Source: Flavobacteriaceae bacterium (GTDB lineage Bacteria; Bacteroidota; Bacteroidia; Flavobacteriales; Flavobacteriaceae). From it: a stretch of DNA of 64,000 nucleotides. Where the stretch lies: NCBI GenBank assembly GCA_030726725.1, contig JANRDC010000023.1, positions 1-64,000 of the forward strand. Direction: 5' to 3'. The translations under genes were made by a program, and so were the position numbers. The notes under the pieces were generated by a model. That model saw only the letters and a list, made by a program, of their open reading frames with translations, made no database searches and was not told the origin of the DNA. Positions 1-64,000 of the stretch are shown here, piece by piece. Position 1 is the stretch's first letter. Every line of letters begins with the position of its first letter.

Positions 1-4
1 CTTT

Positions 5-140
5 TTATTCCTGCTCCAGATCGCTGAGGAAGGTTTTCCAGTTGTTGAGGTCTTTACCGTGTGATTGAAGCATCATCCAGGCCAATAGTTTTAATTCCTC
101 CGCCCAATAGGACAACGGCAATACCTATATATCTTTTCAT
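5..140 (-). pseudogene. Small ORF interrupted by an apparent 1-nt frameshift; removing one A gives MKRYIGIAVVLLGGGIKLLAWMMLQSHGKDLNNWKTFLSDLEQE
   Basis: Minus-strand ATG at 140 and TAA at 7-5; span of 136 nt equals 45 codons plus 1 nt; frame break in the A-run (plus-strand TTTT 89-92). Confidence 0.4.
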
Positions 141-179
141 GATGTTTTTTAACAGTAGGGTGCAATAAATTCAAAATTA

Positions 180-1202
180 TTACACGGCAGACATTTTTTT
201 CATGGATTCGGGTACCCGGGGATTCATCAAACGAAACCAAAGCGGTGGAATCAAGGCAATCAGCATCGATGTGGGGTATCCAAACGGGAGTTGAGGGCTG
301 TCTTGGTGGTTTTCAAGCGCAGGGTATTTTTTGGCTGATTTATAGTGGTGATCGCTGTGGCGGGTCAATTCATAGAGGACTACCCTGCCCATGGCATGAT
401 TGGAATTCCATGAGTGTTTGGCTTGAACTCTTTCATATCTCCCGCTGGGGAGTAGCTGACGCATCAATCCGTAGTGTTCGATATAATTGATCGTTTCCAG
501 CAGCAGAAATCCTACTACCCCAGCACCTGCCGCCCACCCTGTGACTGACGCTCCGAATTGCATCAGCACAGAAGACCAAAAGGCTAGGTGAAAAAGTGCC
601 GCCCACAACATATAGTTTTTTGTGGAGATGAATCCCTGGTTGTTTTGCTTCAATTTGCTGACTTGAATCACCCATGCTTTCTTGTTCATGCCCCATACAG
701 CTTGGGGGTAAAAGGCGTAAACAGACTGGTTGTATTTCGCTGTTGAGGGGTCCTTGGGCGTGGATACATCTACGTGGTGACCGTGGTTGTGCTCCATATA
801 AAATCCGTAATAATGACTGGGCATCAGCAGCAGTTGGGCCGCTTTTTGTGCCCAAGGTGTTGATCTGTGCCCCAATTCATGAGCGACATTGATCCCATTG
901 GCCCCAAAAATTACTCCAACGGATCCCATAGCGCCCAAGCGTTCCCAAAAAGTATGATCGCTTTGAGACCAATCTAGAAAATACCACAGGGAACCAAATA
1001 CCAGAATAACATTGAGGTAGAGCAACAAGTCAAAAATCACAGCGGCAGGATTTTTATTTTCTGCCAATTCAAAGGGAACAGTTACTTCAAGTAACGGAAT
1101 CACCACAAAGGCAAAAATCAGCCCGGAGAAAGTCCAAATTCCGCCCACCCAAAGTCCGAGTAAGGCAGCTATAGGAATAGAGTAGGCCCATAGATATTTC
1201 AT
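180..1202 (-). CDS. AlkB-like membrane alkane/fatty-acid hydroxylase
   Basis: Histidine boxes HELGH, HNHGHH, RHSDHH and NYIEHYG with multiple transmembrane segments. Confidence 0.88.
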   Translation of the reverse strand: MKYLWAYSIPIAALLGLWVGGIWTFSGLIFAFVVIPLLEVTVPFELAENKNPAAVIFDLLLYLNVILVFGSLWYFLDWSQSDHTFWERLGAMGSVGVIFGANGINVAHELGHRSTPWAQKAAQLLLMPSHYYGFYMEHNHGHHVDVSTPKDPSTAKYNQSVYAFYPQAVWGMNKKAWVIQVSKLKQNNQGFISTKNYMLWAALFHLAFWSSVLMQFGASVTGWAAGAGVVGFLLLETINYIEHYGLMRQLLPSGRYERVQAKHSWNSNHAMGRVVLYELTRHSDHHYKSAKKYPALENHQDSPQLPFGYPTSMLIALIPPLWFRLMNPRVPESMKKMSAV

Positions 1203-1299
1203 GTTCAGACAATTAGGTCATTAAAGTAGCTAATTCCCGCTCAATGTGCAACAAAGCGTTGGTGTAACTTGTGTTACCGCTCAAGGAAAAAGGCTGGCG

Positions 1300-1307
1300 T
1301 AGTTTTG
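1300..1307 (+). promoter_or_regulatory. Bacteroidota -7 box TAGTTTTG upstream of the efflux operon
   Basis: Matches TAnnTTTG, 19 nt before the ATG at 1327; no clear -33 TTTG. Confidence 0.4.
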
Positions 1308-1326
1308 TGGCAAAATTGATAGAACT

Positions 1327-2640
1327 ATGAAACAAATAGCATTCATCGGTGTGTTTTTGTTGGCCCTGACGACAAGTGTTTGGGCACAAGAACCCGTCCA
1401 CATGAGTTTGCAAGAGGTACAAGACCGCGTTGCGGCCAAAAACCTTCAGCTCAAAGCGGCCCATCAAGCTTATGTAGCAGCTAGAGGAGATTTTAGACAA
1501 ACCAACGCCTTGATTTTGCCCTCCATCAGCGCGAGCCACACTGCGTTAGCTACCACTAACCCCTTGATGGCGTTTGGGTCTAAATTAAATCAAGAAGTGT
1601 TGACCCAGGCGGATTTTAATCCAGCACTGCTCAACAATCCAGATCGCTATGAGAATTTTGCGACCCGTATCGAAGTATTGCAGCCTTTGGTCAATCTAGA
1701 TGGTTTTTTGGGACGCAGAGCAGCTAAACTGAAAATGGAAGCTATGGAGCTTCAATCTGCTAGAACTCAGGAGTATATGCAGCTGGCTGTATTTCAGGCT
1801 TATAAGCAATTGCAGTTGGCTTATCAAGCGGAACAAGTAATGGCAGCAGCCTTAAAAACAGCAGAACAAAACGCGCATTTAATCGCCAGTTATGTCGGTG
1901 AGGGATTGGCCCAGAAAGCGGATGAGCTGATGGTTCAAGTCCGTGTTGCTGAGGTGCGCAATGGGTTGCAATACGCTCAAAGCAATGTGCGCAATGCTTC
2001 AGATGCGCTGTTTGCCTTGATGGACGAAGAGGTACAGGGACAGATTTTAGTGCCTGAGGCATTGGCCCCATGGACTGAGGATCTTCCCACAGGGGAAGCC
2101 CTAGGCGGATTAGATGCGCGCAAGGATATTCAGGCCATGCACAAGGCGACTCAGGCCTATGGTAAAATGCAACAGTCCAGTGTTTTGGGGATGGCCCCGC
2201 GTTTAAACGCATTTGGCACCTATGAATTATACGATACGGAATTACTGCAGTTTGGGGCCGATGGATACACCGTTGGCGCTCAATTGAGCTGGAATGTTTT
2301 TGATGGATACAAAGCTTTGGGTAAGGCCGAAAAAGCAAAGGCCGAACATCTAAAAGCCCAATACGAAGAACAACAGTACAGAAATCAAAGCGAAGCGGAA
2401 CTCGCTGCAGCCAGACGTCAAGCCGCAGATGCCAAGAATCAGTGGAAAATGGCTGAATTGGCCTTGGCCCATGCACAGGAAGCTTATCGCATTCGCGAAA
2501 ATCGATTTAAAGCAGGTCTTGAAAAAACTACCGACTTGTTGATGGCTGAAACACTCATGTTTGAAAAAGAATTGGCCCTCAGTCAGGCCCTATTTAATGT
2601 TCAATTATCCCACAAATTTGTCGAATTCCTAACCAAATAG
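1327..2640 (+). CDS. TolC-family outer membrane efflux protein
   Basis: Signal peptide, long coiled-coil OEP repeats, position before MFP and RND genes. Confidence 0.9.
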   Translation: MKQIAFIGVFLLALTTSVWAQEPVHMSLQEVQDRVAAKNLQLKAAHQAYVAARGDFRQTNALILPSISASHTALATTNPLMAFGSKLNQEVLTQADFNPALLNNPDRYENFATRIEVLQPLVNLDGFLGRRAAKLKMEAMELQSARTQEYMQLAVFQAYKQLQLAYQAEQVMAAALKTAEQNAHLIASYVGEGLAQKADELMVQVRVAEVRNGLQYAQSNVRNASDALFALMDEEVQGQILVPEALAPWTEDLPTGEALGGLDARKDIQAMHKATQAYGKMQQSSVLGMAPRLNAFGTYELYDTELLQFGADGYTVGAQLSWNVFDGYKALGKAEKAKAEHLKAQYEEQQYRNQSEAELAAARRQAADAKNQWKMAELALAHAQEAYRIRENRFKAGLEKTTDLLMAETLMFEKELALSQALFNVQLSHKFVEFLTK

Positions 2641-2644
2641 ACCT

Positions 2645-3718
2645 ATGAAACGCATTGCTATTCCAGCCCTTTTGGGCGTCTTTTTGCTGAGCGCGTGCTC
2701 TTCAGAACAACCTAAATCAACTGAACAACTTCCTGCGATTGCAGTGACACTAGCCCAAGCAGATGCCGCTGCTGGAGCTGGCATAATCACGGGTAGCGGA
2801 ATCGTAGAAGCAGCCCAAAGCGCTAACCTAAGCACCCGAATGATGGGGTATATCGCAGATTATCATGTGGCTGTAGGTGACCGAGTAACTCAAGGTCAAT
2901 TATTGGTGGAGGTGAATCCTTCGGATATGGCCGCAAAAACTGCCCAGGCCAAAGCTGGTGTAGCCCAGGCCCAAGCCGGGTATGACAACGCCAAAAAAGA
3001 TTACGAACGCTTTAAGCATCTTTTTGCACAAAACAGCGCTTCACAAAAGGAGTTAGATGACATGACTACTCGTTTTCAAATGGCTGAAGCGGGACTTAGC
3101 GCAGCTCAAAACATGCTGAAAGAAGTGGAAGCCCACTTGGCTTATGCTTTGATCCGCGCACCATTTTCAGGTGTGGTGGTCAATACATTTGGCAAGCCAG
3201 GCGACATGGCCACCCCCGGAATGCCGTTAGTCGCTTTAGAAGGTGGATCTGGATTTGAGGTAAAGGCATGGGTTTCTGAGACAAACATCGCCAAAATTCA
3301 AGCGGATACTCAGGCTCATGTAGTGGTGAAAAGCCAAGGATTACGCCTGCCAGCTACCATTACAGAGGTCAGCACTTCTGCCAAAAACACAGGCGGACAG
3401 TATTTGGTGAAGTTGCAGCTGTCAGAAACAGACGCAGCGGTGCGTGCGGGCATGTTTGTACAAGTTCTTTTTGAAGGTACAACAGCAGAAAAATCTCCTG
3501 CTTCTGGTGTCTTGGTGGAAACTGCTGCTTTGGTGAAAAGAGGTCAGTTGACCGGTGTCTACACCACAGCACAAGGCAAAGCCTTATTGCGCTGGGTAAG
3601 GACTGGAGCGAGCAATGACGGTATGACGGCAGTGATTTCAGGTCTGTCTGCTGGAGAATCTTATGTGCGCACTTCAGCGACTCCGCTTTACGACGGTGCT
3701 CCAGTGTCTATCAACTAA
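2645..3718 (+). CDS. RND efflux periplasmic adaptor (MFP/HlyD-like) lipoprotein
   Basis: Lipobox LSACSS, barrel-sandwich motif VAVGDRVTQGQLLVEV, RAPFSGVV. Confidence 0.92.
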   Translation: MKRIAIPALLGVFLLSACSSEQPKSTEQLPAIAVTLAQADAAAGAGIITGSGIVEAAQSANLSTRMMGYIADYHVAVGDRVTQGQLLVEVNPSDMAAKTAQAKAGVAQAQAGYDNAKKDYERFKHLFAQNSASQKELDDMTTRFQMAEAGLSAAQNMLKEVEAHLAYALIRAPFSGVVVNTFGKPGDMATPGMPLVALEGGSGFEVKAWVSETNIAKIQADTQAHVVVKSQGLRLPATITEVSTSAKNTGGQYLVKLQLSETDAAVRAGMFVQVLFEGTTAEKSPASGVLVETAALVKRGQLTGVYTTAQGKALLRWVRTGASNDGMTAVISGLSAGESYVRTSATPLYDGAPVSIN

Positions 3719-3739
3719 TCACACTTTAAGACAAGTAAG

Positions 3740-6700
3740 ATGCAACAAGGTATTTCAGGTAAAATAGCCAATTTCTTCATCAATTCTAAACTGACCATCC
3801 TGCTGATGGTGGCTTTGATGGTGATTGGTTCCTACAGTTCAATGCTCATTCCCAGAGAGGAAGAGCCGCAAATCAATGTGCCTATGGCCGACATTATGGT
3901 CGGTTATCCAGGGGCATCACCCAGTGAGGTGGAAACGCGCGTGATCAAGCCGTTGGAAAAAATTATTTCCAACATCAAAGGTGTTGAGCACATTCACGCT
4001 ATGGCCATGAATGGACAAGCGATGATTGTCGTTCAGTTTTACGTGGGTGAAGACACAGAGCGTTCTTATGTAAAGCTCTATGACGAGTTGATGAAGCACG
4101 AGCACGAGTTCCCCAAAACGGTCATGAAGCCGATGGTGAAAACGCGTTCTATCGACAATGTGCCCATGTTGGGGTTGACTCTTTGGAGTGAAAAATACAG
4201 TGATTTTGAGCTCAGACAAATGGCTGAAGAGGTTTCTAACGAAATCAAAAAAATCAAAGACGTATCGATCACCAAGGAAATCGGAGGTAGAAGCCGTGTG
4301 CTCAGCGTAGTCTTAGACAAGGAGAAACTGGCCGAAAACAAGGTAGATGCCTTGGGTGTGGCACAATTGATCCAAGCCCACAATTCAAGCAGCCAATCGG
4401 GTAGTTTTAACGCCCAAGACCAAGAGTTTTTGGTGACTACAGGTCGTTTTATCCAAAGCGCTCAGGAATTAGGTCGCGTTGTCGTTGGGGTCAATGGACG
4501 TATGCCTGTATACTTAGAACAAGTAGCAGAAATTGTGGATGGACCTGCTTCTGCGATCAATTACGTTTCATTTGGTTACGGGCCTGGTCACGAAAACAAG
4601 CAAGCTCATCCTTCTGAGTACCCAGCGGTTACTATTTCAGTGGCCAAGGTTAAGGGGGCTGATGCGATGAAGATTTCAGAAAAGATATTGGCCTCGGTAG
4701 ATGGATTGAAAAAAAATCTAATCCCTGAGGATGTTCATGTAGAAGTGACCAGAAACTATGGGGAAACAGCTTCTCACAAAGTAGGGGAGTTATTGATGCA
4801 CCTCGGTGTAGCGATTATTGCAGTCACGGTACTGGTGATGTTGGCCATGGGATGGCGCGGTGGTTTAGTGGTGTTTTTCTCGGTGCCTTTGACCTTTGCC
4901 CTTACGTTGTTCAGCTATTATATGTTGGGCTATACCTTGAACCGAATCACTTTGTTTGCATTGGTATTTGTGGTGGGTATTGTGGTGGATGATTCGATTA
5001 TCATCGCGGAGAATATGCACCGACACTTTAAGATGAAGCGTTTGCCGTTTAAACAAGCAGCAATTTACGCGATTAACGAGGTGGGGAATCCAACCATATT
5101 GGCCACCTTCACTGTGATTGCAGCGATCTTGCCTATGGCCTTTGTGTCGGGTATGATGGGACCATACATGAGCCCGATGCCTATTGGCGCTTCTATCGCG
5201 ATGATGTTGTCTCTTTTTGTGGCTTTGACAGTTACCCCTTATTTGGGCTACCATTTGTTGCAGGAAAAAGATGATCAAGCACACAAGGAAGAGGAGGGAT
5301 TAGAAACCAGCATGATCTATAAGATCTACAAAAAAATTGAACAGCCGCTGTTGGACGATTCCCGCAAGCGCTGGACCATGCTCGGTGTTACTGTGGCCCT
5401 GTTGTTGGGTTCAGTATTGATGTTTTTTACCAAGTCGGTCGCCGTTAAAATGCTGCCATTCGACAATAAAAACGAATTCCAAGTGGTGGTGGATATGCCT
5501 GAGGGAACTACCCTAGAGCGGACAGCTGCAGTGACCAAAGAAGTCGCACAGTATTTGTCCACTATTGAGGAGGTAGTGGATTACCAGAACTATATCGGTA
5601 CTTCAGCCCCTATTACATTTAATGGATTGGTGCGTCACTACGATTTGCGCGGAGGAAGCAATATGGCGGATATTCAGGTAAACTTGTTGCACAAGGAAGA
5701 CCGTGATGCCCAGAGTCACGACATTGCCCGCAGGGTGCGAGAGGAAGTACAGCGCATCGGGGCCAAATATGGGGCCAACATCAAAATTGTTGAGGTGCCA
5801 CCTGGACCTCCAGTGCTTTCTACCTTGGTCGCAGAGATTTACGGACCTGATTACGCAGAGCAAATCAAAGTTGCCGAGCAGGTAAAAACAATTTTGGAAC
5901 AGACAGAAGACGTGGTGGATACAGACTGGATGGTTGAAGCTGACCAAACAGACTACCGACTTGAGGTGGATGCTGAAAAAGCGATGGCATACGGTATTGC
6001 ACCCGCACAAGTGGTGGGTAATTTGACCTATGTCTTACGCGAAATGCCCGTAAGTCAATACTACGACCCAACTTCTGTACATCCTGTAGGTATTGTGCTT
6101 AAGCTTAAAGATCAAGATAAATCATCATTAGAAGATTTAAAAAACTTGAAAATTCAAGGAAATCAAGGCCCTGTAGCGATTGGTGATCTGGTAAGCACTA
6201 CCGAAGGCACTTTGCAAAAAACTATTTACCGCAAGGACCAAAAAAGGGTGGTGTATGTTTTGGCAGATATGGCAGGTAGTTTAGAAAGCCCTGTGTACGC
6301 TATTTTGGGCATGAATGAAAAACTTCAGGCGATGAGCTTGCCCCAAGGGTATTCTGTCAACGAACTCTATATGGACACCCCTTCTGATGAGTCTAACTTT
6401 ACCGTTAAATGGGATGGAGAGTGGCAAATCACCCTGGAAGTATTCCGAGACCTCGGCGCTGCGTTTTTGGTGGTTATTTTGGTCATCTACATGCTGATTG
6501 TCGGTTGGTTCCAAAACTTTAAAACCCCGATGGTGATGATGGTGGCTATTCCACTTTCATTGGTGGGTATTGTATTGGGCCACTGGTTGCTCGGCGCTTT
6601 CTTTACCGCTACCTCGTTTATCGGAATGATTGCACTGGCTGGGGTCATGGTGCGCAACTCAGTGTTGCTGATTGACTTTATCGAGATCAGGCTCAATGAT

Positions 6701-6925
6701 GGTATTCCGCTCAAGCAGGCCATTATCGATGCAGGTGCGGTGCGGACTACCCCAATTTTATTGACTACGGGAGCTGTGGTGATCGGTGCCTCCATCATAT
6801 TGTTTGATCCTATTTTCCAAGGATTGGCCATATCATTGGTAGCAGGGGCCATCGTGTCTACCTTGCTCACCCTGATAGTGGTTCCGCTGATCTACTACAT
6901 GACTGAAAAACACAAATGGGAATAA
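3740..6925 (+). CDS. RND-family efflux transporter permease
   Basis: 1061 aa, two RND repeats, PREEEPQINVPMADIMVGYPGASPSEVE motif. Confidence 0.95.
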   Translation: MQQGISGKIANFFINSKLTILLMVALMVIGSYSSMLIPREEEPQINVPMADIMVGYPGASPSEVETRVIKPLEKIISNIKGVEHIHAMAMNGQAMIVVQFYVGEDTERSYVKLYDELMKHEHEFPKTVMKPMVKTRSIDNVPMLGLTLWSEKYSDFELRQMAEEVSNEIKKIKDVSITKEIGGRSRVLSVVLDKEKLAENKVDALGVAQLIQAHNSSSQSGSFNAQDQEFLVTTGRFIQSAQELGRVVVGVNGRMPVYLEQVAEIVDGPASAINYVSFGYGPGHENKQAHPSEYPAVTISVAKVKGADAMKISEKILASVDGLKKNLIPEDVHVEVTRNYGETASHKVGELLMHLGVAIIAVTVLVMLAMGWRGGLVVFFSVPLTFALTLFSYYMLGYTLNRITLFALVFVVGIVVDDSIIIAENMHRHFKMKRLPFKQAAIYAINEVGNPTILATFTVIAAILPMAFVSGMMGPYMSPMPIGASIAMMLSLFVALTVTPYLGYHLLQEKDDQAHKEEEGLETSMIYKIYKKIEQPLLDDSRKRWTMLGVTVALLLGSVLMFFTKSVAVKMLPFDNKNEFQVVVDMPEGTTLERTAAVTKEVAQYLSTIEEVVDYQNYIGTSAPITFNGLVRHYDLRGGSNMADIQVNLLHKEDRDAQSHDIARRVREEVQRIGAKYGANIKIVEVPPGPPVLSTLVAEIYGPDYAEQIKVAEQVKTILEQTEDVVDTDWMVEADQTDYRLEVDAEKAMAYGIAPAQVVGNLTYVLREMPVSQYYDPTSVHPVGIVLKLKDQDKSSLEDLKNLKIQGNQGPVAIGDLVSTTEGTLQKTIYRKDQKRVVYVLADMAGSLESPVYAILGMNEKLQAMSLPQGYSVNELYMDTPSDESNFTVKWDGEWQITLEVFRDLGAAFLVVILVIYMLIVGWFQNFKTPMVMMVAIPLSLVGIVLGHWLLGAFFTATSFIGMIALAGVMVRNSVLLIDFIEIRLNDGIPLKQAIIDAGAVRTTPILLTTGAVVIGASIILFDPIFQGLAISLVAGAIVSTLLTLIVVPLIYYMTEKHKWE

Positions 6926-6940
6926 CCTAAAACACACCCT

Positions 6941-7255
6941 ATGAAACTCATTGTAATCACTGCTGTTAAGGCTTTTGAAAAAGACATCAAAAGCCTGCTC
7001 ATCAAGAGTAAAATACCTCAGTTTTCTTACCAAAATGTTATTGGATACCGGGATGCCACTTTGGATGCTGTAGGCAATAACTGGTTTGGCGCTGAGATGA
7101 ACGAAGCTGAATCCATCTTGTTTTACGCATTTGTGCCTGTCCCCCAGGTGGATGTGTTGTTGGATGAGGTGAAGGCCTACAACGCCCAACAGGAAGCAAA
7201 ATCAAAGGTGCATTTATCCGTATTAAACATCGAAAAAACCTCAGATCATGATTAA
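6941..7255 (+). CDS. Small PII-like / PG0541-type transporter-associated protein
   Basis: 104 aa, immediately downstream of the RND permease; MKLIVITAVKAFEKDI N-terminus resembles ferredoxin-fold/PII-like proteins. Confidence 0.6.
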   Translation: MKLIVITAVKAFEKDIKSLLIKSKIPQFSYQNVIGYRDATLDAVGNNWFGAEMNEAESILFYAFVPVPQVDVLLDEVKAYNAQQEAKSKVHLSVLNIEKTSDHD

Positions 7256-7430
7256 CAGACTTATTCGCGCCATCGCAGGATCATTTATTTTGATCAGTTT
7301 GGCACTGGCCATCTACGTAAATATCAATTGGCTTTGGTTTACCGCATTTGTCGGGGCCAATCTCCTCCAATCCTCCATCACCAAATGGTGTTTGATGGAA
7401 GACATCCTAAAAAAGTTAGGGGTCAAATAA
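7248..7430 (+). CDS. Small membrane protein, DUF2892 (YgaP transmembrane-like)
   Basis: 60 aa, two hydrophobic segments, NWLWFTAFVGANLLQSSITKWC. Confidence 0.7.
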   Translation: MINRLIRAIAGSFILISLALAIYVNINWLWFTAFVGANLLQSSITKWCLMEDILKKLGVK

Positions 7431-7450
7431 GGTAAATACCTTCAAAAAAG

Positions 7451-7475
7451 AAACCGGCGAAAGCCGGTTTTTTTT
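7451..7475 (+). terminator. Rho-independent terminator of the efflux operon
   Basis: AAACCGGC-GAAA-GCCGGTTT followed by a T-run. Confidence 0.85.
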
Positions 7476-7478
7476 ATC

Positions 7479-8723
7479 TCAACTCACCCCATTTCGCTCT
7501 GTTGAGAAACGCTCGAAGGACTTGTGGAGCACTGTGTTTTTTAACTGTTCTACAGCACACGCCAACTCTGTGAAGGTAGTGTAGAGCGGGGTAAGTCCAA
7601 GGCGAATCCATCCTGGAGGTCGATAATCCGGCACCACAGCAGGTGTTGAGGCCAACAAACATTGGGTGATGCGCCAGGCTTCGGGGTGGGATAAAGTTAG
7701 GTGAGACCCTCTAGCTGTCGGGTCTAAAGGGCTTTCAATCGTAAAATCCAATCCAGCTAGTTCAGCTTCTATCATCGATTGTAAAAACTGCCCCAACAGA
7801 AGGCTTTTTTCTCTCAATGCCTTCATGCCCACTTCAGCGGTGAGGGCAATACCCGGGGCAGCCCCTGAAAGAGACAACACATTGGGGGTTCCTGCGGAGA
7901 ATTGATCGATTCCTGCAGCTGGGAGATATTGGTCTGAAAAGGCAAATGGATCCGCATGCCCAAACCAACCCTGTATGGGATTTTTTACTTGTGGCATCAG
8001 TGATTCATCTAAGTACATCATCGAAGGAGCGCCAGGCCCTCCATTTAAGTACTTATAGGTACAACCTACTGCGGCAAGTGTTCCGGTATCCTTTAGCCGA
8101 GTTTCCACAGCACCGATGGCATGGCTCAAATCCCAAACGATTATACTTTGGTTGTTCAACGCCCATTGATTGAGTGCTGCAACGGGGTAGAGGTAAGCGC
8201 TTTGATAACTCACCCAGCTCAAACAATAGATGCCCGGGTTGTGCTGCATGGCCTCTTTGAGTTGTTGTATGTCCGCATTTCGGTTGGTCGGATAGATCAC
8301 CCGGTGAAGGGGTAGATCAAAGCCTTCCAGGATGTAGTGATCGGTGGGAAAATTTAGCGAATCCACACCCAGTTGTTTGGGGTAAAGACCGCTGTGCACC
8401 AGGCCATGAATGATTTGATATAAATGTACCGAAGTGGATTCGCCCACTTTGATGTTCCCTACGGGCGATTCAGTAATCTTAGACAGATCTCTAGCAATCG
8501 AACCGCCCAGGGCCAACCAATGCTTGTTCCAGGAACCGATTAATCCGCGACCCCACTGTTGGGTAACCGCATCCTCCATCGCTTTCTGTGCGGTCAATGG
8601 GAGTCTACCCAATGAATTACCGTCGAGATAAATGGCGTTATCTGGTTCAAAAAATCTTTTTCTGTAGGCGCTTAACGGATCTTCAAGATCCTTTTGAGCG
8701 GCTTGATCTAACCATTTTTTCAT
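7479..8723 (-). CDS. kynU: Kynureninase
   Basis: PLP fold-type I; YLDGNSLGRLP, WDLSHAIGA, GCTYKYLNGGPGAPSMMYL. Start placed at 8723 (MKKWLDQ). Confidence 0.92.
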   Translation of the reverse strand: MKKWLDQAAQKDLEDPLSAYRKRFFEPDNAIYLDGNSLGRLPLTAQKAMEDAVTQQWGRGLIGSWNKHWLALGGSIARDLSKITESPVGNIKVGESTSVHLYQIIHGLVHSGLYPKQLGVDSLNFPTDHYILEGFDLPLHRVIYPTNRNADIQQLKEAMQHNPGIYCLSWVSYQSAYLYPVAALNQWALNNQSIIVWDLSHAIGAVETRLKDTGTLAAVGCTYKYLNGGPGAPSMMYLDESLMPQVKNPIQGWFGHADPFAFSDQYLPAAGIDQFSAGTPNVLSLSGAAPGIALTAEVGMKALREKSLLLGQFLQSMIEAELAGLDFTIESPLDPTARGSHLTLSHPEAWRITQCLLASTPAVVPDYRPPGWIRLGLTPLYTTFTELACAVEQLKNTVLHKSFERFSTERNGVS

Positions 8724-8725
8724 CT

Positions 8726-10228
8726 TTATTGCGGTATGGTTTCCCTTATTTTTTCGACCCAAGCTTGGTACATAGAAGGGCCTGGGTGTAGTCCATCAGT
8801 GGCGATCCAATCAGACTGAACGCTGTTTCTTCTAGAGATCGGTGTGATATTTATCCATTTTAATCCATGGGCGCTAGCCTCTTGACGCATGGCTTCATTG
8901 TATTGGTCAATTTGTTGGGCGATCAGCGCTTTATCCCGTTTTTCAGCAAATGGTGTCACCCCCCAATCTGGAATGGACACCAAAAAAACCTCGTCTTTGC
9001 GACCACCGGCATAACCCATCGCTCTTTGAATTAAACCGTTGAGTTCCATGCGGTATGGCTCCACTTCTCGACCTCTGTATTGGTTATTTACCCCGATCAA
9101 CAGAGATACCCGGTCATAAGGCAAGGCGAGATCGGCCTCATTGAGGGCTTGGTTGAGTTCATCTGTGGTCCAACCGGTTTTAGCGATTGTGGTAGTTTTC
9201 CATTCGGCGCCATTAGTGGACCAATGCTCAGCCAGTTGCGTGGTCCATCGCTGATCGAATGAAACAGACTCACCTATGGTATAGCTATCCCCGAGGGCTA
9301 GATATCGCCTTGGTTTTTCCGCGTTGAGCAACCAAACCAGCGCGGCGGGTAATCGCCTGGACCAATCTTTTTCGGTATGCGCCCCTTGGGGTTCATATCG
9401 GCTTTGCCAGTGGCGCGGTCCATATCCTTTTGCGGCCAATACCCCATCTATTTGGGCTTGCCACTCTGGATACAAGGCGTCCAGGGTTTGGTTCCCCGTG
9501 TCAAAATACCAAGACCCCATCGGTGTATCTGGCAGATTTTTTTCGAGATATCTTTTAAATGCGTTAGGTAAAGGATTGTTATCCAAAGTGTAGAGCCCTG
9601 GCCAATGCGTGCTCATCGACATAGAGCCGCCAAAAACTCCAGGATGTTCCAAGTGAGCATACCAGGCCAATAAACCGCCCATACTGCTGCCGCCAATAAA
9701 GGTGTGCTCAGGTGTTCTGTGCGCATTAGGGTATTGGGTGTAAATAAACGGGAGTACTTTTTGGGCAATCCAACCGGTAAAGTTGTCGCTGTAGGGCACA
9801 GGCACCTGATCGCTTGGATCCAAAGTGGCTTGCCATAATTCCTGAACGCGAATCAGTTCATCACGACTTAATTGTTCGTATACTTTTTGGGGCAAATATT
9901 CCGCCCTTCTTTGTTTTTCTGCATGCCATAGACCAACCACCAATGTAGGGGGAATCGCTTTTTGGAGCAACAACGAATCCATGATTTCATCTACACGCCA
10001 TTCCTGTTGATTCCAGGTGGTGGTTCCATCGAAAAGCATTTGCCCATCCATGAGTACCAACACTTGAAGACTGTCCTTAATTGACGTGTTTTTAGGTGCC
10101 CAAATAGATATTTTTCGGGCCCCTAATTGTGGGTAATCCAGCTCAATATGGCGAATACCACCCTGTCCCCATACGGGTGAAAACCAAAAATAGGTGCCTA
10201 AAATGGCCCATGCCCAAGTCAGCCGCAT
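8726..10228 (-). CDS. Secreted two-domain hydrolase: Fes/esterase-D-like alpha/beta hydrolase plus SGNH/GDSL hydrolase
   Basis: FIGGSSMGGLLAWYA nucleophile elbow in the N-half; GDSYTIGE, GVNNQYRG, TDGLHPGPSMY blocks in the C-half; signal peptide from MRLTWAWAILG (start 10228). Confidence 0.82.
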   Translation of the reverse strand: MRLTWAWAILGTYFWFSPVWGQGGIRHIELDYPQLGARKISIWAPKNTSIKDSLQVLVLMDGQMLFDGTTTWNQQEWRVDEIMDSLLLQKAIPPTLVVGLWHAEKQRRAEYLPQKVYEQLSRDELIRVQELWQATLDPSDQVPVPYSDNFTGWIAQKVLPFIYTQYPNAHRTPEHTFIGGSSMGGLLAWYAHLEHPGVFGGSMSMSTHWPGLYTLDNNPLPNAFKRYLEKNLPDTPMGSWYFDTGNQTLDALYPEWQAQIDGVLAAKGYGPRHWQSRYEPQGAHTEKDWSRRLPAALVWLLNAEKPRRYLALGDSYTIGESVSFDQRWTTQLAEHWSTNGAEWKTTTIAKTGWTTDELNQALNEADLALPYDRVSLLIGVNNQYRGREVEPYRMELNGLIQRAMGYAGGRKDEVFLVSIPDWGVTPFAEKRDKALIAQQIDQYNEAMRQEASAHGLKWINITPISRRNSVQSDWIATDGLHPGPSMYQAWVEKIRETIPQ

Positions 10229-10274
10229 TATGCTTATTTTTATTTTCCAAATTAGGGATAAAATTTCGCTTTTT

Positions 10275-10715
10275 ATGTCCAACACGCTCCGTATTTCTTC
10301 GAGAAAAGACACCGTTTTTACAGTCGTCATGGGGGCTACTGTATTATTTTGTTTTGCCCTGGCTATACCCCTATTATTTCAGCCCCTAACCAAGGAAACA
10401 GCGATTGGGGGAGCGGTTATTTTTGGGAGTAATGGCCTGCTCTTATGGCTTTGGCTGGGGACGAGTTATACATTATCTGACACTCATTTGGGCTGGAAAT
10501 CAGGTCCATTGAGCGGAAGCATCCCCCTCAAAGACATCAAAAAAATCACTGTAGGGAAAACACTTTGGGTAGGTATGCGACCTGCGACTGCTTTAGGGGG
10601 GCTGATTATTCACTACCAGGCTTATGAAGAAATCTATATCTCGCCAAAAGATCAAGAGGCCTTCATTTCGCTGCTTCAACAACGCTTGCCAGATCTGACC
10701 GTCATCCGCCCATAA
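10275..10715 (+). CDS. PH-domain-like membrane protein
   Basis: Two TM segments then YTLSDTHLGWKSGPLSGSIPLKDIKKITVGKT; ISPKDQEAFISLLQQRLP typical of bacterial PH proteins. Confidence 0.6.
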   Translation: MSNTLRISSRKDTVFTVVMGATVLFCFALAIPLLFQPLTKETAIGGAVIFGSNGLLLWLWLGTSYTLSDTHLGWKSGPLSGSIPLKDIKKITVGKTLWVGMRPATALGGLIIHYQAYEEIYISPKDQEAFISLLQQRLPDLTVIRP

Positions 10716-10773
10716 TTTTCATGCTACGCGCACAGAATATCACATAAATACCTATTTTTGCTCCCCCAACTCA

Positions 10774-10848
10774 GGGTGTTTAGCTCAGTTGGTTTAGAGC
10801 GCTACCTTGACAGGGTAGAGGTCATGGGTTCGAATCCCTTAACACCCA
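10774..10848 (+). tRNA. tRNA-Val (GAC)
   Basis: Cloverleaf: GGGTGTT/AACACCC acceptor, anticodon stem CTACC/GGTAG with loop TTGACAG, T-loop TTCGAAT; CCA not encoded. Confidence 0.93.
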
Positions 10849-10857
10849 CTAAAGCAT

Positions 10858-10888
10858 AAAAACCGATGCCCTAAGGCATCGGTTTTTT
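10858..10888 (+). terminator. Rho-independent terminator after tRNA-Val
   Basis: AACCGATGCC-CTAA-GGCATCGGTT plus T-run. Confidence 0.85.
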
Positions 10889-10913
10889 GTTTTACAGCCC
10901 ATCTCAAGCTTGC

Positions 10914-12473
10914 TCATATCCCCGATTTAAACTGGGGTACCATCCTCGCTTTAGTCGATTGCTCAAAGGCGTAGGCACATTCGATGAGTACAGGTTCAGA
11001 CCAAGCGCGTCCAAAAAAGGAAAGTCCTACCGGAAGACCGTGTACATTCCCCATGGGGATGGTAATGTTGGGGTAGCCTGCCCAAGCGGCTGGAGAAGAG
11101 GTTCCAATGTGGTAGTTGTCGCCGTTGACCCAATCGGTGGCCCAAGCAGGACTTCCTGTAGGGGCGATGATGGCGTCCAGCTCATGTTCGTTCATCACGC
11201 GATCGATTCCGTTTTCTTGACTTCCCATTTTTAATTGGTTCAAGTGGTCTATGTACTCAGGGTCGGTCAATGGTCCTTTGGCCAATGCGCGTTCCAAGTA
11301 CTCCTGGTTAAAGTATTTTAGCTCTATGGAGTCCTGCTGGTTAAAAGCGATTAACTCTTCCAGATTTTTGATGCGGGCATTAGGTCCAAGAGACGCAAAA
11401 TATTTGTTGAGTCCATCTTTGTATTCATACAGCATAACCTCAAAAGAGTGTCCTCCGGTAGATCGATCGTTGATCGATTCAATTTCAATGACTTCAGCCC
11501 CTAACTCCTTGATGCGTTCAATGGCGCGCAGGGTTAAGGTATCCACAGAAGCCTGTGTGCCCCAGGCTGATTTAAACCAGCCGATACGTTTTCCTTTTAA
11601 TCCGTCTTTTTGTAAAAATGCGGTGTAGTCTTTGGGCAGTTCAGGACTGTTTAAAGTCTTTTCATCTGAGGGGTCAGGACCGGCCAAGACATTGAGCAAC
11701 ACTGCAGCATCAGCCAGTGTTCGGGTCATCGGACCAGCGGTGTCTTGGGTCCATGAGATGGGTATTATTCCTGAGCGACTGATCAGACCCACTGTGGGTT
11801 TAAGGCCGACTACGCCGCTGGCGTTGGCCGGACAGACAATGGACCCGTTGGTTTCTGTGCCGATGGCGGCCATCGCTAGGTTGGCAGACACAGCAACCCC
11901 AGATCCTGAGCTCGAACCACAAGGATTGCGCAAAATATCGTACGGGTTTTTTGTTTGTTGGCCTAGTCCGCTCCATCCACTGGTGGAGTTTTGACCGCGA
12001 AAGTTGGCCCACTCGGAGAGATTGGCCTTGCCCAAGATGACCGCACCGGCCGCTCTTAATCTTCTGGCTACTTCGCTGTCTTTGGTTGGAATAGATCCTT
12101 CCAAAGCGCGGGAGCCTGCTGTGGTAGGCAGGTCGTCGGTATCAATATTGTCTTTGAGCAAGATGGGAACACCGTGTAATGGTCCTCTTTGTGCGGGGGG
12201 AACTTGGTCCAAGGAATCCGCGATACGCATCGCCTCAGGATGTACCGCAAGCACTGAAGCCAGTGTAGGTCCACTGTGGTCAATGGTATCAATACGCGTC
12301 AAGTAGGCAGTGACCACCTCTGAGACCGTCCAAGTACCGGCTTGATATCCCTGTTGCAGGGTAGCGATGTCCATTTCCACTAAATCGAGTTGACTTTTAG
12401 GCTCTTTTTGGGTGCAGGCAGCAAGGACCGATAGGAAAAGTCCGAGTAGGGTAAAACGGGTAGCGGTGCTCAT
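10914..12473 (-). CDS. Amidase-signature family hydrolase (lipoprotein)
   Basis: GSSSGSGVAVSANLAMAAIGTETNGSIVCPA amidase signature; lipobox LAAC. Confidence 0.92.
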   Translation of the reverse strand: MSTATRFTLLGLFLSVLAACTQKEPKSQLDLVEMDIATLQQGYQAGTWTVSEVVTAYLTRIDTIDHSGPTLASVLAVHPEAMRIADSLDQVPPAQRGPLHGVPILLKDNIDTDDLPTTAGSRALEGSIPTKDSEVARRLRAAGAVILGKANLSEWANFRGQNSTSGWSGLGQQTKNPYDILRNPCGSSSGSGVAVSANLAMAAIGTETNGSIVCPANASGVVGLKPTVGLISRSGIIPISWTQDTAGPMTRTLADAAVLLNVLAGPDPSDEKTLNSPELPKDYTAFLQKDGLKGKRIGWFKSAWGTQASVDTLTLRAIERIKELGAEVIEIESINDRSTGGHSFEVMLYEYKDGLNKYFASLGPNARIKNLEELIAFNQQDSIELKYFNQEYLERALAKGPLTDPEYIDHLNQLKMGSQENGIDRVMNEHELDAIIAPTGSPAWATDWVNGDNYHIGTSSPAAWAGYPNITIPMGNVHGLPVGLSFFGRAWSEPVLIECAYAFEQSTKARMVPQFKSGI

Positions 12474-13021
12474 GGTTTAGTTTTTTCTAAAAATAGCAAA
12501 TCAAAGTCAATGTTGATGCTGTCCTTGGTTTTCACCATCATAAAGGAAGGACGTTCCACTTGATGCGCGGTTAAACTCACCGGAAAACTTCCTTTGATCT
12601 GCCAGCCTTTTGCTCCTTTTTGGGCGTTGAGTACCAGGGATGTGGGCCGTTTGATGCCGTGAAAATCCAACACACCGGCTACTTTGAAGGTATTGGTTCC
12701 ACTGGGAGTGATTGAAGTGGCAGAGAAACGAACTTGAGGATGCTTAATGGCGTGGAGAATTTCCATGGCGTGCGCATCTCTATTTTCGTTTTTGCTGTCA
12801 AAATCACGTACCTGAGCGAGAATCGCCATTTTTTGGGGAGTATCGTTGACCGTGGTCAGGATACCTTGCGGTGATTTGTTGTCCCCTTGCCAGTCGTGTA
12901 GGGGGTGCGATGCGCTGTAAGAAATCACACTAGGTGAAGCGGTCTGCCAGGTTTGGGTTTCTTGTGCCCAAATAGTCGTAACCATGGCCCATAAGCCGAT
13001 CAATAAGCATAGTTTTTTCAT
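12470..13021 (-). CDS. YceI-family protein
   Basis: Signal peptide; SASHPLHDWQG, RDAHAMEILHAIKHPQVRF, VLDFHGIKRP. Confidence 0.85.
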   Translation of the reverse strand: MKKLCLLIGLWAMVTTIWAQETQTWQTASPSVISYSASHPLHDWQGDNKSPQGILTTVNDTPQKMAILAQVRDFDSKNENRDAHAMEILHAIKHPQVRFSATSITPSGTNTFKVAGVLDFHGIKRPTSLVLNAQKGAKGWQIKGSFPVSLTAHQVERPSFMMVKTKDSINIDFDLLFLEKTKP

Positions 13022-13031
13022 CTGAATAGAT

Positions 13032-13652
13032 TTAAAATTTCATGACGACCATAGCGGCTGCGTAGGCGCCAAATGCTGTATAAGCAGCTGTTTTGTGGGC
13101 CTTCTTATCCTCCTCTGCCAACGCTTGGGTGGCGATCATCGCCGATAGGTGCACGGTAGCCAAAGCTTTGTGTGCCTTGATGGAACTCCAGCCCTTCACT
13201 TTTTTGTTGATCAGCGGTGGTGGGGCCAATAAGGACAGCCCAGCATCGGTAAAATACAAAGCAGTCACTACATTCCCCATGGTTTTATGGGTGTTGTACA
13301 GGCGGTATTCGCCGTTGTACAATCGACCACCGATAATTCCTTGGGCCAGCATTCCTGCCAGGGTAGCATAGCCGACCACTTGATGAGCCGTCAGCATTTT
13401 CCTCCTCAATTCGAGTTCTTTTTCTCTCATGTCTGGGGTTAGTGGGGCCCATCCTATTTTGCGAAAGAGTCCCTTTTCTCCCCATAGCAATCTCTGAGAC
13501 AACAACATGCGTTCAGGCAGGAGCGACTCCTCTGGGGAAGTTTCCATCAGCAGAAAAAGATCGTCAGCCTCTGTGCCAGCTGTATCTTGGCTCCAAAGCG
13601 GGGCAGCCATGAAGACACTGAGTAACACCCCGTAAATCAGGCGCATCATCAT
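13032..13652 (-). CDS. Four-helix membrane protein with His near each helix start (cytochrome b561-like topology)
   Basis: LTAHQVVGYATLAG, NTHKTMGNVVTALYF, KAHKALATVHLSAMI, KAHKTAAYTAFGAYA. Confidence 0.5.
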   Translation of the reverse strand: MMMRLIYGVLLSVFMAAPLWSQDTAGTEADDLFLLMETSPEESLLPERMLLSQRLLWGEKGLFRKIGWAPLTPDMREKELELRRKMLTAHQVVGYATLAGMLAQGIIGGRLYNGEYRLYNTHKTMGNVVTALYFTDAGLSLLAPPPLINKKVKGWSSIKAHKALATVHLSAMIATQALAEEDKKAHKTAAYTAFGAYAAAMVVMKF

Positions 13653-14152
13653 GACTTAACAATCGTCAGTAGGTCTCCAGATAAAGTCGCTTGATAAGAA
13701 GTCAGCGCTCCAGAAGTGGCTCCGGAATCGCAAGAGGCCGTTGTTCCATCGATGGAAAATTGATTTCCGTGGCTCGCGCATCTGAAAGTTTGGTTGCTGT
13801 AAGACCAAGCATTTTTTGTCCCTTGGTGCGGGCAGCAATTGTCGAAGGCGCGCACTGAATTTTCAGAGATACGAAGCACCAGCACACCTTGTGTCAAAAT
13901 ATTCATCCAACCACCTGTATTGCGCAACGCGGCAAATGCGTTGTTGGTCAAGTCGATGTTGATGTTGCTTCCTGACACGGTAATTCCAGTATTGGTATTG
14001 TTGTTGGTGTTGCCATTGGAATCGTTACCGGTGTAGTTGTTTTCGTCGTTAAAGCCATCATCCGAGGAAGAACAGGCTTGCAATAACGTCACCCCAAAGA
14101 AGCCAAAAGCTACTGCGGGGCATGCTGTTTTGAGAAATTCTTTGCGATTCAT
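13649..14152 (-). CDS. Rieske [2Fe-2S] lipoprotein
   Basis: NCCPHQGTKNAW...RCASHGNQFSIDG cluster-binding motifs; lipobox LLQACSSS. Confidence 0.9.
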   Translation of the reverse strand: MNRKEFLKTACPAVAFGFFGVTLLQACSSSDDGFNDENNYTGNDSNGNTNNNTNTGITVSGSNINIDLTNNAFAALRNTGGWMNILTQGVLVLRISENSVRAFDNCCPHQGTKNAWSYSNQTFRCASHGNQFSIDGTTASCDSGATSGALTSYQATLSGDLLTIVKS

Positions 14153-14172
14153 ATCAATGGGTTTTTGGGTTT

Positions 14173-14709
14173 CTATTTCAATAAAGCAGCGTAGTACTGA
14201 CGCAGTTTAGCCACTTTGGGCGTGATTACATACTGGCAATAACCCTGATCAGCGTTTTGCGCATAGTAGTTGTGGTGGTAGGATTCCGCTGGAAAAAAAC
14301 GGGGTGCAGGACTGATTTCTGTGACAATCGGGTCTTCAAATTCCGGCTGTAATTTTATCATCACCTGTTCTGTGATGTCTTTTTGTGCCGAGTCGTGGTA
14401 ATAAACGACTGAGCGGTATTGGGTGCCGACATCACCCCCTTGACGGTTCAGTTGCGTAGGGTCATGGGTGGTCATAAATACTTGGAGCAAGGTTTCAAAG
14501 GAAATAACCTCCGGGTTAAAGTGCACCTCAACCACTTCTGCATGTCCCGTAAGTCCGGAACACACTTCTCTGTAGGTAGGGACTCCGGGAACATTACCCC
14601 CTGCGTATCCTGGGATGACTTTGAGGACACCGTTTAGGGGTTGGAGTACCGCTTCCACACACCAAAAACATCCCCCGCCTAGGGTAGCTACCTCTAATTG
14701 TTTAGACAT
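14173..14709 (-). CDS. msrA: Peptide-methionine (S)-S-oxide reductase
   Basis: GGGCFWCVEAVLQPLNGV; YHDSAQ. Confidence 0.96.
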   Translation of the reverse strand: MSKQLEVATLGGGCFWCVEAVLQPLNGVLKVIPGYAGGNVPGVPTYREVCSGLTGHAEVVEVHFNPEVISFETLLQVFMTTHDPTQLNRQGGDVGTQYRSVVYYHDSAQKDITEQVMIKLQPEFEDPIVTEISPAPRFFPAESYHHNYYAQNADQGYCQYVITPKVAKLRQYYAALLK

Positions 14710-15154
14710 TTTCTTTTGTTTGGTGTTTTAAGGATAGTGAATTGATGCAATACCTCAGTCCTGTGGGTTCAGGGCCATCGGGAAACACATGGCCCAAATG
14801 AGCATCGCATCGATTGCAGACTACTTCTACACGGATCATCCCATGTGAAGTGTCTTTGACATAGCCGATGGCATCAAGGTCTACAGGCTTAGTAAAACTC
14901 GGCCATCCGCTGTGGGATTCATATTTTAAGTCAGCATCAAAAAGTGGGGCATCGCAACAGGCGCAGTGGTATCTTCCTGGCTCGTGGCTGCTGCAGTAAT
15001 CCCCTGAACCAGGGCGTTCTGTTCCTTTGCCTCGGGTGATGTAGTATACCTCAGCATCCAAGATTTCTCCCCATTCTTGAGCTGTCTTGTTCATTTTCTC
15101 AGGAGGGTTTGGTGTCCCGTTTTGTGCGTAGTGGATGACGTCTTTCCAGGTCAT
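14702..15154 (-). CDS. msrB: Peptide-methionine (R)-S-oxide reductase
   Basis: CACCDAPLF, SGWPSFTKP, CNRCDAHLGHVFPDGPEPTGLRYCINS. Confidence 0.96.
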   Translation of the reverse strand: MTWKDVIHYAQNGTPNPPEKMNKTAQEWGEILDAEVYYITRGKGTERPGSGDYCSSHEPGRYHCACCDAPLFDADLKYESHSGWPSFTKPVDLDAIGYVKDTSHGMIRVEVVCNRCDAHLGHVFPDGPEPTGLRYCINSLSLKHQTKENV

Positions 15155-15155
15155 G

Positions 15156-16628
<1,473 letters not shown>

Positions 16629-16629
16629 C

Positions 16630-17799
16630 TTATCGCATTCTTTTGCTTCGGTTGTTTTCGTAATCTTCAAATATCATTGACCCCAAGTCATCGAGACCGG
16701 TGTAAAACGCTTTTCCTTGATTGGCTTGGGTAAATTCTTGGATGAACTGAATGAGGTAGGGGTCTTGAGCGATCATAAAGGTGGTGATGGGTATGTGCAA
16801 TTTCCTGGCCAATCGGGCCATGTCACAACAACGTCCCACAATATGCGGATCAAGCCCGTTTGGATTTTTATAATAGGTCCCATCGCTCAAGGTGAGGCAA
16901 CTGGGTTTCCCGTCTGTGATCATAAAAATCTGCTTGTTGGTCTGCTTTTTCTTGCGGAGCAGATCCAGGGCCAAATTGAGTCCTGCTACGGTATTGGTAT
17001 GGTAGGGGCCCACTTCCAGATAGGGCAGTTCTTTTAGGCTGATCGACCAGGCGTCATTGCCAAAGACAAGGATGTCTAGTTGGTCTTTGGGATAACGAGT
17101 TTTAATCAGCTCTGCAAGCGCCATCGCCACCTTTTTAGCTGGGGTTATTCGATCCTCTCCGTATAAAATCATGCTGTGGCTGATGTCAATCATCAACACT
17201 GTGCTCATCTGGGCAAAGTGCTCTGTATCGTGGACCACCAAGTCTTGGTCGTTCATTTCAAAACGATCGACCCCGTGGTTTACCTGTGCGTTTTTGATGC
17301 TTTCAGTCATGGAGATTTGGCTGAGGTCATCCCCAAAACTATAGGTGCGGAATTGACCGTTGGCCTCGGCGCCCGGTCCACTTTTTTGGGCTCTGTGACC
17401 TCCAGCCCCCAAAGGTTTGATTTTCCCAAAGATTTGATTTAACGCTCTTTTGCGCAGTACACGTTCTAGTTTTGCGGTCATTTTGTGTTTTGATCGCGAA
17501 ACATCTCCGGTAGTTTGGTCCCCAGACTCCTGAGGGGTTACCTCATTTTCAGGTATTTCGGGGGGTTCTTGTTCGATCAGTCCTTTGTCGATCAGTTCTT
17601 GACGAAAGTCTTCTAAGGTGTATTCTGGCGTAGTGATTTGGTATTCTTTATCCAGCGTCTCGATCCATTCAAATGCTTCATCTACATCTCCATTGGTGTA
17701 GGCGATGACTTCTTGAAAAATCTCATAGAGCTTATCAAAAGGAGTTAAGCTCGATTCATCGAATAGGGTAAAACGAAAACCGGAACGAGCTGAGGACAT
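16630..17799 (-). CDS. von Willebrand factor A domain protein partnered with the MoxR ATPase
   Basis: VLMIDISHSMILYGEDRITPAKKVAMAL MIDAS motif; start at MSSARSGF (17799). Confidence 0.87.
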   Translation of the reverse strand: MSSARSGFRFTLFDESSLTPFDKLYEIFQEVIAYTNGDVDEAFEWIETLDKEYQITTPEYTLEDFRQELIDKGLIEQEPPEIPENEVTPQESGDQTTGDVSRSKHKMTAKLERVLRKRALNQIFGKIKPLGAGGHRAQKSGPGAEANGQFRTYSFGDDLSQISMTESIKNAQVNHGVDRFEMNDQDLVVHDTEHFAQMSTVLMIDISHSMILYGEDRITPAKKVAMALAELIKTRYPKDQLDILVFGNDAWSISLKELPYLEVGPYHTNTVAGLNLALDLLRKKKQTNKQIFMITDGKPSCLTLSDGTYYKNPNGLDPHIVGRCCDMARLARKLHIPITTFMIAQDPYLIQFIQEFTQANQGKAFYTGLDDLGSMIFEDYENNRSKRMR

Positions 17800-17817
17800 A
17801 AACAGAGGATTGTTTAA

Positions 17818-17825
17818 CAAATATA
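17818..17825 (-). promoter_or_regulatory. -7 box TATATTTG for the VWA-to-amidase operon
   Basis: Perfect TAnnTTTG on the minus strand, 18 nt before the start codon at 17799. Confidence 0.5.
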
Positions 17826-17908
17826 GACAAAAGTTCAACAAAATCAGAAATGGGGAGGCTTAGATGCAGACAAAACATTTTCTATCTTTAAGTTTCCAAC
17901 CAAACCTC

Positions 17909-18928
17909 ATGGAATTAAAGTTACACCCTTATTTACTGCAACTCGCTCATCCATTTCGCATCTCTAGGGAGGCGCATGACGATCAACAAACCCTGATTGT
18001 CAGCTTGCACCACGGAACGCATACGGGCTACGGAGAGGCCACGGCCAATCCTTACTACCAAAGTTCCATAGCCCAAATGACTGAACAAATCAACGGTCTA
18101 AAAGCACAGATCGAGTCTTGGGATGGTCAGGACATAGACTGGTTTGACCAGATGTTGCAGCGCAGTGAACTGGGCTCATTTGCCCGATGCGCGCTGGACC
18201 TGGCAGCCCATGACCTTTGGGGCAAATTGCGCGGAGCGCCGCTTTGGCAGCTTTGGGGGACTGCGTTAGATCAATATCCTACCACCAACTATACCATCGG
18301 GATCGATGAAGTTCCCGTAATGCTGGCCAAGATGGCAGAAAAACCCTGGCCGATTTATAAAATTAAGCTGGGGACTGATCGCGATATTGAGATTGTCCGC
18401 GCTTTGCGCGCCCAAACCGATGCAGTTTTTCGCGTAGACGCCAACTGCGCATGGACGCCTGAGCAAACCGTCGAAAACGCCAGGCAATTAAAAGAATTGG
18501 GGGTTCAGTTTATCGAACAACCGCTGCCTGCAGATGACTGGACAGGTATGAGTTATGTGCGGGCCCACAGTGTTTTGCCAATTATCGCCGACGAGTCCTG
18601 CTTGGTGGAATCCGACGTGGCGCGTTGTGCCGAATACTTTCACGGGATCAACATCAAGTTGACTAAGTGTGGTGGTTTGGCACCAGCGCGTAGAATGATC
18701 GTTCAAGCGAAAGCACTAGGCCTTCAATTGATGGTGGGTTGTATGACTGAGTCCACTGTGGGTATTTCGGCTATTGCCCAGTTGTTGCCCCAACTGGATT
18801 ACGTGGATATGGACGGAGCCCTTTTACTGGCTTCCGATATCGCATCTGGGATTTTTATAGACGAACAGGCACAAGTGCATTGGCCGGATTTAGGCGGTAG
18901 TGGAGTAGTGCTCTTGGCCGAAAAATAG
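17909..18928 (+). CDS. Dipeptide epimerase (L-Ala-D/L-Glu epimerase-like, enolase superfamily)
   Basis: IYKIKLG, RVDANCAW, FIEQPLP, IADESC, INIKLTKCGG; start placed at MELKLHPY. Confidence 0.88.
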   Translation: MELKLHPYLLQLAHPFRISREAHDDQQTLIVSLHHGTHTGYGEATANPYYQSSIAQMTEQINGLKAQIESWDGQDIDWFDQMLQRSELGSFARCALDLAAHDLWGKLRGAPLWQLWGTALDQYPTTNYTIGIDEVPVMLAKMAEKPWPIYKIKLGTDRDIEIVRALRAQTDAVFRVDANCAWTPEQTVENARQLKELGVQFIEQPLPADDWTGMSYVRAHSVLPIIADESCLVESDVARCAEYFHGINIKLTKCGGLAPARRMIVQAKALGLQLMVGCMTESTVGISAIAQLLPQLDYVDMDGALLLASDIASGIFIDEQAQVHWPDLGGSGVVLLAEK

Positions 18929-18934
18929 TTAAGC

Positions 18935-19999
18935 ATGGAGCCACTTCACATCGATGCTGCTTTAGGACCACTGATCGAAACCTCACTGGGTGTTCAGCGA
19001 TATTTTGGGGGGACTGATTATCTGGGTCTATCGAGAAATAAAAGATTTCGCTCATTGATGCTTCAGGGCATCAAGCGCTTTGGGGTTCATATGGGTTCTT
19101 CTCGTCAGTCCAATGTGCGGCTTTCCATTTATCAGAAAGCGGAAAAAATACTGGCAGATTTAGCCGGGAGTCAGGCAGCAAGTCTTACTTCATCCGGCAT
19201 GCTCTCTGGCCAATGGGTCAGTCAGTTTTTTAATACAGAACAATACGTTCATTTTTATGCCCCTTTTGTGCATTCCGCTCTAATCACCCGAGCAGACCAA
19301 CCTAGGTATCCGGATTGGACATCGTTGATCAACGACCTAAACCACTCTTTGACTCAATTCCCTCAACAAATACCGGTGTTGTTTTTGGACACCATAGATT
19401 TCCACGGGATTGGCTATCCTCATTATGCGCCACTTCGTGGATTACCCCTGAGTCAAATTATTTTGGTCGCTGATGATGCGCATGGAATAGGCATTACGGG
19501 TCAACAAGGCGGTGGATCCTATGCGTTGCTTGCGGCGCTCAAACCCAAGGAACTCATCGTCACCGCCTCTTTAGGCAAATCTCTGGGTTTAGGCGCAGGG
19601 GCTGTCTGGGCCTCCCAGGCCCAGATGGACGCGCTGCGTCAGCACCCCCTTTGGGGAGGTGCCAGCCCTTGCAGTCCCGGGTACGCTTATGTTTTGATCA
19701 AAGCACAGCGATTGTACCGCGCGCAACAAAAAAAGTTGGCACGTCATGTGGCTTGGATGAAAAAGCATTGGCCGGAGGGTTGTTTGAAAAGGCAACATGC
19801 AGACCACCCCGCTTTTGAGTGCGACACTCCAGGGGTGGGGGCGCACCTGTGCGCCCACCACATCATCCCTACTGAATTTCCCTACCCTACGCCCCAAAGC
19901 CCACTGCTCACTAGAGTGGTGATCACCGCTGCCCACAGCAAAAAGGATTTAAAGGCCTTGAGAAAAGCATTGATTCTTTGGGTGAAAAAACAGGAATAA
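18935..19999 (+). CDS. Alpha-oxoamine synthase-like (BioF-like) PLP enzyme
   Basis: GGTDYLGLSRNKRF, ADDAHGIGITG, TASLGKSLGLGAGAVWAS (PLP lysine). Confidence 0.8.
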   Translation: MEPLHIDAALGPLIETSLGVQRYFGGTDYLGLSRNKRFRSLMLQGIKRFGVHMGSSRQSNVRLSIYQKAEKILADLAGSQAASLTSSGMLSGQWVSQFFNTEQYVHFYAPFVHSALITRADQPRYPDWTSLINDLNHSLTQFPQQIPVLFLDTIDFHGIGYPHYAPLRGLPLSQIILVADDAHGIGITGQQGGGSYALLAALKPKELIVTASLGKSLGLGAGAVWASQAQMDALRQHPLWGGASPCSPGYAYVLIKAQRLYRAQQKKLARHVAWMKKHWPEGCLKRQHADHPAFECDTPGVGAHLCAHHIIPTEFPYPTPQSPLLTRVVITAAHSKKDLKALRKALILWVKKQE

Positions 20000-20008
20000 G
20001 CTATAGAA

Positions 20009-21274
20009 ATGCTCAAAAAAAGTCTACTGATCAGTTTTTGGATGCTGGTTTTGTCCCAGGTTGTTTATGCGCAACACCCGGTAGCATACCGTTTGGATTC
20101 CCTGATCAACGATGCCATTACCCGCAAAGCATTTCCTGGAGCCCAACTTTATGTGTACCACCAAGGGGATACATTGATCAACAAATCTTATGGATTTCAC
20201 ACCTATGATTCTATTACAGCGGTCAGCAATCAACACCTGTATGATTTAGCCTCGCTCACCAAAGTATTGGCAGGGACACTTTCCGTGATGGGATGGACCG
20301 CTGAGGGATTAATGCGTCCGGATGATCCAGTAGGGTTTCATTTTCCAGCGCTGAAAAAATCTTCAAAAAGCGACCATACCTTAAGGGAAGTGATGGCCCA
20401 CCAAGCCGGTTGGCAACCCTATATCAGCCATCAAAATACGGTATTTAACTCCGCGGGCAGGCCTAAGTCGAGGACTATATCCAAAAAGCCGAGCAATAGG
20501 TATCCCTACCCAGTGGATACTGAGTGGTATGTGCATAAAAATTACCCAAAGAAAATAGCCAGGCGCATCGCCCAAACCCCCATTGCCCACCGCGGAACCT
20601 ACCAGTATTCTGGTCTGCTGTTCTTTTTGTTGCCAGATTGGTCTCAACGGGTTTTTGGGAGACCATGGACAGCGTATTTACAGGCTGAATTCTATACCCC
20701 TATTGGGGCAGACCGTTTGACATTTCGTCCTTTAGCGCGTTTTAAACCCCAGGAAATTGTGCCTACTGAGGTGGACACCTTGTTTAGAAATAAGTTAGTT
20801 CACGGCACCGTGCACGACGAAGCAGCCTCGATGATGGGGGGAGTTTCAGGCAACGCTGGGTTATTTGGCAATGCGCACTCAGTGGCCCAGGTAGCTCATT
20901 TATTGCTTGCTAGAGGAAGCTTTAAGTCAACGTCTATGTTACCAGCTGATTTGGTAGATCGATTTACTGCCCAAGCTTACCCGGGCTCCAATAACAGAAG
21001 GGGTATTGGATTTGACAAACCGGAAGGCAATTACCCTTCCGCTCTTTTATCTCCAGAAAGCTATGGGCATACAGGTTTTACCGGCACCTTTTTTTGGGTG
21101 GACCCAAAAAATGATTTTGTCGTAGTGTTGCTCACCAATAGGGTCTATCCCTCCAGGGCACAACAAGGGTTATACGACCTGGGTATTCGCCGAAAGATGA
21201 TTGATATGGTCCTCACTCACCCCGAACAGACGATTCCTGTTGCAGCACATAAAACTGATAAGGCGCAAAGGTGA
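20009..21274 (+). CDS. Serine hydrolase, beta-lactamase class C / esterase-like
   Basis: Signal peptide; LASLTKVLAGT (SxxK), YQYSG, YGHTGFTGTFFWVDP. Confidence 0.88.
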   Translation: MLKKSLLISFWMLVLSQVVYAQHPVAYRLDSLINDAITRKAFPGAQLYVYHQGDTLINKSYGFHTYDSITAVSNQHLYDLASLTKVLAGTLSVMGWTAEGLMRPDDPVGFHFPALKKSSKSDHTLREVMAHQAGWQPYISHQNTVFNSAGRPKSRTISKKPSNRYPYPVDTEWYVHKNYPKKIARRIAQTPIAHRGTYQYSGLLFFLLPDWSQRVFGRPWTAYLQAEFYTPIGADRLTFRPLARFKPQEIVPTEVDTLFRNKLVHGTVHDEAASMMGGVSGNAGLFGNAHSVAQVAHLLLARGSFKSTSMLPADLVDRFTAQAYPGSNNRRGIGFDKPEGNYPSALLSPESYGHTGFTGTFFWVDPKNDFVVVLLTNRVYPSRAQQGLYDLGIRRKMIDMVLTHPEQTIPVAAHKTDKAQR

Positions 21275-23147
21275 GTTGACCTTCGTTGGATAGGTTTACC
21301 GTTTTACCTGTCCACAGATCCAGTGTTTTTTGGGGTATTGAACGCCCGCTTAGGGTCACCGTTTTGGATTGACCACCGTAGTGAAACAGCGCGTGTATGG
21401 ACCCGCGTGACATCCCGATGACCGAAGGGTGATCAGTGGGCCACCACTCTACATTATTGGTGTCTGCAAAAATATCATGGGCCTTTCTCAAGGCGATCAG
21501 TTTTTGGTGGAGTGCAAAAATACGCCCTTCCACACTGGCTTGATCAGCCCTTTTTTTTCTTTTTTCTGCACGGATGATCGGGCGGTGGACCCATCGATTG
21601 TCATAGCTTTTGGACGGGTCATCTTGGAAAGAATAATCATTGATATGGCCTAGTTCGTCTCCGTAATACAACATGGGGATCCCACCGAGCAGCAGGCATT
21701 GCGCTTGCATCAATGCAATTCGAGCTATGGCCCGTTCGAGGGCTGTAGTATCGTCGAGCTCAAGCGCTTTTTCCACACCGCATAGCGAGGCCAATGTTCC
21801 CGAAATACGCGCGTCGTTCGTCTTTGGATTGACCCCAAAAAGCATACCCCTGGCTGGACTGTCCGGGTGTTGACCAGACCAGTAGTCCTTGAGAAATGCT
21901 CTGTGCAGATAGGGCGTAAAACCTGCTTGCTCAATGTATTTGTCCTCAAAACCGAATCCGATATCATCGTGGCATCGGGTGTAATTCAACCAGGTTGTTC
22001 CCAGAGGTTTACGGCTGATAATCGCTTGATTTAACCTCAAGTTTGTCGTGTTTCCTGTGGCCAATGCATCCCACTGCAGCGCCATCTGTGCCGCATTGTA
22101 CGCTAAATCGCATTCTCTTCCCTGCATCAATCCATGGCCAAAGAAATCCATGATTTGTTCCGGGGCCAATATAGCCTCCCCCAAAATAGCCATACCTGGT
22201 GTGGCCACGCGAACGGCAGATTTGATCAACTGCAACAGCAGATGCGCTTGGGGCAGATTTTGACAGGTGGTGCCCATTTGTTTCCAAATAAATGCAGGAG
22301 CGTCAATACGCAATATATCTACCCCTAAATTTCCATAGTATAGAATATGTTCTACCATGGCATGTAACACCTGGGGATTGCTAAAGTTGAGGTCCCACTG
22401 GTAGTGGTGAAAGACAGTCATCACCCAAGCATTCATCTCTGAGTTGAAGGTAAAGCTCCCTGGTGCGCTTTCAGGAAACACTTCGGGCATCGTGGCTTCC
22501 ATTTGGTCTGGCACAGTTCGGTCGGCATAGGTGTAGTAAAAGGACTGGTAAAACGGATCTCCAGCTTTGGCTTTAAGCGCCCAAGGGTGTTGGTCAGAGG
22601 TGTGGTTCACCACGATATCCGTCATCAAATACATGCCTCTTTTAAGCAGTTCCTGTTGCAGGTCAGCCAGGTCTTGATCGCTGCCGAATCTGGGGTCTAC
22701 ACTTCGGTAATCCGATACTGCATAACCCCCATCTGACGCCTCAGCAGGACTTTTCATCACCGGTAACAAGTGCAGCGCATTCACCCCCAATTCTTCCAGG
22801 TAATCCAATTGCTTCACCAGACCCTTTAAATCACCGCCAAAGCGATCGACATACAAGCTCATGCCCACTAGATTTTGGTCAGTAATCCATGCATCTTTTA
22901 CAGCTTTTTGAGCATCTCTTGACTTGAGCGCCTTAGATCTCAAACCATATGCTTGAGCGATTCCTCGGATGAGTGCTCTGTAGGCAGTTTCTGCATTCGC
23001 GTCGTGTCCATAGATCTGAAAAAACAAATCGTGTAGGGTATGGGCTTCAGCCATGAGGCGGTTCCAAAAAGGACGGTCAGCAGTTTGGGTTTTAATGCCG
23101 TCTTCACTGCACCACTGGGTGAGCTGGTCGAGGTGGTTGAGGTTCAT
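21213..23147 (-). CDS. Amylosucrase-like GH13 enzyme
   Basis: GVDILRIDAPAFIWKQMGTTCQNLPQAH, AILGEAILAPEQI, YTRCHDDIGFGFED. Confidence 0.88.
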   Translation of the reverse strand: MNLNHLDQLTQWCSEDGIKTQTADRPFWNRLMAEAHTLHDLFFQIYGHDANAETAYRALIRGIAQAYGLRSKALKSRDAQKAVKDAWITDQNLVGMSLYVDRFGGDLKGLVKQLDYLEELGVNALHLLPVMKSPAEASDGGYAVSDYRSVDPRFGSDQDLADLQQELLKRGMYLMTDIVVNHTSDQHPWALKAKAGDPFYQSFYYTYADRTVPDQMEATMPEVFPESAPGSFTFNSEMNAWVMTVFHHYQWDLNFSNPQVLHAMVEHILYYGNLGVDILRIDAPAFIWKQMGTTCQNLPQAHLLLQLIKSAVRVATPGMAILGEAILAPEQIMDFFGHGLMQGRECDLAYNAAQMALQWDALATGNTTNLRLNQAIISRKPLGTTWLNYTRCHDDIGFGFEDKYIEQAGFTPYLHRAFLKDYWSGQHPDSPARGMLFGVNPKTNDARISGTLASLCGVEKALELDDTTALERAIARIALMQAQCLLLGGIPMLYYGDELGHINDYSFQDDPSKSYDNRWVHRPIIRAEKRKKRADQASVEGRIFALHQKLIALRKAHDIFADTNNVEWWPTDHPSVIGMSRGSIHALFHYGGQSKTVTLSGRSIPQKTLDLWTGKTVNLSNEGQLTFAPYQFYVLQQESSVRGE

Positions 23148-23306
23148 CAGTTTAGTTTGAGAAAGTAAAAATAGAGACTACTGGGCTTTGTACGCTTTGG
23201 CCATTCAAAAAATCACAAAATTTTTGTTCAGTTCTATTAAACCCTAAGCGCGTAAAGTGCTCTAAACCCTTATATTTAACCCATCCATAAACATTAAATT
23301 TTTTCC

Positions 23307-23822
23307 ATGGAACTCAACAACAGAGAAATCAGCAACAAAGTCCGTGTCATTCACCGCTATTTGGGCTTCTTTTTAACCGGTATTATGGCCATGTACGCCA
23401 TCAGTGGAATGACCCTGATCTTTAGACAGACTGAATTTCTCAAAAAGGAAGTCGTGGAAACCCGTCAATTACCCGTTGGTCTTGCCCCGGAGGAATTGGC
23501 CCCTGAACTTAAAATGAAGGTTGAGTTTCAGCTCATCGAAGGTGATGTGTACACCTTTGGACAAAGCACTTATGATGCCAAAACAGGTATCGCTACCATC
23601 AAGGAGAAGCGTTTGCCTTATTTATTGGATAAAATGACCAAGGTGCACAAGGCCACCCACAAAAGCCCGCTTTATTTTATGAACCTGTTTTTTGGGTTGA
23701 GCTTATTGTTTTTTGTGATTTCTACTTTTTGGATGTTTCTGCCCAGCACCTCAGTGTTTAAAAAAGGAATGTATTTTGCGCTGGCCGGTGTGGTTCTTTT
23801 TTTGATCATGATTCTGGTGTAG
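23307..23822 (+). CDS. PepSY-like membrane protein
   Basis: IHRYLGFFLTGIMAMYAISGMTLIFRQ; central VYTFGQSTYDAKTGIA segment; paired C-terminal TM helices. Confidence 0.65.
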   Translation: MELNNREISNKVRVIHRYLGFFLTGIMAMYAISGMTLIFRQTEFLKKEVVETRQLPVGLAPEELAPELKMKVEFQLIEGDVYTFGQSTYDAKTGIATIKEKRLPYLLDKMTKVHKATHKSPLYFMNLFFGLSLLFFVISTFWMFLPSTSVFKKGMYFALAGVVLFLIMILV

Positions 23823-23866
23823 TGCTCGATTCGGGTTTTTGCTATCTTTAACCAAAACCCACATCG

Positions 23867-25204
23867 ATGAAAAAATATTGGCTATTGATATTTGTGTTGG
23901 GTCCATTGGTTTGGGCCCAACCTGTTTTAAGTGAACGGGAACAAGCACGCGTAAAAGATGAGCTCCTGGGGGAGCGATTAACTCAGTTACTCCCTGAGTT
24001 GATGGACCGGACGGGCATCGACCTTTGGGTGATGATCACCCGTGAGTACAATGAAGATCCGGTGGTTAAAACACTTTTGCCAGCTACTTGGTTGAACGCC
24101 CGGAGAAGAACCATGATCTTGTTTTATCGGAATGCGGATACCCAAACCATGGATCGATTGGCCGTGGCGCGTTATGACTTTGGCCCACATATTGCTTCGG
24201 CATGGGATGCTGAAAAGCAACCCGACCAATGGAAGCGTTTGGTGGAGTTGATCTCAGAGCGCAACCCCAAAAAAATAGGAATCAATATCTCCGAAGACTT
24301 TAATATAGCAGATGGATTAGCCCACACTGACTACGCCTTACTCATGGAGTATTTGCCCGCTGATTTGCGGGATAAAGTAGTTTCTGCCCAACCCTTAGCT
24401 ACTGCGTGGATTGAAACCAGAACTGAGCGGGAGATGCAGATATACACCCAGTTGTCAGATCTGACCCACAAAATCATCGCTCAAGCATTTTCAGAACAAG
24501 TCATCACCCCCGGTTTAACCACGACTACCGATGTCGAGTGGTGGTTTCGCGAAGAACTGACCAGGTTGGGCTTGGAGACTTGGTTTCACCCTTCTGTCGA
24601 TGTACAGAGATCAGAGGATGTATTGGGCGATCACCTTTATTCTTTTTCCAATAGGCCTGAGCATCAAGTGATACAACACGGTGATTTAGTACACTGTGAT
24701 TTTGGCATCACTTATTTAGGACTAAATACGGATTGTCAAGAGCTGGCTTACGTGCTTCGACCAGGAGAAACGACCCCACCTAGTTTTTTGACTCAAGCAT
24801 TGGCCCAAGGCAATCAATTACAAGATTTCTTAACCGATGAATTTAAGTCGGGACGCTCCGGTAATGAAATGCTGGCCCAAGCCTTAAAGAACGCTGCAAA
24901 GGCAGGTTTAAGGCCTTCAATTTACACCCATCCACTGGGCAGTTACGGCCACTCCTCTGGTCCGACCATTGGGATGTGGGACCAACAAAACGGTGTTCCA
25001 GGTGCTGGAGATTATCCGTTGTTTCCCCGTACGGTGTATGCCATCGAACTAAATACTACGGTGTATATTCCTCAGTGGAAGCGGGATATACGCATTATGC
25101 TGGAGGAGCCTGGTTACTTTGGACCAGAAGGGTTTAGATATGTCCACGGGAGACAAACCCAGTTACTCACCATACCTAGGGTACAGGAGCACCAAGGGTA
25201 TTGA
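23867..25204 (+). CDS. Secreted M24-family metallopeptidase (Xaa-Pro aminopeptidase/creatinase-like)
   Basis: GDLVHCDFGITYLGLNTDCQELAYVL; THPLGSYGHSSGPTIG; YAIELNTTVYI. Confidence 0.85.
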   Translation: MKKYWLLIFVLGPLVWAQPVLSEREQARVKDELLGERLTQLLPELMDRTGIDLWVMITREYNEDPVVKTLLPATWLNARRRTMILFYRNADTQTMDRLAVARYDFGPHIASAWDAEKQPDQWKRLVELISERNPKKIGINISEDFNIADGLAHTDYALLMEYLPADLRDKVVSAQPLATAWIETRTEREMQIYTQLSDLTHKIIAQAFSEQVITPGLTTTTDVEWWFREELTRLGLETWFHPSVDVQRSEDVLGDHLYSFSNRPEHQVIQHGDLVHCDFGITYLGLNTDCQELAYVLRPGETTPPSFLTQALAQGNQLQDFLTDEFKSGRSGNEMLAQALKNAAKAGLRPSIYTHPLGSYGHSSGPTIGMWDQQNGVPGAGDYPLFPRTVYAIELNTTVYIPQWKRDIRIMLEEPGYFGPEGFRYVHGRQTQLLTIPRVQEHQGY

Positions 25205-25222
25205 TGGAACTCATCAATACCC
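25196..25222. terminator. Perfect 11-bp hairpin between convergent genes, without a clear T-tract
   Basis: GGGTATTGATG-GAACT-CATCAATACCC; includes the stop codon of the M24 gene. Confidence 0.5.
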
Positions 25223-25244
25223 TGTTCATGCTTCCTTCTTGAGT

Positions 25245-25586
25245 TTAGTCTACGTGTTTTCCTCCGTCTCGGTATAGACAGCAGGCGGGAAGTTTTTCAT
25301 AAACTTCCTTAGGTGCTTTCTGATTCTTGGTGTCATGACCTGCCGCAGCAATTGCTTTTTCAACTTGGGCTAGGTCAGCCTTAAGCGGGTCGTAAATCAG
25401 GGTGAGTTGATCGCTGGGAATATCCCATGCTGCCCATTTAACCCCTTTTACGCCTAGGGTTGCTTTGACAATTCTCTTTTGACAAAGCGAACAATTTCCT
25501 TTAACCTCAAGGGTTGTTTTTTGTGGCTTTTGGGCATACAGACCTGTGGTGGCAAGCAGCGAAAGCAGGAAGATAATTTTTTTCAT
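25245..25586 (-). CDS. Exported heavy-metal-associated (HMA-like) protein
   Basis: Signal peptide; VKGNCSLCQKRIVKATLGVKGVKWAAWD with CxxC. Confidence 0.8.
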   Translation of the reverse strand: MKKIIFLLSLLATTGLYAQKPQKTTLEVKGNCSLCQKRIVKATLGVKGVKWAAWDIPSDQLTLIYDPLKADLAQVEKAIAAAGHDTKNQKAPKEVYEKLPACCLYRDGGKHVD

Positions 25587-25603
25587 AGCGTGATTATTTT
25601 AGG

Positions 25604-27709
25604 TTAAAGTAACGTCCAACGCATACCGATGTACCCCATGCGTCCAAAGATGGGCGCGTAGATCTGAGCCGCGTCAAATCGGTCGTTGTAGGGTTCACTT
25701 GCAGCGATGATGGGGTTTTCTTGGGTATAGTTCGTCGCATTTTCTACGCCCACGTACACCTCTAGTGTTTTGCTAAACGCTTTGGTGAGTTGGCTATTGA
25801 CTAGGTGATAGCTTGGGGCATATCCTCCGTAGGGGTTGCGGACATTGGCCACTAGACGCTGACTGCCCACGCCGTGATAAGTAGCATCCCATCGCCATTG
25901 TGCCCCTAGAGCATTCGGCGTGCTTTGGTAGCTCAATTGGGCAAAGGCTCTTTTTCTGGGTTGCAGCGGTCGTTGAAGTAAATTACCGTCATAAGTGGTT
26001 TTTACGTCATCCAATTTATAGGCCAAGCGTACTTCCCAATGTGTGGGGATATCAATTTCTAGCGAGGCCAACGCGCTGTTGGCATAGCTTTCCCCCTGAA
26101 GCGGTTGAAAAGAAAGTCGCTGAGGATTTTCCCAATTGACCACTACCTGATCTTTAAATTGGGTGCGGTACAGGTCAAGTGTCAAATCCAAACCTATGCT
26201 GCCCAAGGATGCTGTTTGTCTGATACTTCCTCCGTAATTCCAGGATAGCTCAGGATCAAAGCCATAGATGGGCCCTGCGTTGTTCTCCAAGACCAACAGT
26301 CGGTTGGTCAAAAATATGTTTTGGTTTTCTGTAAATATATTGGCCGCTCTTCTTCCGCTGCCCGCTGCCAACCTTAGGGTGGTTTTTGTCCAGGGGTTGT
26401 AGCGCAGGTGAAGTCTAGGGGTGATAAATGCCCCCCATTGGTTGTGCCAATCCGCTCTGACTCCAGCCACCAATCCGATGTTGTCTAGGTTGTCATAGCT
26501 GTATTCAAAGAAACTGCCAATCGAGTAATCCCTTCGTCTGAATTCTGATCCGTTGAGCAATTCTTCGTACTGGTCAAAGGTCAGGTTTCCGCCTGCTTTA
26601 AATTTGTTTTGGGTAGATCCGATAATCGATTGAAATAAACCGTTGGCATAACCGCTGATGTGGTCCATATCGTAGGCTTTTTGCCCAAAAGTAGATTGCT
26701 GCACGTGTCTGGAAAGATTTCCTTGCAGCCCAATGCTTTGGTAGGGCATCTCAGGAAACACATAACCCATTTTAAAGGCGCCCTCCAACCTCTCGGTACT
26801 GGTGATGCTTTTCCAAAGCGGTTGTCCGCCCATAAAATTGATTTGGCTGTCCATCTGCCCTGCTTCTTTGTCGTCTTTTAGCCATTTAAGCGTGGCAAAT
26901 CCCACCCACCCTTTCTGGGTGTCTGTATACTGCCAGCGATGCATTAAGTTGACTTGGTCACCCATGGGCATATCCATAAATCCATCGCCGTTGGCATCCA
27001 TGGCTTCTATACGTCGGTTGGCGTGCACAAACAATCCTGTGTGCCAACGCTCATTTAAAGAGGTGTTCCAGTGGGTGTTGAACTCTTGTCGTCCTCCCTG
27101 GGAGGCAAATGCGTTGACGAACAGCAAAGGTTCGGTGAACGGCTTTTTCAGCTCTGTATTGATTTGACCAGCCATACTCTCGTAACCATTGGCCACACTG
27201 CCCACACCCTTGGTGATTTGAATGCTTTCCACCCAGGTGCCTGGAATAAAGGAAAGCCCATAAGTTTGGGCCGCACCTCGAATGGTGGGAATATTTTCTT
27301 CGGTAAATTGAATGTACGGACTGGAGAGCCCAAGCATTTTGATTTGCTTGGCCCCCATCAAGGCATCTGAATAGGATACATCGATGGATGGGTTGGTTTC
27401 AAAACTTTCAGATAGGTTACAGCAGGCCGCTTTAAGCAGTTCAGCGGCATTTACCGTCACCACGTTTTTGGGTTCAAAATAGGATTTTTGGAGTCCTTTT
27501 TTGCGCTGTTCTACCGTGACCTCCTCGAGTTTTTCAGTGATGATTTCTTTAGGGGGAATGGTGTCTTGTTGTTGTTCCATGCCCTGGTGAATTACATCAG
27601 TACACCAAGTGTAGTGAATTCTGGGGGTGGCAATAGATCTACCCGTGGATAATAAGTAGACAAAAAGGGCGGTGCAGTACACAGTGCTGCGCCATATATT
27701 TTTTTTCAT
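25604..27709 (-). CDS. TonB-dependent receptor
   Basis: 701 aa; plug-domain features (LLKAACCNLSESFETNPSIDVSYSDALMGAKQIKMLGL, VGSVANGYESMAGQINTEL); C-terminal beta-barrel ending MRWTLL. Confidence 0.93.
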   Translation of the reverse strand: MKKNIWRSTVYCTALFVYLLSTGRSIATPRIHYTWCTDVIHQGMEQQQDTIPPKEIITEKLEEVTVEQRKKGLQKSYFEPKNVVTVNAAELLKAACCNLSESFETNPSIDVSYSDALMGAKQIKMLGLSSPYIQFTEENIPTIRGAAQTYGLSFIPGTWVESIQITKGVGSVANGYESMAGQINTELKKPFTEPLLFVNAFASQGGRQEFNTHWNTSLNERWHTGLFVHANRRIEAMDANGDGFMDMPMGDQVNLMHRWQYTDTQKGWVGFATLKWLKDDKEAGQMDSQINFMGGQPLWKSITSTERLEGAFKMGYVFPEMPYQSIGLQGNLSRHVQQSTFGQKAYDMDHISGYANGLFQSIIGSTQNKFKAGGNLTFDQYEELLNGSEFRRRDYSIGSFFEYSYDNLDNIGLVAGVRADWHNQWGAFITPRLHLRYNPWTKTTLRLAAGSGRRAANIFTENQNIFLTNRLLVLENNAGPIYGFDPELSWNYGGSIRQTASLGSIGLDLTLDLYRTQFKDQVVVNWENPQRLSFQPLQGESYANSALASLEIDIPTHWEVRLAYKLDDVKTTYDGNLLQRPLQPRKRAFAQLSYQSTPNALGAQWRWDATYHGVGSQRLVANVRNPYGGYAPSYHLVNSQLTKAFSKTLEVYVGVENATNYTQENPIIAASEPYNDRFDAAQIYAPIFGRMGYIGMRWTLL

Positions 27710-27766
27710 GGGTTTAATTTAAGGAATGATTCAGTGATCCAACAAATAAATGTGCAGGAGCAGTGA

Positions 27767-28186
27767 TCAGCCGTAAATCACCCACTGGTGAAATTGAAGG
27801 TATTTGGGTTGTGGGGGCGTTGGCGGCCCGTGAGGCACCCCTGTAAGCGCAGGGTCCTCTGCGATAAAGCCAGCTGTAAATATCCCATTAGGTAGCGGGG
27901 ATTGTGCCTGATAGTGCCAGGCAAATACTGTGGGTATCTCTATTTGATGATCCCCTTTAAAAGGTTGTTCGGCAGCAGAGAGCAGTGTTTGGTCACTGCA
28001 GCATGAAGTTTTTTCAAAGGAGGGTGAATCGGTGCTGGAGGCAGCTTCCATGCCGCATCCCTGTTCCGTGTGCGCCCAAGATACTTCAGCCAGATCATTG
28101 CCGCAGAAGTGCAGATTTAACGCCCACCCGGATTGGGTCAACATCAACCAAAAGGCGAGAAAAAAGGAAAGTACACGCTGTTTCAT
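27767..28186 (-). CDS. HYC_CC_PP-like small exported protein
   Basis: Signal peptide; LHFCGNDLAEVSW, CGM, SCCSD; next to HMA and TonB genes. Start set at MKQRVLSFF. Confidence 0.65.
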   Translation of the reverse strand: MKQRVLSFFLAFWLMLTQSGWALNLHFCGNDLAEVSWAHTEQGCGMEAASSTDSPSFEKTSCCSDQTLLSAAEQPFKGDHQIEIPTVFAWHYQAQSPLPNGIFTAGFIAEDPALTGVPHGPPTPPQPKYLQFHQWVIYG

Positions 28187-28193
28187 GCTGGTG

Positions 28194-28222
28194 CAAAGAT
28201 ACAGAGATATCACCAGGTCAAA
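28194..28222 (-). promoter_or_regulatory. Consensus Bacteroidota promoter TTTG-N17-TATCTTTG
   Basis: Plus-strand CAAA 28219-28222 and CAAAGATA 28194-28201. Confidence 0.65.
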
Positions 28223-28240
28223 TCATTGTTTCACAAAGGT

Positions 28241-29407
28241 TTAACACTGCATAAAACCTCCTTGACCTGCGCAAATGCCGTCGGATAGGTCAACTCGGTA
28301 AACCGCCCCAGTGATGTCATAAGCTTGTCGATAGGTTTCCAATGCGTCCAGCGTCCAGTCAGCTAATTGGTCTTGGTGGATCAAATTAAGGGTACATCCG
28401 CCAAAACCGCCGCCCATCATGCGCGCGCCCAAAACACCGGGTTGATTTTGCGACCAATGAACCATGGTATCCAACTCTGGGCAACTGACCTGGTACAACT
28501 CGCTCAACCCTTGATGACTTTGGTTCATCAGTGCCCCAAGAGCGACGTAATCTTTGGCCTTGATCGCATTTACAGCATTTTCTACCCTGAGTTGTTCGTC
28601 CAGGGTAAAGCGTGCGAGCGGGTAGTCCGCGGGCGATAATTTACTGCGGTGTTGTTCCAATACCTCCAGGGGCAGGTAGGGCAGCGCAGCGACGACAGCG
28701 TCTTTAGGTCCCCAAGGTTTTAAGATATCCCAGGCCCGTTCTACAGCGGCACGCCTTTCGTTGTAAGGGCTGTGTGAGAGTTCATGGGTCACTTTGGTGT
28801 GGAAAAGCACCAACTGGTAAGGGCCAAGATCACAGGGGATATGCTGGGTGCTCAGATCTGAGTTGTTTAAAAGCAATAAGTGATTGGCCTTTGATTTTAC
28901 TACGGCATAGGGATCCATGTGGCCGCATTGGGTACCTACAAATGCGCGTTCTGTTTCGTACGCGATTTGAATTAAGTCCTCCTCGCTTAAAGGACTGTTG
29001 TGGACCTGATGAAGGATTTGCCCCAGCCCTGCGCTCAGGGATGCTGAGGTGCTTAAACCCGCGCCCAGTGGAAGGTTTCCACTGATCTCAATTTCAAGGC
29101 CTACGGAGCTCAGCGGGTGTCTTTTTTGAAAACTCGACCAAATACCTTTAAAAAAAGCACTGGGTTTGTCCTGGGGGTTGCTGGCGCACAACTGGGCTGC
29201 AGAGGTATAGGTCCAAGTGCCCAGCGGTGATTTGAGATGAATGCCGGGGCCGTCAATCTCGGTAGCCTTGATCCATTGTCCCAAAGAGATGGCTCCAGGC
29301 AACACCCATCCCCCTTGATAGTCGATGTGTTCACCGATCAGGTTGATGCGCCCTGGGGCAAATACCTCCCAGGTTCGATGCTTGCCGTTATTTTTCCGCT
29401 CAGTCAC
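28241..29407 (-). CDS. galK: Galactokinase (GHMP kinase)
   Basis: FAPGRINLIGEHIDYQGGWVLPGAI, LPLGAGLSTSASLSAGL, GARMMGGGFGGCTLNLI. Confidence 0.9.
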   Translation of the reverse strand: MTERKNNGKHRTWEVFAPGRINLIGEHIDYQGGWVLPGAISLGQWIKATEIDGPGIHLKSPLGTWTYTSAAQLCASNPQDKPSAFFKGIWSSFQKRHPLSSVGLEIEISGNLPLGAGLSTSASLSAGLGQILHQVHNSPLSEEDLIQIAYETERAFVGTQCGHMDPYAVVKSKANHLLLLNNSDLSTQHIPCDLGPYQLVLFHTKVTHELSHSPYNERRAAVERAWDILKPWGPKDAVVAALPYLPLEVLEQHRSKLSPADYPLARFTLDEQLRVENAVNAIKAKDYVALGALMNQSHQGLSELYQVSCPELDTMVHWSQNQPGVLGARMMGGGFGGCTLNLIHQDQLADWTLDALETYRQAYDITGAVYRVDLSDGICAGQGGFMQC

Positions 29408-30596
29408 CCAGCAGTCGATAAGTTTTTTGAGCGATGGCTAGTTCCTCATTGGTGGGCACCACCAAAATGGGAATCCTGCTTTGTGGCGCAGCAATATTGC
29501 GCATCCCTGGGGTACGCGCTGCATTGAGTGTCAGATCCAGTTCAATCCCAAAAAAGGATAGGTCTGCGCAGATCCGAGCCCTCATGGCCGCGTTGTTTTC
29601 GCCGATACCTGCAGTAAATACCAGCGCATCTAGTCCGCCTAAGGCAGCGGTGTAGGCTCCGATGTATTTCTGAATTCGGTAGGCGTTCAATGTCAAAGCC
29701 TCTTGTGCATCCCGATTTCCTTCCAGGGCCATGGCTTCAATATCCCTGAGATCGCTGTGCCCAGTAAGCCCGAGCATTCCGCTGTTTTTGGTCAACAGTT
29801 CTTTTACCGCCGCAGCACTCATGCCTTTTTGTTCGATCAGGTAGAAGATGACTGCCGGGTCGATGTCTCCACTTCGCGTGCCCATCACCAAACCGGTCAA
29901 GGGGCCAAAGCCCATGGAATGATCTACAGGTCGGCCCGCCTCTAGTGCGGTCGCGCTGCATCCATTGCCCAGGTGAAGGTTGATCACCTTTGCCTTTGGA
30001 TCGTTCAAGAACGCTAGGGTTTTTTCGGAAACGAATTCGTGGGAAATACCGTGAAATCCAAATACCCTGAGTTGGTGTTGGTCAGCCAATGTCCGATCGA
30101 TCGCCCATTGCTGTGCTTTTTGGGGCAAATTATGATAAAAAGCAGTGTCAAAAACGGCTACCTGAGCCGCATCGGGGAACAAGTTTTTGGCCACTTCGAT
30201 GCCTTGGGCATTGGCCGGATTGTGTAGGGGAGCCAATGGCGACAAAGCGTGAATCTCCGCTAAAACATGAGCGTCAATCAAGGTGGTTTCGTAAAATTTA
30301 AGTCCACCATGCACCACCCTGTGGCCCACTGCATCGATGTCCTGACTGTTTTTGATGACCCCAGCGGGACCCTGAAGCACTTCCATCATCCAAGACAGCG
30401 CCTGTTGATGGTCTGCTGCGTGTCTTTGGTCGGTATATTGTTCCTCCCTGAAGGACACTTTTAAATCAGCGGTGGCCAATCCGATTTTTTCAATCTGACC
30501 CTGGGCCAAAACTACAGCCTCAGGCATATCAAATAGTTGAAACTTCAGGGAAGAGCTCCCAGAATTGAGTACGAGTATTCTTTTGGCGTTAGGCAT
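29400..30596 (-). CDS. ackA: Acetate kinase
   Basis: LVLNSGSSSLKFQLF, VFDTAFYHNLP, GFHGISHEFVS, NLHLGNGCSATAL. Confidence 0.96.
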   Translation of the reverse strand: MPNAKRILVLNSGSSSLKFQLFDMPEAVVLAQGQIEKIGLATADLKVSFREEQYTDQRHAADHQQALSWMMEVLQGPAGVIKNSQDIDAVGHRVVHGGLKFYETTLIDAHVLAEIHALSPLAPLHNPANAQGIEVAKNLFPDAAQVAVFDTAFYHNLPQKAQQWAIDRTLADQHQLRVFGFHGISHEFVSEKTLAFLNDPKAKVINLHLGNGCSATALEAGRPVDHSMGFGPLTGLVMGTRSGDIDPAVIFYLIEQKGMSAAAVKELLTKNSGMLGLTGHSDLRDIEAMALEGNRDAQEALTLNAYRIQKYIGAYTAALGGLDALVFTAGIGENNAAMRARICADLSFFGIELDLTLNAARTPGMRNIAAPQSRIPILVVPTNEELAIAQKTYRLLGD

Positions 30597-32688
30597 CTAT
30601 TCCTTGGGCTTGTATGGCGGTGAGTACTACGGTATTAAACACGTCATCAACGGTACAACCTCTGCTGAGGTCGTTGACCGGTTTGTTGAGTCCTTGAAGC
30701 ATGGGCCCAATCGCCATAGCGCCAGTTTCTCTTTGCACGGCTTTGTAGGTGTTGTTTCCTGTGTTGAGGTCTGGAAATATCAGCACACTGGCCTGCCCAG
30801 CCACTTCCGACTGTGGCAGTTTGCTTTTGCCCACTAGTGGATCAACCGCTGCGTCGTATTGGATAGGGCCTTCAATCTTTAGATCGGGTCTTAACTGGCG
30901 CACCAGTTCTGTTGCCTGGCGCACCCGATCTACGTCCACTCCTTTGCCCGAGCTTCCTGAAGAGTAGGACAGCATGGCGATGCGCGGTTCAATGCCGAAT
31001 GCCTGGCTGCTGCGCGCTGAGGATATAGCAATTTCAGCCAGTTCTTCTGCACTGGGATTGGGGTTGATTGCACAGTCGCCAAATACGGAAACCCGATCCG
31101 GTAAACACATAAAAAACACGGAGGAAACCACCGATACACCAGGTTTGGTTTTGATAAACTGAAGCGCAGGTAAAATGGTGTGCTGGGTGGTGTGCATTGC
31201 TCCGGATACCATGCCATCAGCATCGCCTTTATAGATCATCATGGTGCCGAAATAAGACACATCTGCCATGGCATCTCTAGCCATGTCCATGTTGACATTT
31301 TTGTGTTTGCGCAAACCGTAGTACGTCTGTGCGTAATCTTCATAGCGCGGGTCCTCTGTGGGATTGATCACCTCTATGTGTTGCCAAGGAATGTCCAAGC
31401 CTAATTCAGCAGCTTTTTGACGGATTACCCCCGGATCGCCCAAAAGAACTAAGTCGACTAAATCCATGGCCAAAAGTCGGGAAGAGGCCTCTAATATTCT
31501 CGGATCTGTCCCCTCGGGAAGCACGATTTTTTTTCGGGCCTTGCGCGCTTTTTGAATCAAGCTGAATTGAAACATGCGCGGAGTCAGCAGTTTGCTCTCG
31601 TAGGCCAGTAATTTATCCATCAATTCTTCGCCGGGAATGTGGGCTTGGAATGCGGCGATGGTCGCATCGATTTTGGCTCGGTTAAGCGCGTAAATCACCG
31701 GTTTGATATTGCCTATTTTGTTGACCACTTCAAAAGTTCCTTCCTGAACAGCAATGACAGGAACCACAGCGCTCAAACCTTCGATAAGTTTGGCAATCGG
31801 TTCCTCTGGTTCCAGTCCTCCAGTGAGCACAATACCGGCGATTTGCGGGTAATTGACCGATAAATGGGCTTGCAAAACGCCCAAAATGATATCTGCCCGG
31901 TCACCAGGGGTAATCACCAAACAGTCGTTTTTTAAATGGGTGAGAAAGTGTCTCAGCTGCATGGCGCCTACGGCAAAACTCCCGGTTCTGTTGGTCATCA
32001 AATCCCCCCCAAACAACACTTTTGCTTTGAGTTTTTCAGCGATTTCTTTCATGGTTGGCTGGGCCAACAGTTCAATTTTTGGCACAGCATAAACCCCGAC
32101 GTGAGCGGGCATGAGCGCTTTGAGCTCTTCTACTACCCATTCCAGATTTTCCGGCATGATCTTGTTGGCGACCACAGCCAACACTTGAACGTCTTCCTCC
32201 ACAAAACTGTGGTAGGCTAGTCGCAGACTTCCAGCAAATTTCTCCATGTTTTTTCCCACTCCAGATCGAATCAATAAGGCGGGAATACCCAGGTTTTTGG
32301 CGATGGTTACATTAAAGTCAAACTCAAATACAGTGCCTTCTCCCAAAAAATCACTCCCTTCAACCACCACAAAATCATAGTGTTGTTCCAGGTGTTTGTA
32401 TTGGGCGATGATCGCGTCGATCACCTCGATTTCCCTGCCTGCGTTGCGCTCGGCGATGAGTTGAGATCTCCCAAAAACATAAGCGCTGTCATAAGGTTGC
32501 TCGAGGTTGAAGTAGGACAACATCGTGTCGATGTGATTGTCCCGTTCCCCGTCGGGCAGGTCTTCAATGACAGGGCGAAAGTAGGCGACTTTGGGTCTGA
32601 TTCCCAAAGCGTGTTGCATGAGCCCTATGGATAAAATGGATTTGCCGCTGTGGGCTTCTAGGGTAGCGATATAAATGCCTTTGGTCAT
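30589..32688 (-). CDS. pta: Phosphate acetyltransferase, long form with BioD-like and DRTGG-type N-terminal domains
   Basis: C-terminal PTA blocks KIVLPEGTDPRILEASSRLL, SYSSGSSGKGVDVDRVRQA, NTGNNTYKAVQRETGAMAIGPMLQG. Confidence 0.95.
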   Translation of the reverse strand: MTKGIYIATLEAHSGKSILSIGLMQHALGIRPKVAYFRPVIEDLPDGERDNHIDTMLSYFNLEQPYDSAYVFGRSQLIAERNAGREIEVIDAIIAQYKHLEQHYDFVVVEGSDFLGEGTVFEFDFNVTIAKNLGIPALLIRSGVGKNMEKFAGSLRLAYHSFVEEDVQVLAVVANKIMPENLEWVVEELKALMPAHVGVYAVPKIELLAQPTMKEIAEKLKAKVLFGGDLMTNRTGSFAVGAMQLRHFLTHLKNDCLVITPGDRADIILGVLQAHLSVNYPQIAGIVLTGGLEPEEPIAKLIEGLSAVVPVIAVQEGTFEVVNKIGNIKPVIYALNRAKIDATIAAFQAHIPGEELMDKLLAYESKLLTPRMFQFSLIQKARKARKKIVLPEGTDPRILEASSRLLAMDLVDLVLLGDPGVIRQKAAELGLDIPWQHIEVINPTEDPRYEDYAQTYYGLRKHKNVNMDMARDAMADVSYFGTMMIYKGDADGMVSGAMHTTQHTILPALQFIKTKPGVSVVSSVFFMCLPDRVSVFGDCAINPNPSAEELAEIAISSARSSQAFGIEPRIAMLSYSSGSSGKGVDVDRVRQATELVRQLRPDLKIEGPIQYDAAVDPLVGKSKLPQSEVAGQASVLIFPDLNTGNNTYKAVQRETGAMAIGPMLQGLNKPVNDLSRGCTVDDVFNTVVLTAIQAQGIDA

Positions 32689-32699
32689 GATTCATGCGT

Positions 32700-32732
32700 A
32701 TTTGCCTGCAAATTTCGGTCATTGCGCGCAAT
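32700..32732. promoter_or_regulatory. Two adjacent palindromes upstream of pta: ATTTGC-CT-GCAAAT and ATTGCGCGCAAT
   Basis: Perfect inverted repeats at 32700-32713 and 32721-32732, upstream of the start codon at 32688. Confidence 0.4.
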
Positions 32733-32790
32733 TCTACCCGATTTTATGCGGCCAATATGTGTTACCTAAGTGACCGATTTATTTTTCGGC

Positions 32791-33801
32791 TTAACGCACG
32801 CTCAAGGCTACGCCCAGTGAAGCGGTTTGGTACTCTTGGAGGCTGTATTGGCCATAAATTTTAAGCAGTGGCAGATTTACGCGGAACCCCAGAGTTCCCA
32901 AGGCGCTGTGCGCTTGATAACCCAGCTGAATAGGATCTACCAATTGTTCGTTTTGGGTGATATCGACACCTCCTATATTTTGGGTATAGCTCAGATCATA
33001 GGTGCCTCTCATGCCCAGTTCAGCATTTCCGCCGCTGTATCCTATGGCCCCATAAACGCTGATGATCGGAAAATCCAAGGAGCCGAGTACTTGTAAGGTG
33101 TATGTGCTCATGGTGAAATCTACGTGCGTTCCTGTTCCTGCATCGGGCAAATCATACCGAACACCGATACTGCTGCGGGCAGCCAAAACAGAGACATTGA
33201 GCGGTAAGCGCTCCAAAGGTCCGAGATACTGGGTGAGGTCGTGTTTGATTCCTAATCCCCATAGACCCAGGGAGGTGCCCTCTAGATTTAAATCTGGCAC
33301 ATAACGCACAGAGATATCCGTATTGAACCAAGCCCCTACGCTGAGCTGAAGGGTGGGTGCGGGCATACCTTGAACGGGTAAGTCATCAGCGGCACCCCCT
33401 GGAAAGTTTAAATTGGCTTCTAGGTCAGGGGTATTGGCCCCTGTGGGAATGCGCACGGGCAAATTTTGTGGGTTGGCAGCGCCAAATACGGTGGGTAATC
33501 CGCTTTCTGGAACAGTTACATAGCGAAGCCCTTGGGGCATAAACTTCAGATCCAAGTCGTTCACCAAACTCACCCCAGCGCCGATGGTCAAATCAAATCC
33601 CAGGGGTTTGTGGGTTTTTGCGGTGTGCGCCCAACCAGTGTTTTGAGCGTAAATCAATGATTTTCCCAGAGGTTGGGTATAGCCCTGCAGGAGTATTTCC
33701 GCATCCTCCTTGGCCAACAACAGGGTTTCAATACCATCAAACAGCTGTGCATGCCCAAATAAAGGCAACAAAAGCAATATCCTAAAATACCATTTTCGCA
33801 T
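32791..33801 (-). CDS. DUF6588-like outer membrane/exported protein
   Basis: Signal peptide MRKWYFRILLLLPLFGHAQ, beta-rich with C-terminal GTLGFRVNLPLLKIYGQYSLQEY. Confidence 0.6.
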   Translation of the reverse strand: MRKWYFRILLLLPLFGHAQLFDGIETLLLAKEDAEILLQGYTQPLGKSLIYAQNTGWAHTAKTHKPLGFDLTIGAGVSLVNDLDLKFMPQGLRYVTVPESGLPTVFGAANPQNLPVRIPTGANTPDLEANLNFPGGAADDLPVQGMPAPTLQLSVGAWFNTDISVRYVPDLNLEGTSLGLWGLGIKHDLTQYLGPLERLPLNVSVLAARSSIGVRYDLPDAGTGTHVDFTMSTYTLQVLGSLDFPIISVYGAIGYSGGNAELGMRGTYDLSYTQNIGGVDITQNEQLVDPIQLGYQAHSALGTLGFRVNLPLLKIYGQYSLQEYQTASLGVALSVR

Positions 33802-34327
33802 CTGTGGACTGTTTAAAAGGTTCAGTGTTGATTTTGTAGTGTTGCCAAGCGCCTGGTTGACCACTGATCACCAGCACACTTCCGTATTCTGAGTCAGGAT
33901 ATTCCGCATAAAAATCACTGCCGATCAAGGCGTTGGCCAGTTTGGGTATGGTATTGCTGTGGCCTACAATAACGATGGTTTTTGGGGTGTTGTTTAACGT
34001 CACCCAATCCAAGGGGCTTTTTGCTGAAGGATCGTATTCCTGAATCTCCAGGCGATGTGCCCTAGCCCAAGGCTGGGCGGTATTTTTGGTACGCAAAAAA
34101 GGGGTGCTGTACACAGCATCCACCTTGGGGATTTGCAAGACCTTTAGCCAGTCGTTGGCTCTAGCCAACCCTTCCGCAGTGAGATCAGGGTTTCTTTCTC
34201 TGGGATTTTCCGTTTGTTTTTCAGCGTGTCTCAGCAAAATAAATGTGGTCTGACTCCATGCCTGCTGGGTCAGCAAAACAGTGGCCACCAAAAGAACGCC
34301 GAGGGCGTATTGCTTCATTTTTTTCAT
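33782..34327 (-). CDS. Histidine phosphatase superfamily protein (phosphoglycerate mutase-like)
   Basis: FILLRHAEKQTENPRERNPDLTAEGLARA; IVIVGHSNTIP; signal peptide. Confidence 0.88.
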   Translation of the reverse strand: MKKMKQYALGVLLVATVLLTQQAWSQTTFILLRHAEKQTENPRERNPDLTAEGLARANDWLKVLQIPKVDAVYSTPFLRTKNTAQPWARAHRLEIQEYDPSAKSPLDWVTLNNTPKTIVIVGHSNTIPKLANALIGSDFYAEYPDSEYGSVLVISGQPGAWQHYKINTEPFKQSTDAKMVF

Positions 34328-34369
34328 GTCCCTAAAGTACGTTATTTTGGGGATTCAACCAGGCTGCTT

Positions 34370-34401
34370 TTTGGGCAAGCCACTGATTTGGTGTATATTC
34401 G
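34370..34401 (+). promoter_or_regulatory. Promoter TTTG-N20-TATATTCG
   Basis: Near-consensus elements upstream of the ATG at 34429. Confidence 0.55.
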
Positions 34402-34428
34402 TGGGTAGAACCCTTTAAAATTAAATGG

Positions 34429-36585
34429 ATGAAAAATCGGACCTCAATCACTGTCCTGGCCATGGCCGCTTTACTGATCTCATCTTGTTCCACTAAAGAA
34501 CCTATCCTTGTGACTTATCCAGAAACTGCTCAAATTCCCGTAGTCGACACTTTATTTGGTCAGGCGATCGAAGATCCATACCGCTGGTTGGAGGACGATA
34601 GAAGTCCGGAGACAGAGGCTTGGGTGGCCGCCCAAAACAAAGTTACCTTTGGGTATTTAGACCGCATTCCTTTTCGAGAAGACCTGAAAAAGAGGCTTGA
34701 AAAACTTTGGAATTACGAAAAAGTCGGCGCTCCATTTGTTGAAGGGGACTACACCTATTTTTATAAAAACGATGGTTTGCAGAACCAATACGTCCTCTAC
34801 CGCCAAAAAGACGGAGGGACTCCTGAAGTTTTTTTAGACCCAAACACTTTTTCTGAGGATGGCACTACTTCTCTGGCGGGATTGAGTTTCTCCAAAGATG
34901 GAAGTCGCTGTGCCTACCTTATTTCTGAGGGAGGATCGGATTGGCGCAAGATCATTGTGATGGATGCAGTCGCTCATCAGGTCATCGAAGACACCTTAGT
35001 GGATGTGAAATTCAGCGGGGTGTCTTGGTTGGGTAACCAAGGTTTTTACTACTCGAGTTACGACAAGCCCGAGGGCAGTGAATTGTCTGCCAAAACCGAC
35101 CAACACAAATTATATTTTCACACTTTGGGTACACCCCAAGCCAAAGACGCTTTGATTTTTGGCGGTACTCAGGCCCAAAAGCACCGTTATGTGGGGGCTG
35201 GAGTTACCGAAGACCAGCGCTTTTTGGTAGTCACTGCGGCCAATGCTACCTCAGGCAACAAGCTCTTTGTTCAAGATTTGGCCCAGAAAGGCAGCGCGTT
35301 AATTCCGGTGCTGACGCACGAAGATTCGGATACCTATGTGGTCGATACGGAGGGAGATCAATTGTTTTTAATGACCAACCTAAACGCACCCAATCAGCGT
35401 TTGGTGCGCACCAGTATGGCCGATCCCACTCCGGAAACCTGGGTAGATGTCATTCCTGAAAAAGAAAACGTCTTGTCCATCAACACCGGTGGAGGATATT
35501 TTTTTGCGGATTATATGATCGATGCCATTTCTAAGGTATACCAATACAAAAAAGACGGCAGTCTGGTGCGTGAGGTAGCTTTGCCTGGTTTAGGTACCGC
35601 TTCAGGATTTGGTGCCAAAGCAGCCGAAACTCAGTTGTATTATTCGTTTACCAACTACAGCACACCGGGTGTTATTTACGCTTATGACCTAGCATCGGGC
35701 AACTCCCAGGTGCACTGGCAACCTAACATCGACTTTGATCCAGCCCAGTACACCTCAGAACAAGTGTTTTATACCTCGAAAGATGGCACCAAAGTGCCCA
35801 TGATCATCACCTACAAAAAAGGGCTAAAACGCGACGGTAAAAACCCCACCATGCTTTACGGGTATGGTGGATTTAATGTTTCTCTCACACCCTCGTTCAG
35901 CATTACCAATGCAGTATGGTTGGAGCAAGGCGGTATTTATGCAGTGCCCAATCTACGCGGTGGTGGCGAATACGGCAAAGCGTGGCACGATGCGGGCACC
36001 AAAATGCAAAAACAGAACGTTTTTGATGACTTCATTGCAGCTGCAGAATATTTAATCGCTCAAAAGTATACTTCCAAAGAGTATTTAGCGATTAGAGGTG
36101 GATCAAATGGAGGTCTATTAGTGGGTGCTACCATGACCCAACGCCCTGATTTAATGGCAGTTGCCCTGCCTGCTGTAGGAGTGCTGGACATGTTGCGCTA
36201 TCACACCTTTACTGCAGGTGCAGGATGGGCCTATGACTATGGCACAGCTGAAGACAGTCCAGAAATGCTCGCATATCTCCAAGGCTACAGTCCTGTGCAC
36301 AATGTTAAAAAGGGTACAGCCTATCCGGCTACGTTGGTCACTACAGGGGACCACGATGATCGCGTGGTGCCCGCCCATAGCTTTAAATTTGCCGCAGCGC
36401 TACAGGCTGCTCAATCGGGCACTAATCCGACTTTGATCCGCATTGAAACCAATGCAGGTCACGGCGCTGGAACCCCGGTGAGCAAAACCATTGAGCAAAC
36501 GGCAGATATTTTTGGATTTACTCTTTTTCATATGGGGTATGAGTCTTTGCCGGATCAGTCCGTGCTCAGGGAGCTAAAGAATTAA
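34429..36585 (+). CDS. Prolyl oligopeptidase family (S9A) lipoprotein
   Basis: [37 protein letters not shown]; lipobox ISSCS. Confidence 0.94.
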
Positions 36586-36587
36586 GG

Positions 36588-36971
36588 ATGCAGGAGTTTT
36601 TGATGTACCTCCACTTAGGCACTGTTTTACCTTGTGTGCCCTTGGGAGCTTATCTTTTGGCTGCCGGAAAGGGGGATGGAATCCATCGATCGATGGGTAA
36701 AATCTACATGACACTCATGGTGTTTACAGCACTTGTGGCCTTATTTATACCGGCACAAGTCGGTCCTCAGTGGTTGGGACATTTTGGATGGATACATTTG
36801 TTTTGTCTCTTGACCCTATATTCTGTGCCCACATCCTTGATGGCTGTGCGCAGGGGAAACCTGAGCGCCCACAAGTTCAAGATGTGGGGGTTATACCTGG
36901 GTGCCATAGGTATTGCCGGCGGATTTGCCTTTTTTCCTGGTCGTTTTTTACATGATTTATTTTTTGTCTAG
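36588..36971 (+). CDS. DUF2306-like membrane protein
   Basis: YLHLGTVLPCVPLGAYLLAAGKGDGIHRSMGKIYM; four hydrophobic helices. Confidence 0.65.
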   Translation: MQEFLMYLHLGTVLPCVPLGAYLLAAGKGDGIHRSMGKIYMTLMVFTALVALFIPAQVGPQWLGHFGWIHLFCLLTLYSVPTSLMAVRRGNLSAHKFKMWGLYLGAIGIAGGFAFFPGRFLHDLFFV

Positions 36972-38699
36972 ATGCGTATTTTAATACTGAATATTACAGC
37001 CTTTTTGTTGTTGATTGGATGTCAAACCAAAGAGGTGGTTGTGCCCGAGTCCCAACAACAGGCGTGGTGGAAGGAAGCCATCGTCTATCAAATTTATCCC
37101 AGAAGCTTTCAAGACTCCAATGGGGATGGGGTGGGTGATTTACAGGGGATGATCGACCGGTTGGATTATATCGAGTCTTTGGGGATCGATGCGATTTGGT
37201 TAAATCCCATTTATCCATCCCCCAATGCGGACAATGGATACGATGTCAGCGATTATCGAGGAATTGCTCCTGAGTTTGGAGACATGGAGACTTTTGATCG
37301 ATTGCTGGGGGAGTTACACCAAAGGGGTATTCGGTTGATTATGGATGTGGTGGTCAATCACAGCAGCGACGAGCACCCTTGGTTTATCGCCTCGCGCAGC
37401 GATGTGAATAGCCCCTACAGAGATTATTACCATTGGTGGCCTGCATCCAAGGGCACGCCTCCCTACAGATATAGTTTATTTGATGCACAAGGGGATGCCT
37501 GGAAGTACGATTCAATCACAGATGCGTATTACCTCCATTATTTTGCAGATAAGCAACCTGATTTAAACTGGGAAAACCCAGCTTTAAGGCAAGAAGTTTA
37601 TGATTTGATGAAGTTTTGGGCCGAAAAAGGAGTCGACGGATTTAGGTTGGACGCTTTTCAGTTTGCGGCAAAAGACACCACTTTTCCTGAATTTCCTCAG
37701 GGTTATGAACAGAATTTTATTCAGTACTACGCCATGCAGCCGGGTCTTCACGATTACCTGAAGGAGATGAATCAGCAGGTATTTGCCCCCTATGGGGTGG
37801 TCAGTGTGGCTGAAGGAGCTGGGCGCAGTTTTGAGGAAGCCCACGAATTGGTGGATGCGGATCGACAGGAATTGCAGATGGCTTACGCTTTTGACGGAGT
37901 AGATGTGGCCAAGTATGACGGGTATTCGCTAGCTACCTTGAAAAAAGTGTTTACGGATTGGGATCGATCGTTTGCTGAAAAAGGTTGGCTGTCCATTTTC
38001 TTGTCCAACCATGATCAAGCGCGTTTGGTCAGTCGTTACGGCAATGATTCACCCGAATTTAGGGTGGCTTCGATTAAGTTGTTAAATACTTTCTTGTTGA
38101 CCATGAGGGGCACGCCTTATGTGTATTACGGGGACGAGTTGGGGATGACCAATTTAGGCATGGACCGCATTGAAGACTATCAGGATGTGGCGGCGGTCAA
38201 TGGATATGCCAAAGCCAAGTTCAAGGGCGAAGATTTGGATCAGTACATGAAAGTATTGGCCAAAACATCTCGCGAGAATGGTCGCACTCCTATGCAGTGG
38301 ACAGGGGATTCTATTGCCGGGTTTACCACAGGTACCCCTTGGATGAAGATCAATCCAAATACCACTGCGATCAATGTTCAAGATCAGCTGCCTGATCCAT
38401 TAAGCCCTTTAAATCATTTTAAATCCTTGACCCAGTTGCGCAAAAAAAATCCTGTGTTGGTCTATGGAGCATACGAGTTATTGGCGGAACATCACCCACA
38501 AGTATACGCGTATACCCGAACATTGGGTGAAGTGTCCTGTTTAGTGGTGCTCAATTTTTCTGACCAAACGGCCCGTTGGGCGCCGATCGGGTTGAGTTTG
38601 GGAGCACAACCCTGGATCAATAGCGAAAATCAACTCACACAAGAGGGAAAAGAGTTGATTCTTGCCCCCTATCAATCAGTAGTCATTCCTTTAAATTAG
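36972..38699 (+). CDS. GH13 alpha-glucosidase / oligo-1,6-glucosidase-like lipoprotein
   Basis: WWKEAIVYQIYPRSFQDSNGDGVGDLQGMIDRLDYI; VDGFRLDAFQF; LSNHDQARLVSRYG; lipobox LIGC. Confidence 0.92.
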   Translation: MRILILNITAFLLLIGCQTKEVVVPESQQQAWWKEAIVYQIYPRSFQDSNGDGVGDLQGMIDRLDYIESLGIDAIWLNPIYPSPNADNGYDVSDYRGIAPEFGDMETFDRLLGELHQRGIRLIMDVVVNHSSDEHPWFIASRSDVNSPYRDYYHWWPASKGTPPYRYSLFDAQGDAWKYDSITDAYYLHYFADKQPDLNWENPALRQEVYDLMKFWAEKGVDGFRLDAFQFAAKDTTFPEFPQGYEQNFIQYYAMQPGLHDYLKEMNQQVFAPYGVVSVAEGAGRSFEEAHELVDADRQELQMAYAFDGVDVAKYDGYSLATLKKVFTDWDRSFAEKGWLSIFLSNHDQARLVSRYGNDSPEFRVASIKLLNTFLLTMRGTPYVYYGDELGMTNLGMDRIEDYQDVAAVNGYAKAKFKGEDLDQYMKVLAKTSRENGRTPMQWTGDSIAGFTTGTPWMKINPNTTAINVQDQLPDPLSPLNHFKSLTQLRKKNPVLVYGAYELLAEHHPQVYAYTRTLGEVSCLVVLNFSDQTARWAPIGLSLGAQPWINSENQLTQEGKELILAPYQSVVIPLN

Positions 38700-38703
38700 C
38701 GCG

Positions 38704-39462
38704 ATGAAGCAATCGGGATATATAGCAGTCAGTGGAGGCGCTCGGGGCTTAGGCCGTGCAGTGGTGGATTATTTTCTGGAAATAGGCCACTGTGTGTTGG
38801 TGGTTGATTTAAATCCTCAACCGCTGGATCCACTTTTGACGCAATACGGGGATTGTCTTCTGGCTGTTCAGGCCAGTGTTTTGGATACCGATTTGCTGAC
38901 CGATGCATTAGCTCAAGCAAAACAAAAGTGGGGGCCAGTGCGTGGTGTGGTGAATTGTGCGGGTGTCGCTCCTGCACAGCGAGTAATCGGTCGAGATGGT
39001 TTGATGCCTTTAGCTGATTTTGAACGAGCTATTTCCATCAACCTAACAGGTAGTTTTAATTTGACTCGATTGGCCGCCCATCAGATGTCTGAGGGGGAAC
39101 CTGATCTAGAGGGCCAACGCGGTTGGGTGGTGCTTACTGCCTCTGTGGCAGCCTATGAAGGACAAAAAGGTCAGGCGGCTTATGCTGCTTCCAAGGGAGG
39201 TGTAGCGGCACTGGTGCTTCCTCTAGCACGAGAATGGGCTTCTATGGGTATTCGGGTTGTCGGTATTGCACCTGGAGTTTTTGATACAGAGATGTTGGCT
39301 GGTCTTCCAGAGGAGGCTACCCAATCATTGGCTGCTGCGGTACCTTTCCCCAAGCGTTTAGGTCGCGCATCAGAATACGCTCAACTGGTCAACCAAATAG
39401 CCCAAAACACCTACCTTAACGGGACGGTCTTGCGTTTGGACGCAGGTCTTCGGATGGGTTAA
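38704..39462 (+). CDS. Short-chain dehydrogenase, 3-hydroxyacyl-CoA dehydrogenase type-2-like
   Basis: SGGARGLGRAV, NCAGVAPA, YAASKGGVAALVLPLAREWASMGIRVVGIAPGVFDTEM. Confidence 0.88.
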   Translation: MKQSGYIAVSGGARGLGRAVVDYFLEIGHCVLVVDLNPQPLDPLLTQYGDCLLAVQASVLDTDLLTDALAQAKQKWGPVRGVVNCAGVAPAQRVIGRDGLMPLADFERAISINLTGSFNLTRLAAHQMSEGEPDLEGQRGWVVLTASVAAYEGQKGQAAYAASKGGVAALVLPLAREWASMGIRVVGIAPGVFDTEMLAGLPEEATQSLAAAVPFPKRLGRASEYAQLVNQIAQNTYLNGTVLRLDAGLRMG

Positions 39463-40332
39463 TTATACTTTAGAAAATTTTCTTCTGTAGTCGTAGGGCG
39501 TGGTTTGGGTATGCGCTTTAAAGTGCCTGAAGAAATTGGACAGGTTGGTAAACCCACACTCATAGCCTATGTTTTTGATGTCCAATTCAGTTTCCATCAA
39601 GAGTTGAATGGCGTGGTTAAGACGGTATTCGTTGAGGTAGGAAATAAATGTTTTGTTGGTTGTTTTTTTAAAGAAACGGCTAAATGAACTCGGATTCATG
39701 TGGATGAGCTCCGCTACATCATCCAGACTGATGGGGTCTTTAAAGTGCTCTTCAATGTAGTTGAATACTTTTTTTACCCGCTCGTTTTCTTTTAGACTTC
39801 CGATAAATGCTTTTCCGTTGGCATTGAGCATTTGCTTGTCCTCAGAGATAGCGAGCTCGTTGAGTATGTCGATGAGTTCTAGATAGCGCTGAAAAGGCTC
39901 CATGTTTTTCAGTTCCAGGAGTCGGTATCCGATGTAGTGTTTTACCTGTTCTGAAAAAACAATACCGTGATCGGAAAGTGTGAGCAATTCCCAGATTTTC
40001 TTGAATATGGGGACTTGTTCAATCGCATTGCCCAAGAAGCCAGGTTTAAAATGGACCACTACTTCTTTGCGTGTGTCTGTAAAGTAATCTGTAAAACCGT
40101 GGTGTGGGACGTTAGAGCCAATTAATACCAATTCGCCATCGGTGTAGTTGGACAAGTGCATGCCAATATGTCTTTTTCCAGATCCCTCGTTGACGTACAC
40201 CAATTCATAGTCGATATGAAAGTGCCAACCGACCTCTTTCTTGTTGGGAAATTCACAGTCAAAAAACTTGAGTGACACATCCGAAAACTCTGCAGGTACT
40301 TCTTCGTAAATGGGGTCAATGCGCTGAATCAT
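39463..40332 (-). CDS. AraC-family transcriptional regulator
   Basis: Cupin-like N-terminus; ISLDDVAELIHMNPSSFSRFFKKTTNKTFISYLNEYRLNHAIQLL...IGYECGFTNLSNFFRHFK. Confidence 0.93.
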   Translation of the reverse strand: MIQRIDPIYEEVPAEFSDVSLKFFDCEFPNKKEVGWHFHIDYELVYVNEGSGKRHIGMHLSNYTDGELVLIGSNVPHHGFTDYFTDTRKEVVVHFKPGFLGNAIEQVPIFKKIWELLTLSDHGIVFSEQVKHYIGYRLLELKNMEPFQRYLELIDILNELAISEDKQMLNANGKAFIGSLKENERVKKVFNYIEEHFKDPISLDDVAELIHMNPSSFSRFFKKTTNKTFISYLNEYRLNHAIQLLMETELDIKNIGYECGFTNLSNFFRHFKAHTQTTPYDYRRKFSKV

Positions 40333-40428
40333 GAGGAGATAGTATAATGCTATGTATTAAATTAACGTTTTTCTAACACAAAACGCTCATTGTGTCATAA
40401 ATATACACTTTTTGGATAAACGTCTGAA

Positions 40429-40458
40429 TTTAATTTCACGTTTTTTCCGATAATTTTG
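40429..40458 (+). promoter_or_regulatory. Orphan promoter TTTA-N18-TAATTTTG
   Basis: TTTA 40429-40432 and TAATTTTG 40451-40458, plus strand, no annotated gene downstream on this strand. Confidence 0.45.
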
Positions 40459-40462
40459 TAAA

Positions 40463-40558
40463 ACAATAAAGAGGAAATGGGGTGGTTTCCATTCCTCTGG
40501 TTGATTTTAGTTGATTTTTAGTTTGGAAAGCACCCTCAGCAACGAGGGTGCTTTTTTT
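40463..40558 (+). ncRNA. Candidate small RNA or tiny-peptide transcript
   Basis: Follows the orphan promoter; bulged hairpin GAGGAAATGG/CCATTCCTC; ends at a strong plus-strand terminator. Contains a 14-codon ORF (40477-40521, MGWFPFLWLILVDF). Confidence 0.35.
40527..40558 (+). terminator. Rho-independent terminator, plus-strand polarity
   Basis: AAAGCACCCTC-AGCAAC-GAGGGTGCTTT followed by T-run; minus-strand side has only TTTCC. Confidence 0.8.
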
Positions 40559-41564
40559 ATGCACCGACTTCGTAGGTTTCTCCAGAAAAGAAAAGTTCGT
40601 CTGTGTTGTGGTATTTTGCTTTCGCTACTGCCGCCTGCTTTACCTCGTGCAGTCGTTCTTCTAATGTAGTATCTGGAACCGCGCGAATGATACCGGTAAC
40701 CATGGGATACTGAAGTGACACCAACATATGGTGCAGGGTCGGGTCGGGTTCCTTTGCATCGTGCACCAAAATATCAGCTTCAGTAATCCCATCCTCTCCG
40801 ATGGTGACTACGGCTAATTTAAGGCCGCGAAGCACCAATCCTTTGTCGCGATCTTTGCCAAAGATCATGGGTTTACCGTGCTCCACATACAATTGTTTAT
40901 CCTCCCTCACAGATTTATCCGTGACATGGCTAAAGCAACCGTCGTTAAAAATCACGCAATTTTGAAGCACTTCTACTAAAGAAGTCCCTTTAAATTGGTG
41001 GCATTTGATAAATAGATCGGTCATTTCCTTGGGGCTATTCCCCGCTACACGCGCAAAGAATCTCGCTTGCGCCCCAAGGGCGAGTTGACCTACTGAAAAT
41101 GGAGGTTGCACATTGCCTAAGGGCGAAGATTTGGTTTTGAGTCCCAAGGTCGAAGTAGGGGAGAATTGGCCTTTGGTCAATCCGTAGATTTCGTTGTTGA
41201 ACAGAATCACATTGAGGTCTACATTGCGGCGCAATAAGTGGATAAAATGGTTGCCGCCAATGGACATCGCATCCCCATCTCCTGTGATCATCCAAACACT
41301 TAAATCGGGATTGGACAATTTTACACCGGTGGCTATTCCAGGAGCCCTTCCGTGGATACTGTGCATGCCATAGGTGTTCATGTAGTAGGGAAAACGCGAG
41401 GAGCAACCGATGCCAGAAATAAATACGATATCCTCTCTGCGCACACCCACTTCTGGCAAGGCTTTTTGCATGGCACTTAAAATCACGTAGTCATCACATC
41501 CCGGACACCAACGCACCTCTTGGTCGCTGGCAAAATCTTTGGGGGTATAGATTGGTTTTTCCAT
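40557..41564 (-). CDS. 2-oxoacid:ferredoxin oxidoreductase subunit beta
   Basis: WCPGCDDYVIL, ITGDGDAMSIGGNHFIHLLRRNVDLNVILFNNEIYGLTKGQFSPTS. Confidence 0.94.
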   Translation of the reverse strand: MEKPIYTPKDFASDQEVRWCPGCDDYVILSAMQKALPEVGVRREDIVFISGIGCSSRFPYYMNTYGMHSIHGRAPGIATGVKLSNPDLSVWMITGDGDAMSIGGNHFIHLLRRNVDLNVILFNNEIYGLTKGQFSPTSTLGLKTKSSPLGNVQPPFSVGQLALGAQARFFARVAGNSPKEMTDLFIKCHQFKGTSLVEVLQNCVIFNDGCFSHVTDKSVREDKQLYVEHGKPMIFGKDRDKGLVLRGLKLAVVTIGEDGITEADILVHDAKEPDPTLHHMLVSLQYPMVTGIIRAVPDTTLEERLHEVKQAAVAKAKYHNTDELFFSGETYEVGA

Positions 41565-43420
41565 CAGCTGAGGTGTTTTTTAAAGGCTTCCAAAAGTTCT
41601 GTTTGGGCAAATGGCAATCCTTGAATTTTGGTGTAGGAATAAATACGGGACTGATCGTGGTGCATGCTGAGCAACTTGGCTAGTTGACCGTTATTTAATT
41701 CGCACACCAACACTTTTTTAAATCGACCCAATACCTCCTGGGTGTTTTTAGGCAAAGGACTTAAATAGTTAAAATGGGTGTAACCGACTTGATGATATCC
41801 TTGTTGACTCAGGGTTTTTATCGCGGATTGCAAGGCGCCTTGGGTGCCTCCCCAACCGACCACCAGCAATTCCCCTTCTTGGGCGTGGTGTACCTCTAGA
41901 CCAGGTATTTGCGCTTGTACGCGTTGAATTTTTTCCTGTCGGGTATGCGTCATCGCCTCGTGGTTGATCGGGTCGTAGGACACCGTTCCTTTTTCTTGAT
42001 CTTTTTCCAATCCACCCACCCGGTGTTCTAGCCCAGGGGTGCCTGGAAGTGCCCAATCCCTGGCCAATGTCGTTTCATCTCTGTGGTAGGGGTGCCAGTT
42101 TTCCGGGGCTTGTTTCAGGATGCGCGGAGCGATATCCGGCATTTCTGAAGCGCGTTGAATTTTCCAGGGACCTGACCCGTTAGCGATGTATCCATCGGAG
42201 AGCAGCACCACGGGAGTCATGTGCTCCAAAGCTAGTTTAGCCGCTTGATAGGCATAGTGAAAGCAGTTGGAAGGAGTGCTGGCTGCCAGTACGATTACCG
42301 GGCTTTCCCCGTGTCTTCCGTACAAGGCTTGCAACAAATCCGATTGCTCAGTCTTGGTGGGAAGTCCTGTGGAAGGTCCTCCGCGTTGTACATCGACCAC
42401 CACCAGAGGTAATTCGATCATCATGGCTAGTCCCAACGATTCAGATTTGAGCGCTAGCCCAGGACCTGAGGTCGTTGTGATGGCCAGAGACCCGGCAAAT
42501 GCGGCGCCAATCGCAGAAGTGATCCCCGCAATTTCATCTTCTGCCTGGAAGGCAGTTACCCCCAATTGTTGGTGTTTCGAAAGCTCGTGTAAAATATCCG
42601 ATGCGGGCGTGATGGGGTAGGATCCTAAAAATAGCGGCAGGCCCGATTTCTCGGCAGCTGCCAAAAATCCCCAGGCCAATGCTTGATTGCCCATCATCAT
42701 TCGATAGGTACCCGCAGGCATTTTTGCGGGAGCTACTTCGTAGGAAGCTGGAATCAGTTCCAGTGTCTCAGCAAAGTGATAGCCCGCTTTCAACACTTTG
42801 GTGTTGGCGGCTACCAGGTGTGGTTGTGCGGCAAATTTGCGCTCTATAAAAGCTATAGTGTGGCTGAGCGATCGGTGATACATCCAATAGACCATGCCCA
42901 GTGCCCACATATTTTTACTGCGGGTAATCGATTTGTTGTCCAGTCCTTCAATGCCCTTAACCGCTTCTTTGGAAAGTGAAGTCATCGCTACTTCGATCAC
43001 CTTGTAGTCCGATAAACTTCCGTCTTCCAGAGGATTGGACGTGTATTGGGCTTTGTCAAAATTGCGCTGGGTAAAGGAATCGGTGTCTACAATCAACACA
43101 TGTCCTTTTTTTAAGGCGCTTAGGTTGGTCTTTAATCCTGCTGGATTCATAGCGACCAATAAATCCAATTCATCACCTGGAGTATCAATTTCTAGGCTTC
43201 CGATATGGACTTGAAACCCCGATACCCCGTATAGACTCCCTTGTGGGGCTCTGATTTCTGCTGGATAATTGGGAAAAGTAGCAATGTCATTTCCCAACAT
43301 GGCCGACGTATCGGAAAACTGAGATCCGGTCAATTGCATCCCGTCTCCTGAGTCACCGACAAAGCGAATCACCACGTGGTCTAAAGATTCAGTTGGTTTG
43401 TTGTTTTCTGTTGCGCTCAT
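41564..43420 (-). CDS. 2-oxoacid:acceptor oxidoreductase subunit alpha
   Basis: VIRFVGDSGDGMQLTGSQF; LGSYPITPASDILHELSKH; GPGLALKSESLGLAMMIELPLVVVDVQRGGPSTGLPTKTEQSDL. Start at MSATENN. Confidence 0.94.
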   Translation of the reverse strand: MSATENNKPTESLDHVVIRFVGDSGDGMQLTGSQFSDTSAMLGNDIATFPNYPAEIRAPQGSLYGVSGFQVHIGSLEIDTPGDELDLLVAMNPAGLKTNLSALKKGHVLIVDTDSFTQRNFDKAQYTSNPLEDGSLSDYKVIEVAMTSLSKEAVKGIEGLDNKSITRSKNMWALGMVYWMYHRSLSHTIAFIERKFAAQPHLVAANTKVLKAGYHFAETLELIPASYEVAPAKMPAGTYRMMMGNQALAWGFLAAAEKSGLPLFLGSYPITPASDILHELSKHQQLGVTAFQAEDEIAGITSAIGAAFAGSLAITTTSGPGLALKSESLGLAMMIELPLVVVDVQRGGPSTGLPTKTEQSDLLQALYGRHGESPVIVLAASTPSNCFHYAYQAAKLALEHMTPVVLLSDGYIANGSGPWKIQRASEMPDIAPRILKQAPENWHPYHRDETTLARDWALPGTPGLEHRVGGLEKDQEKGTVSYDPINHEAMTHTRQEKIQRVQAQIPGLEVHHAQEGELLVVGWGGTQGALQSAIKTLSQQGYHQVGYTHFNYLSPLPKNTQEVLGRFKKVLVCELNNGQLAKLLSMHHDQSRIYSYTKIQGLPFAQTELLEAFKKHLS

Positions 43421-43438
43421 GGTGGATTTATCACGGCA

Positions 43439-43473
43439 CAAAATTATGGAATCCACATCAGGATAACCCTGAT
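43439..43473 (-). promoter_or_regulatory. KOR promoter -7 box TAATTTTG with palindrome ATCAGG-N5-CCTGAT over the expected -33 position
   Basis: -7 box at 43439-43446 (minus), inverted repeat at 43457-43473. Confidence 0.45.
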
Positions 43474-43627
43474 ATTGATCAGCTTTTTCCCATTGTGGCA
43501 CATTTTTGCCAATTGAGCAACAAAATGCTCCGTGACCACACGAATTGTTTACAATAACATATAAATCCTATAAATTTAGTAGGATATTGATAAAACTACA
43601 CAGATTCTTTGCTTTTAAACAGATGAG

Positions 43628-44167
43628 TTAGGTCGTTTTTTTGACGTATTGAGTGAGGATTACGATCTGTTGACCGTCGACTTTCCCCTCGATGTAGGTG
43701 GCGTTTTCTGGATCTAATGCGATACGGCGCACAGCGGTGCCCTGTTTGGCCACCATACTGCTTCCCTTCACCTTTAGGTCTTTGATCAATACCACGTTAT
43801 CTCCTGGTTGCAGGACTACGCCGTTAGCATCCATATGCACCAACGCTGAGGCTTGCGCATCTAGTTCAGCTTGGGCCCAGGCCTGGTGTTCTTCGTCCAG
43901 GTACATCATGTCCAATAAATTTTGCGCCCAGGCTTCAGGAAGAAAGCGATGCAATAATCGCCAGGAGAGCACTTGAACGGGGGCTTGCTCGCTCCATATG
44001 GAATCGTTAAGGCACCTAAAATGATTCGGGTCGAGTTGATCGCCTTGAATTTGATCGATACAGGTGGCACACAACAAAGTTTCGTGGGGAATTCCTTGGG
44101 GCGCTTTAGTCACTGAAAAAGGTTGAACAGGCGCTTGGGCAGCGCAAAGGGCACAAGTGGTAGACAA
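43628..44167 (-). CDS. PhnA/YjdM-like zinc-ribbon protein
   Basis: CALCAA...CATC N-terminal ribbon; DANGVVLQPGDNVVLIKDLKVKGSSMVAKQGTAVRRI. Confidence 0.88.
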   Translation of the reverse strand: MSTTCALCAAQAPVQPFSVTKAPQGIPHETLLCATCIDQIQGDQLDPNHFRCLNDSIWSEQAPVQVLSWRLLHRFLPEAWAQNLLDMMYLDEEHQAWAQAELDAQASALVHMDANGVVLQPGDNVVLIKDLKVKGSSMVAKQGTAVRRIALDPENATYIEGKVDGQQIVILTQYVKKTT

Positions 44168-44212
44168 AATAAATGATTTTAGGGGGTAAATGTAATGATT
44201 TCAAATTTCTAC

Positions 44213-44254
44213 TTGATTAAAAGGATTTTAGATAACTTTAGTCAACCAACTAAA
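44213..44254 (+). promoter_or_regulatory. DoxX-gene promoter TTG-N17-TAACTTTA overlapped by inverted repeat TTTAGT-N6-ACTAAA
   Basis: TTG 44213-44215, TAACTTTA 44233-44240, repeat 44237-44254. Confidence 0.45.
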
Positions 44255-44265
44255 TAACCAACGAA

Positions 44266-44643
44266 ATGAAACAAAAAATCTTTAATGTAGTGTCCATTGT
44301 CTTTGGATTATGGATGCTTAATGCCGGGCTCAATAAATTTTTCAACTACATGCCCATGCCAGAAGACATGCCAGAGTCCATGTTAAAATTGATGGAACAC
44401 TTGATGGCATTTGGCTGGATGATGCCTTTAGTGGGTGCTGTCGAGGCGATTGCGGGACTTTTGATTGTTGTGCCGAGAACGAGAACCTTGGGCGCACTAG
44501 CCATGTTCCCTGTGATGGTAGGTATTTTATTGATCAACATCGTCAATGTACCCAGTGGATTGCCTATTGCCGCGGCGCTGATGGTGATCAATGTTTGGAT
44601 GCTTTGGGAGGGCTGTGACAAACTAAAAGCGCTCTGGTCCTAA
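44266..44643 (+). CDS. DoxX-like membrane protein
   Basis: LNAGLNKFFNYMPMPEDMPESM; four hydrophobic helices. Confidence 0.75.
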   Translation: MKQKIFNVVSIVFGLWMLNAGLNKFFNYMPMPEDMPESMLKLMEHLMAFGWMMPLVGAVEAIAGLLIVVPRTRTLGALAMFPVMVGILLINIVNVPSGLPIAAALMVINVWMLWEGCDKLKALWS

Positions 44644-46491
44644 TCAGCGATTCGATAAAATAATGACATCCCGTGCTTGGACCGTTAAGGTTTCGGGTAC
44701 GGGATTTGTTTTTTGGTCAAATACCCAATACGCCTCCTTGGGGGCGGTCCATACCTCTTTGAATTTTTGAAGATCGATGCTCTTGGGAGAATTTGATCCA
44801 TTGGCCAGGACCATCACCCACTGGTCTTCCAAAAATCGGAAGTACACATATACCTGATCGACCGGGGCGTAATGCACGGTTTTTCCTCGGTGTATGGCTT
44901 CGTTGTTTTTACGCCATTGCAGGAGGGTGCGTGTGGTGTGGTGGTAGTTATTTTCCTGATCCGTTCTCTGGTCAAGGCGCGCTGCATCTCTAGAATCCGA
45001 TGGCCATCCACCCGGAAAATCTCTGCGCAAATCACCATCGCCTTTTGATTTATCCCCGAGCATACCGATTTCCGATCCGTAATAGATCTGGGGGATTCCA
45101 CGGGTGGTCATCAAAATGGATAAGGCCATTTTATAGGCGGAATGATCGGGAAATAATTGATTGAATCGGGTGGTGTCGTGGTTTTCTATAAACAGAAATA
45201 GTTGGTTGACATCGGGATATAAAAAGTCATTGGCCAGGACATCGTAAAACTGTACCAAGCCCTTATTCCAGGAGGGTTGGTCGGTAAAGGCTTCATGGGC
45301 AGCCATGTGAAAGGGAAAATCCATCACGCTGGGCAATTGTCCATTAAACCCCTGAATGGCTCCTACCGGCGAATCTTTCTGCCAATAAGCGACGTGTGCC
45401 GCTTGGGAATACCAAGTTTCCCCCACGATATTAAAGTTGGGGTATTCCTTCATGATCGCTTCCGTCCAACGGGTCATGCCCTCTTTTTCTCCATAGGGGT
45501 AAGTGTCTACCCGAAACCCGTCCAGGTCAGCGTACTCCACCCACCAAATCGCATTTTGAATTAAGTAGGTCAACACCAGTGGATGCGATTGATTGAGGTC
45601 CGGCATAGAGGGAACAAACCAACCTTTTTCAGACAGATAGGTATCCGATGGCGCCGCATTAGGGTCAAACACCGTGGAGAGTCGGTAGTTGGTCTGTCCG
45701 TATCCGTTTTCTCCCGAAAACTGATGAATCCAATCCTTAAAGGGAAGGTCCTTGATCATCCAATGTTCCAAGCCCCAGTGATTGGTGACGTAGTCCTTGA
45801 TCAGCTTCATGTCGTTTTGGTGCAGGGTTTTGGCCAGCAGGGCATAGTCTTCATTGGTGCCAAAACGCGGATCAATCTGATAGGCATCGCTACAAGCATA
45901 TCCGTGGTAGGAACCTCTGCGATCGTTGTCCGCCAAAACGGGCGTGGTCCACACTGCGGTGACCCCTAAATCTTTAAGGTAGTCTACCCGGTCGATGATG
46001 CCTTTTAAGTCTCCGCCGTGTCGGCCATCGATTTTATCTCTATTCGCTGGTTCGAACGTCTGGTTGGTTTGGTCGTTGTTTGGATCCCCGTTGGCAAATC
46101 GATCCGGCATAATCAAATACACCACATCGGAGCTGTCAAATCCTTGACGCAACGCACTTGCTGGTTTGCGCGCTTGGAGCTGGTAATCCATGGAAAATTT
46201 TTGGACGCCTGCTTCTTTAAAGATCAAGGTATACGTTCCTGCTGTCAACCCTTGGGTTTCCCAATCCAGAAATAAATAATTGGGGTTTTCTACCTCCGTT
46301 TTTTTCAGGGGTCCTTTTCCTTGGACCTCTGCGCTTAAGGACCCGATCCCTGGTCCGTAGATCATCAACTGCAGGGAGGAGTGCTCCATGCCAGCCCACC
46401 AATTGGGGGGATTTATTTCTTTGATTTGGGCCTGGACAGGGGCTCCTAAGGCGATGAGCATCAAGGCGTACAGCAAGTGCAAGGACTTCAT
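44644..46491 (-). CDS. Exported GH13 cyclomaltodextrinase/neopullulanase-like enzyme
   Basis: N-terminal Ig-like domain; VYLIMPDRFANGDPNND, DLDGFRVDTYPYGEKEGM, FNIVGETW, FIENHDTTRFNQLF. Start at MKSLHLLYAL. Confidence 0.9.
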   Translation of the reverse strand: MKSLHLLYALMLIALGAPVQAQIKEINPPNWWAGMEHSSLQLMIYGPGIGSLSAEVQGKGPLKKTEVENPNYLFLDWETQGLTAGTYTLIFKEAGVQKFSMDYQLQARKPASALRQGFDSSDVVYLIMPDRFANGDPNNDQTNQTFEPANRDKIDGRHGGDLKGIIDRVDYLKDLGVTAVWTTPVLADNDRRGSYHGYACSDAYQIDPRFGTNEDYALLAKTLHQNDMKLIKDYVTNHWGLEHWMIKDLPFKDWIHQFSGENGYGQTNYRLSTVFDPNAAPSDTYLSEKGWFVPSMPDLNQSHPLVLTYLIQNAIWWVEYADLDGFRVDTYPYGEKEGMTRWTEAIMKEYPNFNIVGETWYSQAAHVAYWQKDSPVGAIQGFNGQLPSVMDFPFHMAAHEAFTDQPSWNKGLVQFYDVLANDFLYPDVNQLFLFIENHDTTRFNQLFPDHSAYKMALSILMTTRGIPQIYYGSEIGMLGDKSKGDGDLRRDFPGGWPSDSRDAARLDQRTDQENNYHHTTRTLLQWRKNNEAIHRGKTVHYAPVDQVYVYFRFLEDQWVMVLANGSNSPKSIDLQKFKEVWTAPKEAYWVFDQKTNPVPETLTVQARDVIILSNR

Positions 46492-46506
46492 AGCAGACAA
46501 TTTATC

Positions 46507-46535
46507 CAAAAGTAAATGATTCTGTGCCCCCCAAA
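46507..46535 (-). promoter_or_regulatory. Consensus promoter TTTG-N17-TACTTTTG for the GH13 gene
   Basis: Plus-strand CAAA 46532-46535 and CAAAAGTA 46507-46514. Confidence 0.65.
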
Positions 46536-46561
46536 AACGCAACATCGCAAAAAGTTATTCA

Positions 46562-46577
46562 ACGATAACCTTATCGT
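46562..46577. promoter_or_regulatory. Operator-like palindrome ACGATAA-CC-TTATCGT between divergent GH13 genes
   Basis: 7-bp arms, 2-nt spacer. Confidence 0.45.
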
Positions 46578-46660
46578 ATACTTTTTTGACTGGGTTATTA
46601 GAAAAAAATGCCGAAGAATTCTCCCGCGATGTCTTAATTTTAGAAACTCAATCCAATAAC

Positions 46661-49600
46661 ATGGCACAACGCTTTTTCCTTTGGTTGCTCTTGGGCATAA
46701 CCCTAACCTCTGCTTGGGCCCAGCAACAAAATGCTGCGGTGACCGCAACCCCCAACCCTTTTAGCGAGGGCGAATCGGTGACGCTTCGCTTTACCGGGGT
46801 CAATCTCACCACCTGGGGGGTAAACGACGCCTATCTTTGGGCCTGGAGTTTAAACAGCGCAGGAGTGTCTCAAGACGCTCCCAACAACGGCAGTTGGACC
46901 AGTTCTTCTGAAGCCCATAAGTTGACCAAAAACACAGATGGATCTTTGTCCATTACCTTTATTCCTAAGGATTTCTATGGGCGCACCAATATCTCCCGCA
47001 TCGGTTTTTTGGTCAAGGCCAAAGACGGGAGCGGCGACAAAAAAACCCAAGATTTATTTTTAGATGTCGGCACTTTTGATGTGGTTTTGACATCGCCGAC
47101 AGCCTCCCTAACCTTATTGGAGAACGGCGCTTCACTTCAGGTGACGGCCACCAGCACCCTCCCGGTGGTATTTACCCTAAAAGCCGACGGGACATTGATC
47201 CACACCAGTACGGCCACCACCTCATACAGTTATGCCGCACCTGTATCACAATTGACTTCTTTTGCGCTGCGCGCTACAGCGGGTGGTGAATTTAAAGAGT
47301 ACACCTTTGAAGCTAGACCGAAACCCGCAGTGGTTCAGGCCCCAGTACCTGACGGATGGGTAGACGGAATCAATTTTAATCCAGCCCAGCCCGACCGGGT
47401 GCAGTTGGTTTTTTATGCGCCCCAAAAACAAGTAGTACACGTGATCGGACCCTTTAACCAGTGGGCACCTAGCGATGACTATATGATGAAGTACGACGCC
47501 AACAGCAGTCGTTTTTGGATTGAGCTGGATGGGTTGACCCCAGACAGTCACCTGCTGTACCAATATTTAGTCGATTTCCAGATTAGGGTGGCCGATCCGT
47601 ATGCCACACAGATACTAGATCCCTGGAACGACAGTTACATCAGCTCAGATACCTATGTGGGGATTCCTGCTTATCCCGCCAATGCCTATTCAGCGGAAGA
47701 GACTCCTCAAGCAATCACTTGGTTTACCCTGGACTCCACACCTTATGTGTGGAACGATGCCGGCTATCAAAGACCAGCTAAAGAAGATTTGGTCATCTAT
47801 GAATTATTGCTCAGGGACTTTGACCCCGCTCATTCATACGCTGCCCTACAAGCGCGTTTGGATTATTTACAAGGTTTAGGAGTCAATGCGATCGAGTTGA
47901 TGCCCATCAATGAATTTGACGGCAATGAGAGCTGGGGCTACAACCCCTCTTTCCACATGGCGGTCGACAAGTATTACGGAAGTCCAGATGCGCTTAAAGC
48001 ATTGGTGGATGCCTGTCACCAAAGGGGAATCGCAGTGATCGCCGATATTGTCTTTAACCATGCCACAGGGCAGAATCCTTATTTTAGGATGTACAACGAC
48101 AGCCAAGGCGCCAACTCGGGAACGCCTTCAGCGGACAGCCCGTTTTTTAATGTTTCCGCCAAACACGCCTATAATGTGTTTTACGACTTTAATCACCACC
48201 ACCCGTCACAAGCAGCGCGGTCCTATGTAAAGCGCGTGGTGCAAGAGTGGATTAGGACCTATAAGCTCGACGGATTTCGCTGGGATTTGACCAAAGGATT
48301 TACCCAAAACTGCGGGCAAAACGACGAGTATTGCACAGGAGTAAAGCAGGATGACCGCGTTGAGGTGCTGAAAGCCTATGCGGATTTCCAGTGGGCAGTT
48401 GATGGTGATTCCTATGTGATTTTTGAGCATTTGGGCAATAATGACGAAGAATCCATTTGGGCCAATTACCGTTTGGACGAAGGAAAAGGAATTATGCTCT
48501 GGAGCAACTACAACTGGGCTTATTCTCAGTCGATTCAAGGCTATAGCGATGGTGCCAATTTTAACGGGGCCTCTTATCTGAGCCGCGGATGGACCGAGCC
48601 CCGCAATGTGGTGTATATGGAGAGCCACGATGAGGAACGCTTGATGTTCCGCGCTTTGGAATACGGCAATGCCTCAATCAAAGGAAACCTGAACCTCTCC
48701 TTGGAACGAGCTGCGCTGACTGCTTCGTTCTTTTGGCCCATACCCGGGCCTAAAATGCTGTGGCAATTTGGGGAATTGGGGTATGATTACTCGATCAATT
48801 ACGACGGTCGCTTGTCCAACAAACCAATTCGATGGGACTATGCTGCTGTGCCTGAGCGCGCTGCTTTGCGCCAGCACTATGCGGATTGGATCGGTTTGAG
48901 AAAGGTAGAGCCTATTTTTAACACCGATGATTTTACCATCAGCTCTGGAAGTGCTACTGGGGTGAAGGTGATCAAATTATCCCTGGCCGATGCGCCAGAG
49001 GGACACGCCAGCGAAGTGATGATTGTCGGTAATTTTGGGGTGACTACCCAGACCGCCATACCGGTATTTGCCCAGGCTGGGGTTTGGTATGATTGGTTTG
49101 AGGACAACCGCAAACAAAATATTTACGAGGCGTCTGTGCCGATGGCTTTGGCCCCAGGTGAGTGGCATGTGTATGCCAATGCGCCTACGGCTTATTTCCC
49201 CAACAACAACCCTCCTGATCAAGATAATGACGGAGTAGTTGATGGGGTAGATCAGTGCCCAGACACCCCTTTTGGGTCTATGGTTGATGTGCAGGGCTGC
49301 CCTGTATTTTCGCTGCCTAGAAATCGTTTTTCTCTGAGTGCAACTGCGGCTAGTTGTCCCGGAAGCAGCAATGGAGCTTTGGAGTTAAAGGCCTCAGCCA
49401 GCTCAGAAAACTACACCTATACTGCTGTGCTCAGCAAAGAGGGCGCTGTTGTGCAAACGGTGACCCTGTCGCCCACTTCTCTGACCCAAACGGTCACTGA
49501 TCTGCCTGTGGGCACGTATCAGGTGTGCTTTTCTGTGGTGGGAATTTCAGGGTACAGTCAGTGCTATACGGCATCGGTGTCTGAGCCAACACCTTTGGCT

Positions 49601-50059
49601 GCGGCCACTAAAGTCGATGTGGCTGCCCGCACCATCACTTTGAATTTAGCTGGGGCAGAGCGCTACAGGGTATCGATCAATGGCGTGTCTCAAGAATACA
49701 GTTCAGCCCAGGTAGGGGATGGTCTAGTCCTTGATTTGGCCCCAGGCAACAACCGTCTACGCGTAGCAACAGAGGCGGCTTGTCAAGGAGTATATACCGA
49801 TGAGATTTTTGTCAGCGCTCAAGTGCTTTCCTACCCCAATCCTACTTCTGGGCCGCTTCAGGTTTATGTCGCCGGTTCAGATACCGAGGTAGCTGTACAG
49901 TGGATGACTTTGGGCGGTGTGGTGTTGGATCAAGACCAGCGATCGGTGTCAGAACGAAGGGTGATGGACTGGGACATCAGCGCTTATCCTTCAGGGGTAT
50001 ATGTGCTGACGATCACGGGGACACAAGTGAGGCAAAGTCTTAAAATAGTCAAGCAATAG
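46661..50059 (+). CDS. T9SS-secreted alpha-amylase family (GH13) protein
   Basis: GH13 regions [58 protein letters not shown] repeat; C-terminal [11 protein letters not shown]...[21 protein letters not shown] sorting domain. Start at MAQRFFLW. Confidence 0.92.
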
Positions 50060-50060
50060 T

Positions 50061-51314
50061 ATGTACGCACTGGTGGATTGCAACAACTTCTACGCTTCCT
50101 GTGAGCGGGTTTTTAAGCCTGAGCTCATCGGGAAGCCTGTGGTGGTCCTTTCCAATAACGATGGCTGTGTCATCGCGCGCAGCAGTGAGGCCAAGCCTTT
50201 TGTGCCTATGGGCGCTGTGGCTTTTAAGTATCGGGAGGTATTTGCCCAGCACGACATCCGTGTTTTTTCCTCGAATTACGCCTTGTATGGAGACATGAGT
50301 CATCGGGTGATGGAGGTATTGCGCCAGTTTTCTCCAGAGGTAGAAGTGTATTCCATCGATGAGGCTTTTTTAAAGTTCACCGGTTTTGAGCAGTGGGATC
50401 TTCCGGCCCAGGGTCTGGCGATGAAGCAGCGGGTACAGCAGTGGACCCATATTCCGATCAGTGTGGGGATAGCCCCTACTAAGGCACTGGCCAAGGTGGC
50501 CAATAAGATCGCCAAAAAATTCCCCGAGCGCACCCAAGGAGTTTATGCGATTGACACGGAAGAAAAGCGCATAAAAGCACTTCGCTGGACTGCGGTGGAA
50601 GACGTATGGGGCATCGGTCGCAAAACCACTAAGAAGTTACAGGCCATTGGGGTGCGTACGGCGGCTGATTTTGTTGCTTTGCCAGATGCTTATGTGCGCA
50701 AGATGTTTTCTGTGGTGGGCCTTAGGCTGAAGCATGAGCTGGCCGGTCAATCGGTTCTGGAACTGGAAGAGGTACAGACCAAAAAGGCGATCGCGACTAC
50801 CCGCAGCTTTAAAAATGAGCTCAGCGATTTGGAAGACCTTAAAGAACGGGTAGCGACCTATGCGGTGCTCTGCGCGGAGAAGCTTCGCCGACAGGCTACG
50901 GCTGCTTGCCTGGTACACGTGTTTGTGCACACTAATTTTTTTAAAACCGATCAGCCGCAACACGCTAAGAGCACTGTGGTGCGTTTGCCTTTTGCCAGTC
51001 AGTCGAGCATTACCTTAACCCAGTATGCGCTCAAAGCGCTGGAGCAGATTTATAAACCCGGTTACGGGTATAAAAAAGCGGGTGTAGTGGTGATGGGGAT
51101 CACGCCTATCTCCTCGGTACAGCTCGATCTTTTTGTGGGGGAAAATCCCAAACACAAGCCTTTGATGCAGGCCATAGACCGAATTAACGCCCGATGGGGC
51201 ACCCAGCGCACCCGTCTGGGACGGCAGGATGTAGGTCGCGTGTGGAAGATGCGCCAAGAAAAAAGATCTCCGAGTTATACCACCGCCTGGACTGATTTGT
51301 TGACGGTTAAATAA
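50061..51314 (+). CDS. umuC: Y-family DNA polymerase V subunit UmuC
   Basis: [56 protein letters not shown]. Confidence 0.95.
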
Positions 51315-51320
51315 TTTTTT

Positions 51321-51773
51321 ATGAAGATTCAATCGGCCCCTAAGTGGAGCAGCGAACTCCAGCCCTTATCCCTAAAAAAAGAAGGGGACAAAACTTACGT
51401 CACCTATTACGCCTCCGGAGTTCAGGCGGGTTTTCCCAGCCCGGCAGATGATTTTAAGGAGCAACAACTCAGTTTGGATGAACGTTATTTAAGCCATCCG
51501 GAAGCGACCTTTATGGTTCGGGTAGCGGGGAGCTCTATGGAGCCCACGCTCCAGGTGGGCGATATTTTAATTGTGAAGTCTGATGTGGTGTTGGAAGACA
51601 ACAAAATAGGAATCGTATCGGTCAATCACACAGATTTTACCGTAAAGCGTTTGGACAAAAAGAAACAGCACTTGGTGGCCGATAACCCAGCTTTTGAATC
51701 GATACAAATCCAAGAAACCGACACCGTAGTCTGTTTGGGTGTGGTGATGCACTTGATTCGAGATATAAAATAA
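51321..51773 (+). CDS. umuD: UmuD-like S24 self-cleaving protein
   Basis: SGVQAGFPSPADDF cleavage region, VAGSSMEPTLQVGDIL, FTVKRL. Confidence 0.93.
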   Translation: MKIQSAPKWSSELQPLSLKKEGDKTYVTYYASGVQAGFPSPADDFKEQQLSLDERYLSHPEATFMVRVAGSSMEPTLQVGDILIVKSDVVLEDNKIGIVSVNHTDFTVKRLDKKKQHLVADNPAFESIQIQETDTVVCLGVVMHLIRDIK

Positions 51774-51800
51774 AAAACCCCAGCGCAGCTGGGGTTTTTT
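51772..51800. terminator. Bidirectional rho-independent terminator
   Basis: AAAAAACCCCAGC-GCA-GCTGGGGTTTTTT between convergent umuD and GPx genes. Confidence 0.85.
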
Positions 51801-51802
51801 GA

Positions 51803-52351
51803 TTAGTTGAGGTGTTTGAGAATTTTGTCGCTCATCGGGTTGGTGATGGAATAATAGAAATCCACAAATCGGCCTTGTTCGTCGACTAGGTATTTCTGAA
51901 AATTCCATTTTACCTCTGAGTCAGCCACACCATTCATGGATTTTTTGGTCAGCCATTGGTAGATGGGGTGCTGATTTGATCCTTTGACATCGAGCTTGTC
52001 AGTCATCACAAAATTTACCCCGAAGGTAGCTGAGCAGAACTCTTGAATTTCTTCATTGCTTCCGGGTTCTTGGTTGCCAAACTGGTTGCAAGGCAAGCCG
52101 ATCACCACCAAACGATCTTTGTGCAGGTTGTGCAGCATCTGTAAATCCTCGTACTGTTTGGTAAATCCACACTTAGAGGCCACATTGACAAAAAGAATCT
52201 TTTTGCCTTTAAAGGTTTTCAAATCGATCGGTTTTCCAGTGATCGATTTGAGTTCAATCCCGTACAATGATTTGGGCGGGTTGACTGGGGTTTGTGCTTT
52301 AGCACCGAATAGGCAAGTAAATATTCCGAACATCAATAGTTGTTTTATCAT
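51803..52351 (-). CDS. Glutathione peroxidase family (Cys-type)
   Basis: LFVNVASKCGFTKQYEDLQMLH; GLPCNQFGNQEPGSNEEI; VKWNFQKYLVDEQG. Confidence 0.93.
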   Translation of the reverse strand: MIKQLLMFGIFTCLFGAKAQTPVNPPKSLYGIELKSITGKPIDLKTFKGKKILFVNVASKCGFTKQYEDLQMLHNLHKDRLVVIGLPCNQFGNQEPGSNEEIQEFCSATFGVNFVMTDKLDVKGSNQHPIYQWLTKKSMNGVADSEVKWNFQKYLVDEQGRFVDFYYSITNPMSDKILKHLN

Positions 52352-52354
52352 GGG

Positions 52355-55300
52355 TTAAGGTTTTAAGATTCCAGGTATTCCCGCTGGTTTTTTGGTTTGC
52401 CAGTCAAACGCAGGGGCTTTTTTGGCGACAGGAGCGATTTCATCTAAGGTATTGGCCTCATAAACAACGCCGTTCTTCACCACATGGGTTAAGGTGTTGG
52501 TGTGGCGAATATTTTCCAAAGGATTTTGATCCATAATCAAGATATCGGCTAGTTTTCCTGGGGCCAACGTGCCTAGGTCTCCGTCCAATCCCAAGGCGGT
52601 TGCTCCGGAGATGGTAGCCACGCGTAAAGCCTCATGTGGGGTCATTCCGCCGCTGGCTACTGACCAAAGTTCCCAGTGGTATCCCAATCCTTGAAGCTGT
52701 CCATGGCTGCCCACACCGCCGATACCACCGGCGCGCATCAAGTCTGTCATGAATTCCGCATGTTTTTTAAAGACGTGCTCTTGGTCCATAAACCAACCCG
52801 GTCTGCGTCTTGATTTGGAAGCGAGTTCTGCATAGGGCGTGAAATACTGCATTTTTGGATCGCTGTAAGGATTCTCTCTGGAGTAGTAATAATTTTCCGC
52901 CCAAGGACCTCCGTAGGAAACCAATAGGGTTGGTGTAATGGCCATTTTAGACTCAGCAGCTGTGGTGACCACATCTCTGTAGATGGGATAAATAGGCAAT
53001 GAATGCTCGTGTCCAGGATATCCATCCAACATATTGACCATGTTTTGCTTGAAATCCAAACCGCCTTCGGTGGTGGGCATCAATTCAAGTTCCTTGGCCG
53101 CCATAATGATCCACTGACGCTGTTGACGGTTCCCCACCAAATACATTTTGATGGTTTTGGTCTGGTAATAGGTGCTGTATTGTTTGAGCACATCCTTGGC
53201 GTGCTCCAAGCTCTTGATGTTGTAGCCCCAGTAACCTACGCCAGGTCCAGTGCTGTAGACTCTAGGTCCGTGAATCATTCCCGCATCGACCATGTCCGCG
53301 TAGGTAAGTACATCGGTAGTGGCTGTTTGTGGATCGCGGGTGGTGGTTACCCCGTAGGCGAGATTCGCGGAATAGATCCACACCTGGTTTTTGTGAACGC
53401 CCCACTGAGGCCACATATGGGCGTGGGTGTCGACAAATCCAGGGGTTAGGGTTTTTCCTTGCACATCGATGATCTTCGTTCCTTGAGGCACCTCAAGCGT
53501 TCCTGAAGCCCCGATCTGTGCTATTCTGTTGTTGTGGATCAATACATCGCCGCGCTCAACCACTTGATCTCCTTCCATGGTGACCAAGCGACCCCCTTGA
53601 AGCAAGGTATAGCCCTGAGGAATAGCACGGTTGTAGTAGGCCTTGATTTGCAGCTCTTCAGCCCTGTATCCAGGATCCTTTTCTTCTTTTTTGTCCTTTT
53701 TTTCCGCGTCTTTAGGAGCGTCCTTGGCGGCCAATGCTTTGGCTTTAGCCGCATCGGCCACACTGTCTTTGTAGGCCTTGGCGCGGTCTAAATCGTAGGC
53801 AAAATGACTAGCCCCTAAGGACCAATAAACTTTTTTGCTGTTGTCAGACCACTGGGCAAATTCGCCCCCGAGCACGGTCAGTTTTTCAGCGGGGAACGAG
53901 GCCTTATCGGCATCAGCCACCGAAATATTTGGGGTAGCGCCAATTTTTGGGATGAGCACCGTGTATAGATCGTTATTGATCTTGGCCAATGCCTTCTGCC
54001 CATTGGGCGCAATCAAGATTTCTGAGGGTCTTGAGGCGGTGTTGTTTTCTCTCCACCCTTCTTCTGCACTGGGTAGTGCCGCGTGGTCGTGGTCTTTGCC
54101 AAATACATCCGAAGAACCATAGGTTTTGATCCCGGTTAGTTTTAGGTGTTCTTTCTCGTCAGTCCCGTCCCATCGGATGGAAATCAATCCTTTACCGCCG
54201 TGGTTTAAGTAGACTCTATCTTCTGTTTTGGTGAAGTGTGGACGTTCTCTTCCTTTGGTTTTGTCGATGATCTGCACCGCTCCTCCTTGGGGAGAAATCC
54301 AAGCGAGTTGCTCTTGAGCTCTCGACTCAAAGGGCTCTACGGCATCGTCGATTACCTGGGCGCTACCCATCACAAACGCGATGCGGTTGCTGCGGTACGA
54401 CCAAGCAGGAGTGCTGTAGTAAGCAGGTGTTTGGGTTAAACGGGTGACCGTGTTTTTCTTGCCCAATACCGCTTTATACAAGTGTCCGCCTCCCGTCTGC
54501 CAGGTGGTAAAGACCAAAGCGGTTCCGTCTGGGGACCAGGCTGGCTGTGCCTCTACAAAATTGTGTTGGCTCACGCGAACCGGGGTTCCGCTGGGCAGGT
54601 TCATCACATAAAGTCGGTTCAGGGCTGTAAAGGCCAATCTTTTTCCATCCGGAGAAACCACTCCGTCTCTGATTTGTGTAGCCGTAGCCTTGGTCTCGTC
54701 TGAAATAGGGTATTTAAAGGAAAGCTGAGGTCCTAAATCGAGTTGTGCATCAACCGTGAATGGAATTTCCGTTGCGCTGTTGCTGGCGATGTCGATGGCG
54801 TGAATTTTACCTCCATAAGAGGCGATTAGTTTTTTGCTATCTGGTGTAAAAGACATGGCGGGAAGCACACCCATGGGGGCGATCGATTCCTGTTCGTCTC
54901 TCTGCACGGGATAAGCGAGCCAACGCTCCTTGCCGTCTGCTAAATTTCTGAGCACTAAACCGGTTTGTTCTTCAAATCTACTTCCGTACACCATCCACCG
55001 ACCATCAGGAGACAGAGTAGGCGTGAACGCAGATCCATAACGGCTTGTCAAGGTTTCTGTATCCCCATCCTCTAGGTTAAATCGCATGATCTGGTATTGT
55101 GGAAGTTGGGCGTTGTAGTTCCAAGCGCCATTTCTGCGGGAGAAATAAATCGAAAGACCATCAGGGCTAAATGCTGGATCAATAGTCTTTAAGGCTGCGG
55201 GTTCTTTGATTAATTGGGCGCCACCTCCACCATCTTTGTGGTAGATGTATGGCTTCATGTTGCGGCGACCCTTGGTACCCACGATGTATTGGCCGTCTGG

Positions 55301-55756
55301 ACTCCAGTCTGCTGAGGCGTATAATTGGTCGTTATCTTTGGTCAACGCCTTGGGCTCACTGCCTTCTTTTAATTCAAGAGTCCATATGTTGTCTGATCCA
55401 CTTTTATCGGAGATAAACACAATGGATTTTCCGTCTGGACTGTATTTGGGGTGCACGTCGTAGGGAACTCCTTGGGTAATCGCTTTAGCTGTGCCGCCCG
55501 CGATCGGCATCTCATAGATATCGCCCATCAGGTCAAAAACGATTTTTGTTCCGCTGGGGTGAACATCTACCGAAATCCAAGTACCCTCTTGGGTAGAGAA
55601 TTGGACCTTGCGTCCTGGTTCTAAGGGAAGTTCTTTGGTGGCTTTTTTCACCACACTGTCTTTGGTCTTCACAGCAGTGGTGTCTGCGGGTGTTTGCGCC
55701 CAAGTCCATGAGGCCAATCCTAGAGCGGCGATAAAGGCCCAAGTATGTTTTTTCAT
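52355..55756 (-). CDS. TolB/WD40-like beta-propeller fused to amidohydrolase
   Basis: Repeats such as PKYSPDGKSIVFISDKSGSDNIW; C-terminal VDTHAHMWPQWG...GSHGQLQGLGYHWELW...GTLAPGKLADILIMDQNPLENI. Confidence 0.9.
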   Translation of the reverse strand: MKKHTWAFIAALGLASWTWAQTPADTTAVKTKDSVVKKATKELPLEPGRKVQFSTQEGTWISVDVHPSGTKIVFDLMGDIYEMPIAGGTAKAITQGVPYDVHPKYSPDGKSIVFISDKSGSDNIWTLELKEGSEPKALTKDNDQLYASADWSPDGQYIVGTKGRRNMKPYIYHKDGGGGAQLIKEPAALKTIDPAFSPDGLSIYFSRRNGAWNYNAQLPQYQIMRFNLEDGDTETLTSRYGSAFTPTLSPDGRWMVYGSRFEEQTGLVLRNLADGKERWLAYPVQRDEQESIAPMGVLPAMSFTPDSKKLIASYGGKIHAIDIASNSATEIPFTVDAQLDLGPQLSFKYPISDETKATATQIRDGVVSPDGKRLAFTALNRLYVMNLPSGTPVRVSQHNFVEAQPAWSPDGTALVFTTWQTGGGHLYKAVLGKKNTVTRLTQTPAYYSTPAWSYRSNRIAFVMGSAQVIDDAVEPFESRAQEQLAWISPQGGAVQIIDKTKGRERPHFTKTEDRVYLNHGGKGLISIRWDGTDEKEHLKLTGIKTYGSSDVFGKDHDHAALPSAEEGWRENNTASRPSEILIAPNGQKALAKINNDLYTVLIPKIGATPNISVADADKASFPAEKLTVLGGEFAQWSDNSKKVYWSLGASHFAYDLDRAKAYKDSVADAAKAKALAAKDAPKDAEKKDKKEEKDPGYRAEELQIKAYYNRAIPQGYTLLQGGRLVTMEGDQVVERGDVLIHNNRIAQIGASGTLEVPQGTKIIDVQGKTLTPGFVDTHAHMWPQWGVHKNQVWIYSANLAYGVTTTRDPQTATTDVLTYADMVDAGMIHGPRVYSTGPGVGYWGYNIKSLEHAKDVLKQYSTYYQTKTIKMYLVGNRQQRQWIIMAAKELELMPTTEGGLDFKQNMVNMLDGYPGHEHSLPIYPIYRDVVTTAAESKMAITPTLLVSYGGPWAENYYYSRENPYSDPKMQYFTPYAELASKSRRRPGWFMDQEHVFKKHAEFMTDLMRAGGIGGVGSHGQLQGLGYHWELWSVASGGMTPHEALRVATISGATALGLDGDLGTLAPGKLADILIMDQNPLENIRHTNTLTHVVKNGVVYEANTLDEIAPVAKKAPAFDWQTKKPAGIPGILKP

Positions 55757-55835
55757 CGATATGTTTTAAGGTTGGAAAAGGTACAAATATTTTTGATTGA
55801 TTATCTTTAGGAAAAATTAAACAAAATACTGTTCT

Positions 55836-58181
55836 ATGGGAAAATGGGCGATTGCAATGATGGTGTTAACCGTGCTTTTTACAACCAGCGTTTCGGCGCA
55901 AAAGAAGCCAGCTGGTTTGGCTCGATTGGATTCGATAACCAAGGGAATGACGGCAGATACTGGACTGATCACCGTCTATATGCAGGCGGATCAAAACAAG
56001 CTGTTTTGGGCCATACCCGATTCTCTTTTTGGCACCCCAATGCTGATGGTCAGTCGCTATGTACAACTGCCTTCAGATTTTGCCGCCTATAAGAATGCGG
56101 GAAGTAAAACTGCGGAACAAGTAGTGGTCTTTCACAAAAAAGGCACCAAAGTTTTGTTGCAACAACAGTCCTACATCAATCAGGCAGATCCAGAAAGTCC
56201 GATTGCGCAAAGTGTAGAAAAGAACAATTTTTCGCCAATTTTGGCTGTTTTTGATCAAAAAAACAAAGAAAACGATCGAATTTTGATCGAAATGACTGAT
56301 TTCTTTATGGATGATTCTCCGGGGATGAATATCGTTTCCTCCTCCGAGAAGGAACAGTACAAAATGGGTGGGGTCGACAAAAAAAGGAGTTTGATCGATC
56401 GCTCAGTCGCCTATCCACTCAATGTGGAGACCACGCATACCTTGACTTACAACGCCAACAAACCCCCTAGAGGGAATCGGGGCAACACCTTGAGCATACA
56501 GGTCAATCACTCGCTCATCGCCTTGCCCAAAGTGCCGATGACCGAGCGCAGCGTAGATTCCAGGGTTGGCTGGTTTTCTTTAGAAAAATACAACTATTCA
56601 TCTGAGGCGCTCAAATCGGATAATTACCGCATTGCCAGACGTTGGCGCATGGAGCCATCTGATCCTGAGGCCTATGCCAGAGGTGAATTGGTCACCCCCA
56701 AGAAACCCATCGTTTTTTATTTAGATCCAGCGACCCCAGAGCGATGGAGGCCCTATTTTAAGCAAGGAATTGAAGATTGGGCTCCTGTTTTTGAGCGCGC
56801 TGGATTTAAGAACGCTATTGTGGCCAAAGATCCACCTACTGCGGAACAAGACCCCGAGTTTAGTCCGGAAGATGTGCGCTATTCCACGGTTCGCTACGTC
56901 GCCTCAACCACCCGTAATGCCACGGGGCCCTCGGTAGCTGATCCCCGCAGTGGAGAGATTTTAGAGAGTGATGTCATTTGGTACCACAATCATTTGCGCT
57001 CATACCGCAACAGATACCTGATCGAAACAGCAGCGGCCAACCCCTCGGCAAGAACCCTGGATACGCCCGAAGAAGAAATAGGGGAAATGATGCGCCGAGT
57101 GATCGCCCACGAAGTAGGGCACGCCTTGGGATTGCCCCACAACATGAAGGCGAGTGCTGCATACCCAGTGGATTCGTTGCGCTCGGCTGACTTTACCCAG
57201 AAAATGGGGATTGCTGCGACGATTATGGACTATGCGCGCTATAATTACGTCGCTCAACCCGGGGATGAAGGCGTGCGTTTTGTCCGGCAAATGGGCCCTT
57301 ATGACGATTACGCCATAGAATGGGGCTACCGGTATTTTTCAGACGAGCAACAAGGCGCGCAGTGGCTAAAATCATTTGTGGATGAGCGCTCCTTAAACCC
57401 CCTATATCAGTTTGGCAGCGGGGGATTGGATCCCAATGCCCAAACAGAAAACATCGGGGATGACCCGGTCAAGGCATCTAGATACGCGTTGAAGAACCTA
57501 AAAATAGTCGCCAAAAACCTAGAGGCTTGGACCACCCCAGTGGGTGCAGATTACGAGGACCTCAAGGAATTGCATACCGAACTGATCGATGCGTACCGAA
57601 GATATATCAACCATGTCATCGCCTTAGTGGGTGGGGTCAATGAAACCTTTGCGCTTAAGGGACAGTCGGCTATGCCGTACCAGGTAGTGGACAAAGACAA
57701 ACAGCAAGAAGCGTTGTCTTTTTTACAAGAGTCTCTTTGGTCAACCCCCTCTTGGCTGGTAGCTCCAGAAGTGGTTGGTCGATTTACGGATGAGGGGATG
57801 TTGTCCCGTGTGGAGCAATTGCAAAAGGCAGCGCTGTTTAGGTTGATGAGTACGGAGCGTTTAAACCAGATGGTGTCGGCTGAACAGACTTTGCCCGGGA
57901 AGGGCTTAACCGCACAAGAACTGGTCGAGATCCTTTATGAAGATTTGGTCGAAGACAATACACTTTCACAGGTTTCTTTGCGCCATCTGCAAGCTGGATT
58001 TATGGAGCGTTTGGTCGAGATGCTGAACGATCCAAAATTGGTTCCAGCGATGAGGGCGCATGCTTATGAGCAATTAGAAGATATGTCGGATGATTTGCGC
58101 AAAAAGAAAAAAGGGGCTTCTGGTTTGGCTGAAGAGCACATCGAATGGATGTTACACGCTTTAAAGCCTTACAAAGATTAA
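55836..58181 (+). CDS. Exported zinc-dependent metalloprotease (DUF5117/DUF4953-type)
   Basis: VIAHEVGHALGLPHNMKAS metzincin-like HExGHxxGxxH; IMDYARYNYV. Confidence 0.9.
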   Translation: MGKWAIAMMVLTVLFTTSVSAQKKPAGLARLDSITKGMTADTGLITVYMQADQNKLFWAIPDSLFGTPMLMVSRYVQLPSDFAAYKNAGSKTAEQVVVFHKKGTKVLLQQQSYINQADPESPIAQSVEKNNFSPILAVFDQKNKENDRILIEMTDFFMDDSPGMNIVSSSEKEQYKMGGVDKKRSLIDRSVAYPLNVETTHTLTYNANKPPRGNRGNTLSIQVNHSLIALPKVPMTERSVDSRVGWFSLEKYNYSSEALKSDNYRIARRWRMEPSDPEAYARGELVTPKKPIVFYLDPATPERWRPYFKQGIEDWAPVFERAGFKNAIVAKDPPTAEQDPEFSPEDVRYSTVRYVASTTRNATGPSVADPRSGEILESDVIWYHNHLRSYRNRYLIETAAANPSARTLDTPEEEIGEMMRRVIAHEVGHALGLPHNMKASAAYPVDSLRSADFTQKMGIAATIMDYARYNYVAQPGDEGVRFVRQMGPYDDYAIEWGYRYFSDEQQGAQWLKSFVDERSLNPLYQFGSGGLDPNAQTENIGDDPVKASRYALKNLKIVAKNLEAWTTPVGADYEDLKELHTELIDAYRRYINHVIALVGGVNETFALKGQSAMPYQVVDKDKQQEALSFLQESLWSTPSWLVAPEVVGRFTDEGMLSRVEQLQKAALFRLMSTERLNQMVSAEQTLPGKGLTAQELVEILYEDLVEDNTLSQVSLRHLQAGFMERLVEMLNDPKLVPAMRAHAYEQLEDMSDDLRKKKKGASGLAEEHIEWMLHALKPYKD

Positions 58182-58190
58182 TCAACCAAT

Positions 58191-60185
58191 ATGGAAGCTG
58201 ATCTGCCCGAAAATACCTGGCCCACTCCAGCGCTTTTATGGTCCCCACAGGGAACGGAGGCGGGGCGGCCTAGGCCGCCCCGCTATGACGCTTTTATAGC
58301 GTACTGCGCCACGCACTGTGCCGAGTCACTGGCGCAGCATGCTGGTCCAGCGCCCTGGTCTGTCGAGGCCATACATCGATGGTCAATCTCAGATCTCGGA
58401 AGTTTTTGGGGTGCAGTAGCTGATTTTTTTGAGGTCCAATGGACCCAAAAACCAATATCCATTGTCGAACCAGGTCCTACATTTTACCAGACCCATTGGT
58501 TTCGCGGGGGGCAGTTGAGTTATGCAGCCCAAGTCATGGCTCAAAAAACCGATCAACGTCCCGCTTTGGTGGCCTTGGAAGAAAATGGAACAGAGCGGGT
58601 GATTTCTTGGGATGCCTTGGAACAGGCGGCCGGTCGTTGGCAAGCCAAGTTGCGGGCTGCTGGAGTGACTCATGGGGATCGAGTGGTCGCCATGGCGAGA
58701 AATACCCCGGAAACAATTGCTGCTTTTCTGGCGGTCAACGGTTTGGGGGCTATTTGGTCCAGTTGCGCTCCTGAGTTTGGGGCAGAAGCGATTGTAGATC
58801 GCTGTGCTCAGATAGAGCCTAAGGTTTTCTTGTACGCCCCTGAGTATCCGTATAACGGAAAAGTTTTTGACCTAAAAACCAAAGCCCAGCAGGTGATTGC
58901 TTCCTTGGACACATTGGCCATGTCGGCGCCTCTTGACGCTTCGATTTGGGAGGAGATCGAACCTGCTCCGCCCTTGAGTTGTCTGGCGGTTGATGCGGAC
59001 CATCCGATTTGGATTCTGTATTCTTCCGGGACCACCGGAAAGCCTAAAGCCATTGTGCACCGCACTGCGGGCATGGTGGTGGAGCACTACAAAGCCTTGG
59101 GGATTCACCAGGATGTACAGACCGGGGACGGTTATTTTTGGTACAGCACCACAGGTTGGATGATGTGGAATTACGCTTTGTCCTCTTTGCTTTTGGGGGC
59201 TACTCTATATCTGTATGACGGAGCGCCTACCTACCCGGATTCCGGAATTTTGTGGCGTTGGGCGGCCAGACACGGCGTCGACCACTTTGGTGCAGGCGCT
59301 CCGTTTTACGGACATGCGGTCCAACAGATCGATCCGTTGTCGGGCCAATCCTGGAGCGCATTAAAAACCTTGGGTGCAACAGGAGCACCGCTCTCCGCGG
59401 GTGTTTTTGAAGCGCTGCACCAGCGCCATCCACAGGCCCAGATCATTTCGCTTTCCGGAGGAACCGACGTGTGCACGGCTTTTGTCGGGGGACATCCCAG
59501 AAAACCGGTGTATGCAGGTTATTTACAAGCCCCTAGCCTGGGCGCCGATGTTCAGTCATGGAGTCCTAAAGGCCGGCCTTTGACCGGAACACTTGGCGAA
59601 TTAGTCATCGCCCAACCCATGCCGTGCATGCCGGTGTCCTTTTGGCAGGACAAGGAGTTCAGTCGCTACCACGACAGTTATTTTGATCGTTTTCCCGGGG
59701 TTTGGTGCCATGGGGATTGGATCCGAATCGATCCACCTTATGGATTGCAGATCACTGGTCGTTCGGACGCAACCCTCAACCGTCAAGGAGTGCGTATTGG
59801 CACTGCTGAGATCTATCAAGCCTTGGAGGATTTGCCCTGGATACAAGACACTTTGGTACTCGACTTGGAAGACCCCAGCGGTAAAGGCCCTTCCATGATG
59901 CCGCTTTTCGTGGTCACCAATACGCTCAATGCAGACCGCATACAGGAAATCAAGGATCAGCTCAGAAGAAGGTGCAGCCCTAGGCATGTACCCGACCGAA
60001 TTTTTTGGGTGCGCGACATTCCCTACACGCTTAGCGGAAAAAAACTGGAAGTGCCTTTAAAAAAGTGGTTGATGGGCGTCTCTAAACACCAAGCGATGAC
60101 GGTGGATGCCTTGAGGAACCCGAGTGCTTTGGATGATTTTGAGCAGTTGATTCCCCAGATCGAGCGTTTCTTTACACAAACTTAA
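58191..60185 (+). CDS. Acetoacetyl-CoA synthetase
   Basis: ANL AMP-binding ILYSSGTTGKPKAIVHRTAG; WYSTTGWMMWNYALSSLL; LWSP N-terminus. Confidence 0.92.
   Translation: MEADLPENTWPTPALLWSPQGTEAGRPRPPRYDAFIAYCATHCAESLAQHAGPAPWSVEAIHRWSISDLGSFWGAVADFFEVQWTQKPISIVEPGPTFYQTHWFRGGQLSYAAQVMAQKTDQRPALVALEENGTERVISWDALEQAAGRWQAKLRAAGVTHGDRVVAMARNTPETIAAFLAVNGLGAIWSSCAPEFGAEAIVDRCAQIEPKVFLYAPEYPYNGKVFDLKTKAQQVIASLDTLAMSAPLDASIWEEIEPAPPLSCLAVDADHPIWILYSSGTTGKPKAIVHRTAGMVVEHYKALGIHQDVQTGDGYFWYSTTGWMMWNYALSSLLLGATLYLYDGAPTYPDSGILWRWAARHGVDHFGAGAPFYGHAVQQIDPLSGQSWSALKTLGATGAPLSAGVFEALHQRHPQAQIISLSGGTDVCTAFVGGHPRKPVYAGYLQAPSLGADVQSWSPKGRPLTGTLGELVIAQPMPCMPVSFWQDKEFSRYHDSYFDRFPGVWCHGDWIRIDPPYGLQITGRSDATLNRQGVRIGTAEIYQALEDLPWIQDTLVLDLEDPSGKGPSMMPLFVVTNTLNADRIQEIKDQLRRRCSPRHVPDRIFWVRDIPYTLSGKKLEVPLKKWLMGVSKHQAMTVDALRNPSALDDFEQLIPQIERFFTQT
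58260..58283. repeat. 24-bp perfect palindrome inside the acetoacetyl-CoA synthetase CDS
   Basis: GCGGGGCGGCCTAGGCCGCCCCGC. Confidence 0.9.
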
Positions 60186-60204
60186 TGCGCCTCCCACCTT
60201 ATTT

Positions 60205-60220
60205 ATCGTAATATTGCGAT
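60205..60220. promoter_or_regulatory. Putative ArsR operator ATCGTAATATTGCGAT
   Basis: 16-bp palindrome with one mismatched pair, 4 nt upstream of the arsR ATG. Confidence 0.6.
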
Positions 60221-60224
60221 TGAT

Positions 60225-60575
60225 ATGGGCAGCACCAAAAACAGCGGGGATTATTCACCAGAAGTGGTTCAGTGGGCCTCTTGGGCCAAGGCATTGGCCC
60301 ATCCAGCGCGCATTGAAATCATCCGATTTTTATCGCGTCAGGAAAGCTGTGTTTGCTCAGCCGTGGTCGATCAACTCGATTTGGCCCAATCCACCGTTTC
60401 TCAGCATTTAAAAGCCCTAAAACAGGCGGGTATCATTCGAGGTACCATCAGCGGAACTCAAGTGTGCTATTGCTTGGATCCAGAAACTTGGGCCCAGATT
60501 CGTTTGGGCTGGAATACTTTATTTGACCAGTGCGCACCCCAGTTGTTGTGTTGTGCTCCTGATGAACCAAAATAA
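60225..60575 (+). CDS. arsR: ArsR-family metalloregulator
   Basis: [49 protein letters not shown]. Confidence 0.9.
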
Positions 60576-60583
60576 ATCTTTAC

Positions 60584-61669
60584 ATGAAAACACCTGCTTC
60601 TTCTTTACCAGATCCCTCAAAATGCGCCCCAGCTTTTGAGCGCAAGCGGCTGGGATTTGTCGATCGCTACCTCACCCTTTGGATTTTTGCCGCCATGGCG
60701 CTGGGTGTTGCTTTAGGGGTATGGGTGCCCGAATTTGGTGCTTCCGTGGAAGGATGGGGCAGTGGCACGACCAATATTCCCATCGCCATCGGTTTGATTG
60801 CCATGATGTATCCGCCCTTTGTCAAGGTGCGCTACGAAGCCTTGTCAGAGGTGTTTAAAAACACCAAAATTCTCGGGATATCCCTGTTGATCAATTGGGT
60901 GATTGGCCCGTTGTTGATGTTTGCCTTGGCCATCTTGTTTCTGCGCGACCAGCCGGAATACATGGTGGGGTTGATTTTGATCGGATTGGCCCGCTGTATC
61001 GCGATGGTCATTGTTTGGAATGAGTTGGCCGGGGGTAGCCGGGAGTACGCGGCTGGTTTGGTGGCCCTGAACAGTATTTTTCAGGTGTTGCTCTACAGCG
61101 TGTACGCCTATGTGTTTATCACGGTATTGCCTCCGTATTTCGGGGTAGCATCCACCGTAGTTTCTATCTCCATGGGGCAAATAGCCCAGAGTGTGGCCAT
61201 CTACCTAGGCATTCCCTTTGCCGGAGGTTACCTGACCCGAAAGCTGCTGAGAACACCAGGCCGTGCCGAGTGGTTTGACAACGTTTTTGTCCCCAGGGTT
61301 TCTCCGCTCACCTTGGTGGCTTTACTGGCCACCATCGTGTTGATGTTTAGCCTAAAAGGGAGTGTTATCGTGTCGCTTCCTTTTGATGTACTGCGCATCG
61401 CTATACCTTTGGTGATTTATTTTGCACTGATGTTTGTCATCAGCTTTTGGGTGGCCAAACGCATGGGGGCCGATTACGCTACCAATGCTTCGATCGCATT
61501 TACCGCGGCCGGGAATAATTTCGAGTTGGCCATCGCCGTGGCGATCGGTGTATTTGGGTTGCATTCCGGACAGGCCTTAACCGGGGTGATCGGTCCCTTG
61601 GTCGAAGTTCCAGCATTAATTTTATTGGTCAAAGCCGCTTTGTGGTTAAAACAAAAATACTACCCATGA
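60584..61669 (+). CDS. ACR3-family arsenite efflux transporter
   Basis: Ten-TM protein; [54 protein letters not shown]. Confidence 0.93.
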
Positions 61670-62268
61670 ACTATCCCTTATTAGATTATATCGCGGCTGT
61701 GGATACAGCAGCTGTACCCGCAGATCGGGTGGAGGTACTCACCCCATTGGTGGACCTGATCAAATCCCGTATCGCCCAGCAAATGCCGGTGGACTTGGTG
61801 TTTATCTGCACCCATAACTCCAGGCGCTCTGCTTTGGGCCAGTTTTGGGCCCAGGCGATGGCCCACCAAAAGGGAGTGTCCATCCGCACTTATTCCGGGG
61901 GGACCGAGGTCACTGCTTGTAACGAGCGCACCATTGCGGCTTTGATCCGCGCCGGGGTGCGTATTGAAGGGGATATGTCTCCACCTAACCCCCACTACCA
62001 GGCTTTTTACGATCTTGATCAACCGCCTTTAGTGTTGTATTCCAAGTTGTACGATGCGCCCGAGCTGCCCCAGTCGGATTTTGTTGCGGTGATGACCTGT
62101 GCTTCTGCGGATGAAGGTTGTCCATTTATTCCTGGCGCATCTGCCAGGTTACCGATCAGATACGAAGATCCCAAGGCTTTTGATGATACCCCTGGGGAGG
62201 CGGATGCCTACGACGAGCGCTGTGCCCAGATCGCTGCTGAAATGAAGTTTGTTTTTTCGTCCCTTTAA
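61666..62268 (+). CDS. Low-molecular-weight phosphatase-like arsenate reductase
   Basis: [23 protein letters not shown]-loop; [25 protein letters not shown]. Start at 61666 overlaps the acr3 stop (ATGA). Confidence 0.85.
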
Positions 62269-62290
62269 CGGGTGATCGGCGGAGTTGGTG

Positions 62291-62298
62291 TATATTTG
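62291..62298 (+). promoter_or_regulatory. -7 box TATATTTG upstream of the U32 gene
   Basis: Perfect TAnnTTTG, 17 nt before the ATG. Confidence 0.45.
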
Positions 62299-62315
62299 CC
62301 CCAAAATTTAGCCGG

Positions 62316-63557
62316 ATGACCCGAACAGGAAGCATTGAATTGATGGCCCCCGCGGGCAATTTTGAATCCCTGCAAGCGGCCCTAGATCATGGAGCAGACT
62401 CCGTATACTTCGGAGTGGAACAGCTCAACATGCGCGCACGCGCCAGCATTAACTTTACTTTGGACGATCTGCCCGAGATCGCCAAGCGCTGTGCAGATAA
62501 AGGCGTACGCAGTTATCTCACCCTGAACACCATTATTTACGACCACGATTTAAGCATCATCAAGACCTTGTTGGACGCTGCCAAAAAGGCCAATATCACC
62601 GCTGTAATTGCCATGGATCAAGCGGTTATCGCTTACGCGCGCCAGATCAACATGGAAATCCACATTTCGACCCAGATCAATATCACCAATATCGAGACGG
62701 TAAAGTTCTATGCCATGTTTGCGGACACCATGGTCTTGAGTCGTGAACTTTCGCTCAGACAGGTAAAGAAAATTGTCGAGCAAATCGAGAAAGAACAGGT
62801 GAAAGGACCTGCGGGACGTTTGGTGGAAATCGAAATCTTCGGACATGGCGCCCTGTGTATGGCCGTATCCGGCAAATGCTATCTTTCGCTACACTCCAGC
62901 AACTCTTCGGCCAATAGAGGTGCCTGCAAGCAAAACTGCCGCAAGAAATACACGGTCATCGATCAAGAAACCGGTTTTGAAATTGAATTGGACAACGAGT
63001 ACATGATGTCGCCCAAGGACCTGTGTACCCTGGACTTTTTGGATCAGGTGGCTGATGCAGGGATCAAGGTGCTCAAAATAGAGGGTCGCGGTCGCGCCCC
63101 AGAGTATGTGGCTAAAGTGATCAAAACCTACCGCGAGGCCATCGACGCCATCGACCAAGGCACTTTTTCTCAGGACAAAGTCGGGGTCTGGATGGAGGAA
63201 CTCTCCAAAGTGTATAACCGCGGTTTCTGGAGCGGTTATTATCTAGGACAAAAACTAGGGGAGTGGAGCGATCAATCCGGTTCCTCAGCGACCCAAAAGA
63301 AACTTTATGTCGGCAAAGGAGTGCATTTCTTTCCCAAAACCAACATCGCTGAATTTAAAATTGACGCCTTCGATTTAAAAGTAGGGGACCAATTGCTGGT
63401 CACCGGCCCTACCACAGGGGTAAAAGAATTTGAGTTGACCTCCATGATGGTGAATGATCAGCCTTTGGAGAACGCCAAAAAGGGAGATTCCATCACCATT
63501 GCTGTGGACTTTAGGGTGCGTCCTTCGGATAAGTTGTACAAATACGTGCCGGTTTAA
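62316..63557 (+). CDS. Peptidase U32 family protein (YegQ/TrhP-like)
   Basis: IELMAPAGNFESLQAALDHGADSVYFGVEQLNMRARA; EIFGHGALCMAVSGKCYLSLHSSNSSANRGACKQNCRKKY. Confidence 0.93.
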   Translation: MTRTGSIELMAPAGNFESLQAALDHGADSVYFGVEQLNMRARASINFTLDDLPEIAKRCADKGVRSYLTLNTIIYDHDLSIIKTLLDAAKKANITAVIAMDQAVIAYARQINMEIHISTQINITNIETVKFYAMFADTMVLSRELSLRQVKKIVEQIEKEQVKGPAGRLVEIEIFGHGALCMAVSGKCYLSLHSSNSSANRGACKQNCRKKYTVIDQETGFEIELDNEYMMSPKDLCTLDFLDQVADAGIKVLKIEGRGRAPEYVAKVIKTYREAIDAIDQGTFSQDKVGVWMEELSKVYNRGFWSGYYLGQKLGEWSDQSGSSATQKKLYVGKGVHFFPKTNIAEFKIDAFDLKVGDQLLVTGPTTGVKEFELTSMMVNDQPLENAKKGDSITIAVDFRVRPSDKLYKYVPV

Positions 63558-63793
63558 TGGTGGTTGTCACCTTACAGCGGGCCAAGTGTATCGGATGCAA
63601 CTACTGCGTAGAAATGGCACCCGAACAATTTCAGATGTCCAAAAAAGACGGCAAAAGTGTGCTGCTTCACGCCACTGATAAAAAGGGTTTTCACACGGTT
63701 AAATCTCCCGACGACAGCATCTTTGACTCTTGCAAACAAGCCCAGCTCGCTTGTCCTGTCAAGATCATCACCACCACCAAAACCAAGTCCTAA
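63557..63793 (+). CDS. Small ferredoxin
   Basis: AKCIGCNYCVEMAPEQFQMSKKDG...CKQAQLACPVKII; TAATG overlap with the U32 gene. Confidence 0.88.
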   Translation: MVVVTLQRAKCIGCNYCVEMAPEQFQMSKKDGKSVLLHATDKKGFHTVKSPDDSIFDSCKQAQLACPVKIITTTKTKS

Positions 63794-63840
63794 AGGCTGA
63801 TAATTAACATTTAGTTCATGTTACCAATAACGCAAAGCCC

Positions 63841-63848
63841 TACATTTG
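63841..63848 (+). promoter_or_regulatory. -7 box TACATTTG upstream of the phosphate transporter gene
   Basis: Perfect TAnnTTTG, 19 nt before the ATG at 63868. Confidence 0.45.
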
Positions 63849-63867
63849 GCGCTAATATTTTGTTCTG

Positions 63868-64000
63868 ATGGATCAGATGTATTTCTATTTTGTGGTGATT
63901 TTGGCCGTTTTGGCGGTTGTCGATTTGGTGGTGGGGGTGAGCAACGACGCGGTGAACTTCTTGAACTCAGCGATCGGCTCTAAAGCTATTTCTTTCAAAA
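63868..64000 (+). CDS. PiT-family inorganic phosphate transporter (partial, runs off window)
   Basis: MDQMYFYFVVILAVLAVVDLVVGVSNDAVNFLNSAIGSKAISFK; NDAVNFLNSAIGS motif. Confidence 0.8.
   Translation, partial: MDQMYFYFVVILAVLAVVDLVVGVSNDAVNFLNSAIGSKAISFK

Follow-up and report, generated by a model that had tools for sequence, protein, structure and literature searches.

A conserved intergenic unit in a small Flavobacteriaceae clade: a candidate AraC-linked small RNA with complementarity to nutrient-uptake mRNAs

In Bacteroides thetaiotaomicron, the sRNAs GibS and FopS repress translation by pairing over the ribosome entry site (PMC7366714, PMC11697453). A flavobacterial intergenic sRNA, Rfp18 of Flavobacterium psychrophilum, is predicted to pair with the mRNAs of exported proteins (PMC9723704). 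Our literature search found nothing relevant on AraC-linked sRNAs in Bacteroidota. To our knowledge, sRNA regulation of SusC-type receptors has been worked out in gut Bacteroides only. Here we describe an orphan unit in a 64,000-nt stretch of DNA from a Flavobacteriaceae bacterium (contig JANRDC010000023.1, positions 1 to 64,000, hereafter the window). It probably encodes a trans-acting sRNA of about 93 nt, linked to an AraC-family regulator, that would repress mRNAs of nutrient and carbohydrate uptake by pairing through its linker, with a second sRNA from contig C16 of the same genome (G000) acting alongside.

The features of the locus are as follows.

39463-40332, minus strand: AraC-family regulator (Pfam HTH_18 and cupin), divergent neighbour and proposed controller, with homologues that have a divergent promoter in most of the relatives examined
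40394-40428, no strand: operator-like region GTCATAAATATACACTTTTTGGATAAACGTCTGA, identified by PWM score, between the back-to-back AraC (minus) and putative sRNA (plus) promoters
40429-40558, plus strand: orphan unit of promoter, hairpin, linker and terminator, all elements confirmed in the sequence
40429-40458, plus strand: promoter, with a weak −33 element TTTA (40429-40432), N18 and the −7 element TAATTTTG (40451-40458)
40463-40556, plus strand: predicted sRNA of about 93 nt, its 5′ end placed from the −7 box, based on promoter and terminator positions, fold and conservation
40471-40497, plus strand: hairpin 1, 9 bp with a 1-nt bulge and an 8-nt loop, GAGGAAATGG (40471-40480) pairing with CCATTCCTC (40489-40497)
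40477-40521, plus strand: 14-codon ORF MGWFPFLWLILVDF, judged not to be a gene (ATG at 40477, TAG at 40519-40521; start TTG in sister species G002)
40498-40526, plus strand: U/G-rich linker UGGUUGAUUUUAGUUGAUUUUUAGUUUGG, 29 nt, the proposed seed; mostly unpaired, invariant and complementary to translation start regions
40527-40558, plus strand: intrinsic terminator, conserved, with an 11-13 bp stem (40527-40554), a 6-nt loop and a T7 run to 40558
40557-41564, minus strand: 2-oxoacid:ferredoxin oxidoreductase (KOR) beta subunit (Pfam TPP_enzyme_C), convergent neighbour

The initial annotation had described TTTA-N18-TAATTTTG, a bulged hairpin and a terminator of plus-strand polarity between two minus-strand genes, and every one of these elements is in place. 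The TAATTTTG element is a TAnnTTTG-type promoter box, unchanged across the three species aligned, and the weak −33 element is without the TTG, whereas many tRNA promoters of the same genome have it. The predicted RNA has a fold energy of −36.8 kcal/mol against −20.5 ± 2.9 kcal/mol in shuffles (z −5.6), hairpin 1 and the terminator forming while the linker stays largely open. The unit is missing from the output of a simple sigma-70/terminator scan because that scan is built for promoters of the E. coli type and for a narrower class of terminators. The order of promoter, hairpin, linker and terminator looks like that of an attenuator or leader of a distal plus-strand gene; however, the downstream genes lie on the minus strand for about 3.5 kb and no plus-strand gene follows the unit, which leaves such a role scarcely credible.

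The unit is found at the same location in two sister species, G002 and G005 (FCJ.26 and UBA3440; Flavobacteriaceae MAGs of the same genus). From TAATTTTG to the T-run, three of 111 columns differ from the window unit in each comparison (97% identity), while 28-51% of the 4-fold degenerate sites in the flanking AraC and KOR genes have changed in the same species comparisons (Fisher p 3e-7 to 1e-19). The unit is kept far beyond neutral expectation. Conservation of the terminator hairpin alone, which the initial annotation had set against an sRNA, is not the pattern observed: the 29-nt linker is 100% identical in the three species. In G005, an A-U pair of hairpin 1 has become U-A, a compensatory change that retains the pairing, and the bulge nucleotide is variable; this covariation amounts to one pair and is not significant in a shuffle control with three species only. 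A DNA search did not find the unit in the congeners G003 or G004, leaving three carrier species, and a pattern search for the promoter-to-hairpin stretch found none outside the clade. Matches beyond the genus to a covariance model of the three copies, run over 301 family genomes, are weak (at most 37 bits); the resemblance seems to lie chiefly in terminator and composition.

These data also bear on whether the unit serves its convergent neighbour in cis, as a bidirectional KOR terminator and an antisense RNA to the KOR 3′ UTR. The terminator hairpin begins beside the KOR stop codon and is able to fold on the minus strand as well, so the geometry behind the antisense proposal of the initial annotation holds. 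Yet the T-run has plus-strand polarity, the minus strand offering TTT only, and promoter, hairpin 1 and linker are conserved too, though needless for a KOR terminator. We regard a role confined to cis as improbable; the evidence favours targets in trans.

The initial annotation had further allowed for a dual-function RNA or tiny peptide gene; its 14-aa product would be hydrophobic. The reading frame is open in all three species, and GAGGA precedes the start. On the other hand, GAGGA sits 1 nt from the ATG, within the hairpin stem, and the ORF carries just two substitutions among the three species, ATG to TTG in G002 and F to Y in G005; synonymous changes in the 14 codons are absent from all three. 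The F-to-Y change reflects one half of the A-U to U-A exchange in hairpin 1. Since the sole substitutions are thus a start-codon loss and half of this compensatory exchange, the peptide is rejected as very unlikely. A dual-function sRNA, for which a conserved start and coding-type substitutions would be the marks, was considered and set aside. The locus very probably is a gene for a regulatory RNA of about 93 nt rather than a peptide gene, and the sRNA proposal is supported by conservation, predicted structure and target complementarity. Like trans-encoded sRNAs in general, the unit has its own promoter and intrinsic terminator and no conserved ORF, and its conserved, unpaired putative seed shows start-region complementarity above chance.

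In most of the AraC homologues examined, across the family and the order, a TAnnTTTG box lies on the opposite strand, 110-168 nt upstream of the AraC start; the gene it drives codes for a small secreted protein that fits no Pfam family. Across the family (L021-L042), the AraC gene stands beside a divergent gene for a secreted protein of ~195 aa, with a conserved operator-like region, GTTAA...GCAcATAAAttGG...GATGT, 25-57 nt upstream of TAnnTTTG. With a PWM built from 22 AraC-divergent promoters of relatives, the region at 40394-40428, whose spacing to TAnnTTTG is the same, scores higher than all except 1-4 of 2000 shuffles, and its score lies well below that of typical family members. Taken together, the weak −33 box and the operator-like match suggest AraC-dependent transcription, with the AraC regulator controlling the sRNA promoter.

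In G003 and G004, a divergent promoter at the same position (121 vs 118 nt from the AraC start) drives a gene for a 141-aa protein, whose 3′ UTR ends in a similar linker and terminator; no homologue of this protein was found in G000, G002 or G005. We infer that the divergent AraC promoter drives a secreted-protein gene in relatives and an RNA in the window genome. The unit might then be a functionless remnant, left when the AraC-controlled secreted-protein gene was deleted and its promoter came to adjoin its own 3′ end and terminator. A remnant would drift, however, and the identity of unit and linker set against the turnover at 4-fold sites, as well as the complementarity of the linker to start regions, makes this unlikely. 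Loss of the secreted-protein gene may instead be how the sRNA originated.

Other non-coding units occur next to AraC genes in relatives. At L031, L032 and L040, the divergent unit is likewise non-coding and ends in a TTTAGTTTAGTTTAGTTGG-like linker and terminator; at L040 (+150 to +770 upstream of AraC), another operator-like region and promoter come next, and then the secreted-protein gene. In G004 (L019, 3165-3310), an orphan unit with a TATATTTG promoter, hairpins, a GTTTAGTTTGTTTGTTTG linker and a terminator lies beside an AraC/secreted-protein pair.

The whole genome of the window organism (1.735 Mb, 246 intergenic terminators) was scanned, and orphan promoter-terminator units with a U/G-rich TTTAGTTT-type linker number two, the window unit and the following one.

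C16 10471-10558 of G000 (L105), plus strand: second unit of promoter, hairpin, UUUAGUUUAGUUUG and terminator, with TATCTTTG and ATCAAATCATTTGAGTTGGTTTAGTTTAGTTTGA, from the orphan-unit scan

The remaining orphan units are mostly tRNAs, one SRP RNA-like unit, short mRNAs and weak matches. Over ~70 nt, the C16 unit of G002 and G005 matches that of G000 at every position (100%), despite changes in its promoter spacer, and the fold of its RNA has a z of −3.7. The UUUAGUUUAGUUUG linker is not a general feature of flavobacterial terminators, being rare in the three genomes G000, G025 and G036; it is present too at some mRNA 3′ ends in relatives. At L109, L110, L113 and L116, a TTTAGTTTAGTTTG linker and terminator come directly after the stop codons of protein genes (SusD-like in L109), and these are possible 3′ UTR-derived sRNAs.

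Both linkers are complementary in sequence to mRNA leaders rich in A and C. We counted exact complements of at least 12 nt between −35 and +6 of start codons, which were called crudely: the window linker matches 7 start regions against 1.08 for dinucleotide-shuffled linkers (1/1000 as high) and the C16 linker 6 against 0.32 (0/1000 as high). At 11 nt there are 9 (window) and 10 (C16) places vs 3.4 and 1.3 in shuffles, and at 9-11 nt the window linker alone is modestly enriched. Genome-wide complement counts are not raised for either linker, the excess being confined to start regions, and the matches are located in the linker when mapped along both RNAs. As an empirical control, we took 249 sequences preceding intergenic terminators: both linkers rank in the top three for matches of 12 nt (7 each against a mean of 0.45), equalled by one unrelated sequence, C21:28684.

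Complementarity of at least 11 nt to one or other RNA is found at 16 distinct genes, several named from Pfam and the rest by eye. The best site of the window RNA is 18 nt of perfect complementarity from −9 to −26 of a Nuc_H_symport nucleoside/sugar symporter gene (C6:8761), with a duplex of −28.6 kcal/mol. It also matches 14 nt, ending at −2, of a SusC-type receptor (C29:11749), and further candidate targets include an SSF (sodium:solute) symporter, a 3-keto-disaccharide hydrolase and an oxidoreductase, among others. The C16 RNA matches a POT-like MFS transporter (16 nt), an M28-like peptidase (14 nt), an isomerase-like gene just upstream of the symporter (13 nt) and SusC-type receptors (12 and 11 nt), which points at a gene set overlapping that of the window RNA. 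Three of the 16 candidate targets are SusC-type receptors (p 3e-5 to 1e-4); the receptors longer than 900 aa all have at least 9 nt (4/4) and mostly at least 11 nt (3/4), and smaller TonB receptors at most 6 nt. A cluster at C6:7500-12980 (L095) holds the oxidoreductase, isomerase-like, symporter and 3-keto-disaccharide hydrolase genes, and four of its leaders are complementary to one or both RNAs.

The symporter site is sharply conserved: G002 has the same 18 nt and flanks, although the stretch immediately upstream has diverged. The isomerase site is unchanged there as well, but the entire leader is conserved. Such a site is missing from the symporter leader of G003 and G004, the two congeners in which the DNA search did not find the unit. 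The window-genome linkers show no enrichment against G004 start regions in a 400-kb sample, as expected where no copy of the sRNA was found; the linker of the AraC-associated orphan unit of G004 shows none against its own start regions either (400-kb sample).

We hypothesize the following sequence of events. The AraC-family regulator, encoded back to back with the unit, would control the sRNA promoter through its TAnnTTTG box and poor −33 box; the 5′ hairpin and terminator would flank an unpaired 29-nt linker; and this linker would pair over 11-18 nt just upstream of the start codons of mRNAs for the nucleoside/sugar symporter, SusC-type receptors, the sodium:solute symporter and genes of the 3-keto-sugar cluster. 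Judging from its position, such pairing would block ribosome entry, and the second sRNA of the same design, on C16, would act on an overlapping gene set. Given that the exposed linker could pair with mRNAs of sugar-uptake genes around their starts, the RNA probably turns their translation off. Transcription of the unit, its control by AraC and the direction of regulation, repression rather than activation, are all read from the sequence.

More broadly, and tentatively, since we rate this as possible rather than probable, a small Flavobacteriaceae clade without detectable Hfq or RRM_1 may have swapped the secreted-protein target of an ancient AraC module for an sRNA. With its C16 look-alike, this sRNA would form a two-RNA nutrient-uptake regulon (SusC-type receptors, MFS, POT and SSS transporters, 3-keto-sugar catabolism), and its target sites would have arisen in the same clade. 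If so, a flavobacterial example whose seed lies elsewhere, and for which no RNA-binding partner is known, would hint that control of glycan and nutrient uptake by RNA is widespread in Bacteroidota. One could also follow, by comparing close relatives, how an sRNA regulon is born: the AraC module would serve a protein gene in relatives and an RNA gene in the window genome, and the best target site is confined to carriers of the RNA.

Finally, the window RNA can be set beside described sRNAs. No Rfam family reaches its gathering score, and a permissive scan, which gave sub-threshold matches only, lists neither GibS nor FopS. The covariance model of BTnc049, a Bacteroides sRNA (RF04179) on whose function our literature search found nothing, matches over its full length at 40466-40560 with 29.1 bits, far under the gathering score of 81.9, and membership was rejected. 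BTnc049 and the window RNA share a 5′ hairpin, a UAGUUUAGUU-rich linker and a terminator, and the match may rest on terminator and composition. Rfp18, compared by description only, differs in having its seed in the third stem-loop and metalloprotease targets (PMC9723704). An RRM_1 protein, comparable to RbpB, the RRM-1 partner protein of GibS and FopS, was not found in the window genome, although the positive control was detected in a Bacteroides, and neither was Hfq; the window RNA therefore has no obvious protein partner. Unlike GibS and FopS, whose seed is at the 5′ end and whose design exists in 14 copies, the window RNA carries its putative seed between hairpin 1 and the terminator, is linked to an AraC regulator and has two copies of its design here. 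The likenesses are an intergenic location, a Bacteroidota promoter and an intrinsic terminator (PMC7366714, PMC11697453), together with a long AU-rich single-stranded seed pairing, by prediction in the window RNA, at the start codon region. FopS acts on SusC-type receptor mRNAs, and the window and C16 RNAs would do likewise, judged by complementarity alone. In its predicted action, the window RNA is GibS/FopS-like, and it lies outside those families.
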